A stretch of DNA of 64,000 nucleotides from Trissonchulus latispiculum. Its lineage: Eukaryota > Nematoda > Enoplea > Enoplida > Ironidae. Both the position numbers and the translations under genes were made by a program. The notes under the pieces are model-generated. The model was not told the DNA's origin. It was given only the letters and a program-made list of their open reading frames with translations, and ran no database searches. Location: the NCBI GenBank assembly GCA_030248195.1, contig JASAND010006875.1, positions 1 to 64,000 of the forward strand. Reading direction: 5' to 3'. Positions 1-64,000 of the stretch are shown one piece after another. How positions within the stretch are numbered: the stretch's first letter is position 1; the number at the start of each line of letters is the position of its first letter.

Positions 1-63
1 AAGCTGTGGTGTAGGGTTTTGGAGTTTAAGTCTCTCCGGGTAGCCGTGGGGAAGACGGCTACA
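1..63 (+). repeat. 3' end of the 5' LTR
   Basis: These bases match 12909-12971 at 60 of 63 positions and end in TACA, the expected CA terminus of an LTR. The rest of the 5' LTR lies before the window. The three differences (positions 31, 35 and 47) suggest some time since insertion, but 63 bases are too few for dating. Confidence 0.9.
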
Positions 64-82
64 TTTGGTGGCCAGTGTAGGG
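64..82 (+). other. Probable tRNA primer-binding region
   Basis: The sequence directly after the LTR end begins TTTGGTGGCCAGTGTAGGG. A TGG placed within two or three bases of the LTR end is the usual start of a site complementary to a tRNA CCA tail. I cannot assign the tRNA without a search. Confidence 0.5.
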
Positions 83-392
83 CCGTAATTGACAAAAGGG
101 GGAGACCTGGTGTTTAAAAAATTAAAAAGACGTCACTAGGGACTAAGTCGAGTAACAGTGATAGGACCTCGTCTGAGGATACAAGCGTAAATCCCACTAG
201 TAGCTCACCTGACGGATCTTACGTACGTAGCGATCGCACACTCAGTAGCTGCTTTTCCGAACTTGTTGAAGAGTATTTTGTCGAGGACCCTATAGTAGAG
301 TCGAGAGAAAGGGGTACAGTTGAGTCAGCGCCCCTATTATCCCTGCGTTGGGAATTTCAAGTAACCCTCCAAGAATAAAGCTTGACTTTAAT
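83..392 (+). other. Leader before gag
   Basis: This stretch of about 310 bases sits between the primer site and the first gag ATG. A different frame is open across roughly 165-378 and reads acidic, serine-rich residues, while the gag frame has no ATG before 393. It could be an untranslated leader, or the frameshifted N-terminus of Gag. Confidence 0.4.
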
Positions 393-2564
393 ATGCCCTC
401 CGATGAAAAGGTTGAGTTGGATTGCACTAAATGTGCGATTGACTTGAAGCAAATTCCTGTGTTTAAGGGTGAAATAGGCGATGATTTTAGGGATTTTTTA
501 AGAACGTTTGAGCGAATATCTGCCATTAATGATTGGCCAGAGGACAAGGCAAAGCTTTTGCCTGCTTTCTTGCGCGGATACGCAGCTGATGCATATGAAG
601 CGCTTCCGTCGGGAATTAGAACTAGCTGGGATCACGTTAAGGAAGCATTGGTACAAGTACTGGCCGACACGACGTCAAGTTCCGAGTTACATCGCCGTAC
701 TCAGAAAACGGGCGAGACAGTCGAGGAGTTTGCTCGAGCAATACAAACCTTAGTTAGGAAAGCCTACGGCAACACAATGAAGGGGAAATCACGGGACCGT
801 TTAATAAAAGAAATTTTTATGAACGGCCTCCGCAAAGGCATTCGGAGGTTGGTGCTTTCTAGCCGACCAACCTCATTTGAAGACGCAGTTATTAGAGCTA
901 AAGAACAAGAGACTTATGATGAGATGGATCAGGAAGATAAAGTAGTAAGATCAGTAAGATTCAGTGATTCTCCAACGAGAGAAGGGCTCGTGCGAAGGCC
1001 GTCGGAAGATTTGGTCGTAAAAAGCCTCATTGATTTAGTCAAGGAACAGCAAAAGCAGTACGAAGAGTTCGCTAATCAATTAGTTCACGCAATGCGCGAG
1101 ATGAATTCTAGAACTGACCATAGATTTAGACCACAGGATGGCAGATCTGAGTCTGCGTCATTTCGAAACATGTCTAGGCCGGAAATACCACGTTACAGAA
1201 ATGATCGAACCACTGATGGACGACCAATCTGTTTCCAATGCGGTAAGCCAGGGCATATACGCGCTCGTTGTATGGGCATAGATAGGTCGCCTCGCATTCC
1301 TAACCCTAGCCCTAGGCGGTTCCCTGTCACCAATACAAATGATGGTTTTAGACGTCCAGTGGTGGATCAAGGCAGTGTTCCGCAACCCCCACATACCTCT
1401 CACATGGAACAAAGGCACACGTCCAATTTTTGTGAGCAAATAACAGACAGCGAAACAGCAGTCGAGGAAGCGTCGGTGTCTGAACAGCCGGAAGTGGAAG
1501 CTTTGCGCGAGCAAAACAAGAGGCTTATTCAGAGGTTGCTATTGAGCAATAATGTGACTGGCCCTCAGACTAATGTCTTGACGCATAAACACGAGACAGG
1601 GATAGAGGAACTTATGGTGAATAGAGTTGTGTCAGATTTGGCTGTCGGGCAAATCCCTCTGGCACTAGGCTTAGTCTGCGGAAAGCCAGCGGAGATGTTG
1701 ATTGACACTGGCAGGACTGTCACGCTAGTCCGGCCTGGCTTGGTTGACTCACTTTTACAACCATGCAACGGAGTTACCGTCACTTCTCTTACAGGAAATA
1801 ATGTGAGTATCTTAGGAGGCTGTTATGCAGATTTGTTAATAGACGATAAGGCGGTAAATCTGTACGTGTATGTGGCGAAGGGCCTGCCCTATGATGCAAT
1901 TTTGGGAACCAACGCTGTGACCGCATTAGGAGGCTGGGTTGGAGTTTTGTCCAACCGCGTCGAAGTAGGTTTCGCAAGTAAGGAACTAGACGATGAAGCT
2001 GAGTCCGCTAACGTAAATGAAGACCCTTGTAAGGAACTACAGACGTCGTCATTTGGCTCTTACGTTACCCAGGTTTTCCTTGAATCTGACGTGGATATTC
2101 CACCTTGGAGCCAAATGACTTTAAAAACCATCGCCGACAACGCCCCGGTCGGAAGAATGGGATTGATTGAACCGACTGGTGCCCTACTTGAAAGGCAGGG
2201 ACTAGTAGGGGGTCCGGTAGTGGTGAATCTTACAGAAAATGGGATGCCCGTTCTAGTAGCGAACGCATCCGCTAACACTCGAAAGCTGTACAAAGGTACC
2301 ACTATCGGTCTGCTGACGTGTGTAGAATCCACAGAAGGGATGTGCTCCTGTGCAACCCAAGTGTTGGAAGAACCCGGCGGCACACGTTTCGATGAGCAGC
2401 TGAAGGAATTAGATTTGACCAAATCAGTATTGACAGCTCCGGAGAAGTATGAGCTTCAGAAGTTGCTTACATCTTACTCAGATATATTCTCGAAGGGAGA
2501 ATTTGATTTGGAAAACTGTAAGTTAGTAGAACACGATAAATACGGGAGATTCTGCACCTATTAG
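393..2564 (+). CDS. Gag and aspartic protease of the LTR element
   Basis: This is one uninterrupted frame of about 723 codons from the first ATG at 393; the frame is open slightly further upstream but has no ATG there. The first ~190 residues look like a Ty3/gypsy capsid, including a FVEEFARAI-like retrotransposon-gag segment and charged helices. A single zinc knuckle of the form CX2CX4HX4C begins at base 1230. A protease active site LIDTG is at base 1698, followed by the flap and ILGTN-like region expected of retropepsins. The last ~60 codons enter the linker before reverse transcriptase and then run into a stop after a frame change near 2540. The product would form virus-like particles and process the polyprotein. 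Gag and protease share one frame, as in many Ty3/gypsy elements. That 2.2 kb is intact while pol is broken is noteworthy. Confidence 0.88.
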   Translation: MPSDEKVELDCTKCAIDLKQIPVFKGEIGDDFRDFLRTFERISAINDWPEDKAKLLPAFLRGYAADAYEALPSGIRTSWDHVKEALVQVLADTTSSSELHRRTQKTGETVEEFARAIQTLVRKAYGNTMKGKSRDRLIKEIFMNGLRKGIRRLVLSSRPTSFEDAVIRAKEQETYDEMDQEDKVVRSVRFSDSPTREGLVRRPSEDLVVKSLIDLVKEQQKQYEEFANQLVHAMREMNSRTDHRFRPQDGRSESASFRNMSRPEIPRYRNDRTTDGRPICFQCGKPGHIRARCMGIDRSPRIPNPSPRRFPVTNTNDGFRRPVVDQGSVPQPPHTSHMEQRHTSNFCEQITDSETAVEEASVSEQPEVEALREQNKRLIQRLLLSNNVTGPQTNVLTHKHETGIEELMVNRVVSDLAVGQIPLALGLVCGKPAEMLIDTGRTVTLVRPGLVDSLLQPCNGVTVTSLTGNNVSILGGCYADLLIDDKAVNLYVYVAKGLPYDAILGTNAVTALGGWVGVLSNRVEVGFASKELDDEAESANVNEDPCKELQTSSFGSYVTQVFLESDVDIPPWSQMTLKTIADNAPVGRMGLIEPTGALLERQGLVGGPVVVNLTENGMPVLVANASANTRKLYKGTTIGLLTCVESTEGMCSCATQVLEEPGGTRFDEQLKELDLTKSVLTAPEKYELQKLLTSYSDIFSKGEFDLENCKLVEHDKYGRFCTY

Positions 2565-3854
2565 GCAGAAACCGTATCGGATACCTGAAGCGCAACGGGA
2601 GACAGTGCAAACGCAGTTGCGCCAGATGGAAGAGCAGGGGATCATTCGTATGAGCGCAAGTCCGTGGTTCAGTCCCATAATCTTGGTGAACAAAAAAATG
2701 GCGGGCTACGGATTTGTGTAGGTTTCCGCAAACTCAATGCGATAACGTTAGGAGACTACTATCCTATTCCTAGAGTAAACGAAACTCTGAATTATTTAGG
2801 AAAAGCGAAATATTTCTCAACTATGGACCTAGCCTCGGGGTATCATCAAATCAGGGTGGCTCCCAATGATATTCAGAAAACTGCGTTTTGCTCGAGCGTT
2901 GGGCTATACGAATATACGCGCATGCCATTTGGGCTCAAGAATGCGCCAAGTACATTTCAAAGGACCATGGAGTTACTGCTGGTAGGACTCCAGTATAAAA
3001 ATTGCCTAGTATATATCGATGACATTGTTGTTTACACCCCCGATTTTAAAACACATCTCCAGGCTCTCGAACAAGTGTTTGATAGGCTTCGCTATGGACA
3101 ATTGAAGCTGAAATTGAAGAAGTGTCATTTTGGACAAAAGGAGGTGTCCTTCTTGGGACACGTTATTTCAGCTTCGGGGATACAACCCGATCCCACTAAT
3201 GTAGCCAGTGTTCGCAATTTTGCAAAGCCCACGAAATCATCAGAAGTAAGAGGTTTTCTAGGCCTGGCTTCGTATTACAGAAGATTCATTAAGAACTTTG
3301 CATCTATAGCAAGACCGTTGCACAAATTAACAGCGAAGGAGGCAACGTTTCACTGGACAACCGAGTGTGATTGTGCCTTCTCTAACCTGAAACAGGCACT
3401 CATCATGTCGCCTATACTGTCATTTGAGTTAAAATTCTTACTGTCAACCGATGCTTCGGGCTATTGTTTGGGTGCTGTACTGGCACAAATGAACCGTGAT
3501 GGAATGGAAACTGTAATTGCGTATGCGTCCCGGTCACTCAATAAGGCTAAAATGAAGTACTCGACTATTGAGCGAGAAATGTTGGTTATAGTGTGGGCGT
3601 TGAAACATTTTCGCCCGTATTTGTACGGCCGCCGGTTCGTATTGTACACTGACCATTCACCGATACGATGGCTTAACTCTTTAAAGGATACGTCCTCTAG
3701 GCTAGGACGATGGCCGCTGGAAATTCAAGACTATGACTTCGAGCTGAAGCATAGGCCGTGCACGCAAAATAAGAATGCAGATGCACTGTTACTGTTACTC
3801 AGTCCTACAGTACAGAGGTTAGGGATGACGATATGGAACGACTGCCGACAGTGA
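2541..3854 (+). pseudogene. Reverse transcriptase and RNase H, frameshifted
   Basis: RNA-dependent DNA polymerase and RNase H of the element. The start of the RT domain (bases about 2541-2695) lies in one frame. The remainder, open from about 2664 to the stop at 3854, lies in another; the change falls near a run of seven A at about 2691. Landmarks are the fingers motif around 2700-2760, LASGYHQ-type residues near 2830, the catalytic YIDD at 3012, and the thumb and connection. RNase H carries a catalytic Asp in STDASG at about 3450 and a TDH motif near 3650. The usual NADALSR end reads NADALLLLL here. The C-terminal frame overlaps the integrase frame by 22 bases. The order and motifs are typical Ty3/gypsy; the frame breaks imply decay or assembly indels. 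Confidence 0.88.
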
Positions 3855-4609
3855 CAAAGAGAATAAGGTCATTGCAGGAGAGCGATCAATTAATACAAAC
3901 AATTCGTAACTATCTAGAGAAGCAAGAGTTGCCGGAAGAAGAAAGGCAAATTCGAAAATTAGTTTCGCAAAGTCCAAACTATTATGTCGAGGATGACATG
4001 TTGTGGCATGTATGGCATGACCATAGTGGTAAACGGCGGATTAAGGCGTGGCCTCAACTAGTGGTACCCGAGTCTCTTCGCAATGAGGTTCTAGAAATAT
4101 ATCATGACCAACTGGGACATTTTGGTATTGACAAGACTTTTGGTAGACTACGGCAGAATTTCTTCTGGCCGTCAATGTACTCGGACACCAGGAAGTGGTG
4201 CCGTAGCTGTGTAGATTGTGCTACGCGTAAAGGTCCACGAGTAAGGACGAAGGTTCCAATGAAGTCAATTGAAACTTCAGAACCTTTTGAAATCCTAAGT
4301 GTAGACTGTGTAGGACCGTTGCCGGAAACACAAAGAGGCAATAAACACATTGTCGTGTTTACCTGTTTATTTACAAAGTGGCCAGAGGCATTTGCAGTTC
4401 CCAACATACAGACGGATACTATAGCTGAAGTATTTGTCAATGAAATAGTGTGTCGACACTCGGCTCCGAAGGCGCTTCTTAGCGATAGAGGAGCTAACTT
4501 TTTATCAGACTTGGTGACCGGAATTTGCAAGTTGTTAAGAGTTAGAAAGCTCAACACGACAGGTTATCATCCACAAAACGACGGAGGGACGGAGGTTGCG
4601 AGAAAATGA
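3833..4609 (+). pseudogene. Integrase, HHCC and most of the catalytic core
   Basis: 258 codons from an ATG at 3833. An HHCC zinc-binding domain is visible: His at residues 91 and 96, Cys at 126 and 129. The DDE core has the first Asp at residue 158 (in SVDCVGP) and the second Asp at 218 (in LSDRG). The frame changes near 4590, just before the catalytic Glu helix, and ends in a stop at 4609. The Glu expected before the NRTL motif is in the frame of the next segment. As a protein this segment alone would lack a complete active site. Confidence 0.87.
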
Positions 4610-5070
4610 ATAGGACCTTAATTACTAGTTTATTAATGTACACCAGCACTCATCAGAAAGATTGGGATGTGTACATCCCTCTCGTTTTACTAGCATATAG
4701 AACTAGTATTCATGACTCTACGGATGAGACACCATTTTTCTTGGTGTATGGTAGAGACCATGTGCTGCCCGCAGAGGTGGATATGCATCTGGCTATAAGT
4801 GATCACCCGAAGGACTACCGGCACACTGTACTTGAGCGGTTGGAAGAAAGTAAACGTCTTGTCCAGCAGAACCTGGCGGACAGTAGGAGCAAGCAGAAAG
4901 AATACTATGACCGGGATGCAGCTGCCTGTAGTTTTGAGGTAGGCATTAAAGTATGGCTGCATGTGCCGGCAGTCGCAAAGGGCAAGAGTCCAAAGTTGTC
5001 GCATTTATGGCATGGTCCTTTCCGGATAGTAGAGAGGCCAACCCCAGAAACGGCTAGATTGCGACCATAA
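4606..5070 (+). pseudogene. Integrase C-terminal part with GPY/F module, frameshifted
   Basis: 154 codons from ATG 4606, overlapping the previous frame by four bases. The start continues the last helix of the integrase core (NRTL, then the gypsy-type LAYRTSIHDSTDETPF segment). Later comes the GPY/F module (LWHGPFRIVE, near residues 136-145). The frame hits a stop at 5070. The expected end of the module (VHVNRLK) follows at 5097 in a different frame, so one indel lies near 5050-5060. Confidence 0.85.
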
Positions 5071-5096
5071 AAGGGGATAGTCGCAGACATGATGTC

Positions 5097-5555
5097 GTGC
5101 ATGTTAATCGATTGAAACAGTGTATTAGTTGGGAATCTGAGGATACGGAAACGGCCAAAAATGTAGCGCGTGAAAATGAGAACACAGACTTGATTACACC
5201 TGCTAATTCAGACGCACCCGGCTCCCAAGCACCGGCTTTGGTGAACAACAGAGAGGAACCGAATATCGTATCTGCGCCACAAGTAGGTGACGTCGTGTGG
5301 GCTAAACTACGGGGATTTCCATATTGTCCTGCAAGAATCGCAGACAAGAAAGAGGTTGACATGCAACTGGTTAGCAAATGTTCCAGTAAATGGGTACTCG
5401 TGCAATTCTTTGGAAGTTGCGAGTTTGCTTATGTAGAGAAAGACTTGGGTCATGCGTATAGCAAGTTCCAACCCTATCGAGAAGGGCAAAGAAAGACTTC
5501 CACCTGCGGTGAGGCAAGCCTTGGCCGACCTCCGGACCGCAAAACCAGAAGTTAA
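5097..5555 (+). CDS. Integrase tail fused to a PWWP chromatin-reader domain
   Basis: The segment begins with VHVNRLK, the standard end of the gypsy integrase GPY/F module (GTG at 5097 is simply where the frame is entered). An acidic linker of about 50 residues follows, then a PWWP domain at residues about 62-130 (bases 5280-5486). The hallmark VGDVVWAKLRGFPYCPARI corresponds to GD-VWAK-G-PWWPA-V, with PWWP read as PYCP. The second block LVQFFGSCEFAYV corresponds to V-FFGT---AWV, followed by KFQPY. PWWP domains bind H3K36-methylated nucleosomes and DNA. Its place, directly after integrase, is where chromoviruses carry a chromodomain, so a role in integration-site choice is a reasonable inference. 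The helix that normally ends a PWWP domain appears to continue in the overlapping next frame from about 5490. Confidence 0.85.
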   Translation: MHVNRLKQCISWESEDTETAKNVARENENTDLITPANSDAPGSQAPALVNNREEPNIVSAPQVGDVVWAKLRGFPYCPARIADKKEVDMQLVSKCSSKWVLVQFFGSCEFAYVEKDLGHAYSKFQPYREGQRKTSTCGEASLGRPPDRKTRS

Positions 5556-7686
5556 CCTTTTAAGTATACACTTGGCCAATTATCATCCCGCGTATGTTTG
5601 GTTTCAGAATCAAGGACATTTGGAACTATCGTCCATGGCAGAAAATAACCAGCCTGATGAACGTAGGTGGCCAATTCGAACTGATGAAGGTATCCTATTG
5701 GCAAGCAGGCCACCCCCGGCTCACTGCAACGAGTTGATGTCTGCAGAAGTAGGCGAGAACGAAATACTAACTTTCCATCATGAAACGTCGAGTAACAAAT
5801 TTGATGGTGCATATCTCTCTGGTAACCTCTATCGCCACCTGTGCTCAGTAGCAACAAGGCTTGAAATATGGGAGAAAGGCCAGCAAGCCGTTTATGATTG
5901 CTATCTTCCAAAAGGTGTGCGAGTAGTATTAGCCATGACTGAAACGGTAAAAAGCTTACGCCTCCTGTTGTATCCCCTTCTTTTTGGCGATTTACACGAC
6001 TATACTAGAGATCGTAAACATTTAGCCGAAGAAACATTAAAATGGTACTTTAAGCAGATGATGGAGGCTGTAGTGTTTGCACACGATAGGGATGTGAGCC
6101 TTCGAGGAATAAAACTGAAGGGATGGGTGTTTGCTACACCGGACAAATTGATAATTCGAATCGGTGATATAAGTAGTCTTTTCGTGTGTCCTCACGGAAA
6201 TGACTGGTTGGAGGAACGGCATGGAAGCCCAGCTTATGTCAGCCCTCAACTTCTTACCTTGGAAATTCCACGATTTGGTGGTAAAGCCAACGACATGTGG
6301 ATGTTTGGCATTTTATTGTATGTAGGGGCATTTGGAAGATATCCTTTCTATGATCCAACACCGGCGGGTTTGTTTTTATGCATACGTAGAGGCATATACA
6401 TTATGCCTGCGTCACCAAAAACGTCTATATTTTTGAAGGGCACTATAATAGGACTGTTGAGAGCACGAGCCTGCGAACGGCCTACAGCGAGTCAGGTTTT
6501 GCAAAGTGAATGGCTAGCAGAAGTAGACCGACCTAATCAACACTGTAACATAGAAGAGCTTGGAAGGCAACCAGTACCAATACCAGATGAACCGGGTCCT
6601 CTACAGGGCAACCCGGCAACCCCAAGTTATACGGTCCATCCTGCTTACACAGACTGGCGCACAGACCTGTTCACAGATGTCCGACATTATTTCTTACATC
6701 TATTGTTAGTCTTGTGGCTGCTGTTTGCCGTGGGTTTAGCTAGTCAACTGCCGAAGCGTCGGGCACAGCAATACGGTGCGGAGACAGAGCTCACTGTTCC
6801 AGTCTTTTTGGAAAACGGTACGTTAAACGAAAGAGTGGTGTTAAATCTCGAACATGGCGTTGTGCTTAGAAAGGTAGGCGTTTTAGATGGTTCTAGTGAG
6901 ACGCTAGCTCATTATTTTGTGATACCACTTGATTTGAACGTTACAAGACCCCCGTCCATGCCCTCGTGTCAGCAAGTCAGCGAAAAAGCTAAGGCCACTA
7001 ACCACACCTTCTTTGTTTCCTTAGCAGATAATTTGTGCGGACTCGCCCGCGAACTAAACTCTAGTTTATTTAGAACGTATGATAAAATGCAACAGGCAGA
7101 GGCCGCAATCTTTATTGATGTGCAAAACCTAGCTAACGGGACCGCTGGAAAACGCCATGTTAGGAATATAATTAGAGGATTCGTCTACCTTTTAGAATCC
7201 ATATTTGGCGGATGTGACCCGGGGGATGCAGAGGCTGTTCGACGAGGACTTAGTGTTATCGAAGCGCGTACAGATTCCTTAGCTACCGCAGTTGTGCATA
7301 CTCAGAACAAATTAATTTTGGTGGCAAAGATAATTAAAGACGAGAGAAGACAGACAAACGGGCAGTTTAGCCTGCTTTCGCATGGGCTAAGCGAAGTCTC
7401 GAGAATGCAAGCACGTCTAACAGATAGTACTAATAAGATAACCGTAGCACTGCAGCTTTTTGCTCTGTTGTCTGGCTTACAAACACGTTTGACTTTTGAC
7501 GTTGTTAAATGGGTAGTGGTTACTTGGCACGATGAGTTGGCTGCTGCTCACCGGTTAGTTGCTGCTGTCTCTGAAATAAGTCATGGGTATCTCCCAGCAG
7601 AAGTAATATCGCCGAGAATTTTGCGCGAGGTGTTGCAACATACACAAGAGGAATTAAAAACGAAAGCTCGTAGAGTATGGAGTTGA
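5452..7686 (+). CDS. Tribbles-like pseudokinase fused to the N-terminal part of an F-type Env
   Basis: One open frame of 744 codons. Residues 1-30 (GKERLPPAVRQAL) look like the PWWP C-terminal helix, so translation may enter from the previous frame. An ATG at 5635 (TCCATGG) could also start it. Residues about 120-355 match the Tribbles pseudokinase fold: GDLHDYTR (179), LRGIKL (217) in place of HRDLKPEN, no DFG, GSPAYVSPQ (258), GGKANDMWMFGILLY, GRYPFYD (295), LFLCIRRGIY (308) and ERPTASQVLQSEWL (342). A proline-rich linker leads to a hydrophobic segment at 411-430, probably the Env signal or anchor. Residues 431-744 carry N-glycosylation sites, an RxxR cleavage site at 568-571, a following hydrophobic fusion-peptide-like stretch ending near FGG, and a long helical region, as in gypsy Env and baculovirus F. 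The Env reading frame is lost at 7686. Confidence 0.85.
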   Translation: MRIASSNPIEKGKERLPPAVRQALADLRTAKPEVNLLSIHLANYHPAYVWFQNQGHLELSSMAENNQPDERRWPIRTDEGILLASRPPPAHCNELMSAEVGENEILTFHHETSSNKFDGAYLSGNLYRHLCSVATRLEIWEKGQQAVYDCYLPKGVRVVLAMTETVKSLRLLLYPLLFGDLHDYTRDRKHLAEETLKWYFKQMMEAVVFAHDRDVSLRGIKLKGWVFATPDKLIIRIGDISSLFVCPHGNDWLEERHGSPAYVSPQLLTLEIPRFGGKANDMWMFGILLYVGAFGRYPFYDPTPAGLFLCIRRGIYIMPASPKTSIFLKGTIIGLLRARACERPTASQVLQSEWLAEVDRPNQHCNIEELGRQPVPIPDEPGPLQGNPATPSYTVHPAYTDWRTDLFTDVRHYFLHLLLVLWLLFAVGLASQLPKRRAQQYGAETELTVPVFLENGTLNERVVLNLEHGVVLRKVGVLDGSSETLAHYFVIPLDLNVTRPPSMPSCQQVSEKAKATNHTFFVSLADNLCGLARELNSSLFRTYDKMQQAEAAIFIDVQNLANGTAGKRHVRNIIRGFVYLLESIFGGCDPGDAEAVRRGLSVIEARTDSLATAVVHTQNKLILVAKIIKDERRQTNGQFSLLSHGLSEVSRMQARLTDSTNKITVALQLFALLSGLQTRLTFDVVKWVVVTWHDELAAAHRLVAAVSEISHGYLPAEVISPRILREVLQHTQEELKTKARRVWS

Positions 7687-7695
7687 AGAAGTAGG

Positions 7696-7914
7696 AGCGT
7701 ACTACAAATTTCCTTTAGTGTCGATGGTGTCTTAGAGGGTTCTATTGTGTTGAAGCTGAGCATTCCAATTACTCAAGATAAACTGGATCTGGATATCTGG
7801 CAGGCTACTACTGTTCAGGTGCAATGGAATAATCCGAGTGTTTATGGAAAAATAGTTCTGAAGGATCCATACCTTGTAACTAATGGTGAACGTAGTCAGT
7901 TCGCAGCACTGTGA
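7696..7914 (+). pseudogene. Middle part of env, frame-shifted
   Basis: A 72-codon open segment in a frame different from both neighbours reads like the beta-rich region that follows the helical part of gypsy-type Env (an LKLSIPI segment and a later YLVTNGE segment). It ends in TGA at 7912-7914. It joins the upstream and downstream env segments by position only; two indels, near 7687 and 7910, separate the three. Confidence 0.7.
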
Positions 7915-7974
7915 GGTGACCAACTCTTATTATGTACCGGGGCATGGCGCAGGCGATGTTCTGAAAAGATTCCT

Positions 7975-8772
7975 ATGGTGAAAGGCATTGGGCATAATTG
8001 TTTAAGCGCCATTTTTGGCCGTGCAGGCCGAGAAATTGTTCGGAAGCAATGTCATATACAGTTGAGTTCCGTTAAAGATGGGCGGGCGTTGGTAAATCTT
8101 GCGGCAGAACATGGGGTATGGTTTGTTGGCTTGGTTGATACCTCTTGGACATTATTTTGCGATCCGTCCCCACCCATAGTAGTGAGTACATGCTCCCATT
8201 GTACTATTAAGATACCATGCGGATGCGGACTAACCTTAGGAAATTATACCATTTCACCGCTGATCTTCAATTGTAGGCAGCCAAGCCACCGCTTGCTAAA
8301 GACGCAAGTGCACTCCAATCTCCTACCTTATGTGTATCCGCACCTGGCACACCGACACCACAGTATAAATTTTCGCTCCTCCGGTGATCTACGTATTAGC
8401 AAAGTTGTCATTAATGAATCATATAGAGAATCTTTACCTCCGGAAAGTTATCGTTCACCGGAACTAGAGGAAGCAGCAGTTCTTGATAGGGATGCATTCC
8501 TACATCGAGAACAAGTTTATCAACAATATAAGGCAGCCCAGTCGATTTATTGGAGTTCTCAGGTGTGGTGGAATTATGCGCTGTTAGCAGGAGAGCTATT
8601 GCTCTTGGTTTTAGTTCTAGCGTTAGCTCTGAGGGAACAGGTACAGTACAGACTAATGGATCTGAAAAACTATTTTTCGAATTGCAATGAGAAACGAGCG
8701 GCTCTAGAAGATACCAACAGCCCGACTAGTGTGAATGATGAAGGAGGTAGCGGCACGTTGGAGAAGGCCTGA
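7975..8772 (+). pseudogene. C-terminal part of env with transmembrane anchor
   Basis: 265 codons; the frame is open from about 7918 and the first ATG is at 7975. It contains a cysteine cluster (CSHCTIKIPCGCG, bases about 8193-8230), as seen before the stem of insect retrovirus Env proteins. A helical stem follows, then a strong membrane segment near residues 200-220 (YALLAGELLLLVLVLALAL) and a cytoplasmic tail of about 45 residues. Without the upstream frames it could not make a working glycoprotein. Confidence 0.82.
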
Positions 8773-9133
8773 CTACCTCTGTAAATATATGCGTACTTAT
8801 ATAGACAACGAATTATCAAGATAATAAAAAATTAGTTTAGATATGACAGTTTTTATTATTTGGTTTAGTATTGTGTGGAGTGTATGGGCAGAGTGGTACG
8901 GGTTGCCAGAAAGGGGTATGGCTTCTACCCAGGGGGGGACCCCACAGTTGGGTTCTTAACGCTCTCTAGTAACTTGTAAGCAGAAGGGCAGGGTGATGGT
9001 TGGACCCTTTAATACCAGTGAAGGGCAGGGTGATGGTAGGACCCTTTAATACCAGTGATAATTGTTGACAGCGATAAATCTTTTTATGTTTTATGCAAAC
9101 GATCGCGTAAAGGTTTATATTGTTTAGGCTGCA
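8773..9133 (+). other. Non-coding stretch after env with a 37-bp direct repeat
   Basis: No gene is visible. Two tandem copies of a 37-bp unit lie at 8983-9019 and 9020-9056, differing at one base. A pyrimidine-rich tract ending TTGTTTAG at about 9119-9126 could be a 3' splice site feeding the next ORF, which has no start codon of its own. Confidence 0.55.
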
Positions 9134-9898
9134 GTGCGGACGACGAACTCGGCAAGTGAGGTCTTGAAGACCTGGGACCAATTCTGCCAAGCGGACAAAA
9201 AATGGAAAGATGCACGAAGGCAACTAACAGTGCTTAAACGCCAAGTAGATGATAATTACCAAGTGAGAGGGGTAGCTCTGAGAACATACTTGACTTTACG
9301 AACAGGTAAACCGAAGCGGCCACGGGCGCAGTCAGTACAAGTGACTATAGCGGAGTGTCCCCGAAGAAAGAGCGGCGCTGGCTCTGAAACGACCCAGGAA
9401 GACCAGGAAGTGGCTCGAGGGAGAAGCGAAAGTACCCCAGTTGAAAGAATAAAAGCTTTAGCATCGGCTACCAGAGCGGATGTTTCGGCGGATACGTCGA
9501 CACGAAATGTGTCGGAGCCATCAGTTCTGGTTAATTCATCCGCATCAAAATCGTCAGGATCAGAACAAGGTGGACTATTGGGTCGTGGAGTGGGGAGAGT
9601 AAAGCGTGCTCGAATTGTATCAGGGTCTTCATTGACCGGAAGATTTAAAAACAATCCACGCAGGCAAGCAGGTGGTAATGGGGAGCAGGTAGACATTCGT
9701 CAACCTCCAGCACAGCAAAATAAACTTGATTATGAAGAGCCACTGGCGCGACCTATTGAAGTACGGGCTTGGAATGCTGGGTCCGAACGATTCCCGAAGT
9801 TACCCTCTCATTTGAGGCAACGCGTCCTAGAAGATGCTCGCTATTTTAAACACTGGCATCAGGGGATGTCAGCAGGTCAGGGGGGCATTTGCCCATAA
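9134..9898 (+). CDS. Accessory ORF 1 of the retroelement, unknown function
   Basis: A 254-codon frame in the sense orientation inside the LTR element, not recognised. It opens with a charged helical region (WKDARRQL...), then a basic, Ser/Thr/Gly-rich middle resembling a nucleic-acid-binding or disordered tail (RVKRARIVSG, GRFKNNPRRQAGG). The frame has no usable ATG near its start (GTG at 9134). A candidate 3' splice site lies just upstream, so expression from a spliced mRNA is likely. A coding-like frame continues to a TAG at about 10039 after a frame change near a run of six G at 9880, suggesting the original protein had about 300 residues. Confidence 0.55.
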   Translation: MRTTNSASEVLKTWDQFCQADKKWKDARRQLTVLKRQVDDNYQVRGVALRTYLTLRTGKPKRPRAQSVQVTIAECPRRKSGAGSETTQEDQEVARGRSESTPVERIKALASATRADVSADTSTRNVSEPSVLVNSSASKSSGSEQGGLLGRGVGRVKRARIVSGSSLTGRFKNNPRRQAGGNGEQVDIRQPPAQQNKLDYEEPLARPIEVRAWNAGSERFPKLPSHLRQRVLEDARYFKHWHQGMSAGQGGICP

Positions 9899-10179
9899 AT
9901 TACCTCTCTATTGAGGGGTTTGTGTCGTCACGTATGCCGGGGTACCAAGCAGCTATTAATAATCCTTTGATTGTCTTAAATATGAAGGACTTTTTGGAAA
10001 GACGTTTGCACAGATTGGCCTCGTTTTGGAACAAATAGGCAAATAAGTAATCCGCAGTCTATGTATATGAACAGGTTAAGTATTTTTCGTATATGTAATA
10101 TGTAAATTGACAATCTTATTTCTTATTATGTTCCAGCTTTATTTTATTCTATATCTGGGTTTTGTTTCATACTGGATTT

Positions 10180-10374
10180 ATGGCTACGCTGTGGAAGGAG
10201 CGGGAATGGATCTTTTTGATGAAACATCAATACAGTCCTACTAGCAGTCTCTATCTAATGTACGTGTTGAGACGAGGTCAAGCCAGATCGATGATAGGCC
10301 CGACAGTCGCCATATGTGATGACTTGCATTACGATACCAGTCCGGATAGCGTTTTCGTACAAGTACCCTATTGA
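10180..10374 (+). CDS. Accessory ORF 2, first part, ended by TGA
   Basis: 65 codons from ATG 10180 to TGA at 10372-10374. The next ATG, at 10375, is in the same frame and directly adjacent, so this and the following ORF read as one protein interrupted by a single stop. No family is recognised; the residues are a mix of aromatic and basic (WKEREWIFLMKHQY). Confidence 0.45.
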   Translation: MATLWKEREWIFLMKHQYSPTSSLYLMYVLRRGQARSMIGPTVAICDDLHYDTSPDSVFVQVPY

Positions 10375-10833
10375 ATGGACTCCAGGCACCCGTTATTTAT
10401 CTATGATACCCGTATAAAAAGTTATCCCCGACATTTACGTCGTCTGGCTGGGTGTACAACCGCAATTCAATGGATGGAGACTTTTAATTCCTTTGGAAAT
10501 TCGTACAGGGTTATTCAACTGCACGGAGTTAACCACATGTATGAGTTGATGGGTGGAGTAATGGGGTCACCCATGATTGCAGAACACCCGCGTAACTTAA
10601 TTCTTACGCTCCTATTTTGGACCAGCTGGCATGGGTATGATGAGACTACTCAGCACCGGTTGTATGTGGCCCTGATCGCCAAGACAGTGGGCATCAAGTA
10701 CCCTCCTAATTGGCGATTACCTCTCAGGGGAGCGGCGTGTTTCGAACCAGCAATAGGGATTGTTACCAGGCGGTCGCTCAGAGACTTCGGGGGTCGTCTA
10801 GCTGCCCAGCGGAGACGGGCCCGCTCGATATAG
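10375..10833 (+). CDS. Accessory ORF 2, second part
   Basis: 152 codons in frame with, and directly after, the preceding TGA. Rich in aromatic and hydrophobic residues, with a very basic end (RLAAQRRRARSI) resembling a nuclear or RNA-binding tail. No domain is recognised. Either a nonsense mutation split an ORF of about 218 codons, or the TGA is read through or is the boundary of two small proteins. Confidence 0.5.
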   Translation: MDSRHPLFIYDTRIKSYPRHLRRLAGCTTAIQWMETFNSFGNSYRVIQLHGVNHMYELMGGVMGSPMIAEHPRNLILTLLFWTSWHGYDETTQHRLYVALIAKTVGIKYPPNWRLPLRGAACFEPAIGIVTRRSLRDFGGRLAAQRRRARSI

Positions 10834-11531
10834 ATTTCATAGCAGGTCCTATGCGGTTCTCTCATCAACTCAAAATTTTGGTTCATTAGTTTGGTACTTT
10901 CTTTACTTAATACTTTCTAATTCTTTCTCGAACTGAGTGTCTCCGTTTTTTGTTTAGGTTTATGAAGCGTCTCAAATTTTGACTACGCTTAACATGGAGC
11001 AAGCTTGCGGTAATAGAAACGCAAGTTACCTTAAACTCAGAAACTCTTACTTAGCTCTTAACAGGTTTTTGTTTTGTCTTGTTTTATCAAAAAACGTTGG
11101 TCTTCTTTTTCACCAAGCTGGAGGATAGCCAGCAATAGCAAAAGCATAGTCATAGCAAAATTTTTCTTCTCTTAAGTTCTGACTTAGGTAGTCGCACTGA
11201 GTTCACCAGGTGCTGACTAATTTCTAACTCAATTGTTGTTACGAGGTGTGAGTTAGATTTTGTTGAAAAGTTTAGTTAATGTGGTTCTGCTAGTCTAGTC
11301 CTAAGAGCGAGCCTTCGCAGACTTAATAGAAAGTGTAAAATTCTGAGCTCCTTAAACCTAAAACGATGAATTTTCAGTTTTCGATGGAACATGAACAAAC
11401 TAAGTCGAAAACCCATTGCGTTAGGTAGGTACACAAAATGTACTGCCAAAGGTCGTTGGTTAAAATACACCACCGTTACTTGACTATTGCTAAGCAGCAG
11501 TGTTTTCGCACAGTTCGAACCTAAATACAAA
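10834..11531 (+). other. Non-coding stretch inside the retroelement
   Basis: About 700 bases, T-rich in part, without a convincing ORF on either strand. It separates two accessory ORFs and could hold splice sites. I see no further structure. Confidence 0.4.
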
Positions 11532-12290
11532 ATGCATTATTTATGGTTATATTTTATTTTCGTTGTTTTAGTTCATGAGCCCTCTTCTAACGTGGGGCAG
11601 CCGCCCTCCACTCCTGCTCCGCAAACGGCCCCGTCTTCGGTATTCTGTCCCCGTGATTATATGCGGGGATACTTAGATGGGTTAAACGCTGTTTTAGTTT
11701 GGGTTTCTACGTCGATTACACACGTTGCTTCTCTCGTGACCTCAGCTCCAGGACCGCTGTGTGCTTCGGGGACGACCACCGAAGGCCCTGGACCCGCTGT
11801 GGGGCCCTGGTCCTCCAGTGGGCACGGCGAAGGAGGGGACGTTCCCCCGGCTCAAGGCTATGAAGGGGCCCTACCACCTTTCAGCCCAGTGTCACTATCT
11901 TCGCCGTATACGTCACTGCAGGGTCGCCGTCTAAATCGTCTGAGTCGTCGGAGTCGCTTCCCGTACCCGATGGAGGAGCGGAAGAAATGCCCTGTGCCGG
12001 GATGTAACAGCCTAGGTAGTCGTTTCGGTGGTTTTCATCATAAGGTGTGGAATTCCTGTCCCCTGCTCAAATCAGTAGTGCGCGGAGCTGGTGGTGATTG
12101 GGTGATCGAAACACTGACGGCGGAGAGTTTGGGTATTGGCACGGGTTTACCGCCAAACCTTGCTAGATTTTTCCCATCGGCGTCCACGTCTACTGGGAAA
12201 GAAGGGCAATCGCCCCCAGGAGATACTACGCCCGGGTCGTCGGTGGATCCAGCTCAAATGCCTGGGGATTCTCCCGGGGATACGGAGTAG
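11532..12290 (+). CDS. Accessory ORF 3: signal or anchor segment and a Cys/His finger-like motif
   Basis: 252 codons from ATG 11532. The N-terminus has a hydrophobic run (YLWLYFIFVVLV) like a signal peptide or membrane anchor. A Pro/Ser/Gly-rich region and a basic patch (RRLNRLSRRSRFPYP) follow. Residues near 157-185 read CPVPGC, then a spaced His and Cys ending in CPLLK. This resembles the MYT1-type C2HC finger (CPxPGC...H-X5-C), but one residue shorter and lacking one of the usual His positions. The tail is Ser/Pro/Gly-rich. No match to a named retroviral gene is known to me. Confidence 0.5.
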   Translation: MHYLWLYFIFVVLVHEPSSNVGQPPSTPAPQTAPSSVFCPRDYMRGYLDGLNAVLVWVSTSITHVASLVTSAPGPLCASGTTTEGPGPAVGPWSSSGHGEGGDVPPAQGYEGALPPFSPVSLSSPYTSLQGRRLNRLSRRSRFPYPMEERKKCPVPGCNSLGSRFGGFHHKVWNSCPLLKSVVRGAGGDWVIETLTAESLGIGTGLPPNLARFFPSASTSTGKEGQSPPGDTTPGSSVDPAQMPGDSPGDTE

Positions 12291-12315
12291 AATGTACTTG
12301 ATGGGCGGTTACTGA

Positions 12316-12504
12316 ATGACTTCATCGAACTGTCACTTTTCCTCCACGGTACTGACTCTATTATACCTGTTTTCTCTGCCGCTTTCGCGTCTGTTGCCTT
12401 GGTCCTTCCGCAACGAACACTTGGAAGGACACTTTTGGTTGACCCCTTTTATGTGCTTGCCGTATTTACCCACCAAAAAAAGAAGTAAACTGGAAAAAAA
12501 CTAA
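12316..12504 (+). CDS. Small accessory ORF 4
   Basis: 62 codons from ATG 12316, with a hydrophobic stretch (VLTLLYLFSLPLSRLLPW) and a lysine-rich end. It lies between accessory ORF 3 and the polypurine tract. It could be a small membrane protein or chance; its length alone gives weak support. Confidence 0.25.
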   Translation: MTSSNCHFSSTVLTLLYLFSLPLSRLLPWSFRNEHLEGHFWLTPFMCLPYLPTKKRSKLEKN

Positions 12505-12612
12505 AAAATAGTTGTAGCTTTCTACTGTGGTGCTGTTTGTTGCTTTTGTTCGCTTTTAAAAATTTAGAAATTAGCCTTTGCAATGACTCAAGCGGGGACG
12601 CTTGTTCTTATT

Positions 12613-12624
12613 CGGAGGGAGAAA
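12613..12624 (+). other. Polypurine tract
   Basis: CGGAGGGAGAAA directly before the TGTAAC that begins the 3' LTR. This is the expected plus-strand primer of an LTR element. Confidence 0.75.
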
Positions 12625-12971
12625 TGTAACCAAGTGGTGGGTAGGTGACTAGTTAAAAATCTTTAAGATAGTAGACCGTAGAAGGGTAAGATTTTGATAA
12701 ACAACAAAATGAATGCGTCAATGGTTGCGTCGACGCAAGAGGCAATTGACTATAAAAGGGGAAGTCTCTAAGTCGGGGGGGGGGGCTCGACTACTTTGTC
12801 ACGATTAGTTTTCGTCTTGGCCTGACTGGTTATGATTGGAGCAGTATTCGTGACTCCCTAGTGTGTTTCGGTGAGTGTGGATGCTTATATTAACAGTAAA
12901 GTAGAGAAAAGCTGTGGTGTAGGGTTTTGGAGTTTAAGACTCCCCGGGTAGCCGAGGGGAAGACGGCTACA
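12625..12971 (+). repeat. Complete 3' LTR, 347 bp
   Basis: It starts TGTAACC after the polypurine tract and ends GGCTACA; these ends are near-perfect short inverted repeats (TGTAACC versus TGTAGCC). The last 63 bases match the window start. The bases just after it (CTATT) are a candidate target duplication that cannot be tested, because the left flank is outside the window. Confidence 0.88.
12750..12760 (+). promoter_or_regulatory. TATA box in the 3' LTR
   Basis: CTATAAAAGGG lies about 125 bases into the LTR. It is the likely core promoter in the 5' copy and is followed by a G-run and a pyrimidine-rich stretch. Inferred from motif and position. Confidence 0.5.
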
Positions 12972-13200
12972 CTATTATAGTTGTGTTCGTAATACTTAAC
13001 ATTACACAATTAATACAACTTACAACACAACTTAATTCAAATAATTTAATTAATGCATATAATCCAACACTTAATACAACATATATGCAGTAAAAATAGG
13101 TGTCACAAATTCCGCTCTGGCAACTCACTATAAAACGCTTGAAGCATATAAAGCATAATCTTTCAAAATCAGCAAGCTCGCCTGGAAAGCTGACGAATTT

Positions 13201-14194
13201 TGAACTTAAGGTGGTGATTCCCTTTGGTCACATAAAGTTTGCACCATTATAACTCAGTAATTACTTGGAGTTAAGAAGCCATTTTTATATAAAAATGTAG
13301 CTTGACATTTTCTCGTTTTAATGCATGCCACGAAACTAATGTTGCGTTTCTAAAATATTTTTAACACATTTTAGAAGAAGTATAATTTTCCAGAATTTTT
13401 GCAGACTCAAGTAAATTTTTTCGCGAGACATCGGTTATATCATTCGATACCTCCATCAAATAGCTGGGGACGATTTTTTATTTATTGTGAAATCGCTCTT
13501 CGTTATAGAGAAATAAGTTGAAATGTGTGCGTAACCTGGATTTTGCCTACTTTTGCCAAATTCGTCAGGCGATTACTATAGCTAGAAAGCAGCAATCGGG
13601 GCAAATAAAAAATCGTCCCTGGGTATATTTGTGCAGAACACATTTATTCAGTAGCAGCCCCCCAGCTCGCATGGTAAGTGCTCCACAATCTTTGGAAAAA
13701 ATTGGTCGTGTTTTTGCAAAAACTACATTTTTTAAGATAGCAGCCTATAGGATAGCAGTTGGAAGACGATCATGCGTCGGATAATTTGCCCTGTGAGACC
13801 TTCAGATCGACGCCCTTAGTTTGATTTTACGACTTGCTTAGGTCAAGAAATGTTGGATTATTTGATTTCTGCAAAAATGACAAGATTTCGACGACAAAAC
13901 AAGAAAATCGGCTATATCTCACGGTAGAGAAAAGCTAGAAACTTGCTTTAAAAAGCAAAAATGTGAAGCTCAATGAGATCTTTCGAATAAATATAGTCAT
14001 AACCGTATAGCAGCTGCGAAACGTTCAGAAATTGGGAAAAATCACTCTGACCGGAAATCTCAAATTTTTGAATCGGGATTGCGCGGAGGGTGTTAGAACG
14101 CTAAAAGAACTTATTTCGGAAAGTTTCATCAAATTTCATCTTGATTTCCGCCGCCAAATAACAATATGTGCCCAAAAGGAATCACCACCTTAAG
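13201..14194. mobile_element. TTAA-bounded inverted-terminal-repeat element, copy A
   Basis: It begins with TTAA (13206) followed by GGTGGTGATTCC and ends GGAATCACCACC followed by TTAA (14193). Two further full-length relatives lie at 47674-48662 and 48788-49756 (inverted). The element is about 990 bp with no transposase ORF. The TTAA at each end would fit a piggyBac-type target duplication; that assignment is an inference from the tetranucleotide. Confidence 0.75.
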
Positions 14195-14215
14195 ACAATA
14201 AGGTCAAATGCGGAG

Positions 14216-14659
14216 TGGAGTATGCGTACCCGCGAATATGGGTTGTTCAGCGAAGCTGGTCCATATTAGTGCGCTTTTAACCTAGTCCTCCTGGCATTTA
14301 CAACCTGCCCGTCCCATATTAACGTGTTAAAACTTAGTCGTCCTCTGTCCGCTTAAAACCCAGTGTCACCAAGAGTACATAATACATAAGAGTATGACAA
14401 GCGGCATGCTCTATGTATAATAAGCTTGCTACATCCTCTGCACGCTATCGGCCTACCCCCCCCCCCCCCATAAATCAGACCCCCCCCCTTATCAAAGCGA
14501 ATTCGCGCGCTATACTTGCACGCTTTAGAACGAAAACACAACTAGTCAGTTAGTTCAAAGTGCGTCTGTTGCGTGTAAACATAGCGGGCGAATTTATTTG
14601 ACAGTTTATTGAGACCCATATTGCATTTTTTATGCTCCATCGGAGCATTTTTATTCTTG
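14216..14659. mobile_element. Half of a TIR element, interrupted by a second element
   Basis: 14216-14340 (GCGAATATGGGTTGTTCAGC onward) and 14608-14659 (ending GCATTTTTATTCTTG) match the right arm of the element at 17914-18624. The match is interrupted at about 14367-14580 by sequence matching the left half of the fold-back element at 38363-38753. This is a nested insertion. Confidence 0.65.
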
Positions 14660-14660
14660 T

Positions 14661-15738
<1,078 letters not shown>

Positions 15739-16406
15739 ACACGTTATAATGGTAAAATACACTTTGTATACACTTATTTCTTATGTCTTAAATACACTTC
15801 GAAAATTTTTTGAAAAACGGGCGTTTTACACATGGCGGGAAAAAATTCCTGGGGAGCAACACAATTTCCGGGGGGGATTCCCCCATTCCCCCCGGTTACG
15901 ATGCTACTATGCTTGAAGTAATATTTTTAGAAAATGAACTTAACTTCGAATTTTAAAAATGGTGAACTTAAAAGCGTTTTCACATTTTTTACGGTTACTC
16001 TACTGAATCGATCACTGGCCGGGTATCTGTCGACACCCGACGACGACGTCTGCCTGTAGTTTTCTAGTTAACTAAGAACATAGATACTCGGCCAGTGATT
16101 GTTTCAGTAGAGTAACTAACCGGTATAAAAATGTATAAACACTTTTAAGTTCACCATTTTAAAAATTCGAAGCTAAGTTCATTTTCCCAACTAAGTTTAG
16201 TTAATTTAAAAATATTACATACTTCAAGCATAGTAGCATCGTAGCCGGGGGGAATGGGGGAATCCCCCCCGGAAATTGTGTTGCTCCCCAGGAATTTTTT
16301 CCCGCCATGTGTAAAACGCCCATTTTTCAAAAAATTTTCGAAGTGTATTTTATTTAAGACATAAGAAATAAGTGTATACAAAGTGTATTTTACCATTATA
16401 ACGTGT
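15739..16406. mobile_element. Fold-back element with arms of about 300 bp
   Basis: ACACGTTATAATGGTAAAAT at the left reappears inverted at the right end (ATTTTACCATTATAACGTGT). The arms run inward through the matching GGCGGGAAAAAATTCCTGGG and GATGCTACTATGCTTGAAGT segments, closing near 16050-16075. It has no ORF. The arms are highly similar, with small indels. Confidence 0.8.
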
Positions 16407-17735
16407 TTCGCACTTAAAAATGAGTACAAATTACCCATTTGCGCACTTTGACCACCTTCTGCATCATTTGGGTGCATGAACACGTACTGCGCCTTAAATA
16501 TTATTGTAATTTCAACGAATGCTCTGTAAATATTCCACGAAGGTCTCGAAATAGAAAAATTTCTCAGTTTCTGGAGTGCTCAGCCCCCGGACCCCCGAAA
16601 AATTTTGCATTCCCCCCCGATTTTTTTTTCTGGCTACGCTAATGTACGTACATATACGTATATACTGGCTTATTTTTCCGGGGGTGGGGCCGCCCCCCCC
16701 ACTCGGCGACCTCCCCGCGCCATTCGAGGTTCCCCCCCCCCCATAAAAAGCCCCCCAATAAGTTTCGACCCCACCATAACCCAGAACATTGCCAAATTTT
16801 ACCATTTTTACCAAAAAATTTCCGGCTTCGCCGGATTTTTAACGAAATTTTCGTTATTTTAGCTTAAAAAACACCTAAAATTAGTCATTTTTAGCCATTT
16901 TTGGCTGTTTTTGCACAAAAAACGTTGGCATTTGCAAAATGTTTGTCAAAAATATGCCCTCCCATTTTTGGTGAGCCCTCCTCCATCGATGGGGGGCGGC
17001 AACTTTGCCTCCCCTCACTCGGCCCCACCCCCACTTTTTTGGGCTTCTTCTTCTTCTTCTTCATTTCCGGGCTCGTCAGCCAGAGGCTATATGAGGGCAC
17101 ATCAGCTTCATCCAAGTTCAGCACACGTCTTCGCAGATAGCTATACCACGGCACAGCATTCGGATTAGCCGGAATAGGCAGAATGTGGGCGTAGATAGCA
17201 ACCACTCGGCAGCATAATTTAAGCACTTGGACGGCCTCAGCGTTAATCCGACATGTAGACCATGTCCCCGGGAGTTGGTACCCATTAGCGCCGTTGACCA
17301 GACGGATGCCAGGGATCGTCTGTGGGGATCTCCATTTGATGGGGTCCGTGTCCATCGGATTTCCCACGGAGGTGGCACCAAGATTTTGGGCTTCCCCCCA
17401 CTCACACCCTAAGGTGCCCAGAAATTGCTAAATTTTTAGGATTTTTGGTCAAAAATTTTCCGGCTTTGTCGAAAATTTTTGTTCAATAATAGCCTTTTTT
17501 GGTGCTAAAACTTGATTTTTGAGCACTTTTAAGCATACTTATAGCAATGTATGTGGAAAACAGGCTATTTATATACACAGCATTTTTAATATTTTTGGCC
17601 CATTTTATTTCCCCCCACTTTTCGACCTCCCCCCAACACTACGTAGTAGGGGGCGTCCCCTCCCACTCCCCCCCACTTATTTTTGCCTAAAATAAACCCA
17701 GAACTTTATAGTCCTATCATGACTCTAAACCCGCA
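16407..17735. other. Non-coding, low-complexity DNA
   Basis: C-rich and A/T-rich simple sequence. The open frames at 16891-17405 lack domain similarity and conserved composition. Nothing supported. Confidence 0.4.
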
Positions 17736-17776
17736 CTTGTGTTTCAGTTACGTAGTTCATTTACTGGCATATTATA

Positions 17777-17851
17777 ATGTCACTTAACGGCAACACGACC
17801 GATGCAAACAGCCTCACTGAATTGGATAAAAAGATTATCAAGCAAATCGAG
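17777..17851 (+). CDS. Possible first coding exon of a La (SSB)-like RNA-binding protein
   Basis: 25 codons from ATG 17777, ending SLTELDKKIIKQIE immediately before GTAATA, a plausible 5' splice site in phase 0. The end resembles the residues just before YYFGD in the La motif of La autoantigen homologues. A pyrimidine-AG (TTTCAG, 17741-17746) lies upstream. I could not find the next La exon in the window, so this may be an orphaned exon or chance resemblance. Confidence 0.3.
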
Positions 17852-17913
17852 GTAATAAATGAATTATATATACAGAATTGTTCGATGTATGTACGTGTAT
17901 ATATATATATATA

Positions 17914-18624
17914 CAAGAATAAAAATGCTCCGGTGGAGCATGAAAAATGCAATATGGGTGACATTAGGTTGTAAATGGACAGAGGACTAGGTTTTAAAAC
18001 GTTAATATGGGAGGGGCAGGTTGTAAATGCCAGGAGGACTAGGTTAAAAGCGCACTAATATGGACCAGCTTCGCTGAACAACCCATATTCGCGGTCACTC
18101 ATGCTCCACTCCACATGACTATCGGCTGCTGCTTGCTGTTGATATTGGCAGTTCTTCGAAAAATTGTACGATATGTCAGCACGGCCTGCAAGTATATGTG
18201 GTCGTGCTCCTTTATTATATATACAACTTAATAATACACGTACATAATGTCAACTGCTTTTCGCATCAACTTAATACAAGATTCTGCGCTGACACTGCAG
18301 AAAAAACACCTTGACCACCTTTCTACCAGAACTGCATTGTTTATTTGGAATAAGCTTTAATATTTCAAAATCGTCCCGCTTGCTTTGAAAGTTGAAGAAT
18401 GCAGGATCTTAGTCGTATGTCATGTGGAGTGGAGCATGAGTGACCGCGAATATGGGTTGTTCAGCGAAGCTGGTCCATTTTAGTGCGCTTTTAACCTAGT
18501 CCTCCTGGCATTTACAACCTGCCCCTCCCATATTAACGTTTTAAAACCTAGTCCTCTGTCCATTTACAACCTAATGTCACCCATATTGCATTTTTCATGC
18601 TCCACCGGAGCATTTTTATTCTTG
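17914..18624. mobile_element. TIR element with arms of about 200 bp
   Basis: It begins CAAGAATAAAAATGCTCCGG and ends with the inverse (CCGGAGCATTTTTATTCTTG). Inverted similarity continues through the GTTGTAAATGCCAGGAGG and GCTGAACAACCCATATTCGC segments to the ACATGACT/AGTCGTATGTCATGT inner ends. The 300-bp centre has no ORF. It abuts a (TA)n tract on the left. Confidence 0.85.
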
Positions 18625-19971
18625 TCCTATTTCATTTTTAAGGTTCTCAGTAAAAAGCAAAAACGTTAAAACTGTGTGAAAGAAACTTTAAAAATTCCGC
18701 CAATCATTAATCGTCAACCGAAAGTACAGAACAAAGAAGCTTGAAAAGTTCCAATTTCATCCTTTTTCTCTATTTTGACAGAAATCCAACATCCATTCCA
18801 GTACCCATGGCTGCAATAGTTTTAGTTACTGTATATAGCATATAGCACTCTACTGCAGCCAGCGTTTTTTTTTCAAAATCGGATTTCATCAAATTTTCGT
18901 CATTTTTATTTTCTGAACGTCATTTTTATTTGTCAAACGTCAAAAATGATTTTTTGGCAGAAATACAGTTTTGTTTTAATTCTAGGCTATATTCGTAATT
19001 TTGGTTGAATTTTTACCGTGTTGACGTGTGTTGCTTCATATTTCACATTGTCCCGCGAGTGTAATTCTAACTTACATTGTATTACGTATACATATCCTAT
19101 ACAAGTATCTGATGTCTGTGTATGTATGATAACTTTGATTTTTGACAGTGACGAGAATAAACCGTAACAACTCGGGGGGTCTGGGGGCGGAGCCCCCTAG
19201 AAGTTGAAGCAATTTTTAGCTTTTTAGATAAAATTGTCCTTCAAATCTTTAATTCTTTTCATTTTGCAGAAACAAGATAATTTTGAAAAATTTACACTTT
19301 TTGATGGAAAAATAAGGTTTTTTTGCTGAAATCGCACGACATTTTAAGCTTTTTCTATCCAAAAATCTGGTAAAAACGTTGCAAATATACGTATACGCGC
19401 GCGCGAAGTTTGGATGACATGCCTTTTTTCTATTCTTCCTAATTACTTTTTCTTACCTTGAAATCGCGCCGACGGGGGCCCCTCCAGATCCGTCCCAAGT
19501 AGTCTTTAGCATTTATATGTGCAATATATAAACGTTCTTAAACATGCTGGTACGTACAGCTCTCATTCCATTATAGCCGACATAATCCGAAGAGAATGTT
19601 TTCAAAGAAAATATTCAACGAAAATGGTATGAGAAACTTGCATCAAAAAATGCAATTGAAGGATTTAGTATAAAGTCTCGTCTATGGATTTGTATATATA
19701 CAATACATACGGATTGACTATTCAAACATCGTCGAAGCTTAACATAAATCACAAAGACAATATAGAGCGGGGGTTTGGGGCGGCAGCCCCCAAAATCTGA
19801 AAAATTTTTGAAAAATCGCTGTTAAAACGTAATAGAAACTTTGCATTCTTTTTAAATTTGAGTGTTACTTCCACATTTTGGCTTGGTCATTCTTTCGTCA
19901 TTTTTATTTTGGCGTCGTCAAAACTATTGTTCATTTCTGCAAACGACGCTATTTTTGACCAAAAAAAAACC
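18625..19971. other. Intergenic, no gene seen
   Basis: A/T-rich sequence. It includes two copies of a GC-rich near-palindrome (GGGGTCTGGGGGCGGAGCCC type) at 19174-19198 and 19768-19792. Confidence 0.4.
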
Positions 19972-20925
19972 TAGACTGCAGCGCAACCAAATGCAAACTT
20001 TACTGTCAGCGAAGGAAACTCATAAGACACGATTTGCAATGCTCTTCCGTACTTGTATACAAAGTTTCAGGCGATTGCTCTTTGTCTCTTGCTAGTGATA
20101 GGCCGTGCTGTACTTCAGTCTTCAGCAGCACTCTACTGCAACACAACCAGACGCAAACGTCAATGCCAAAGAAGGAGACTTACACGGCACAATTTCTAAT
20201 GCTATTCCGCTGTTGCCTGCAGAATTTCAGGCGATTGCAAGTTATCTGTAGTTAGTATAGGCCGTGCTGTACTTCAGCAGCACTCTACTGCAGCGCAACC
20301 ACATGCAAACTTTACTGTCGGTGAAGGAAACTCATAAAACGCGATTTCCAATGCTCTTCCATACTTGTATACAAAGTTTCAGGCGATTGCTCTTTGTCTC
20401 TTGCTAGTGATAGGCCGTGCTGCACTTCAGCAGCACTCTACTGCAGCGCAACCATACGCAAACGTCAATGTCCAAAGAAGCAGACTTACACGGCACAATT
20501 TCTAATGCTTTTCCGCAGTTGCCTGCAGAATTTCAGGCGATTGCTGCTTATCTGTTGTTAGTTATAGGCCGTGCTGTGCTTCAGCAGCACTCTACTGCAG
20601 CGCAACCAGGTGCAAACTTTAATGTCAATGAAGGAGACTCATACGACACTATTTCTAATGCTATTCCGCTGTTGCTTGCAGAATTTCAGGCGATTGCAAG
20701 TTATCTATAGTTAGTTATAGGCTGTGCTGTACTTCAGCAGCACTCTACTGCAGCGCAACCACATGCAAACTTTACTGTCGGTGAAGGAAACTCATACGGC
20801 ACGATTTGCAATGCTCTGCCGCACTTGTGTGCAAAATTTCGGGCGATTGCAACTTAACTGTAGTTAGTTACAGGCCGTGCTGTATATACTTCTGCAGCAC
20901 TCCACTACAGCGCAACCACATAGTA
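19972..20925 (+). repeat. Tandem array with a period of about 153 bp
   Basis: At least six units, recognisable by CTACTGCAGCGCAACCA at about 19974, 20131, 20287, 20439, 20593, 20745 and 20898. Alternate units resemble each other more closely (TTTACTGTCGGTGAAGG versus AATGTC-AA-GAAG types), hinting at a roughly 306-bp higher-order unit. The period is near 51 codons, and one frame stays open over more than one unit. Confidence 0.8.
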
Positions 20926-22510
20926 ATATCGTAATAAGTATACAAAACGTATCTATAATAGTTTGTCATGTCCTAAACAATCTGTATGCCGACTTTCAAA
21001 TACCAGTGACGAATGAATAACTTGTTATCGACTGTGCTGTGTTTGGGGCAGCACATACAGCACGGTGGCGGCTACAGAGTGCACTAACTAACATAGCTAC
21101 AGTTCCTCCTTACTACAGACACAATTATCACCAAGTTTCATATGTTTAGCCGAATACGGTCAGTCTACAGACAGCGTGCTATGGTTGCTGCACAACAGTA
21201 CAGCACGATAGCAGCACCGCACAGCGCTGCGACTATGCTCATCGTTTTCAGCGACCCCAATAACCCTTATATGCGTCCCACTATATGGCCCAAAACAGCA
21301 TATTTAGGCCTATTTTTGACCATTTTCTGTGGAGTTGGGACTTAGAAATTTTCCGAAAATGGCTATTTGGCCGGACCAACTTTGGGCCGGCCGCCAGAAC
21401 GATCCTGGCCAGATATCAAAAATCGCCCTCGTTAGGACATATAAACCCTTCCGTAGATCCTTATGCAACAAACCACGTCTCTCTAGCGTCTTCCCTGAGT
21501 CCTGTAGCTTTGACAAAAAATTGGCCATTTTTGGCCATTTTAGCGCCAAGTCCACTTTTGGCCGGCCGTACAGGTGGCCGGCCGGGCCGGGCAGCGAAAA
21601 AATATCAAAAAGGTTCACTTTCGGGGTATATACGTTCAGAAAAACCAAACTTCACCTGCTGAAAATGCCCAGATCGTTCTAACACTGCGACAGAAAATTG
21701 CATTTTTCCAAGCGTGACTTACACGGAAAAAAAACAAACGGACCTAACTTGCCCGGAAGCGAAAATTTTCAAAGTTGGAAATTTTGACCAAAACTTTTTT
21801 GCGACTTGTAGTACTCGCCGTGTAGATTCCAACGATACCAAAATTGTCCAGTTTCGTTGAGTATTTAGCTGGCACGGAGCTTGAACAGGTCTCCAAGGGC
21901 CGCACTGAGCCTTTTACACCCATATTATAGGGGAGCGCTCTCGCGCTCCCCTATAATATCGTTACTTTGAAGAAATTCTTGAATTATATAAGTAAAGTTG
22001 GAAGCAAATTGAAAATCCTATCTTGATTTTATGTTCTTCACAATTTTGAGCTTAATAGGTTCACAGCATTGCAGATGTCAAAACCCGACACCTATATACG
22101 TTAGTTTGTATAGTTATGCATTTGCCTAAATATCAGTATATATATACGTGTGCTAACCAGTTAAAATTTAAAATCGTCATCAAAACATCAACTAAAGCGT
22201 GGGATTCCAGTTGAAGTCAAAAAAGGGTAGAACACAAAATTACGGCCAAAGATGTACGTTATAGTTCAAAATAAGCAATTTTTTAAAAATGCACACATTT
22301 TTTCCAAAATGCACACTATTTTTTAAAAATGCACAAAAAATGCACACTTGTCCGCAACCAAAAAAACCCTGAAGTACGCCAAGTACGATGGTATATAAAG
22401 TTCTCATCTAGCCCTTATAATAAAAAAAGTGTCAGCCAAAAATCAGAAAATGTGGGTTTCCCCCCCATGGCTATACGTATACGTAGTTTGTCTTCGCTTT
22501 ATTGTTTCAG
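20926..22510. other. Upstream of the first DNAJC16 exon seen; no gene
   Basis: No coding exon recognised; in particular I saw no J-domain HPD motif. It contains GGCCGGCC-rich sequence (21370-21600) and a 38-bp hairpin at 21922-21959. Confidence 0.4.
21922..21959. repeat. Perfect hairpin, 16-bp arms
   Basis: ATATTATAGGGGAGCG, a six-base loop, then the exact inverse. A similar 24-bp perfect palindrome with the same AGGGG/CCCCT core lies at 23007-23030. They may be ends of a mobile element; no function is implied. Confidence 0.7.
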
Positions 22511-25500
22511 ATCTTGTCGGATCCCAAGAAGAAAGAGAACTTCGATACCTATGGCACGTTTGAACAGAGTCCATATGATGATCAGTTTGAACGGGGGCCT
22601 TTCTTTCGATCAACGTTTCGCAGCTTTTTTGAAGATTTTGGCTTTCACATGCCAGAGCCGTCTAAGTTGTTTGCTCAGTATAGAGTTGGTCTCAAGTAAG
22701 CAGACGTTGGTTATATATTTTGCATATATAGAAAACGTTTTATGTACTTATTTACGAGATCCACTTATCGAATCAGGCCGGCTTCCATTTTTACAATCCG
22801 TAATTGATTGGACGTGGGCATATCCGTTTAGCTACATATGTGGGGAAGTCTTTGATCAACTGCTTTGACGAGCTGGCTAGAGAAGTGCAGTGGGTCCTGA
22901 TCCCCCCTTTTGGGTGCCGAAAAGCAAATTTAAGTCTAAATGTCTGGCAGTTTTCAGGGTTTGGAAAGTGGGGGGTCCAAACTTGGGGAGGCAAGACCAA
23001 GGTATCATAGGGGTCGCTAGCGACCCCTATAATATGAGTGAAAATGGTCGAATGGCCGTGTAAAACAAGGCTGCGCAGATTATGTGCGCAAAAAATTGTA
23101 CGTGTCGAGTTTACTATGTTCGCGAAGTTTCATCCCCGTACCACTTTCCGTTAAGAAGTTGCGCCAAAAATCGCTTACGAGAGTGATGTTTTTTCCGGTT
23201 CTCCGCTTTGACGTCTGGTAAGGGGGTTTTGTAGCTTTAGTAACTACAGATAGAAAAATTTTTGCCTATGAAAACCATATATATATATATTCTGGCTTTT
23301 TCCTACAGGGCGGAATAATATAATATTATTCTTGGAGTACGCAACAAAAATAAGCCGATAGGCTAGTTTTTATGCCTCCCAGAGCCGGAAAAAATTTTTG
23401 GCGGGGGGCCAAATTCGGCCAAAACGCTAAAATGGCCAAAAAGTATGCTTCAATGTCACCTTAATAAGTCAGACTGGGCTAGGTATGGGGCAATACTGCC
23501 TATATGGCTGAATAGGACACATATAAGGGTCGTTCAATTGCTATATGATCTTCCTGCCGGCCGCGTAATTTTTGGGTTCTGGCCTGCCAAATTTGGAGAA
23601 TTTTGGGTCCAACTTTGAACTTAGTTTTTTCGCTTATTTTGTGACCTGGACGGCTCAAATCTTGCATACAAAGGTTTTTGCGGTCGGAGAATCGATTCCC
23701 GCTATCAATTTTGCTGCCCGGCTGACCCAAGTTGCTGGGCTAGTTCCACTTTGCCGTCTGGAGGGTCATGTCGGCAACCGTTTCCTGGAGGTCCGTACTA
23801 GGCTGTACTTGGCCTCTCAAAACTTTCTCTCTAGGGGTTTTCTGGTGCGCCCAGCTCATTTCCGGTGTCCGTTTTGCTGCACAACGCACCCATTTTGCTG
23901 GGCTGGCTCCACTTGACCGTCTGAGGGGTCAGGTGGTCCAAAATAAAATTTTTCAAAAGTGGTCAAATGTGGTACCAAATGAAAGTCCTAAGTGAGCTGA
24001 GCAACTTTTGTCACAGAATTGCATGCTCAAAGTGGCTGTAGAGTGCTGTGGTGGGGTGGATGGGGACGTAGGCGATTTTGGGTCAAATATGAAATTTTCC
24101 AAAAGTGGTAAAAATAGTGTCTGCTTGCGCATGGTGTTTGGAAATATATTATGTTGGTTCTTTTTTGCGCATACATATGTAAAAGAAAACAAGAACCAAA
24201 AATGCTCCTTCGTCGCATGTAAAATACATATGAGTACTCTCAGGCAGGTTGTATAAACACGGAAACTAGCCTGTAACATGCATGTGAATGGCGTTGACAC
24301 TAGCGTAGATACGGGGCGGGCGGGGCGGGCGGCCGCCCTCCCCGAAATAATGGCTTTGCCCCCCTGAAAATTTGGGCAAATGAAAAATTTTACGCCCGCG
24401 CGGAGCGCGGGCGTTTAATGTGATTAGAAACATGCACAAATTGTACATTAATGCTTCAAAATAGCTCAACATTGATGCATTTTCTACACCATTAAAAAAT
24501 TTTTGCGCCTTCGGCGCGAATTTTGGCTATTTACATTATCAAAATTATTATTTTTCATTAAGCATGCTAACGAATGTTTGTATATATAACTACTTGCTTT
24601 GCAGTTTTGCTGTTAAATATCTGCGTTATTCCCAACATCTCAGCTTCGGCATAATTGGTTGATATAATCAGGATACGCAGTTCTTAATGGGAGCATCCTA
24701 ATAGTTTGAGTTTTCGGACAAGACAGTAAACGTAGAAAATAGCAAATATATAAAGGTGCGAAATGTTGTTAGACAATTGATAAATCATTGTAAAGAATTA
24801 AATGTTTCAATAGCGTTTAATGGCGAACTTTAAAAATTTTCTCAACTTCTGGGGGGTCCGCCCCAGACCCCCGTTTGGGACTTGTGTACCTATTATAATT
24901 AGACCTCTGCTAGTTTGCTTTACTTTACCTTAGTTTACCTGCTTTGTAGTTCTGTTATTAACTGCATTATTCCAAACATGATCTGCCTTCAACGACGGAT
25001 AATGGATATGCTTAGAATACCCTGTTCCAAATGGGAGCATCTTAGTCTTAGTTTTCGTACGGGATTGTGGAAGTCAAAAATTTAAATAGGTAGCAAATTA
25101 AACTACAAAATTTAGTTTGGGAACTGATAATATACAATGCAAAGAATTCAATGTTTCAGCAGCGTTTTAACGGCAAAATTTAAAAATTTTTCTCAACTTC
25201 TGGGGGGCTCCGCCCCAGACCCCCGCTTTTGGGTTTTTGCGTGCCGCTTTCGGTTACAACAGCATTAAGCTATGTATATATATATATATATGTACTGAAC
25301 TAGAAAACATATTAACAGGGAAAGTTACAGCATATGTAGCGTGCATACAATTATTGCGCAAAAAATGAAATTTACCCCCCCCCCCCCAGCCTTCGGTCAA
25401 CACCGCCCCCCCTGAAAATTTTTCGTACCTACGCTACTGGGCGTTGAGATTGTAAATTAAGGAAAACAAGTTGCAACGGCTTAACATATGATCCTGTCCT

Positions 25501-28500
25501 ACAACGAGGCTCATATTGGCGTCACAGTGCAGCCTCGTTAAAGATCATCAGATCATCATATTAAAGAAAAAACGAATGAATAGACATAACATGTTAACAT
25601 TGTGGCCTGAAAGAAATGGACTGAACGAAGTGAACTGCGACACCTTAAGTTGAACTGTACATGCAAGCTGATGTTTCCCGAAACACCAAAGCACCTACTA
25701 GTTCCTGGAAGCACCATAGTACACCTACTGTATTCTCGGAACACTATGTTTTTTTTTTGAACACTAATCTCACATACGTAATGCTTTCCCCACTTGGCTC
25801 TGAGTCAGAGTGGCATGCCGTATAATGCGTATGCACAGTATAATGTCTTAGCGACAAGATGTGTGAAGGACAATTTTGTAATGAAAAGCTTTACGTGCTA
25901 TTTATATGAAGGTCAAATATCGACAAATTATATTATGACATGCGCCGATATGAGCCTCGTTGTAGGACAGGCTCATTTGTTAAGCCGTTGCAACTTTTTT
26001 CCTTAATTTACAACCTCAACGCCACTCATATGCACTTTACATGCTAGTTTCCGTGTTTGTACAACCTGCCTGAGAGTACTCATATGTATTTTACATGCGA
26101 CGAAGGAGCATTTTTGGTTCTTGTAAATATACCTATTTTTTCAGCGAAAGATTGGCAATTTTAAGATAAAAATGCAAAACGGTGTTCTTTAGTTTAAAAT
26201 GGGCTTGCAAGTCCAAAAATTAGTTAAAAATTGATAAAATTTTTGAAGTCGAAAACCTAATTTTTCCGACTTTTTGGGTAGCCGACAAAAAACTGAGGGT
26301 CCTGCCCTCTAAAAGATGTCCTAATCTAGCCGTTTTAGATGTTTAACCGGCCGGGTCGAAAGTGTATAGTCAAGCTGGAAAAAACCCACTCGCCAATGCG
26401 GGAAAAAACCCACCCCCAGTGTGGGCTTACCGGTATGAGCTATGTAGGATTTTAATAGCCTATCTTGAAGAGCATCCAAAATAACCCTGGAGGGTGCATT
26501 ATTGTCGCTCCCCCTGCTTCCCAGCAAATTTTTTTGGGACTTTGAAATTTTCGAAAATTTTCGTCCGTCCAAGTACCGAAATTTGGCAAACTTTGCCTGG
26601 CCACCCTGAACTACTGGAAAGACTTAGACCAAAGCGGATTGTACGTATGTGTAGGGCATCTGTTGCGCATCATGATGATATATGCCGGACTTCGGATTGA
26701 AAGGTCCGAGGTTCGATTCCCGCCTTAGCCATAATGACGTTACATTGTTTCCTTGAGCAAGAAACTTAGGACACTGCTCCGCCGGTCGGATGAGGCATTA
26801 AATTGGTGGGCCCGTGCGCTGCCTTGCTGGGGGTAGTGCACGCTAAAGAACCCTTAATCCACTTATCGTCAAGAGTAGGGCGCGGAGTTCCCGGTGGAAG
26901 GTACCCCCTTGGGATATACCAGCACTTCTGCAATGTGGTCCGCCTACCTCCTGCGAGGGAGTGTTGGGTGCAAACGAGTCATGTACTCAAAATGGATCAC
27001 ACAACTTTCCGGGTTTGTCTCTGATCCCACCCCATCTGTGCTTGGGGCTTGGAGTGTCGGAAGATGCTGTGCACCTCTACCTTGCGTATGAGCAGTTAAT
27101 GGATGTCTTACTACCGGAGCCGAAAGGCCAAGAAGGTGTCTGCTCCAGCTTCCCATTGTGGGACAGCATTCAGGCGACGAAGCGAGAGTCATACTAGCTA
27201 TGACTGATGGGGAGAGACAAAGGTTACCGCCCTCATATAGCCTCTTGGCTGAGTAGCCCGGCAAGAACAACAACAACAATGATATATGCCACACTGCTCT
27301 AACCCCTCCGGTGCGACCTGGAGGTGACCTAGAGTTGGCGGGAAAAAACCCACATGCGGGAAAAAAAACACTTTTCAAAATTGAAAATTTTTCTAAGCAT
27401 TAGCAGGAAAGGTCAAACGAATACATACATTTGTTTAATAGAGCCTATAGATTAAATTGGTATGGGTTTTACCGGGGTTCGATCTGTTATGGGAGGTCCA
27501 GGGTGTCATAATCGGACATGGTACCATTTCAAGCCAAAATTTCAATTTGGCCAAAAATGCTTATTTTTGCCTTAAAATGGGTTTAGTTTGGCTCTAAATA
27601 CAAGAAAAACACGTTTTCTATACGATAGAATGCTTAAACTGCCGAAAATAAACTATTTTTAAAAGTTTCCAAAATTTGCCCATGTTTATGTGTTAAACAT
27701 ACCAAATTTTCAAAAGTCACTATGACCTCAATTTTTCAACAAAAACTAATATATTTTAATGCAGTTGTACTAAAAACAACCCGCTCTTTCATTTATAACG
27801 GTTAGAAATGCTCCTGGCAACTTGCCAAAAAATTTCGGGGTGGGTTTTTTCCCGCATATGGGTTTTTTCCCGCCAATTTGGGACAATGTTTCTCACTAAC
27901 GGCGCACCTTAGAGAGGTGTTCTATAGCTCATAAGAAAGCTTACGACTAGGCCTAGCAGCCTGTATAGTCAGTATTTCAATATCTCAAACCAGTAAAAAG
28001 TTCTGGCCAAAAATCTGAAAAGTGGATTTTCCCCCGCTTGACTATATTCCAGTGTACGACTTGGAAACAGGGTTTTTACTGGGACTACGTATTTTGTTTT
28101 CTTGTTTTCTTTGCAAAAAATCATTTTGCGAAGCTCAGACAGAGAGATTTGGTTAGATTTACTTATCATTATGTTATCACATCACCATCTACTATGTTTT
28201 AGACAGTATGAAGAGCAGATAGTACCAGAGACGGCGTGGCGCCCATGGCTAATTTATGTGTATTCTGATTGGTGTCATGTCTGTAAACGATTTGAGCCTG
28301 TATGGGAAAAGCTCACCAGAGATCTGGCACCTTTGAGTAAGCTAAGACTTTGTCGGTTGTTTGTTGTTCCAGCTTTTGCGTTTTCACCTTCGCTTTAATA
28401 TTTTTTCCTGTGATCAGTGGGGGAGGCTGAACAATGGAGGTCAAGTAAAGATGGATGGAAGGAAAGTAAAGAGATGGTTGTTTTCGGGAAGGCTCTAAAG

Positions 28501-31500
28501 TTAAGCGTTGATGGAAGTCAGGACTCGTTCAGTTTGCTTTTCTGGCATTTGTTCAGGATTTTGAAAGTAGGTGGGCCCGCAAAAAAGTGGGGGGAAGACC
28601 CAAAAATATACATATCTTAATTTATTGAGAAAACTTAGCATTCTTAACATTAAAACATAAGTAAATAGCTATTTTAAGCTTAAAATGAGCTTATATAAGT
28701 ATAAATTAGCTAAAAATTGAGAAAAGTTTAGAAAATTTGACCTCGAAAACCCTTCTGAAAATTTAAGTTCGAAAGCCCAAGTTTTCGACACTTTCAGGCG
28801 ACCGTCAATAATAGGTGGGACCACGCCGAAAAGTGGAGGGATGTGGGGGAGCTTCGAAAAGCTTAGGGCTCAACCTCCCCACCAAAAATGCCAGTTTTTC
28901 GCTGGTTCTTGTCTTGGCTTTAAACAGTTTGAATGACTTTTCTGTTTGAATGTTTTCCTATTATGTTCTTCTTCTGCTTTTAGGAGTTGGCCTTGGAACC
29001 GTGAATAATGTTAATCAGGGTGGACTGGTACGGCGTCTTCAGGTGCGCCGTCTTCCAACCCTTCTGGTTGTACTGGACGGTCGTTTGAAGGTTTTCAAGG
29101 ACGACTATTCAGTCTTGAATGTGGTCAAATTTCTGAAACGATCTATGCCAGCTCACCTATTTAGGCCCTTGGATGATACAAATTACCAGTACTTTCTGGA
29201 AGGATGGGGTCAAAATAAGTATGTGTACTTTACTGTTCATGTGTTTACAACAAATAGCTATGGTGCCAACTTTGTGCTCAGTTATTGACAGATTCTGTTT
29301 GCCGTTTCAACCAACTTATCCCCCGAATTGTCGATTACTCTTCTGTTCTTCGTAACGATATATAAGAAGTTTTGTGATACTAGACGCTTAAATTTAGGGA
29401 GTCAAAATTTGTGCTAACAAAATTTTGATTGAAATAAAAAAATTAAGAATTATTGCTTGTCTATATTTCTGTGTGAATGTGCTGTTTTAGAATTTCTGCC
29501 ATAATCTTTGGCAATCTGGAGGCGCCGCGACTCCGATATCAGTTGTTGGCTTATCGTTATCAGAAATTTGTCAATTTTGGCTATGTTCAGATGCATCGCC
29601 GTGACAAGGAAATGCAGAAACGTTTTGGCGTTACTGTTAGTCAGAATGAGGTCCTTCTGGTTTTCAATGAAAACACAGACTCCCCAGTGGCAACAGTAAC
29701 AAACAGAGGTATTGCTTAAGAATGCTAAGAACTGTTTCAAGGGTTTTGCTGTCTTTTCTCAGTGCCAGAGACCAGTTACAAAATGTTAGAGATTGTGGCT
29801 TTTTTATCTTGAGCGATATGCCGGATCTCCAGTTTTGTAGGCTCCCAGTACACTGCCTTGTACCTCAATATTCTGCTCCCAATATCCCTGAAATCAGACG
29901 CTCAACAAGAAAGGTTTCAACGTTAGAAGTTAACTTGCTCTTACTTTGCTTTGAGCCTAGTGAAGGAACCGACGGGGTTTGTTTTCCCGGAGCCGGTGGG
30001 TACTCTAAATGTAGCTTACAGTTTTTGAAAATTTTTAAAAGCCACAATACATAATATATATACCACGCGAACTTCCCTGGACTGAAACCTTCGTTTCCTA
30101 CTCCAGTGCATAAATAATATGTCGATGTGAACAGATTTTGTAATCATTGCAGGTGATCTGAGCTATGAGAGTATAGAAAGTGTCCTGGACGCCAACAAGT
30201 ATCTCATTCTACCCCGCCTCTCCTCACAGCACCACGTGGAAGAGCTGTGTCCGGCCGGGACTCGTCATCTCTGCATTGTCCTGCTGGTGCAGAAGCCCAT
30301 GGCGCCCCTCCTGTTTGGTGATGCTGAGAATGTTCATCTCAGTGCTTTTCGCAACTACGCTGAGCGTAAGATTGCAGAAAGCTCAGGACATCGCCTACGC
30401 TATGCCTATATGTATTCCAATTCTCAGACGCAGTTCATCGGATCCCTGCTGCCATCGCGGGAGGTGGTGAACGCTTCCTATCGTCAGGTTGTGATTCTTC
30501 ATAGGATCGATAGAAGAAGAGTAAGTGTGGGGTGGCTTTATTACCAAGAGTATATACATGATAGATACGTAAGAGTGTGACAGCTAACAGACTCTGTTAT
30601 TGGCTCTAGGTACATGTTGTGCCAGTGTTTTTTTTTGCTCGGACACTTTTGCGCTCTTCTGCGCACTGCCCCAAAATTTTTTGCGCAATTTCCAAAAAAA
30701 GTGCGCATAGCAGGAAAAATGCTAAAATTTAGCATAAAATTTGTTTTGCATTTATTAGTAATTGCATGACCTTTCTACAATGTTCAGAGCTGTTGATTAT
30801 AAGATGCCAGAACTTAATGGCTGAATAAATTTGCAAACTAACCTAATTTTGCAACGACGGGTCTGGGGCGCAGATGCAAAATACTTTTTAAAATAGCAAC
30901 CATTTAACTACGTATGATAATCTTCAAGTTTTATTGATATAAAAGTAAATTTTTATTCTGTAAATTTAGCAAAATAATGAAACCTTTTGGCAATTTTTAA
31001 GTTGTTTGCCACCTAAGAATCCTCACTGCTTTTTATAAAAATAAAAATACACGCTAGTTTGAAATTTAATCGAAAATTACGCAGTTTTCAAAAAATGATT
31101 CCGACATCTGACTCAGTAATTTTCAGGGCTCAGCCCAGAGCATCTCTATATTTAAATGCTTTTTGAACTGTCTGTGGGTGGAGAAAACACGGATAATAAC
31201 ATACGTAAACCTAGCTGTCACGGAACCTCTAGTTAAAGTTTTGTACACTTCTCCAGAAACTGCAAACTAAAATTAAAATTTAGCAATCAGCTATTTCATA
31301 ACTTGAATATGTAATGCGCGTTGCACATACAAGCTAGAAAATCACACGTCCTTTAGGCCATGGGTGCTTGTATATTAATGCTAGCATGTTTACTGAAAGT
31401 TAGGTCACAACTTAGCGATAAACCAGTAGCAGGCAAGTATGGATGGGGGTCTGGGGGCGGAGCCCCCAGGAAAAATTGGAGATTTTTGTGAAATTGAGAG

Positions 31501-34500
31501 CCAGGAGCAATTTTTCTGAGCACTTTGAGCAACTAAATTTTAGTAATTTTCTCTCCGTGTCGCTAGAAAAGGTGCGCTGCGCACGCGTGCGCACAAGCCC
31601 AAAATTTTTTGCTCATTTCAGAAAAAAAGTGTGTCATTGCGCACTTTTTTGAGCAAAAAAAACACTGTGTTGTGCACGCTGACGGCTGACCACCCCCACA
31701 AATGCGTATCTTTATTACTTTATACACAGATTCATCCGCTATCCTTGTGTTTTCGTGCTTCAACACGTAAAACAGACCTCGAGTGCCCGCCCCGAAAGGG
31801 GAACCACACGGGCTATGGTATCGGGCGCGTCCCCCTGTGCGAATGGGGGAACGCCACATCGTGGGCACCGGCGATGTGGTACCTGTACACCTTTTTAGGT
31901 CAGGCGTGGACAATAGCCCCCTGCTTTGCTCAGGTTGGGTTTCAGTGCTTGCCTCTGTGGTAGACGCTGCCAACGGCGCTTCCTGCCGACAGCGGGGAAG
32001 AGGGGAGGTTGAGGCTGGGCTTGCTGAGCTGTCTGGCGGACGACTCTTAAGGCTTGCCTGGCTTCCCTCCTTGACGCCCTGCTGTTACCTGGAGGTGGGA
32101 GGAGCCGGAACGTGGCTGCTGCTGCGGCTGTCTCTGTCGTTTGTGGTGCGTGGGGCTCGGCTACTGGTTGTGGGTAGCTGAGTGGCGGAGACTGGACTGT
32201 CTGGCGGACCGTCATCACGTCGACGCTATCTCGGTGGTCTGCGGCTTGTGGTCGGTTTTGCATGCGCTGCGCACGGTGGGGACAGGGGGGCAGGTTCATG
32301 AAGCCTGGCCTCAGATATGGCAGGCCCCCCGCTGTCACCTCCTATCTCTTTTTCCCCCATTCTTAAGTTGACAGCGGATTTTAAATATATTTTATATACC
32401 CATCAAAAACTAAAACTTTTATACGGCCCCGGTTAATTTGCCGGTTTTATTATTGTATCCCTGAGAATCCAGGGTAGACTAGAGGTTAATTCCCTGGCCT
32501 GGCTCTAAACATGCTTAGAGTCCGAGAGAACACCCCGCTCCTCTGTAGGGGTTAAAGATTCGGAGGCTCCCTTTCTCAGCGGGGAGTTCATCTTAGCTGG
32601 GAACTCTCTTTCCCCGGTGGAGAGTATACTAAACACCGGGGACTGCGTAGCATTGCTACTATTCTGCGCTGATCCCAACTCCTGAAGGAGCTCGAAAGGG
32701 CTACCTTATCGGATAAGGGTGATGCAACTATGGTGGAGTTCGGAGCTTAGGTGTGATATTCATACCTATTCTCCTGCTTTTCAAAGGTATTACCACCCTT
32801 TGGTGGTGGGCTTAGTTCATGAGAAAAATGTGACTTCTGTCTGTGTCTGTATTCGAGCTGATCCGTGTTTTTTTTGTTGTTAGGATCCGTAGTCTTCATT
32901 TGTGAGTTGCTAAAGCCTTCTTTTATGATAGGCAGCAAATAGTCTGTTTCGGTATAAGTGGGTATGTACCCGAGCAGTTTTTGTAGAGCTTGGTAGGGCT
33001 CTTAGTTCTTCCGGTATATATTTAACCTTGTTCAATTAATTGTTGTGTACTGTTTTGCTGTATGTAATTGTACGGTAATCTGTTGCATTGTGCAGTGTAA
33101 TGTGCTGTAATGTACGAATTGTATTGTGTAATATAATGTGCCACGTGTGCGACCTCGGCATCGACGAACTGGTCACGGATGCAGCATTCGATGAATGGAC
33201 TCAGTCACTACGGACTTTTTACTTAACCGGGACGCAAAGCCTCAAAGTGAGGCATCACAGTGGGAAGTCTATCCTGCTGGAGTTGACCTATGGTTCCCAT
33301 GGGTCGACTGTCCCGAACCCAAAGTAACCCAAAGTAACCCAAAGTAAGACCTCGAGTGAGCGCACAGAAACAGAAACGTGTACCGAGCACATAATATTTG
33401 TGGAGCTGCCTCTCGGTAGACCGTTGTAAACAGGGGCAGCCGTTAGCATGCAGAGCATAAACTGGAGCTACCTGCAAAGAGGAGTCATAAAGCCATGATC
33501 ATCACTTTGTATTGTATCCCTAATGCAGCGCCAACAACAGAACTTTGAATTGTTTCATTGTGTTCCAGATTAGATATGATTGGGTTCCCGGTGGTTGGAG
33601 TGGAGAATATTTCCTGGTGAATCGGTCGGAGGAAAATCTGGAATCTCAAATTAAACGCTACCGGAATCATCTGGATTTGCTCAACAAACAAACTGAACTT
33701 ATCGTAGGTTTGGAAATTTTGTGATATTTTTGATTTTTCCATTTATTGTGCTTTACTGCACGTGATCACACTACAAAATGACATTTTTGGATACCATTCT
33801 GCATTTGGCATCCCCTCTTTAGCCAGACTTTAGACTCTGGTTAGATGCAATGGTAAAGATACTCTTAGTTTTCCCTTGAATTTAAGTAATGAAGAGTGAC
33901 TCCCACAGAAATATTGAAACGAAATGGCCCAGAAGTAAAGACGGTTAGTTAAAATTGAGAAAATTTTTGAAAGATTTGACCCTCGAAATCTTAATTTTTT
34001 GACAGTTTTTGGCGACCGCCAAAAAAGTGGATGGGTGCATGCCGAAAAGTGGGCCGGGCTTCATTAAGTGAGGAGAGGCTGAGCCCCTCTAAAAATGCTA
34101 GCAGCTTGGGCTGCATTTCAGCTTTACGAGTGACGGCTTGGTTCGTTTGTGTACCAGGTGCTCAATCGACAGACCGTCGGTCTTGATACCTGAATAGGTT
34201 GTGTGTTCGATCTCAACCTGGGCCCGAATTTTGCGGGTCATAGGTGCTGTAGTTACATTTCCTTCTTTTACCTTTTCTGTTACTCGATCACAATTTGCTG
34301 ACTGCGATAAAGGGTTTTCCTTAAATCTGCATTTTGTTTTAGGAACTGTATAATGAGCATAGTCCCAGCTTTTATACCCTGCTTGCCTATAGAGTGATGC
34401 GTTCCTATGACAGCTTTATGTACTACATTGAACGAGAAGAGCTCATTCCAATAGCCACGTTAATTGGCACAATGCTTGTTATTCTGGCCTTCAGTTGGTG

Positions 34501-36592
34501 TTTCAGTTACGCCCTGTAAGTATCAAAGCAAATTAAAGTTAAGTTATCGTGTAATATAAAACAGTGTTTCATTACTGTACTAGACTAGACTCTGTGTTCT
34601 ATGTATACACAATTATTTTTGGCGGTTTTGACCGTGATTTTTTCAGTAATTTTTTACTCTTGCTTATTTTGTTTTAGAGCTCAAGAGTCAAAAAATTCCC
34701 GAACATCAGCTCCACGCAACTACAGACCTCCGCCAAAGCAAAAGTAATTCAGGTGTTCTTTTTGAAGTCATCCATGAACTTTATGAAACAGGTTCTTAAA
34801 TGTACTAGTGATCTATCTAATACTGCGTCGTCGTAGCGATAGCGAACTTGAGAGTGCTAGAGATTAGTATTATATTTAAATCTGTTAAGGATGGCCTTTC
34901 TCTGCCAGCATCACTAAACGTCGTTCCCTTCCCAGTTTTTCAAGTTTAAGTTGCTTATTGAACTACTGTAGTTGTTTTTGGTGTAATTTAGCACCTTTGA
35001 ATTCAACACATTGAGTCGAGAGATGCGGTCAGAGTCTTACAATGTGCTTTTGCGATCTCTCAAGCCCGGCTGTCGAACGATTCTGCTGATCTGTAGTCAG
35101 TCCACCAAAGACATACTAGTGAAACAGTTTACCAGCATTGTCTGGCCTTGGCGAAAGTGTGTTTTTTGTAATAGTTGCGCAATATGTGTGCTTTATGCGA
35201 GCTTTTGGAAACACTTTAACCTCCCAGTTTTTAGAGTTGACTATTCTAAAACCTTTTCTTCAATTTAAAGCTTAAAATTATGAAAATGTGCTCCTACAAA
35301 TATAAAAAACAAATAGATGCTTTTGACAGACCCGATCAATATAGGTCGACGATTTTTAATACCAGATTTTCTATTATTAGGTCCGCAGATGAGTGCGTTG
35401 CAACGCTTTTAACACTCTTACCTATTATATTATTCCCTTGATAGTGAGCATTTATTAAAGGCCTTTTCAGGACAGAGTAAAATAGAGCTGGCTTATTTGC
35501 TTTGCTGGATAGGGGTGGTGGTGTTTTGGGATCGCGCTAATCGAGGAACCCTTCTCCACCGAGAATTTTTCGATCTCCCCATAACCCGAAATAATATTTT
35601 TGAAATTTGCCCATTATTGCCATAGATTTTCCAAAAGTTTTGCGCCACCTGTCTTCGCCGGAATTTCGTGTGTTTTTAGTATGTTTTGCAATGTTAAGCA
35701 TAATTTGATTTGAACTCGTTTATTCAATTAATTTTCGACTTGGCTGTAATGGTTGGCTTCAATATTGTGATCAGTTTTTTCAGGAACAACACACTCTGTT
35801 TTGCCTATCTGCTTGTGGAAAAGAATCTCAACTGGTTTCGACTCCTGCTGAAGGAGACACTGGGAGAGGATGAGAACACTCTTGCCAGACTACAGGCTGT
35901 CAGTCCGGAGCGAGTCGTTGGAACTGTGCTGGCCCTCAACGGATTCAGGCAGTATTTTCAGATCTATCATGCAAAGCATAAGTAGGTATCAATTTGTGCG
36001 GAACTACTATTGTATTTTTAAGTTTTGACCCAAATTAACTAAACTTAATTTGGAAGGGTGCTATAGTTTGTTCAAAAGTTGACCCTAATTTTAAAAGTGA
36101 AACTGTATGTGTCCTTCATTCAAGTTTAGTAATTTTGGTTTATTAATGTATTACCTTATTTACCTCTGTGATTGTTTATTACAAGCCCAAGGACCTGTTG
36201 AAAGCCAACGAAATTTCATTTTTTGTCTTGCAAGTCATGGTTTGCTTTTGTTTTAAAAATATTTACATGTTTGTTTGTTTAGAATGGAACGTCGTAGAAA
36301 GAACGAGAAGGCCGCATTCCTGGGCATGGATGAGAGCAATTCCAGTCACTCGGCCAGCTCGGACGAGGATGGTTTCACTCGTCTGGACGATGACGAGGCC
36401 AGGATTGCCTCCGTCAAGGAGTCCAGTCGGAAGACTTCTGCTCGACAACGGCCAGAGGAAATCGCAGACTCGGGGGCCGGCCGGCCTCCGGATCAGAGTG
36501 AACTACTCTCCGGTCTGCCAATCTGGTTAGACCGACTTTTTGAGGGTTCCCTACCCCGGTACTATGTATCTGAATGGCCTCCTATACGATGA
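22511..36592 (+). CDS. DNAJC16: DNAJC16-like (ERdj8) J-domain/thioredoxin membrane protein, 11 exons
   Basis: Exons: 22511-22695, 28203-28336, 28984-29218, 29491-29708, 30153-30520, 33569-33703, 34343-34515, 34678-34743, 34992-35156, 35784-35981, 36283-36592. All junctions are AG/GT and all phases agree, giving 728 codons to TGA. Exon 1 has the end of a J domain (ILSDPKKKENFDTYG). Exon 2 has a thioredoxin active site CHVC (YSDWCHVCKRFEPVW), exon 3 the LPTLLVV segment, and exon 4 a second thioredoxin-like module (FGYVQMHRRDKEM, LLVFNEN). Exon 7 has a transmembrane helix (TLIGTMLVILAFSWCFSYA). The last exon ends WLDRLFEGSLPRYYVSEWP, close to the vertebrate DNAJC16 C-terminus. The family lives in the ER membrane (ERdj8, autophagosome-size control). 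The J-domain start with HPD is not in the window. The gene converges with TRPN. Confidence 0.92.
24190..26123. mobile_element. 1.9-kb element with TIRs of about 105 bp in a DNAJC16 intron
   Basis: The left end CAAGAACCAAAAATGCTCC through GGCGTTGACAC matches the inverse of 26018-26123 over about 105 bases with few changes. The terminal CAAGAA-AAAATGCTCC motif is shared with the elements at 17914 and 14659. Inside are two diverged tandem copies of a roughly 340-bp unit (about 24560-24880 and 24900-25230), a TA microsatellite (25275-25291) and a C-run (25376-25388). No transposase is seen. Confidence 0.82.
26687..27278 (+). mobile_element. tRNA-related SINE with 12-bp target duplication
   Basis: ATGATATATGCC occurs at 26675-26686 and 27279-27290, bracketing a 592-bp insert that ends in (CAA)n. 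The head GGTCCGAGGTTCGATTCCCG contains a pol III B-box within a tRNA-like 3' half; the A-box half is missing, so the copy is 5'-truncated. A block TTTCCTTGAGCAAGAAACTTAGG resembles conserved central domains of invertebrate SINEs. It lies in the large intron after DNAJC16 exon 1. Confidence 0.85.
27335..27876. mobile_element. Short TIR element, about 540 bp
   Basis: The left end TTGGCGGGAAAAAACCCA and following ATGCGGGAAAAAA reappear inverted at 27836-27876. A related fragment lies at about 26375-26410. No ORF; in the first large DNAJC16 intron. Confidence 0.7.
30623..31667. mobile_element. hAT-like non-autonomous transposon with 8-bp target duplication
   Basis: The termini are CAGTGTTTTTTTTGCTC and GAGCAAAAAAAACACTG, perfect 17-bp inverted repeats, with further inverted similarity inside (AAAATTTTTTGCGCA / TGCTCATTTCAG region). 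The flanks carry a perfect 8-bp direct repeat TGTTGTGC at 30615-30622 and 31668-31675. CAGTG ends and 8-bp duplications fit hAT; no transposase is encoded in the 1045 bp. Confidence 0.88.
31676..33560. other. GC-rich intronic insertion of unknown identity
   Basis: About 31780-32740 is markedly more GC-rich than the surroundings and has open frames on both strands (for example 31895-32338 on the minus strand, Gln/Pro/Ala-rich) without recognisable domains. It may be a decayed retroelement. A three-copy ACCCAAAGTA repeat lies at about 33318-33347. The stretch sits in the DNAJC16 intron between exons 5 and 6. Confidence 0.4.
34140..34250 (+). mobile_element. tRNA-derived SINE fragment
   Basis: CAGGTGCTCAATCGACAGAC is A-box-like and TGTGTGTTCGATCTCAACC is B-box-like, at tRNA spacing, in an intron. 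No target duplication was found. Confidence 0.4.
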
Positions 36593-36911
36593 AATGGTCC
36601 CTTCTTTACAAATTAAATACTCTAAGGACATTGATCCATGTGTCAAGAAAATTAGGAAGAAGCTTATTTTGGGTGAATTTCACTGTAGTTTTCTATAGTC
36701 TGTTTTTTTGTACATATCTGTTGAAACTGTGGGACAGTGTTCTCTATTGTGGAGCTGTTTTATTTTATGCATTAATTTATACTGTGCTAGCTAGCTAGTT
36801 GATGTGTAAGTGACTGTATCTCTGTTTTTCTGTCATCGTTGCTATTGAAACTAGGTAAGAATCTGCGCCTGATGAAGGTTGCTTTAAATCTAGTCATGCA
36901 TTTAAATCTAC

Positions 36912-37240
36912 GTAATTTGTGTATATCAGCAGGAGTACATAATGAAAAGAATATGACACTAAGCCTAGTCTCTGTTATCAGAGCAAAAACTGTTCTCTGT
37001 TCGCTAATCGCTGACCCCCCACAAATTGGACCCATCACTTCAAAGGAATCCTCACGCTATGTTTGTTTTCTAACGCTCGCAACAGACGCACATTGAACCG
37101 GTTGACTTTAAATTTTTTTGAAATGATTGGTCCAGTTTGTGGGGGGAGTCTGCCGTTAGCGAACAGAGCATAGTTTTTGCTCTTATAACAGAGACTAGGC
37201 TTAATGTTATACTCTAATCGTCTTGTACTCGTAATTTGTG
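36912..37240. mobile_element. Fold-back element flanked by a direct repeat
   Basis: The arms include AGCCTAGTCTCTGTTATCAG and its inverse and CTGTTCGCTAA and its inverse. CGTAATTTGTG is found on both sides (36911-36921 and 37230-37240) as a possible target duplication. Confidence 0.7.
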
Positions 37241-38362
37241 CTTAAGGTGCTGTTGTAATTTTCTGCTTTTAGATGCGATTCTTGTCCCTGTGGGTTTATT
37301 ATTGTACCTATTTTTGTTTCTACTGTCGTTCAGAACTGGTATGATTAATAGAATTTGATCAAAATCCGCGCCCACCGTTAAACCTTTGCTCGGTATCTCA
37401 ATGAAAGACCGAGCATTCTGTTTCTGTTAGTAGCTAAAAAACTTGAGTTCAAAGTACTTTGAATGGGGAATTACTATGCTGCAAAGGAAGACGATGCGTT
37501 CTGTTGCTTACATCACCGTAAACATTTATGTTTCATGTTTTGAGAGTTGCCTCTCCAAATTGATTTTTTAAAAAGAGCACAAGTAAAAGTTGTATTAGCT
37601 AGCCTTGCGGTATGTGTAGTGTAGTGGTATGTGTGTAGTATTTCCTCTGTATGTATTCCTGTGCGCTAAATGTGAAGAGCGGTTTTACCTGTTGTACTGT
37701 TTGATTTTGATTTATGCATTTGTATGTTTTGTTTGTTGTATTATATTGTATAACTGCTGTAAATAGATAAAATTGGCGGCAATTGTCGAACGCAGCGCTG
37801 TTGACAGACAGCGAAGGGACTGGGGTGGGAGATTTAAAGGATGATGTGCGTTAGAGCCACAATCATAGCTAGACGACGCTTTAGGAAATGTTAATCTTTG
37901 GGCACACTGCCACCTTGAGAGAATTCTCTTGGGAATCGTGTTCACTTAGGGAATCTGGCACGTATTGGAACACGTTCAACCTCAGCATTCACAAGTCTAA
38001 AAAGTTTAGTTCCGTTAGAAATATTTATAAGATTATTTCGATGTACATAATTAGGATAGCCCGATTTTAATTTATTGATGTTCGTCAAGTAAACGTTTTA
38101 GATTTTTCTTGTTGAAACGGAGTAGTTGGTTAGCTGGAATGTCATTTTTGCAATGATGGGATCGGTTTACTTAACGGAGGAGCGGAATATGGCAGCAAAA
38201 GTTCAGGGCAGCGTAGTTCACGGTGGGTTTTAAACGCCCGGGTTTTTGTGTTCTTTCCCTCATACACGCCAAGTGGGCGCATTCAGTTTCAGTGACTGGA
38301 CCTGAAGTCTGTACTAATCTAAAGCCTTTCCCTTCACTCTCCATTTCCTTAGTCAGTTTTAG

Positions 38363-38753
38363 CAAGAGTACATAATACATAAGAGTCTGACAGCAGGCAT
38401 ACTCTATGTATTATCAGCTTGACATCCTCTGCACGCTAACGGCTGACCCCCCCCCCGCAAATTGGACCCTTCACTTCAAAAGAATTCGCGCGCTATACTT
38501 GTGTGCTAAAACTCGAAGCAGACACAAAATTCGCGCACGTACTGCTTGTCTTTTAGAGCTTTAACACACAAGCATAGAGCGAGTGAGCGTACCCCCGTTT
38601 CGACTGGGTACCTATTTGCGGGGGGGTCACTGGGGTCCAATTTGCGGGTAAATGGATGCTACGCAGATCAGCCGTTAGCGTGCAGAGGATGTGTCAAGCT
38701 GATAATACATAGAGTATGCCTGCTGTCATACTCTTATGTATTATGTACTCTTG
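38363..38753. mobile_element. Fold-back element related to the insertion at 14367
   Basis: CAAGAGTACATAATACATAA at the left reappears inverted at the right (TTATGTATTATGTACTCTTG), and inverted similarity continues through GACATCCTCTGCACGCTAACGG. GTTTTAG is present on both flanks (7 bp). The left half matches the copy nested at about 14367-14560. Confidence 0.8.
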
Positions 38754-39235
38754 GTTTTAGTTACTGACTCAATCTACGTTTAGTTCGATTTGCAGTGGCG
38801 GGAAAGCTTCAGTCTATTAAAAATAGTGAACTGAAAGTTGCGGGTTTGATCCCAAGCACGGTGTGGTCGGTCGGCGCATATCATCGCAGTGCAGTGGAGC
38901 TTGTTTGTTTGTTTGTTTTGTTGACAGTTTACGTTCTGATTACAGTGATTATATTTAAAATTCACCATTATTCAAAAATAAAACTTCAATTTAAACAAAT
39001 AACACTGCTGCAAAATACTGAGAGGTAAAGTACAAAATCTAAGCTCTTCCAAAGCGATAACTGAATCCACAGCCAGACAACAATTATAATCTTTCTCAGG
39101 TTTGCCATACTTAATTAGAATTTAACAGTTTTACTTTTCTGGCTACAAAACGGCCTTCGGAAAATTGTTTCACACTGCTGAGATTGTTCTGATTAAAGGC
39201 AATCCATATCGATTTCATGACTTCTAGTTTCAAGC

Positions 39236-40595
39236 TCAACTGTGACTAGAATTTCCGTGTTCATTGGTTGACTGCTGATCCTCTTCGGCGTGTTCGTCGA
39301 CACTGTCCGTTGATCCCTTCTCCTCCTTTCCCTCCTTTTCAGCGTTGGCGAGGGCGCCCTGGTACATGTAGAAAGTGTCCACCACCCGACGCCAGTCAAT
39401 CACCACATCAATTCCCTGAGGTCCCTTGCTTCCAAGCTCCACCTTAGTGATGACCACTTCTGAAATATTCGTAAGCAATTTGTAAGACAAGGAGGAAAGG
39501 ACAGATAGAAATGGGTGTCTGCAAGTAGAATAGTGATAATTTAGTTTTAACAAAAGTTAACTTGTCTAATTGGTCCTCCAGTGTTGGTCTTTGAAGTTTC
39601 AGGTTTGGTTCAAGAGAAAAGTGTTATACTTTTTAGTAAAAATGTTTTAAATAACTAAAATGTAAAAATTAAAAATCCAGCAAACTTTTGAAAAACATTA
39701 GAACGGAGGCCCCACACTGAGTGCTTTCTGTTGGTTAATGTAGCTGGTAACTAGAAAAAGGGATCAAGTAAACAATTTCCGCCCAAATTCTCAAGTAAAC
39801 TATCTCCCCCCAACGCTTTATCTCACTCAAAACTTGACAAATTTAGTTCAAATTTTGTGTGGGTGCATTCCAACAAATATTTGCTTGATTGGTGATGAAA
39901 TTTTTAAAATTTAAGAATTTTTTAAATTTTTAAGTTTTTTAAGGGGGGACCAAGGGGAAACCAAAAACTTTTTTGTCTCCGATTTTGCTGAAAAGTTGTA
40001 GATAGAGGTTTTCTGTGTCGTAGAACACGAATCTGAAGTCCGTTTTTCGGTTCAGCTTTTCGTTAGTTCAGTGTAAACTAAAGTAGTAAGCTTAAGATGT
40101 AAGCTTATACTGAACTAACGAAAAGCTGAATCGAAAAACAGACTTCAGATTCGTGTTCTACGACACAGAAAACCCCTATCTACAACTTGTCAGCAAAATC
40201 GGAGACAAAAAATTTTTTGGTTCCCCTTGGTCCCCCCTTAAAAACTTAAAAACTTGAAATTCTTAAATTTTTAAAATTTCATTACCAATCAAGCAAATAT
40301 ATGTTGGAATGCACCCACACAAAATTTGAACTAAATTGGTTAAGTTTTGAGAAAGTTAGCATCAAGTAAACTATCTCCCCCCAATTGAGGCTGGGGAGGG
40401 GAGATTGTTTACTTGATCCAGAAAAAGTTATGTGATCCGTTTCAAAAGGAGCCCTTTTATACAAACCTTCTCCGTCTCCTCCTTGAGCTCGTTTTAATGC
40501 TGGCGTTGATCGGCCCATTTGTTCGCTCATGGAGTAGGAATCTATGTTCTCTTCGTAACGCATATCCTCTTGAGCCTTCGGCGAACACAGATTAC
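39236..40595 (-). CDS. NompC: TRPN C-terminal tail exons
   Basis: Exon 40595-40467 (DMRYEENIDSYSMSEQMGRS) and exon 39459-39236 (TKVELGSKGPQGIDVVIDWR, then an acidic, Glu/Ser-rich end) finish the protein with a stop. The VIDWRRVVD segment parallels the DWEAIAKKY region near the fly C-terminus. The intron between them contains the fold-back element 39761-40419. Confidence 0.85.
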
Positions 40596-43500
40596 CTAAA
40601 ATGATGAAGAAAAAACAAGAATACCTACTCAGGTAAAGTTCTTACATTTCCTCTGTGTACAATCTGCACTACTTGCGCTGAAGATACCTGAGAAATAGGA
40701 ATAAATTTGATAAATATCTTCCAAATCTATTATTTAGCATAACTTAGAATCGGGAAAAGGAAAAATGCACCTAATTTGAGAATGCAATATTTTGAATTTT
40801 GGCCTTTGGTAACAACTTCCTTTTGTCTAAACGCAAAAATCTATCAAAGAAGTAGTGTTGTGCAGTACAACTGTATCCTAGACGCCTTTACGCGAGGAGA
40901 GAGAGTTTGTTTCGGAGGCAGTTGGGAAAGCGTCCTTGTGAGGGATTCCACATGAATCTATGGTTGATCACTTTCTTGTACACTCTACTGACTGTGGAAG
41001 TCTATTTGACGTAGGATACTTATGCAACAATATGTCATACCCTTATTCTTTATGGCCACTTTCATGACAGTGTAAAATTTCGTGAATATGTTGACAGGCG
41101 TTGCCGTTGCCGTTCGTTTGTTCATTTGCCGAATCAGTTTTGCTCGACCAAATTTCCATTCAGTATCCGACTGGGCCTGAATTCGTTGGTAGGTGTCAGA
41201 CATCATAGCGATCAGCAGGTTGATTAACACAATCAGGGTGACCATCATATAGACTCCGAACACGATTTTCAGAATAGCTATGGAAAATTCGGGGGTTCGA
41301 TGAAGCGGGGGCATTTGATCCGGTTCCACCAAACCGAATAGGGAAAAGAAGAGCATTTCCAGGGTTTCGATCGGGGAGGCCAGTCGGGCTTCGCTGGGAT
41401 CGTCGACAGCGAAGGCCGGCTGAAAGATTGAGGTAACGTGGAGCGTGAATCCGGCCACAAATAAGGCAAGGATGACCAAGAATCTAATTAGGTCATACAT
41501 CAGATCTCGAATAATGATGGCCCAGGGACCGAACAGGTGATGAACTGTCAGAAATTCTAAAATATCCACAAAACAGAACAACAAAACGACGGCAAACAGT
41601 TGATTCTTTATGTATAAAATAGTCTGTTGTTCTCGTAGGTAGTCGGGCGGATTGCTGATTTTGGGATAGATGAAGGCTGTAATGTGAACGATCACAGCAA
41701 TGGCACTGAATATCAAAATTGCGATTTTCAAAATTCCCAATCCGGAACGGGAATCCGGATTACTAAGTTCGGAAACCAGCAAACCGGAAAGCCAGAGCAA
41801 GAGTAGCCATTCCACCCAAGTAGGCACCCAACTGTCTACCTCATAGATGGGTTTGTTCAGTGATAGCACCTCAATGATAAGCAATGATGTAAAGTAGCCG
41901 TGGGAGATTAGGTGACAGATAAATTTGATGATGGGTGATTTGCATATTTTCACCTCCAGTGGTAGGGAAAAGACCACCCACAGCGGTGGAAAAACAGTTA
42001 AGACCACAAAAAATATGAAAAATTTCCAGTCGCCCCAGTCAATTCCACCGTTCCAGATTTCGGTAAGATAGCGCTGTACTGTGGCGTGGGACACAACCTT
42101 TTTCTGTTCATGTTCAATTAGTACGTCCAGAAACGGTCTATTTCGATTATCAATCGATTTTAGCAGAAGGGCGGCATTGTAGTCAGTGGAAGCTATGGAT
42201 AGCAATTCTACAGCCATGTCTTCGCAGTATTCAGAAACGATGGCTAAATCCTTTGCTCTCTCCTTTTCTTTGGTCGACATTTCTCGATATAAACTGGACA
42301 GTTTAACGGCGATATCGATGGGAGCGGGCGATAGTAGGACGTATTCCTCCACTGGCTTATAGTGATTGCTTTTACCGCAAACCATTAGGTCGAAGACAAA
42401 CTGAAACATACAAATACATTTACAAAATGAAAGTTAGGTTAAACTAAAAGATAAAGCTAGAGTATTTCCACGGCACTATGAAAATGAAATATTACACAAA
42501 CGTATTTCAATCACGTCTTGGTCTTATTAATATATTAATCGATACTTGTAAATTAGCTATATCATTTTTTGTTTGGCTACAAATAAGGACATTTATCTAG
42601 AAAGCTACGGAAGAGAAAGAAGAATCTCTATCTGATGTCTGCAAGCAATTAAAGTATCATTCAATCTGACAAGGAATTTTTAGTCCGACGTGAAAGTTTT
42701 GAACTCTTGAACCTTTCTATCTTCCATTAGAGCATAGGAATCGTGTTCATGATGCATTAGAAAGGACAAGACTGGATAGTGATTGGCCGCCGCTGCAAAG
42801 GTTATGGCAACTTTTCCTTCTTTCGTTTCGGCCAAAGGATCAGCACCTGATTCTAGCAGTAGTTTGACCACTGCCATGTGACCTGCTTTTGTGGCAAAGT
42901 GTAAAGCTGTCCAACCATTCTATAACAAAGGAATAATAGCCGACGTTTACTGTCTCCAATATTTTTGTTTAATTTTTGAATTGTCATTACAGTACCTACA
43001 ACCCGAAAATTTCGGGCCTGAGGTAGGGATCAAGCCACAACCTTGGCTCTATCAATTGAGCCAAGCAGGCAAAATCGAACAAAGCTTAAGTTTGAATTAG
43101 TTTCCAAACTGTATTGATTGACATTTTAAAGTGTATATGCTTTTGCGTCCTAAAATTGAGTCAAAGTCTTGCCTGAGTAGCAAGACGACACCAAATTACG
43201 AATAATTTTTGTTTTTCGGAGGGTTACAACCGAGGTTAAGGTTAAACTACAATTAAGGCTAAAAGAACTGGTCAAGCTCTGACGTACTCCATCCATGGCG
43301 TTGATGTTGGATCCTTGACCCAGGAGAAGTGAGACCATGTCATAGTGACCATTCATGGCGGCCAGATGGAGACTGGTTCGACCCTTGGAGTCCTTCAGGT
43401 GGAGCTGGTGAGTGGATCTGCTCAGAAGGAGACCCACCACGGCCACGTGGCCGCACTGCGATGCCAGATGGAGTGGAATGACGGACTAAAAACAGACAGA

Positions 43501-46500
43501 AAACAATTTTATTTGTTATTTTTATTTGAATGATTGGCTTGATGTTGTTGTGAAGTGTCAAAAAATGCTGGTAAGTAACATTTTACAAAGAATTTTACAT
43601 AGGTCAGGAAAGCAAAAAGTGCCTTGTGCAAGTTAAGGTCTTCCGCAGGAGTCTAGAAAAACATTTTAAAAAATGGAGAAAAATTGTACCTGAAGAACGG
43701 TTGGGACATCAACTTGTACACCTTGAAACTGAAGCAGCAAACGGACCAGACCCTCGTGACCAGATTGAGCTGCCATGTGAAGTGGAGTTAATCCGTACTA
43801 AAACAGTAAAACAGATACTTATGATTCAAATATTCTATTACAACACTGAATTTAAATAAATATTACAAAACTGTAACATTTTTCCTCAAAACAGACTGGC
43901 AAAATTACTTCCTATCCTAATCTACCTCTGTTCCAAGTTCCTTGACCATCAAAGGATTAATGCCTCCAGGCGGTTCGGATTTGGTGGTGGCTGAAACATG
44001 GGACAGCATGGATCGGACAAACTCAATCTGACCAAAATGAGCAGCAACGTGTAAAGCTGTTAATCCTGTCTGAAAATAAATCAATTATATAATAGCTATC
44101 AGAATGTTAGCGTTTGAACAGCTAGCTTGGATACATTAAAGTTTTGAGCCTAACTTTGGATACATTAAATTTTAAGTTTCTTTAATGAAAAATTTGTTGC
44201 AATTCATTTTTTGCAGTTCATTCAGCAGAATCCACAGTTGATGAAGCAACGGATAACTTATCTGATTACCATTCCATTATTCTTTCATTGTTAAAAAACA
44301 CTTACTTTAGTTAATTTATTTTCGTATAGCTTGTAAGACGTATATATCAAGTTACAAACCTTTTTACTGCAATAATTCCAGAACGATTTATCAATAACAT
44401 CCAGAATCTGCAAATGGCCATAACGTCCAGCTAAATGGAGTGGCGTCATTCCATTCTAAAATATTGTCATTAAATGCGAAAAAATTAACTCTAAAAGCAT
44501 AAAATTTACATACTTATCCTTGATTAGATCCACTCTTTACTAAATATTTTGCCTAAAATTGTTCGCTTTCCTCTTCCAAAAATCTAGCGAACATGAAGAG
44601 AAATTTCAATGGAGCATTGGGCTGGGTAAAGAAGAAAGGATCCAAGCTAAAGTGTAACTTCAAAAATAGGAAGGGCAAAGATCGAGAAGAGCGAAAAGGA
44701 AAGGAAACAGAACCTAGTAAAAGGTTAGCTAAAATGTTGTCAGAAATCTCCCCTTCTTCAAATGATTCTTCAAGTACCCTCCTCCTAAGAGGCTACTTAG
44801 GTGGTGTTTCTACTATTAGGTAAGTTAGGAGAACTCCTAAATCCGTTTCAACAGATTTCTCGTAAGCTTAGCTGGCACTGCTCCCAACTTAGGAAAAAGC
44901 TTAGGAACGGTGATCATTACTTCTAACTTAAGAGAATATTTTGAATCTAATTCCCTAGACGAGTTCCTAAGCGAAGCTTAGGACATTTGCGTTTCTAGCC
45001 GTGGAAGGATCTTTTGCAACGAGGCCCTGATTTCTGAAATACATATATGTCTGCAGAACACAGAGGACTTAGAATTGCTTGGATAAAAATACAGTAGTTT
45101 TAATAAAATCTGTTTTTAACTTTATTTGCATTTTTATGAGTTTTAGTTCATCTTCCAGTTCCAAGAAGGCAAACGGAGGAACCATTGACGATGAAGAGTT
45201 GAATCTGACAATTGTGGAATGGGCAAGACTTCAGGGATTACCCGACTGGGCCCAGGCTAACTTGAAGCAAAAAATGATCGAAAAAAGACGAGCAAGAAGG
45301 GACTACGAAGCTCAACTCGAAAAAAGAAAGCAGGATCTTCTGAAAAAATACGAACTGAAAAATTTTGCCGTAACAGGAATTGCACCGGTTCCGAAAAAGG
45401 ATGATCTGCTACTTACGCCCTATCCCTATGATAGAACGCCGGCGGATTTGGCGTTAGCTAAAAAATCCGAAAAAGTTCCTTCAAAACGCCTACTTTTTGA
45501 GCCTATCAAAACAGCTGTGGACATTATCCCTCCTAAACGAAAGGTTGCGGTACGCAAGGAAGTCCCAGAACATAAACCTACCGATAAAGCTGCACCAGAT
45601 AAGGTAAGTGGTTTTACTATTTAGTATTTAATTAAAGCAAAGCAGTATTGAGAACATTAAAAGATGAAATTCATCGTGCGCGGGATCATAGACTCTTGCA
45701 TTTAGAGTTTAATGATCCTTCTATTAAAAAGAATACCCAAGCTATACTAGTAATAATAATACAATACCCAAACTATACCAATAAAAAGCTATCTGAATAG
45801 GAAGTACACTGACTGCTTATTAAATTCCACGTTAAATTGACTATTTTCTTGCTTTAGTCCCAAACATCCAAGACCGAAGCCAGTATTTTGAGCAAATCCT
45901 TCGAAATCGATGACAATAAGCTCACGCCAATGCCAAAAGTCAGCCAAACGGCAAAATCCGATGCTACCAGACCAACGTCAACCGCCAAGGAAGTTGAGGC
46001 CAGTGACTCTGGCTCCTTCGACACTCTGGTTGCGTCAGTCTTCATGAAAGCGCAGGAGGACATGACACCGTTAGAGGCAGAGACTCAACGAAATACCCTG
46101 GCAAATGTGGCTCTCAGCATGCCCGGACCCAGCGAAAAGGAAACAAGAACAGGAAAGGGAAAAGTGCGAATAACATTTAAGGAAATTGTGGAAGTGGATG
46201 AGTTTAAGTATGGCGAGGAATCAAGTCGAAAACCTCAGTTTTATACGACTGCCATTAAACCATAATATTGTGTCGTTAATTTGTGGCGTACGTAAGCATG
46301 CATTAAACTAAATATATTTTGCATATAAAATACTACCGTATTCTCGCGCTTAAGAGAACACCCACTTAAGGTGCTGGTTTCATTTCGGGCATTTTTGACT
46401 CTTACGGCTTTAATCCTTTACGTAAATAGCTAAAACTTGCGAAATAACCTATTTCCGTGCTCTTTAACATTCTGGGACCAGTCCCGGATTTTTAGGCCAA

Positions 46501-49500
46501 AAGATAAGAAAGTTTTGGTTTTTGGCCTTAGCCTTCTAGTAGGTAGACCAGACACCGGATTGGTTGTTATGGCTGAAAAGAGGACACAAAAATGAAGATT
46601 TTTGCTTTTACAACCTTTGAGCTATCTCCAGTGGTTAAGTCAGCATAAGCAAAAAACCATTTTGAAGGTCAAAAAATGGCCATTTTCGAGGAAATCAGTT
46701 TTTCAAAATTACTGCCAAACCTTACGAACAATTTTCGTCCATTTATACTCAATCGATACAGCGTCCAAATGCACATTTTATGGATGCCTATTAGCCGGAC
46801 GTTATTGCTTTCAGCTAGAGATTTGGCCGGGAAACCATTTTGGCAAAACTGCGGTTATTTTGTATTAAACATCGACTTCTCAAAAACTATTCAACAGATT
46901 CCGGAAATTTTCACCTGGGGCCAATGTTATCAAAATCGGGTTGAGTTCAACCCAGGTTGAACTCATTTTTGGGTTCAACCCTAAAATTTTAGGGTTGGCT
47001 ATACCCCTTTGCTCAACCCAATGTTATCAAATATTTTGGGGTTGACTAATTTCTGCCAGCGTTAATTCGTTTCAACTCAACCCAAATTTCAATCCCAACC
47101 CTGTTTTTTCAACCCGGATTAATTCAACCCGGTTTTGATAACACCGGGGTCAAAATTTTAAACCCAATCTCAACCCGGGTTGGGGTTTCAACCCGGGTTG
47201 AGATGCTTGATAACATCGGCCCCTGAATGGAAATTCGTACTATTGCGGAGGGACGATTTTCTTGGTTTTGGCCAAAGCGTTCCCAGTTTCGAGTAAATTT
47301 AGTGCAAAGTTTAAAAATTTAGTGTCTCCGTGCATTTTGCGAATTTTCTCAAACGTTAAGTGACACTGAGCGAAACCCAAAAAAACGTCCCTCGGCCCAT
47401 ATGTCCTCTGTATGATAGCGCAAAAAGAAATTTTGTCTGGTTCCGCATTTTTGAAAAATCGATGTTCGAAGATTTTTGGTCTATATTTAGCAGTTTTGTC
47501 AGAAAATTTTTGCTAATTTCTTGCTAATTTTGCAAGTTTCGTAAACTCATGTGTATGTCCTGATTATAAGCTTTAAAACGATGTATAAAGCTCTTTCCAA
47601 CTCCCAAAATTGCGAAAGTTATAGCGCTTTAAAAAATCACCACAAAAGCACTGCACAAAAGGACACCGCCACCTTAAGGTGGTGATTCCTTTTGGAGACA
47701 TCAACTTTGAACTGTTATTACTCAACCATTACTTGGAGTTAAAAAACCATTTTTATATCAAAATGCAGCTTAACGTTTGGTCTTTCTAATGAATATAACG
47801 AAACTAACTTTAGTTCTCGGAGATTATTTTACTGCATTTTCGAAGTAATTTAATTTTCCAGCTTTTTGCAGACTAAAGTAAATTTTTTCGTCAGGCATCG
47901 CCCACATCATTCGATTCCACTATCAAATAGCTGGGGACCCTTTTTTAATTATTATGAAACCGCTCTTCATTATAAAGAAATTAGCTAAAATGTATGCGCA
48001 ACTTGAATTTTGCCTACTTTTCCCAACTTTGGCAAGCGACCCCTTTCGCTAGAAAGCAGCAATCGGGGCAACTAAAAAAGGGTCCCTGGGTATTTTTGTG
48101 TAAAACACGTCCAGTAAGTGGCAAGCCTCTAGCTTGCATAGTAAATGCTCCACAATCGCTGGAAAAAAATTGGTCATGTTTGTGCAAAAATTACATTTTC
48201 TATGATAGCAGCGTACGGGATAGCAGTTAGAAGATTATAATGTCATGAATAATCGGTCTCGACGAGACCTTAAACTTGACACCCGTAGTTTAATTTTACG
48301 GCTTGCGTAGCTCAAGAAATGGCGGATTATTTGATTTCTGCAAAAATGACAAGTTTTGAACGCCAAAATAAGAAAATCGACTATATCTCACGATAGCGAA
48401 AAGCTAGAAAGGTGCTTCAAAAAGCAAAAATGTGGAGCTCAACAAGATCTTTCGAATGAGTATAATCATAGCTGTGCAGCGACTGCCTAACTGTCAAAAA
48501 TCGGTGAAAACTACCCTAAACGGAGACGTCGCATTTTCGAAGCGGGATTGCGCGGAGGGTGTTAGAATGCTAAAAGAGCTTATTTTGGAAAGTTTCATCA
48601 AATTTCATCTTGATTTGAACCGACAATCAACAATATGTGCCCAAAAGGAATCACCACCTTAAGAGAACATGTTCTCTTAAGGTGGTGATTCCTTTTGGGC
48701 AAATTTCATCTTGATTTGAACCGACAATCAACAATATGTGCCCAAAAGGAATCACCACCTTAAGAGAACATGTTCTCTTAAGGTGGTGATTCCTTTTGGG
48801 CACATATTGTTGATTGACGGTTCAAATCAAGATGAAATTTGATGAAACTTTCCAAAATAAGTTCTTTTAGCATTCTAACACCCTCCGCGCAATCCCGCTT
48901 CAAAAATTCGACGTCTCCGTTCAGGGCCGTTTTTACCAATTTTTGACAAATAGACAGTAGCTGCATAGCTATGACTATATTCACTCGAAAGATCTTGTTG
49001 AGCTCTACATTTTTGCTTTTTGAAGTACCTTTCTAACTTTTCGCTATCGTGAGATATAGTCGATTTTCCTATTTTGGCGTTGAAAACTTGTCATTTTCGC
49101 AGAAATCAAATAATCCGTCATTTCTTGCGCTACGAAAGCCGTAAAATTAAACTACGGGTGTCAAGTTTAAGGTCTCGTCGAGACCGATTATCCGTGATAG
49201 TATAATCTTCTAACTGCTACCCCGTGCACTGCTATCATAGAAAATGTAGTTTTTGCAAAAACATGACCAAATTTTTTCCAGCGATTGTGGAGCATTTACT
49301 ATGCAAGCTAGATGGTTGCCACTTACTGGACGTGCTTTACACTAAAATACCCAGGGACCCTTTTTTAGTTGTCCCGATTGCTTCTTTCTAGCTAAAGTTG
49401 TCGCTTGCTAAAGTTGGGAAACGTAGGCAAAATCCAGGTTGCGCATACATTTTAGCTAATTTCTTTACAACGAAGAGCGGTTTCATAATAACTAAAAAAG

Positions 49501-52500
49501 GGTCCTCAGCTATTTGATAGTGGAATCGAAAGATGTGGCCGATGCCTCACGAAAAAATTTACTTTAGTCTGCAAAAAATCTGGAAAATTAAATTACTTCG
49601 AAAATGCAGTAAAATAATTTCCAAGAACTAAAGTTAGTTTCCTTGTAGTCATTAGAAAACGCTGCATTTTGATATAAAAATGGCTTCTTAACTCCAAGTA
49701 ATGGTTGAGTAATAATGGTTCAAAGTTGATGTCTCTAATTGGAATCACCACCTTAAGGGGTGGGGTCCACTTTATGGTCATTTTTTTCGACCATCTCTGA
49801 TTTTTTGTGAAATTGCATTTTTGCATTTCAGCATATTTATTCATGCCTTAGAATCCATTTGTTGCATGAATTATGCCGACAACTGTGTCCAGTACTTCTC
49901 AGTGCGCCAATGGGGAACCTCAGACCCAGAAATTCACAAAACAGCGATTTTTCAAAATTTTCAAAATATGGCATATTATGTATCAATCGAAAGCTCTCAG
50001 TGCAGGGATGAATTCTTCTCATATAACTATGTCTCAGAAATGCTTCTATTTTAAGTTAAGCGCTCTTAAATATTTCATTACATCGGGGGAAACAAGGGCC
50101 TTGTTTCATCGGAAATCATTTAAGGAAGCTTCTGATCATGCTTATCTGGCTTGAATCTGTTCGAAAATGTTTTTGTTAATTGTTTTTAAATGTGCATAAC
50201 AAAATAAGCTAAATATATGCAGTTGATTTGCGCAAACTTGCTTCCTGCAGCACCCTCATTTTCGCTGATATTCAAATTGTACTCAATGAATGGCTCATAA
50301 CTCTCGGAGAACTAAACGAAACAACTAAAAATTTAAACTTGAAATGTACGACATATATGGCTAGATTATGTGTGAAAATGAGCGAAATCCGTGGTCTAAA
50401 AGTTTTTCACGATGGACCCCCCCTTAAGTGAACGTGTTCTTTTAAGTGAAATCAGAAAAATGCTGCAGCTTAAATTGAAATGTCGTTTTTCAGAGTAAAA
50501 TTTCCTAAGAATTAGTCAGCTAAAGCTCAAGTTCTGCTTGTTTTTAAGAAAAGCTTAACGACTAATACTATTCATACGGCGAAAAAGAAACAATAGTGAC
50601 TACACAAAATGTATAAATTGCATTGATGAGTACTTCTTAGTGGAACTGGACATTCACTTAAGAGAACATGTTAATGTAATACGGTAATAAAGGCGAGAAT
50701 ACGGTAATAAAGGTAGGAAAGCCAGAATATGAAGAATGATCAATCTATTTGCCATCGCTGCAAGTATAGTAATAGGTACTGTTCAAGTCACGATAACCGA
50801 TAAAATCGTAACGACTAAGATGCGCAGACAGCGAATTTTAAATTTAGATTTAGGCTTAAAATTTTAAAATTTCTATTATTATTATATATTAATTGTAACA
50901 TTCCTGGTAAATTAAACCAATCTCACCAAGTTTTCCATGGTAGCATCAGCACCAGCATCCAGCAAAACCTTGGCAGCATGGTTGTGGCCTCCCGAGGCAG
51001 CCAAATGCAGACACGTTGCTTCTGTTGTCTAAAATATTTATAGAGCAGTTCTTCCACACATTAAGGAAAATTTCACAGTATAGACAGGACAGCTCATTGG
51101 CATGTGTGCAGACACTCGAAACTGAAACGGAAATCGTCTACTGGAACAACACTATCCACAAGCTTTGCTTTGGAATCAGGCCTTCTATTCACGACCATCG
51201 TCTTCGACACTTGCTACATAATCATTAAAGTATACTAAATACGCAACCTAGAATGGTTGTCGAATACCTTAGTCTTTGCTCCAATAACCATCTCCTTATC
51301 AATCATCATCAACTCTTTAACCACAGCCACACTTCCTTTCATGGCTGCGATGTGGGCGCAGGTGAATCCACTTTCGTCCTAAATTCAGAAACTCAATTAA
51401 TTCATTAATGTTAATTACAGCTAAAAAAGCATTTGAAGGCTGTACGATTATAAAGAAATTTGCTTACTGCTTAGACAAATTAGTAGCACACAATAAACTG
51501 CTTCACGTACAGTTGCAGTAAGAGTGTTCAAATCTGGTTTCATTTTCAAGAATATCTTCACCACATCAGGATAGTCGCTTTCGGCAGCCAGATGGAGCGG
51601 TGTTTGCCCTTTCTAAAAACAAAGCAAGAGTTCATAACACTATTATCATAAAAGAATTCAGCACTAAAACTGTTTATGTGTTAATCTTTCAAAGATTTAC
51701 AAGACATCCCTTCTCACCGAATCTCTGGCATTGGGATTTGCGCCAAGGCTGAGCAGAGTCGTACAGACCGCCAATTGGCCGTGTTTGGCAGCAACGTGCA
51801 GTGGAGTTCTATTATCCTGAAAGATAACATATCAATGTTAAACAAAATATAAATTCTTTTTGATGGAGTTTCAGTGTGTTGCACTTCCTATTCATATTAT
51901 GGCTGATTCTATCTTGTATTGTATCATCAAACACAAAAACTTTAGCACAGATTATAGACAGCTTCCAGATATAAAAATTCTCAACAGCTAAACACACGAG
52001 AATACGATACCAATTTCTTTATTATTGCCTTACTAAGGTTGTTGCATCCAAGACGGCCTTGTGCTTTTGTACCAACAGCTGCAACACTCCATGATGTCCA
52101 TGCATGGCAGCCAAATGCAAGGGAGTGATGCCTAGCTTAGTTTTACTGTTAATGAATGCCTTGTGCATCAGGAGTGTATCTACGATGTCCACGTGACCAT
52201 GCTCTGCGGCCAAATGAAGGGCCGTGCGCCCATGCTGAAAAAGACATTGAATTTAAAATAAATTAATGTTTGAAAGTTTCGAAGCTGAAAATCGAAATTG
52301 TGATGCATATTTTGATTTTCACTTTCAGTAAAGTTGGACATGGCGGGGCAACAGTTCAGCTTTGCGCCACTTGGGAAATCAAGCTTTCTTTCTTACGGGA
52401 TTCTTTAGCAATTTGCTGTTATGGCCAACATTTTGAATCTTGGAAAATGACGCGGATAGATCTTTTTTATATCGGCACCTGGGGTCGATGTTAAACGCCC

Positions 52501-55500
52501 AAACCCGGGTTAAGTCACAAACCCGGGTTAACTCCATGTGTTGAAGATAGCCAAGTTAACCCGGGTTTGTGACTTAACTACTACTAAAGGTTTGCCCCGT
52601 CTTTGTCCGATTGGCCTACTTTTTGGCGAGGATATAGAGCATGGGTGTGGTCAAAAAATAATCGGGTACTGAGATTTTAGCTGCCTTCCAGCCATGTGCA
52701 GCCCAGCCGTCGCGTTTATGTGCCCGACCCCCCTTTTTCACAACTACCAACATAATTAATTAAAAATTTCTACTTACTGCTAGGCCCAAGCTTAACAGCT
52801 GCCATTCGCCAATACGATTTGGCACATGTGTCCGTACCTGTAGAAAAATACTAGTTGTATACTATATCTGTATGTTATCTGAATCTAAGGGAATTACTCG
52901 TCAAAGCTGAAGTTTCGGCAAAAATTTAAAAATTTTTGGCTGACGAAAGGAAAATTTTATTACTGGTGCGAGCTATAAAACTGTAATTTGGCACAAAAGG
53001 AGGGCCTATAGGAGTACTCATTTGTGCCAAATGGCAAGAAATTCTGCCGCGTGAATAAATTTTTATGTCAACTTTAATCTTCAAAAATTTCCAAAAACGC
53101 CTTTTTGGGCAATGGTACCCCAGAAATCAAAAAATCAAAATTTTTTGAGACATTTGAACTCAGCGAGGTCGAAAACACCCCCACAAAAGATTTCAGCTCG
53201 ATTAGTGAAGGTTTGCTACTTCTATGGCTGCAGAAAATCTCTACACAGGATCGGACAGACTGAAAATGGCGGTTTCGCCAAGTTTTGAAGATTAAGGTTG
53301 ACATAAAAATTTTTTCACGCGGCAGAATTTCCAGCTATTTGACACAAATGAGTACTCCTATAGGTCCTCCTTTTGTGCCAAATTACAGTTTTATAGCTCG
53401 CACCAGTAATAAAATTTTCCTTTCGTTAGCCAAAAATTTTTAAATTTTTGCCGAAACTTCAACTTTGAAGAGTAATTCCCTTAGATGCAGATAACATACA
53501 GATATCTAGTATTTTTCTACAGGTACGGGCATACGTGCCAAATCGTTTTGGCGAATGGCAGCTGTTAAGCTTGGGCCTAGCAGTAAGTATAAATTTTTAA
53601 TTAATTATGTTGGTAGTTGTGAAAAAGGAGGGTCGGGCACATAAACGCGACGGCTGGGCTGCACTGGCTGGAAGGCAGCTAAGATCTCAGTACCTGATAT
53701 TTTTTGACCACACCCATGCTCTATATCTTCGCCAAAAAGTAGGTCAATCGGACAAAGTCGGGGCAAGTCGATTTTAGTAGCCCCCCCCCCTTAACTCGGG
53801 TTTAGACGTTGATAACATCGGGCCCAAAAGATGGAACGAAACGCAAACTCACTTCGTCGAAAACATCTACTCTGGCATGATGCTGAAGCAGAATCTTGAC
53901 TACTGACAAATGGCCACGTTCGCAGGCGTACAGAAGAGGCGACCAGCCACTCTAAAAGCAAAACTACAGTTTCATCTATCAAACAACATCTACATAGATT
54001 TTTCAAAATAGGAGGGACGGGAATATATTACAAACAGGGATTTCCGTACTTCAGATGGCGATTTTTCGGACTTAATCGGATTTTTCGGATGTTTAAAAAC
54101 AAAACAAAACAAATTGATAAACTTCAGGTCATCGTATATAAAATATGTACAATGATTCGGTGCACACGAAGTTTTAAATATTGTTTGTTTCTAATTTACA
54201 ACCTCTCGTAATAAGCAAAACTTTGCAAAAACATAATAAAATAGTAGCTATAATACAAACTTTAGACTGTTTGTTGAGAGCAATCTGAGCATGACCAGCG
54301 CCGATCTTCTTAACGACTTCGGATAAAACATCATCGTTCCCGGATCGAGCGCAATAATGAACAGCTGTTTCTCCTGTCTTTAGTAGAAATAAAAACATGT
54401 TGTAATCATAAGAAATGATAATATTATGCTATACGATTTTATTTAGTATGACTAATTCTAAAGTTAGGGATTTAAAATTATTACACTGTCCACAAACTTG
54501 ACTGCTCTAATTTTCAAAATTCACTCAAGTTTAGTGATTCCCTTATATTAGGGTGAACATTAAACACTGATACAGTTGGCTTAATTTGATTTGAATTAAT
54601 TAGGTGTAAATTAATTTGAATTAATTTGATGAAATAATTTTCGCAGATCATCCTTCGTACCAGATTTGTGGCAGCATTTACTGATCCTCCATGGTCTAAT
54701 AGAAGGCCAATGATATCCCGGTCCTCTCCTGGATAATGACACATTTTCTTCAAAATTTCAGAAGCATAATGTATCACCGTTTCACCTTCCTACAAATATA
54801 TTTGGGTGATTAAAAGATACAAAGGCTCATTCTTGATTAATTTATTAATAATAAAGAATAAGTTATGAAGATTCTGATTTATTAATAATATTATTAACTT
54901 ATTGACTGACCGACTGCACAGCTACCTAGCCTCGAGCCATCTCACTCTGCCGACAGAGTGCCTGTTTTTTGGTACGATTTCTGAACGCACTCTGTATTGC
55001 TTGCTGTAAAGTTTGAGTATTTTTAATACAGAACGACTTCATTACCGAAGTTTGAAGATTGACCAGAGTGCTGGCTTCTTCCTTTCGCTTTCTCTGTTCA
55101 ATCATGTCCAGAATCATCTTGCAGACCGCGTAATGACAGTGACGGGCAGCGATATGAAGTGAGGACTCACCACTCTAAAATAAAAGTTTTCTTTAGGAAT
55201 TATGAAACCAAGTATCACTTTGAGGCTGGGGTTTTGCTTTTTCACAATATAAATCTCAGTTTTATCCGGCAATTTATTCGATAACTCAATATGTATTGGA
55301 TATTTCGGTGAAATGTGCTGTTCCCGTAGCGAAAAATGGATACATCCTATGGATGTGTACGTCGAAAGAAACTAACAGCTTAATTAACCAATAACCCGTC
55401 TAACCTTTGTAGTAGAAGTAGGTTCGCCACCATCTTCCAAAAACAATCGAATCATGTTCGGATTACCCTGTCTGGCTGCCACATGCAAAGGAGTTTCACC

Positions 55501-58500
55501 ATTCTGGACAAAAATAAAAAAGTATTACAATAAAATAAGTAAAATATCATAGGGTAAAAAATATGGTAGGCAATAAAATATAATAAAATGGTAAGGCAGT
55601 ATAAAAGTGCCTTTCTAGCTGCGGCTCAGCAATGAGCGATCAGATCAAAAAACGCCTGTCTTGATAATTTCTCTGAAATCGCAAATTAAGGTATGGAGAA
55701 AAGAAGATTAAGGAGAGAAAATTAGAAAACATTACCTCCTGCTTAATGTTGACTTCCGCGCCACTTTTGAGCAACATTTGTGCACAACGCAAGCCGTCAG
55801 GACCCTGCAGAGAGGCCGCCAAATGGAGGGCTGTTTCGCCGAGCTAAACAAATTATAAAAATATTATAATTTAATGTCTAGAATTTTTAAAATTTGAGGA
55901 AAAAATTTAAAACAATAAAAGTCTAATTTAAATATTCCACACTAACCTTTCCACCCTTATAATGAACACTGGCGCCAAATCCCAGGAGGCACTCCACTGC
56001 AGCAGCCTGTCCATTCTGAACTGCCACGTGCAAAGCTGTGTAGTTATCCTGAAAGAAAAAGAAAACTGAATATAAACAATTATGCATAATGAAATAAAGT
56101 ATTTCATAATAATATATCTCTCATTGGCATAATATGTATCTACTTATGATTATGAGTAATGATTATTAGTCCAAATCGGGAGCTTGTACTAAATTGTACT
56201 AAGTATGTGTTGTATTGAAATGTTAGTTAAAGCACACACACATGTAACGCGAAACGAGTGCATTACCGAATACCTATTACCTACCGTTAGTTACCTAACC
56301 ACTGAAGAAATTTGAATATTAATATGTTGAACGATGGGTGGAAGCACGTGACTAACTCAACCTCCTACAAGTCTGATTGGACAAAATATTTGACCAATCA
56401 AAACACAGCGAATTGTCACGTCTGGTAATCAGTGTTTATTGTAGTGCCATATAATTAATTTCAAAGTTACATACAAAAAAGATCTTGTAGTTTTCTCTTA
56501 GGGTGAGAAGGAGATTTGCTTTGCACGAAATGTACTTCCATTACCTTGGTTCTGGCGTCAATATTGTGTGGAGATTTCTGAAGTAATGTTCTGATTATAC
56601 CAACATGACCCATCGCAGCGGCACAATGCAGCCCCAGCGCACCGTTCTATAAATACAAAATAGGTACGATAAACGATGATCATTTAGGGACAATGATAAT
56701 GTAAATCTTGACTGAAATAAATTGGATATTTTTAGAACTTATGCAAAAATACTGAAATGGATAACAACAGTTAACTAGAATTTATTGGGCTAGTTTTCAC
56801 CAAGCTTCCACTGAAATTTCATCGCTTTTTGACAACGAAAGTCAGGTAAAATTTGTCAGCGCAAACTGGCCTTTTGCACAACTGCTGCATCTGACCGAGA
56901 CAATCAGAGGGTCATACTCTGCAAAAAGGACAATTTCATTGGTTTACTTTATTGGGCATGTAGAGGGGTACTCCCCGTTTCAGGAAAGCAATCGCCGTTT
57001 CTGGATATCCTTTCGTAGCCGCAATATGCATCAATGTGCTGCCATCCTGAAGCAGTCAAATAGACATAGATTTCATGTCATCTAATATTATTTCCCAAAT
57101 TAAACAAATGGTCGGATTCGATGCAGTACTTGGCAGCAGGTGGCTGCTTTTTCTTTAAGTTTAAGAACATTTTATAATTTTATTCTTTGTTTTAGGGGGA
57201 AGATCAACTGCACAGGAGGTGTGAATGGTCCCTCCTGTGTCCAACGAAGATGGGCATTCAAAAGGACTGGAGTGGTACGTGGAATTTGGCGCCACGCCCA
57301 TCAGCAAAGCTAAGTTCAAATTTAATTGATTTCATATTGTTTAGTAGCTAATAGCTTCAACTATGATTAAAACCAGTGATAGGCATGCCAGGTGGAAAAG
57401 GCCATTCTGTGCACATTGTTGCATTTTAAATTAATGTGAAGTTAAGAAACCTTTTAAACGAATCTCCTGAGAGCAGAGGCCATTTCTTTATTTTTCTCCC
57501 TTCTGTATTGGCCTCCCTTCTGACCTTTTTCTGCAGCCAATGTTTCTACAAATCGCCTTCCAAGTGCGCACTACTAAATTTCAGCCAACCTAGTCTCAAC
57601 AGGTATGTGGGGCGGCAACTCGTGTTGGAAAGAACAAGACTGGTTGCCTGGGAGAGACTGCAATAGCCGTAAGCCGTCGTGCCTAGGGGGACTATGTTTT
57701 CTATCCGTAGCCTTCTGCCCACCGCCTTTTGTCCGTCTGCGGTCTGCGGAGAAAAATAGAAAAAATACTTAATTGAAAGGTCTCACGTGGAGCCTGGCCG
57801 GTGTCGAATCCTCACTAAAAAGCTACTTTAATTTAAAAGTTTAAAGGAAAGTTTAAATTTCCTTAACCGGTAAAAGGTCCCAGCAAAGTGGATGTATATT
57901 TGCAGTTAAAGGTTAAAGATTGGTTGCCGTACCATACCTTTGTTCGTGCCATAACTGAGGCTCTGAATTTATCACAGAGGATTTCTACAATAACTGTATT
58001 GCCATTTTCCGCTGCCACATGTAGCGGTGTTCTATCCATCTAAAACTGTTGAAAAAATTAAAAAATGAAAGCAACTAAATTTATTTGCTATTAATTTCAC
58101 CCACCTACGTAAAGTCTCGACAGTTTCGCAACTGAGATTCACTGAGTCTGAAGAGTGTTATACTTACCTTGTCTGCAATATTTGCATTGGCCCTTGCTTG
58201 ATGGAGGACACGTAGGAGATTTTCATCCCCATTTTGAGCAACAATATGCAATGGTGTTTGACCCTCATTCTGAAATGCAAAAAAGAAAATACGCAATCGA
58301 TTATAAAAGTGTTACTACCAATTTGCAAGTCTTGCCATTTTCGTTTGGAATATAAATGCATGTAAAACAGAAGTAATTTAATTTAGTTTAATTTAGTTTA
58401 ATAACTTTATTTGTTTTAATGTAGTCTGTGTTATTTTATTTTATTACTTTATCATGACACGGTTAGCCTTTTTGAAAAGACAGCCAGTAAAAATCCTACA

Positions 58501-61500
58501 TTTTGAGCATCCACAGTGGCGCCATGATCCAAAAGGAACCGAGCCAAATCCACATCCTGTTTCCGACAGGCCAGATGGAGTGTGGTATCTCCCGTATCCT
58601 GAAGGGAACATTCATTGTCACTAATTAATTCGTCAACTTTTTCGTCAAAATCCACAACATCGGGGACTTCTGTTGAATCATTGTTCACAAAAACTCGCAT
58701 CCTATCGCTAAACTTTTATTCCTGCGCGAAATGTTATTTCGTGGAGGAATAAAAAGAAAAAATTGATGTTCAGTCTCTGTTCGCTTTAAGAATAATACAC
58801 TAATGGGAAGTAATAATGATTTTTAGTGTTGTTGTGGGGGCTCTGATAATAGGTTTGGTGAAACTTTACATTCTAAACATTATTAAAATAGAGCCACAGA
58901 TGAGGCAACAGCAAAGAGCAATTTGTAATAAGTTTGGAGAACAAAAACAGTATAACAGTATAAATAAGAAATAAATTTTTGATTTGGTCACGAAAATGCA
59001 TCGCCAATGTCTAGTTCTGGACCTAGTATTAAAAATTCCACCAATTTTAAAAGTAAAGTCATATCTTCACGCCGCTAAATCGAAGCGTGAAGGTGCAAAT
59101 TAGGACTCCAAAACGTTTGCTAAATAAAAGGGCCGAATTTCCAAGTGCCCTAAAGAATTGCATTTGCTGTTTTTGCAGTCCAGCGAATTGTTTTTGTTCT
59201 TTGTTTTCAGTTAGCACTCAAAAGAATAGGTGTTCAGAACTATTCTTTTTAAAGGTGGGCCCAGTCAAGGTGTGGCAGTTTTACACTTGCAACCTCGACG
59301 TTGAAAGCTTCCGCAGATATGGCCCTCGCTAATTAGCCAAATTAATATGTAACTATTATTGCATTAATTTATGGCTTTGCTTTACACTACACACATAGTA
59401 AAGGAAAACAAAATTTACAACTAAGCTGTATTTTTTCAAAAATGCGCAAGGAGTTAGGATTGGATTCATAACTACTAAATGCATATAAAATCCTCATCTA
59501 ACCAACGTTAGAAATTCGGAAAATGAAGAACTTGATATTTCGTTAGTCTGTGCTGTTTTCATAATACACGAACATAGCACTGATTACAATAATTTTCCTG
59601 CTTACCTTCCAAACGGCATTTACGTGATCCCTTAAAATTCGCCAATGAGTCTCCCAGCGAGGGTCAATAAAATGGGAGTTCTTGCCATGCATACTGGCAA
59701 GATGATTCCCGTTAATTACCCTGTTAATGATGCTTCTTCTAATGAATCAGTCCAATTAAATAAAATTTAAGCACGAATGGAGCAGGGACAGTGAAATAAT
59801 CGGGACAATTTAATTTAATATAAACGTTCTGTTATCAATTAAAACTGTTTCAAATTATTTTTGATGGCAGAAAAACTTTCACTGATATCACATGACTGCA
59901 ACAACTATTGTAATATGAAAGTTTCTGGAAACTTTGGACAATAACTGTGTCACTGTTGAAGCTAAGGGAGGTCGGCAAAAAGTTAGAATCATTTGAAAAA
60001 TCACATTACATAACAAGATTGTGCAAGCAGCTAGCCACTCGAGTGAGGTGTGAAAAAGCAATGCTTAATAATATGTCCCCTTTGCATCAACTCAGCTGCT
60101 TTGTAAACATTTTACTAATGCCGCCCGCCCAGGACCAATGGTTTGGCCTTCAAAATAAAAATAGATGCATTCTTTCCATTGTGCTTGAAGCTGAGTTGCT
60201 CTCTAAAGACGCAGAACATTCACTTTAATTCACTGAAAAAATTGGAGGAAAGAAACTGTTTAGTTTCAGGAGTCAGATTTTAGTTTACTCCTTTCCTTGG
60301 GTCTTACTAAAAGTTTATGCATATAAACTAAAGTTTTTAAGTGCACAGACTCGTTTAGTTTTATTTTATAAACTTTAAACTTAAAACGGCGACTCGACAA
60401 ACTATTGCCGAGAGATGCTTACTTTTCTTTGAAACTTGGCTTGTTTATCAGCCTGCTGAGACAGAAGTTCCTTGCAGACCGGCGGATTGTGGGCTTCTAC
60501 GGCCAACATGAACGGAATGTTCCCATTCTACAATATTCGAAAAATCAAAATTAAATATTAAAACTGTTTGAAAACAATTGGTAGTTACAAATAAATATGA
60601 CTCCTTTGACTCTGTTCAAGTTTTGAGATGGACGGTCCAGCAAAGTATAGAATAACAGCACCCACCATTACAACAACACTATCAAGATCATCATCAGCAA
60701 TAACAACAAAGCACAAGATCCTTTTTCATGATGGACTTCAAGATGAAAACAGTATCGATGTTGCCTCAAAACGAGACTGCTTAGCAGTTTTGGCAAGGAC
60801 ACGACAACGACAGTGCTGTAGCGAAATATAAAAACAGATGCACACTATGTTGTTATATTAGTTTTATAATTTTGGCAGAGAAGGCTTTACTTTGTCTTCA
60901 ATGAATCTTGGATCAGCGTTCGGTATATTAGTTTCCCGTAACAGTAATTGTACCAATGGTAGAACTTGTCCATCCCTTCGACAGCAAGCCATATGAAGAG
61001 GTAGCTGATCGTTTGGCTAAAAAAGATTTTTCATAACTTCCTTAGATGTTAAGAGTAGACTAGATCCACCTAATATCGATTTTAATATACTACTCTACGC
61101 TTAGGATTAGCATCAGTTTTCAGAATTACAATACCCGAAGCATTAACAGTCAGATTAGTAGATAGTAGCTAAGATCAGAGGCTTGGTAGATACTAGCTTC
61201 GGTGTTGCCGTTGTTTTATAATTCTGAATCTGTTCAGGTTAGAGTGACCTACTCCTGCTTTAACTTTAACATCAGCACCATGGTGAATCAAGTGACGCAT
61301 CATATCATCTTTCCCGTACAGGGCGCAAATGTGAGCTGCTGTTCTTCCGTCCTAAACAGAAAAATGCTACTTTTATATTTTTTTACAAAAATTTAAAGTC
61401 ACATTCCCCATACAGATTCTTTCAGATCAAAACTCTAGCGATATTAATTAATATACGTTAATTATTAATTTTTTAATTTACTCTTGCAGTGTGTTTCAAC

Positions 61501-63398
61501 TTTGCGCCCAACTCCATCAGACGTTCCACTGTTGTTGGCCTGTTGTCCTTGATGGCCAGAAAAAGCACTGTCAATCCATTCTAAAGTAATGAGCAGCAAT
61601 TTGACGGTATCATTCACCATTAAACAACGTTTATTTCCGAAAAAATTCAAGAATTAACTAGTCAAAGTTCAAAGTTCATGTTCAAAGTTCAAGTTCATGT
61701 CCAAAGTTCAAAGTTCAAGTTCAAGTCCAAAGTTCAAAGTTCAAGTTCAAGTCCAAAGTTCAAGAGTCAAATTATATATTAAACTAAAAACAAAAAATAA
61801 ATGAAACTACGCAATAGTTATTCTGTTTTTTTTCGTTTAATAGCAATAGAAAACGCACATCATCTGTTAACGTCAAGTCCAGCTGGTTCTTATTGTTTGC
61901 TGATCTGAGCATGGACTCAACCATGGTCCAGTCTCCTCGCTGGGCCTGCTGCAGTAGTCTGATGCTGGCGTTCATTTTAGCATCAAATCCGGGGACGCCG
62001 TCCTCTGCTTCGTATAGCGGGTTTTCTGCGTCACTGACTTCATTTTCTCCATTTTCGTTATCGGTTTTTGCTGGAGCTTCACTATAATAAATTAGTATAA
62101 ACATTGAGAATACAGTGATTTGTGTTTTCCGGAAACATTGACAAAAATCTGGACAATCATCTGGCTTTCTGACTGTCAGCCAACCGCTTACTTCTTGACC
62201 AAAAGCCGCTATCTTTCTGCAGCCGATATTTTTCCTTTTAACCCATCCGAGTGGAGTGTCTAATCTAATCCCTGGTCACTATTGATCTGCGGGGGGCAGC
62301 CTGGATCGTTGGCTAGACCTATGCTGCCCTGGGGGTGACTGAAATAACCGTGCGTTAGAACTGCTTGTGGGTCATGTTTTGTCTGTGACCTTCATCTCTC
62401 CGCCTCCTGTTTTATGGACAGTGGAGGGCAACATTCTATAGGCCTCAATGAGTGAGTGACTGACAAATGCTGATTAAATATTAGTAAAGTAGCTATAAAA
62501 GCAATTGTGAGATGTTATCCTTTAGTTGGAGGGAGCATACAGCTATTAACTTGTTGGACCTGCATAAACAAAAATTATGTGTCCGTGATCTCTTAATCTA
62601 ACATAATATGGATGGAATAAAACAGCATTTAGAATCTTACCAGGTTTCCAGTGTTTGCTTGCATTACTTAACTTGTTAATCACATACACCACAATTACTT
62701 GATAGCTTAAAATGAACTGCCCCGTCATAAGGTATGACCAACCTTGCAACTTTTGCTTCCGCAGGTCCTTCTGTGCTGGCATTCTGCGATTGTGTGTCCT
62801 TGGAATCATTGTCCTTTTTTCCGCGTTTAAACAGTTTGAAGCTGAGAAGTGATTTAGTATCCGAATCTTTCCCGCTGGCTGCCATTTCGAGCTGTCTACT
62901 GATTGGTCGCGCGTCCATTCCAATAGTTCCAACAGCAACGGCCGCTGGTGCTGCGCTAGCCGCCTGGGCAGCCGACGGTCGTCGCTGTTGTGGACCGTGG
63001 TCACTCGACAGTGTATCGATAGGCCTCGGTGATGGCGGTTTATCTATGGTTTTGTTGTCTTTTTGTTTTTCAGAGGTTTCAGTTCCTGGAGGCTCCGCGG
63101 AACTTCGTCTTTTAGTGGTGGATGGCTTTCTCTGTGGCTTACCATCGGGGCCCGTCGGCCTTGATTGCATTGAAGGCTTCCGAGGTCCTGCTCCAAGACT
63201 AACGCTTCTTCTGGGAGCTCCAGTGGAATCTGGATTCGGTAGTTTTAGGGTCTGATTTTCGTTTCTGTTTGTTTTAGGTCCAGAGGGTTTCTTGGTGATG
63301 CTTGGCGAACGATTTGCCTTTGGAGGATTGGCAGCTGCAAGATTGGAAGGTTTTCTTGTGGTCGATGTTTTCGGAGAAACAGAATTGCTGGTTGATCT
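39236..63398 (-). CDS. NompC: TRPN / NOMPC mechanosensory channel, 31 exons, 5' end beyond the window
   Basis: Exons in gene order: 63398-62743, 62081-61859, 61580-61482, 61351-61253, 61016-60891, 60527-60423, 58598-58500, 58269-58168, 58039-57938, 57046-56948, 56646-56545, 56048-55947, 55843-55736, 55503-55405, 55174-55046, 54789-54661, 54377-54261, 53951-53853, 52234-52034, 51816-51718, 51612-51511, 51378-51268, 51028-50927, 44455-44360, 44069-43926, 43797-43690, 43485-43288, 42919-42713, 42400-41041, 40595-40467, 39459-39236. All phases agree, giving at least 1,890 residues (fly NOMPC is about 1,600-1,760). There are 29 ankyrin repeats, then the TRPN linker (ALMEDRK, STKEKERAKDL, RNRPFLDVLIEHEQKKV), six membrane segments, the pore and the TRP box. 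In flies, worms and fish TRPN is the pore of a force-gated channel whose ankyrin helix tethers to microtubules. The first exon starts at a splice acceptor, so the initiator ATG is upstream. Confidence 0.95.
39761..40419. mobile_element. Fold-back element with 8-bp target duplication
   Basis: A near-perfect inverted repeat from GGATCAAGTAAACAAT to its inverse, with arms meeting near 40085. AGAAAAAG flanks both ends (39753-39760 and 40420-40427). It lies in the last TRPN intron and has no ORF. Confidence 0.88.
41041..42400 (-). CDS. NompC: TRPN channel domain exon
   Basis: A single 1,360-base exon encodes the linker helices, S1 to S6, the pore and the TRP box. Visible are S1 (FFIFFVVLTVFPPLWVVFSL), the S4 region (LFAVVLLFCFVDILEFL), the HHLFGPWAIII segment common to TRPN, S5 (IRFLVILALFVAGFTLHV), the pore helix (TLEMLFFSLFGLVEP), S6 (VTLIVLINLLIAMMSDTYQR) and the TRP box (EWKFGRAKLIRQM). 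The near-identity of S6/TRP box to fly NOMPC fixes the assignment. Confidence 0.96.
42713..44455 (-). CDS. NompC: TRPN ankyrin repeats 23-29 (5 exons)
   Basis: Exons 44455-44360, 44069-43926, 43797-43690, 43485-43288 (two repeats) and 42919-42713 (two repeats plus the start of the linker). The last repeat, GKVAITFAAAANH, is degenerate. It is followed by HHEHDSYALMEDRK, which matches the TRPN linker entry (MNKEHDTYGLMEDKR in fly). Confidence 0.93.
42990..43085 (-). mobile_element. tRNA-like SINE fragment
   Basis: Read on the minus strand: TTGGCTCAATTGATAGAGCC (A-box-like), then GGTTGTGGCTTGATCCC (B-box-like). It lies in a TRPN intron. No target duplication was identified. Confidence 0.45.
44593..46265 (+). 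CDS. Three-exon gene of unknown function nested in a TRPN intron
   Basis: Exons 44593-44819, 45147-45603 and 45858-46265; donors GTAAGT and GTAAGT, acceptors TTTTAG and CTTTAG, phases 2 and 0 consistent, 363 residues from ATG 44593 to TAA 46265. Not recognised. It is highly charged: a basic N-terminus (KKKGSKLKCNFKNRKGK), a serine run, a coiled-coil-like basic helix (NLKQKMIEKRRARRDYEAQL), then proline and lysine-rich sequence with TPYPYDRTPADL, and a C-terminus ending FYTTAIKP. No signal peptide or membrane segment. It lies antisense to TRPN, within the intron between 44455 and 50927. Splice-phase agreement and exon-limited open frames support it as real. Confidence 0.7.
46917..47223. mobile_element. 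Short TIR element built of CAACCCGGGTTG motifs
   Basis: The ends GGGGCCAATGTTATCAA and TTGATAACATCGGCCCC are inverted repeats with one mismatch. The interior is a dense series of AACCC/GGGTT inverted motifs. Related termini bound the larger element at 52481-53825. Confidence 0.8.
47674..48662. mobile_element. TTAA-bounded inverted-repeat element, copy B
   Basis: TTAA-GGTGGTGATTCC at the start and GGAATCACCACC-TTAA at the end. It is similar along its length to 13206-14194 (for example AGCAATCGGGGCAA and TAGCTGGGGAC). No transposase. Confidence 0.85.
48663..48787. repeat. Short deletion derivative between two identical 14-bp palindromes
   Basis: GAGAACATGTTCTC occurs at 48663-48676 and 48774-48787, each flanked by TTAA on both sides. 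Between them (48677-48773) is a 97-bp remnant with both TTAA-bounded ends of the same element family. Confidence 0.85.
48788..49756. mobile_element. TTAA-bounded inverted-repeat element, copy C, inverted
   Basis: An inverted full-length relative of copy B, ending GGAATCACCACC-TTAA at 49753-49756. Together, 47674-49756 form a palindromic block of about 2.1 kb in the large TRPN intron. Confidence 0.85.
49757..50926. other. TRPN intron sequence without a gene
   Basis: Small open frames (49821-50054, 50228-50431) have no recognisable domains and no consistent splice structure. A GGTGGGGTCCACTTTA to GATGGACCCCCCCTTAAG relation at 49759 and 50412 hints at another inverted-repeat element. Confidence 0.35.
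50927..62081 (-). CDS. NompC: TRPN ankyrin repeats 1-22 (22 exons)
   Basis: The first exon here (62081-61859) carries an acidic lead-in (NENGENEVSDAENPLYEAEDG) and the start of the solenoid; the others carry the ankyrin repeats. Almost every exon begins with the beta-turn (NG-TPLHLAA-type) and ends just before the next, so exon borders coincide with repeat borders and every intron is phase 0. Exon 52234-52034 alone holds two repeats. Lengths are 33-48 codons. Repeats 1-4 are the most degenerate (PLHMACCRRDG, IPFMLAVEAHN). Confidence 0.93.
52481..53825. mobile_element. 1.35-kb fold-back element between TRPN ankyrin exons
   Basis: Long inverted arms, for example CATAATTAATTAAAAATTT and GCTGCCATTCGCC at 52749-52810 against 53550-53612, and GTTTATGTGCCCGACC against GGTCGGGCACATAAAC. 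The outer ends (GGGGTCGATGTTAA and TTGATAACATCGGGCCC) match those of 46917-47223. The centre is near 53157. No ORF. Confidence 0.85.
57047..57937. other. TRPN intron, no gene
   Basis: A small frame at 57436-57666 has no domain. It contains a duplicated GGAGGTGTGAATGGTCCCTCC palindrome-like segment near 57213. Nothing else supported. Confidence 0.3.
59606..59692 (-). CDS. Possible alternative first exon of TRPN
   Basis: On the minus strand, an ATG at 59692 opens 29 codons (HFIDPRWETHWRILRDHVNA, then VWK) ending in AAG before a strong GTAAGC donor. It is phase 0, the phase shared by all ankyrin introns. The end, HVNAVWK, resembles the loop preceding an ankyrin repeat. It lies between exons 60527-60423 and 58598-58500. 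If used, it would start a shorter channel lacking repeats 1-4. It could equally be chance. Confidence 0.3.
61665..61762. repeat. Tandem CAAAGTTCAAGTT repeat
   Basis: About 98 bases of imperfect 13-14-bp units (TTCAAGTTCATGT and CCAAAGTTCAAAG variants) in a TRPN intron. Confidence 0.9.
62082..62742. other. First TRPN intron in the window
   Basis: No exon is needed here: the GTTGGT donor at 62742 and the TTATTATAG acceptor at 62082 join in phase. An open frame continues past the donor to 62676, so an unspliced form would add about 20 residues before a stop. Confidence 0.45.
62743..63398 (-). CDS. NompC: TRPN N-terminal basic Ser/Pro-rich exon
   Basis: 656 bases from a TTTTTCAG acceptor to a GTTGGT donor, ending in phase 2, which the next exon completes. 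The 218 residues are low-complexity Ser/Pro/Lys/Arg (KPSNLAAANPPKANRSPS; later an Ala-rich AAQAASAAPAAVAV run). This is longer than the disordered leader of fly NOMPC. It has no recognised domain and is a candidate cytoskeleton-contacting or phosphorylated region. Confidence 0.85.
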
Positions 63399-64000
63399 CT
63401 GAAAAATAAAAATTTGTTAAAATAAATTTAAAAGATTTTATGAAATTAAAATATTGTTACATGTTACTAATTGCTTCGCAAGTGGAAAGTTTATTAACCA
63501 ACTTACTTTCGTTATGGCCCAGCCTAGCATCAACACAAATACAAAAGGAAACGTATACAGTGAACCATTAGCTGCGGCTGAAACTCAAACTATGTGTAAT
63601 GGCGGCAAATATTTGCACAAATTAGCAGTTTTATTTTACAGACAGTCAACCGTCAAATACAAGCCACTACCATGTATGTACGTTCCAGTGAAATTTTGTG
63701 TCACTCAACACAAAACTGGCTCATCTGACATCGGTGAAGATTTTAGGGATAGAAGTTAACCATATTTCCCCCGCAAATTATTACCTTATAAATTTATCCC
63801 TTGCTGAACAGGGTGTATAGGACGTTTTATAACACAAAGTTTTTGTCTATTCCTAAGCGCTGAGCGGTCGCTGGTGAATTTGCTTGGGCAGGAGCACCTT
63901 TTAGCCGTTACTCAGCTAGTAACATAACATATGTAGCTAAGCAGCAAATTCCTGATTCTGTACCAGTATTGAAATTTTTTAACAGAAATAGATTAAAATT
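63399..64000. other. TRPN intron or upstream region
   Basis: No exon was found upstream of the acceptor at 63399. The + strand frame at 63454-63759 has no domain or splice support. The initiator exon of TRPN is presumably beyond the window. Confidence 0.35.

What the first reader, a model, noticed from the sequence alone, without database searches (positions are those of the whole stretch)
5635..6530. A Tribbles-type pseudokinase carried by an LTR retroelement
Seen: residues about 120-355 of the 744-codon frame contain, in order, GDLHDYTR, LRGIKL, GSPAYVSPQ, GRYPFYD, LFLCIRRG and ERPTASQVLQ. Known: Tribbles proteins (TRIB1-3, Drosophila trbl) carry these blocks (GDMHSYVR, LRDLKLRKFVF, GCPAYVSPE, GRYPFHD, LFxKIRRG) and act as scaffolds for the COP1 ubiquitin ligase and MEK/AKT signalling. 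Inference: an ancestral host Tribbles mRNA was captured and kept as an intact frame, much as vertebrate oncoretroviruses took kinases. The loss of HRD and DFG points to a scaffold or decoy, not an enzyme. I know of no retroelement described with a Tribbles domain.
Basis: partly seen in the sequence, partly recalled or inferred. Interest (0 to 1): 0.95.

Follow-up and report, generated by a model that had tools for sequence, protein, structure and literature searches.

The report
Retroelement envelope carries a Tribbles pseudokinase
A virus-like jumping element in what is probably an animal genome carries an unbroken copy of a host-type signalling protein, Tribbles, next to its envelope protein, and other mobile elements in the same genome carry related copies, which suggests that Tribbles is a repeated target of conflict between mobile DNA and its host.

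Summary
Frame 5452-7686 holds a kinase-like domain matching TRIB1/TRIB2 (2e-36; next family 8e-16), without HRD Asp or DFG. It sits in a Ty3/errantivirus-like provirus (LTRs 1-63, 12625-12971): Gag-Pro-RT-RH-IN, PWWP, Tribbles, membrane anchor, Env. The unnamed 734-Mb host assembly has 131 matches on 115 contigs. The 11 class A copies put in a tree form one clade (98/97); Tribbles dN/dS is 0.13-0.16 in three diverged pairs. A TTTYAG splice-acceptor-like site lies 12-27 nt before a conserved Met in 12 of 13 copies, so Tribbles is probably the cytosolic N-terminal leader of a spliced Env. A PWWP sister element lacks it. A second Ty3 lineage has a Tribbles-like domain between duplicated proteases (A+B as one RT clade rejected, p-AU 0.0004); a third has two pseudokinase ORFs beside an exonuclease-NADAR ORF. 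Polinton-like elements carry Tribbles genes, some with an intron that class A lacks. Function (host-directed scaffold or decoy) is inferred. My paper searches showed no retroelement with Tribbles.

The parts
1..63 (+). 3' end of the 5' LTR (the contig begins inside it)
   Evidence: 95% identical to 12909-12971
66..83 (+). probable primer-binding site (TGGTGGCCAGTG...)
   Evidence: sequence just after the LTR; rule recalled, not tested against a tRNA
348..2564 (+). Gag-protease frame (CCHC knuckle, aspartyl protease)
   Evidence: sub-threshold Pfam matches; same order in L018, where Retrotrans_gag is above its cut-off
2664..3854 (+). reverse transcriptase and RNase H
   Evidence: RVT_1 2.7e-30, RT_RNaseH 1.4e-36
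3833..5070 (+). integrase, in two separate frames
   Evidence: Integrase_H2C2 1.2e-23, rve 3e-8
5286..5474 (+). PWWP domain after integrase (frame 5097-5555)
   Evidence: PF00855 1.5e-13
5602..5607 (+). predicted 3' splice site TTTCAG, 27 nt before the Met
   Evidence: TTTYAG at the like place in 12 of 13 class A copies; function inferred
5635..6594 (+). Tribbles-type pseudokinase domain with its N-terminal part; Pfam kinase match 5938-6516
6679..6756 (+). hydrophobic segment, probable signal anchor of Env
   Evidence: hydropathy 2.18 at residues 410-435 of the frame
6757..7686 (+). Env-like N-terminal part, with furin-like RHVR at residue 568 of the frame
   Evidence: aligned with L010; resemblance to L014 and L018 by eye; motif
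7975..8772 (+). Env-like C-terminal part, in a separate frame (Env is broken in this copy)
   Evidence: 61% to L010, 26% to L014 and to L039
9134..9898 (+). accessory ORF, class A
   Evidence: weak homologues in L014 (6e-8) and L016 (1e-9)
10375..10833 (+). accessory ORF, class A
   Evidence: 43% to L014 (9e-42) and 44% to L016 (3e-38)
11487..12290 (+). accessory ORF
   Evidence: 38% over 66 aa to L014, 8e-11
12625..12971 (+). 3' LTR, 347 bp, TGTAAC...GCTACA
   Evidence: both ends recovered in L009, there with an insertion inside

Best explanation
A Ty3/errantivirus-like retroelement lineage took up a spliced host-type Tribbles RNA, between its integrase-PWWP end and the signal anchor of Env, and has kept it. 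Shown: domain identity, position, one clade among the copies compared, purifying selection in diverged pairs, absence from a PWWP sister element. Supported but not shown: a spliced mRNA gives a Tribbles-anchor-Env protein, so that Tribbles lies on the cytosolic side as an extended Env leader, possibly released by signal peptidase. Inferred: it works as a non-catalytic scaffold or decoy that engages host partners of Tribbles (kinase pathways, turnover of transcription factors, innate or germline signalling) to favour expression or spread of the element.
For: TRIB1/2 best hits by sequence and by fold (weak model). The 11 class A copies in the tree are one clade, 98/97, and group with the genome's intron-bearing and Polinton-linked Tribbles, 97/95, apart from nematode and vertebrate Tribbles when the long-branch rows are left out. 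dN/dS of the Tribbles part is 0.130 (bootstrap 0.084-0.191), 0.154 (0.065-0.334) and 0.163 (0.104-0.228) in three pairs; other parts of the same pairs give 0.035-0.190. One frame carries Gag, protease, RT, RNase H, integrase, PWWP and kinase in L018. TTTYAG lies 12-27 nt before the Met in 12 of 13 copies, against 86 of 2296 ATGs with TTTYAG at -45 to -4 in the same loci; in L021 the pol frame ends in that very TAG, so the site is kept although the codon is a stop. A hydrophobic anchor follows the domain in the window, L010 and L014. Spliced env is the rule in insect relatives (PMC12992720, passages). GT-AG intron in L026-L028, none in class A.
Against: No RNA or protein data; the splice donor was not sought. 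Copies share ancestry, so 12 of 13 is not 12 independent events; L016 lacks a clear site; L037 and L038 (class B) and L039 (no Tribbles) show no TTTYAG in the 130 bases before their Env signal segment. Pol and Tribbles-Env are one open frame in several copies, so a Pol fusion is possible. The two pairs of near-identical copies give weaker ratios, 0.354 (window-C21729) and 0.283 (C15858-C9752), on very few changes. No COP1 tail motif was seen and HPWF is lost in class A, so known Tribbles mechanisms are not assured. No Pfam family matched the Env-like frames scanned. In the 36-row tree the Tribbles group against STK40 has only 77/92 and A+D as one clade is neither shown nor rejected (p-AU 0.113).
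Confidence: 0.62

Rival explanations
1. The domain serves the particle, not a host pathway: as cytosolic leader of Env it controls Env trafficking, Gag-Env contact or release, with the pseudokinase as a protein-binding module.
For: In the class A copies read it lies directly before the signal anchor; the catalytic loop varies between copies.
Against: Other classes carry a Tribbles-like domain away from Env: class B in Gag-Pro, class C as separate ORFs, Polinton-like elements as separate genes; a shared host target explains this better.
Confidence: 0.2
2. The domain is the C-terminal part of Pol: integrase-PWWP-Tribbles, used in the nucleus for tethering or integration.
For: PWWP and Tribbles are in one open frame in C21729, C663, C6450, C263 and C9752.
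Against: Splice-acceptor-like site plus Met before Tribbles; in L021 a stop separates PWWP from Tribbles and in L016 the frames differ; a PWWP element without Tribbles exists (L039).
Confidence: 0.13
3. A passenger or chimaera without function.
For: The window's own copy is broken in pol and env.
Against: Open frames and dN/dS of 0.13-0.16 in three pairs with dS 0.10-0.69; further element classes with such domains.
Confidence: 0.02

Closest known systems
Tribbles pseudokinases (TRIB1-3, trbl, NIPI-3)
   Same: Best sequence and fold match; PAYVSP, GRYPF and IRRG blocks; no DFG
   Different: Inside a provirus, before Env; catalytic-loop Asp and HPWF lost in the window; no COP1 tail motif seen in four class A tails
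Errantiviruses / insect endogenous retroviruses with env-F
   Same: LTRs, Gag-Pol order, Env-like part with anchor and furin-like site; env of the relatives is made from a spliced mRNA (PMC12992720, passages)
   Different: PWWP after integrase, Tribbles before the Env anchor, three further ORFs
Retroviruses and ERVs with captured host genes: src in RSV, cyclin homologues in a walleye virus, KIT-ligand and nectin3 in crocodile ERVs (PMC4299795, abstract and passages)
   Same: Captured host coding sequence under purifying selection
   Different: Here a pseudokinase before Env, at two sites in related Ty3 lineages, and in other element classes
Gypsy elements with chromodomain, Tudor or NADAR (Ectocarpus, PMC12477816, passages)
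   Same: Chromatin reader at the integrase end; NADAR in a Gypsy element
   Different: The word PWWP does not occur in that main text; NADAR here lies in a separate ORF with an exonuclease-like part, beside pseudokinase ORFs
Polintons/Mavericks
   Same: Type B DNA polymerase next to Tribbles genes
   Different: Tribbles cargo; capsid genes and termini were not examined here

Membership tests
Tribbles | Kinase-like domain closer to TRIB than to other kinases | tested here: met
   TRIB1 2e-36 against SNF1 7.7e-16
Tribbles | Clade with TRIB apart from STK40 and other kinases | tested here: inconclusive
   77/92 with 36 rows
Tribbles | DFG motif lost | tested here: met
   0 of 22 element or genome copies aligned keep DFG
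Tribbles | COP1-binding C-tail motif (acidic...VP[DE], recalled) | tested here: not met
   Read by eye in 4 class A tails, window, L010, L014 and L018: no VP followed by an acid
Tribbles | HPWF motif at the end of the domain | tested here: not met
   0 of 10 class A copies with these columns (an 11th ends before them); 5 of 5 class D keep it
Ty3/errantivirus-like element | LTRs and PR-RT-RH-IN order | tested here: met
Ty3/errantivirus-like element | F-type Env | tested here: inconclusive
   No Pfam match in the frames scanned; furin-like site and hydrophobic segments; resemblance to F recalled
Ty3/errantivirus-like element | Env from a spliced subgenomic mRNA | tested here: inconclusive
   Acceptor-like site in 12 of 13 copies; no RNA data, donor not sought
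Polinton (class D context) | Type B DNA polymerase | tested here: met
   L043 1.6e-36; in L025 the partial ORF matches only below the cut-off, 4e-4
Polinton (class D context) | Capsid, ATPase, integrase, terminal inverted repeats | not tested
   The stretches fetched were too short

The most novel reading that the evidence does not exclude
In one animal lineage, unrelated mobile elements (Ty3 endogenous retroviruses at two sites, a further Ty3 family, Polinton-like DNA elements) have each armed themselves with Tribbles-type pseudokinases, with traffic of the module between them; in the window's lineage it is delivered as a releasable cytosolic leader of Env. Tribbles would then be a general hub of conflict between mobile elements and their host.
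Probability: 0.45. Interest if true: 0.95.

Novelty: new variant of a known kind. Interest (0 to 1): 0.88.

Why it matters
Captured host genes in retroviruses are rare and usually cost the virus part of its own genes (PMC4299795, passages). Here a lineage keeps its genes, adds a pseudokinase before Env, and shares the trick with other element classes. This points to a host pathway under recurrent attack, and gives natural, diverged, DFG-less Tribbles variants that can show which surfaces of Tribbles matter. It also shows PWWP as an integrase-end chromatin reader in many Ty3 elements of this genome.

Tried and rejected
Rejected: another kinase family for the window's domain; a one-off chimaera. 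For class C1 (370 aa) the best PDB hit is MARK4 1.4e-14 with TRIB2 at 7.4e-13, so it is only called Tribbles-like; for L038, TRIB2 1e-23 hardly beats CaMKII 9e-22.

Led nowhere: scans of viral contigs with the Tribbles domain, RT and the Tribbles alignment A1 confirmed no relative. PHROGs gave one chance-level match. The AF2 model is weak. The host species was not identified; COX1-like pieces with internal TGA and TAA codons lie in a nuclear-size contig. Paper searches: 19 (10 papers, all listed), 20 (78, 20 listed), 58 (3, all listed), 59 (138, 30 listed; none has pseudokinase with the other two terms), 76 (62, 15 listed), 77 (29, 12 listed), 88 (920, 12 listed), 89 (9, all listed). In the listings I saw no Tribbles-bearing retroelement, no PWWP-bearing Ty3 element and no pseudokinase in Polintons. 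I saw listings only, except passages of PMC12477816, PMC4299795 (with its abstract) and PMC12992720.

Full report
1. The observation. The frame 5452-7686 (+) has 744 codons. Pfam finds a protein kinase domain at residues 163-355 (3.5e-15). Against the PDB the domain matches TRIB1 (2e-36) and TRIB2 (1.4e-32), well ahead of SNF1 (7.7e-16) and STK40 (2.1e-15). Foldseek with a weak AF2 model (mean pLDDT 51; best C-lobe blocks 74-82) also ranks TRIB2 and TRIB1 first. The catalytic loop reads LRGIKL and the DFG site IGDISS. DFG is absent in 22 of 22 element or genome copies aligned; the catalytic-loop Asp is absent in 5 of 11 class A copies (the window among them) and present in 6.

2. The element. 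63 bases at the window's start repeat at 12909-12971 at 95%. The 3' LTR is 12625-12971 (347 bp, TGTAAC...GCTACA); L009, whose Tribbles part is 98% identical, holds both ends of the same LTR, with an insertion inside. Between the LTRs lie Gag-protease, RT, RNase H and integrase, then PWWP (1.5e-13), the Tribbles domain, a hydrophobic anchor (residues 410-435), an Env-like part with a furin-like site, and three further ORFs. In this copy pol and env are broken; the Tribbles frame is not. The contig starts inside the 5' LTR, so a target-site duplication could not be checked.

3. Copies (class A: PWWP-Tribbles-Env order). The host assembly G000 has 734 Mb, is unnamed and probably an animal. The Tribbles domain has 131 matches on 115 contigs; only 124 of 314 candidates were scored, so counts are lower bounds, and the weakest matches (identity 23-30%) may be other kinases. 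PWWP has 78 matches on 75 contigs, some of which may be host genes. 22 contigs have both: 20 in class A order by position, 13 of them read, and 2 of class B; 53 PWWP contigs have no Tribbles match. Open frames of 2,888-2,934 codons exist in C6450, C263 and C9752; the 2,414 codons of C263 held in L018 carry Gag, protease, RT, RNase H, integrase, PWWP and kinase in one frame. Of 13 class A copies read I put 11 in the protein tree (L011 and L012, broken in the domain, left out): one clade, 98/97. dN/dS of the Tribbles part is 0.130 (window-C663, dS 0.69), 0.154 (C263-C9752, dS 0.10) and 0.163 (C262-C15464, dS 0.48), with bootstrap upper limits of 0.191, 0.334 and 0.228; other parts of the same pairs give 0.035-0.190. 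Two near-identical pairs give 0.354 and 0.283 on very few changes; for most other pairs dS was saturated.

4. Exchange between copies. C6450 and C263 are 97% identical in RT, but in the Tribbles part dN is 0.32 and dS is saturated; for C262-C15464 dS is 0.11 in integrase and 0.48 in Tribbles. So the PWWP-Tribbles-Env part and pol do not share one history: recombination between element lineages is likely (inferred).

5. How it is probably expressed. In 12 of 13 class A copies read, TTTCAG (TTTTAG in L021) lies 12-27 nt before an ATG that opens the Tribbles part; L016 has the Met but no clear site (read from the DNA printed). In the same loci 86 of 2296 ATGs have TTTYAG at -45 to -4. The copies are related, so this is not a count of independent events, but in L021 the pol frame ends in that TAG and the site is kept, which speaks for the RNA, not the codon. 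In L016 and L021 Tribbles-Env is closed off from PWWP by frame or stop. Against it: L037, L038 and L039 show no TTTYAG in the 130 bases before their Env signal segment. In insect relatives env is translated from a spliced mRNA (PMC12992720, passages). The inference is a Tribbles-anchor-Env protein with Tribbles on the cytosolic side. The splice donor was not sought.

6. Origin. L039 (C19787) has RT-integrase-PWWP-anchor-Env in one frame with no Tribbles domain. In the RT tree 11 class A copies (C20533 in, C262 out, against the protein tree) are one clade (100/99), with PWWP elements C19787 and C14294 next (83/82), then C17979; no Tribbles match was found on these three contigs (capped), and for C14294 and C17979 only the stretch from RT to PWWP was read. 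Class B elements (C11995, C3918) lie apart as a pair (87/88, long branches); joining A and B in one RT clade is rejected, p-AU 0.00038. In the Tribbles tree itself A+B is not rejected (p-AU 0.116). In class B the Tribbles-like domain lies between two aspartyl protease copies, before RT.

7. Other element classes. Class C: 31 matches have frames of 364-374 codons and identity of 31% or less (C14645, with such a frame, is class A by position); 3 were read. There, after a Ty3 Pol frame, come a 370-aa pseudokinase ORF, an ORF with a sub-threshold 3'-5' exonuclease match (1.5e-4) and NADAR (2.4e-37), and, read in full in L023, a second 362-aa pseudokinase ORF. The 362-aa domain is TRIB1-like (2.1e-22), the 370-aa one ambiguous (MARK4 1.4e-14, TRIB2 7.4e-13). 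dN/dS among the three 370-aa copies is 0.04-0.17. Class D: L025 has two tandem Tribbles ORFs (the first: TRIB2 3.4e-54, STK40 4.1e-25), a NADAR ORF (1.4e-33) and a partial ORF with a sub-threshold match to type B DNA polymerase (4e-4). L043 has a polymerase ORF of 1,048 aa (1.6e-36), two 221-aa ORFs and a Tribbles gene split by an intron. Four listed polymerase contigs (C18094, C5416, C7619, C11368) have Tribbles about 3 kb away on the same strand; in C18076 the two lie 36 kb apart (capped). L026 holds polymerase pieces like L043's by eye. L027 and L028 show no polymerase-like ORF in the stretch read and may be host genes. L026, L027 and L028 share a GT-AG intron at one site; class A and L025 have none there.

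8. Relationship of the Tribbles domains. Without the long-branch rows (classes B and C, tick and outgroup kinases), A and D form one clade apart from nematode and vertebrate Tribbles, 97/95; in the full tree A+D is neither shown nor rejected (p-AU 0.113) and A+D with vertebrate Tribbles, nematodes out, is disfavoured (0.025). All element classes together form a weak group (76/95). So the source of the class A domain is most likely the Tribbles family of the same host lineage, perhaps by way of a Polinton-like element. Repeated capture is the simplest reading of different positions in different elements; sharing of one captured module is not excluded.

9. Function. That it is kept under selection is shown; what it does is inferred. 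Known Tribbles bind COP1, MEK and C/EBP factors, and the nematode one acts in immunity (recalled). The COP1 tail motif was not seen in four class A tails and HPWF is lost in 10 of 10, so a decoy or altered scaffold is more likely than a plain copy of the host's role. That unrelated elements carry the same kind of domain in different places favours a host target over a role in the particle.

10. Novelty. Host-gene capture by retroviruses is known (PMC4299795, abstract and passages), as are chromatin readers and NADAR in Gypsy elements (PMC12477816, passages). A Tribbles-Env fusion, PWWP at the Ty3 integrase end, and Tribbles in Polinton-like elements were not in the listings of searches, several of which show only part of the papers found. 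The library lacks most subscription journals and holds no bioRxiv collection.

Noticed in passing
G000, e.g. L025:6308-6910 (-), L023:1811-3937 (-): NADAR domains are greatly amplified in this genome (150 listed of 2478 first-look candidates) and occur in a Ty3 class and in a Polinton-like element.
   Followed up: partly
G000: Type B DNA polymerase frames, many of about 1,400 codons (158 matches; 77 of 935 candidates scored): a heavy Polinton-like load.
   Followed up: partly
L037:1-3999, L038:3-5603: Aspartyl protease is present on both sides of the pseudokinase in the two class B elements.
   Followed up: partly
L013/L014 against L018; L015 against L020: Pol and Tribbles parts of class A elements have unequal divergence, a sign of recombination between element lineages.
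   Followed up: partly
window 9134-9898, 10375-10833, 11487-12290: Three ORFs after Env have homologues in class A relatives; the first two match no Pfam family above its cut-off, the third was not scanned.
   Followed up: partly
G000: PWWP lies in frames of about 2,250-2,560 codons on many contigs without a Tribbles match; the four read (L039, L047-L049) are Ty3 elements with PWWP after integrase (Pfam for L039 only).
   Followed up: partly
window 40988-43485 (-) and 28042-28395 (+): Host gene pieces: ion-channel domain, ankyrin repeats, and a thioredoxin domain.
   Followed up: partly
L043:3175-4547: Two tandem 221-aa ORFs of unknown function between DNA polymerase and Tribbles in a Polinton-like element; similar ORFs in L026.
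   Followed up: no
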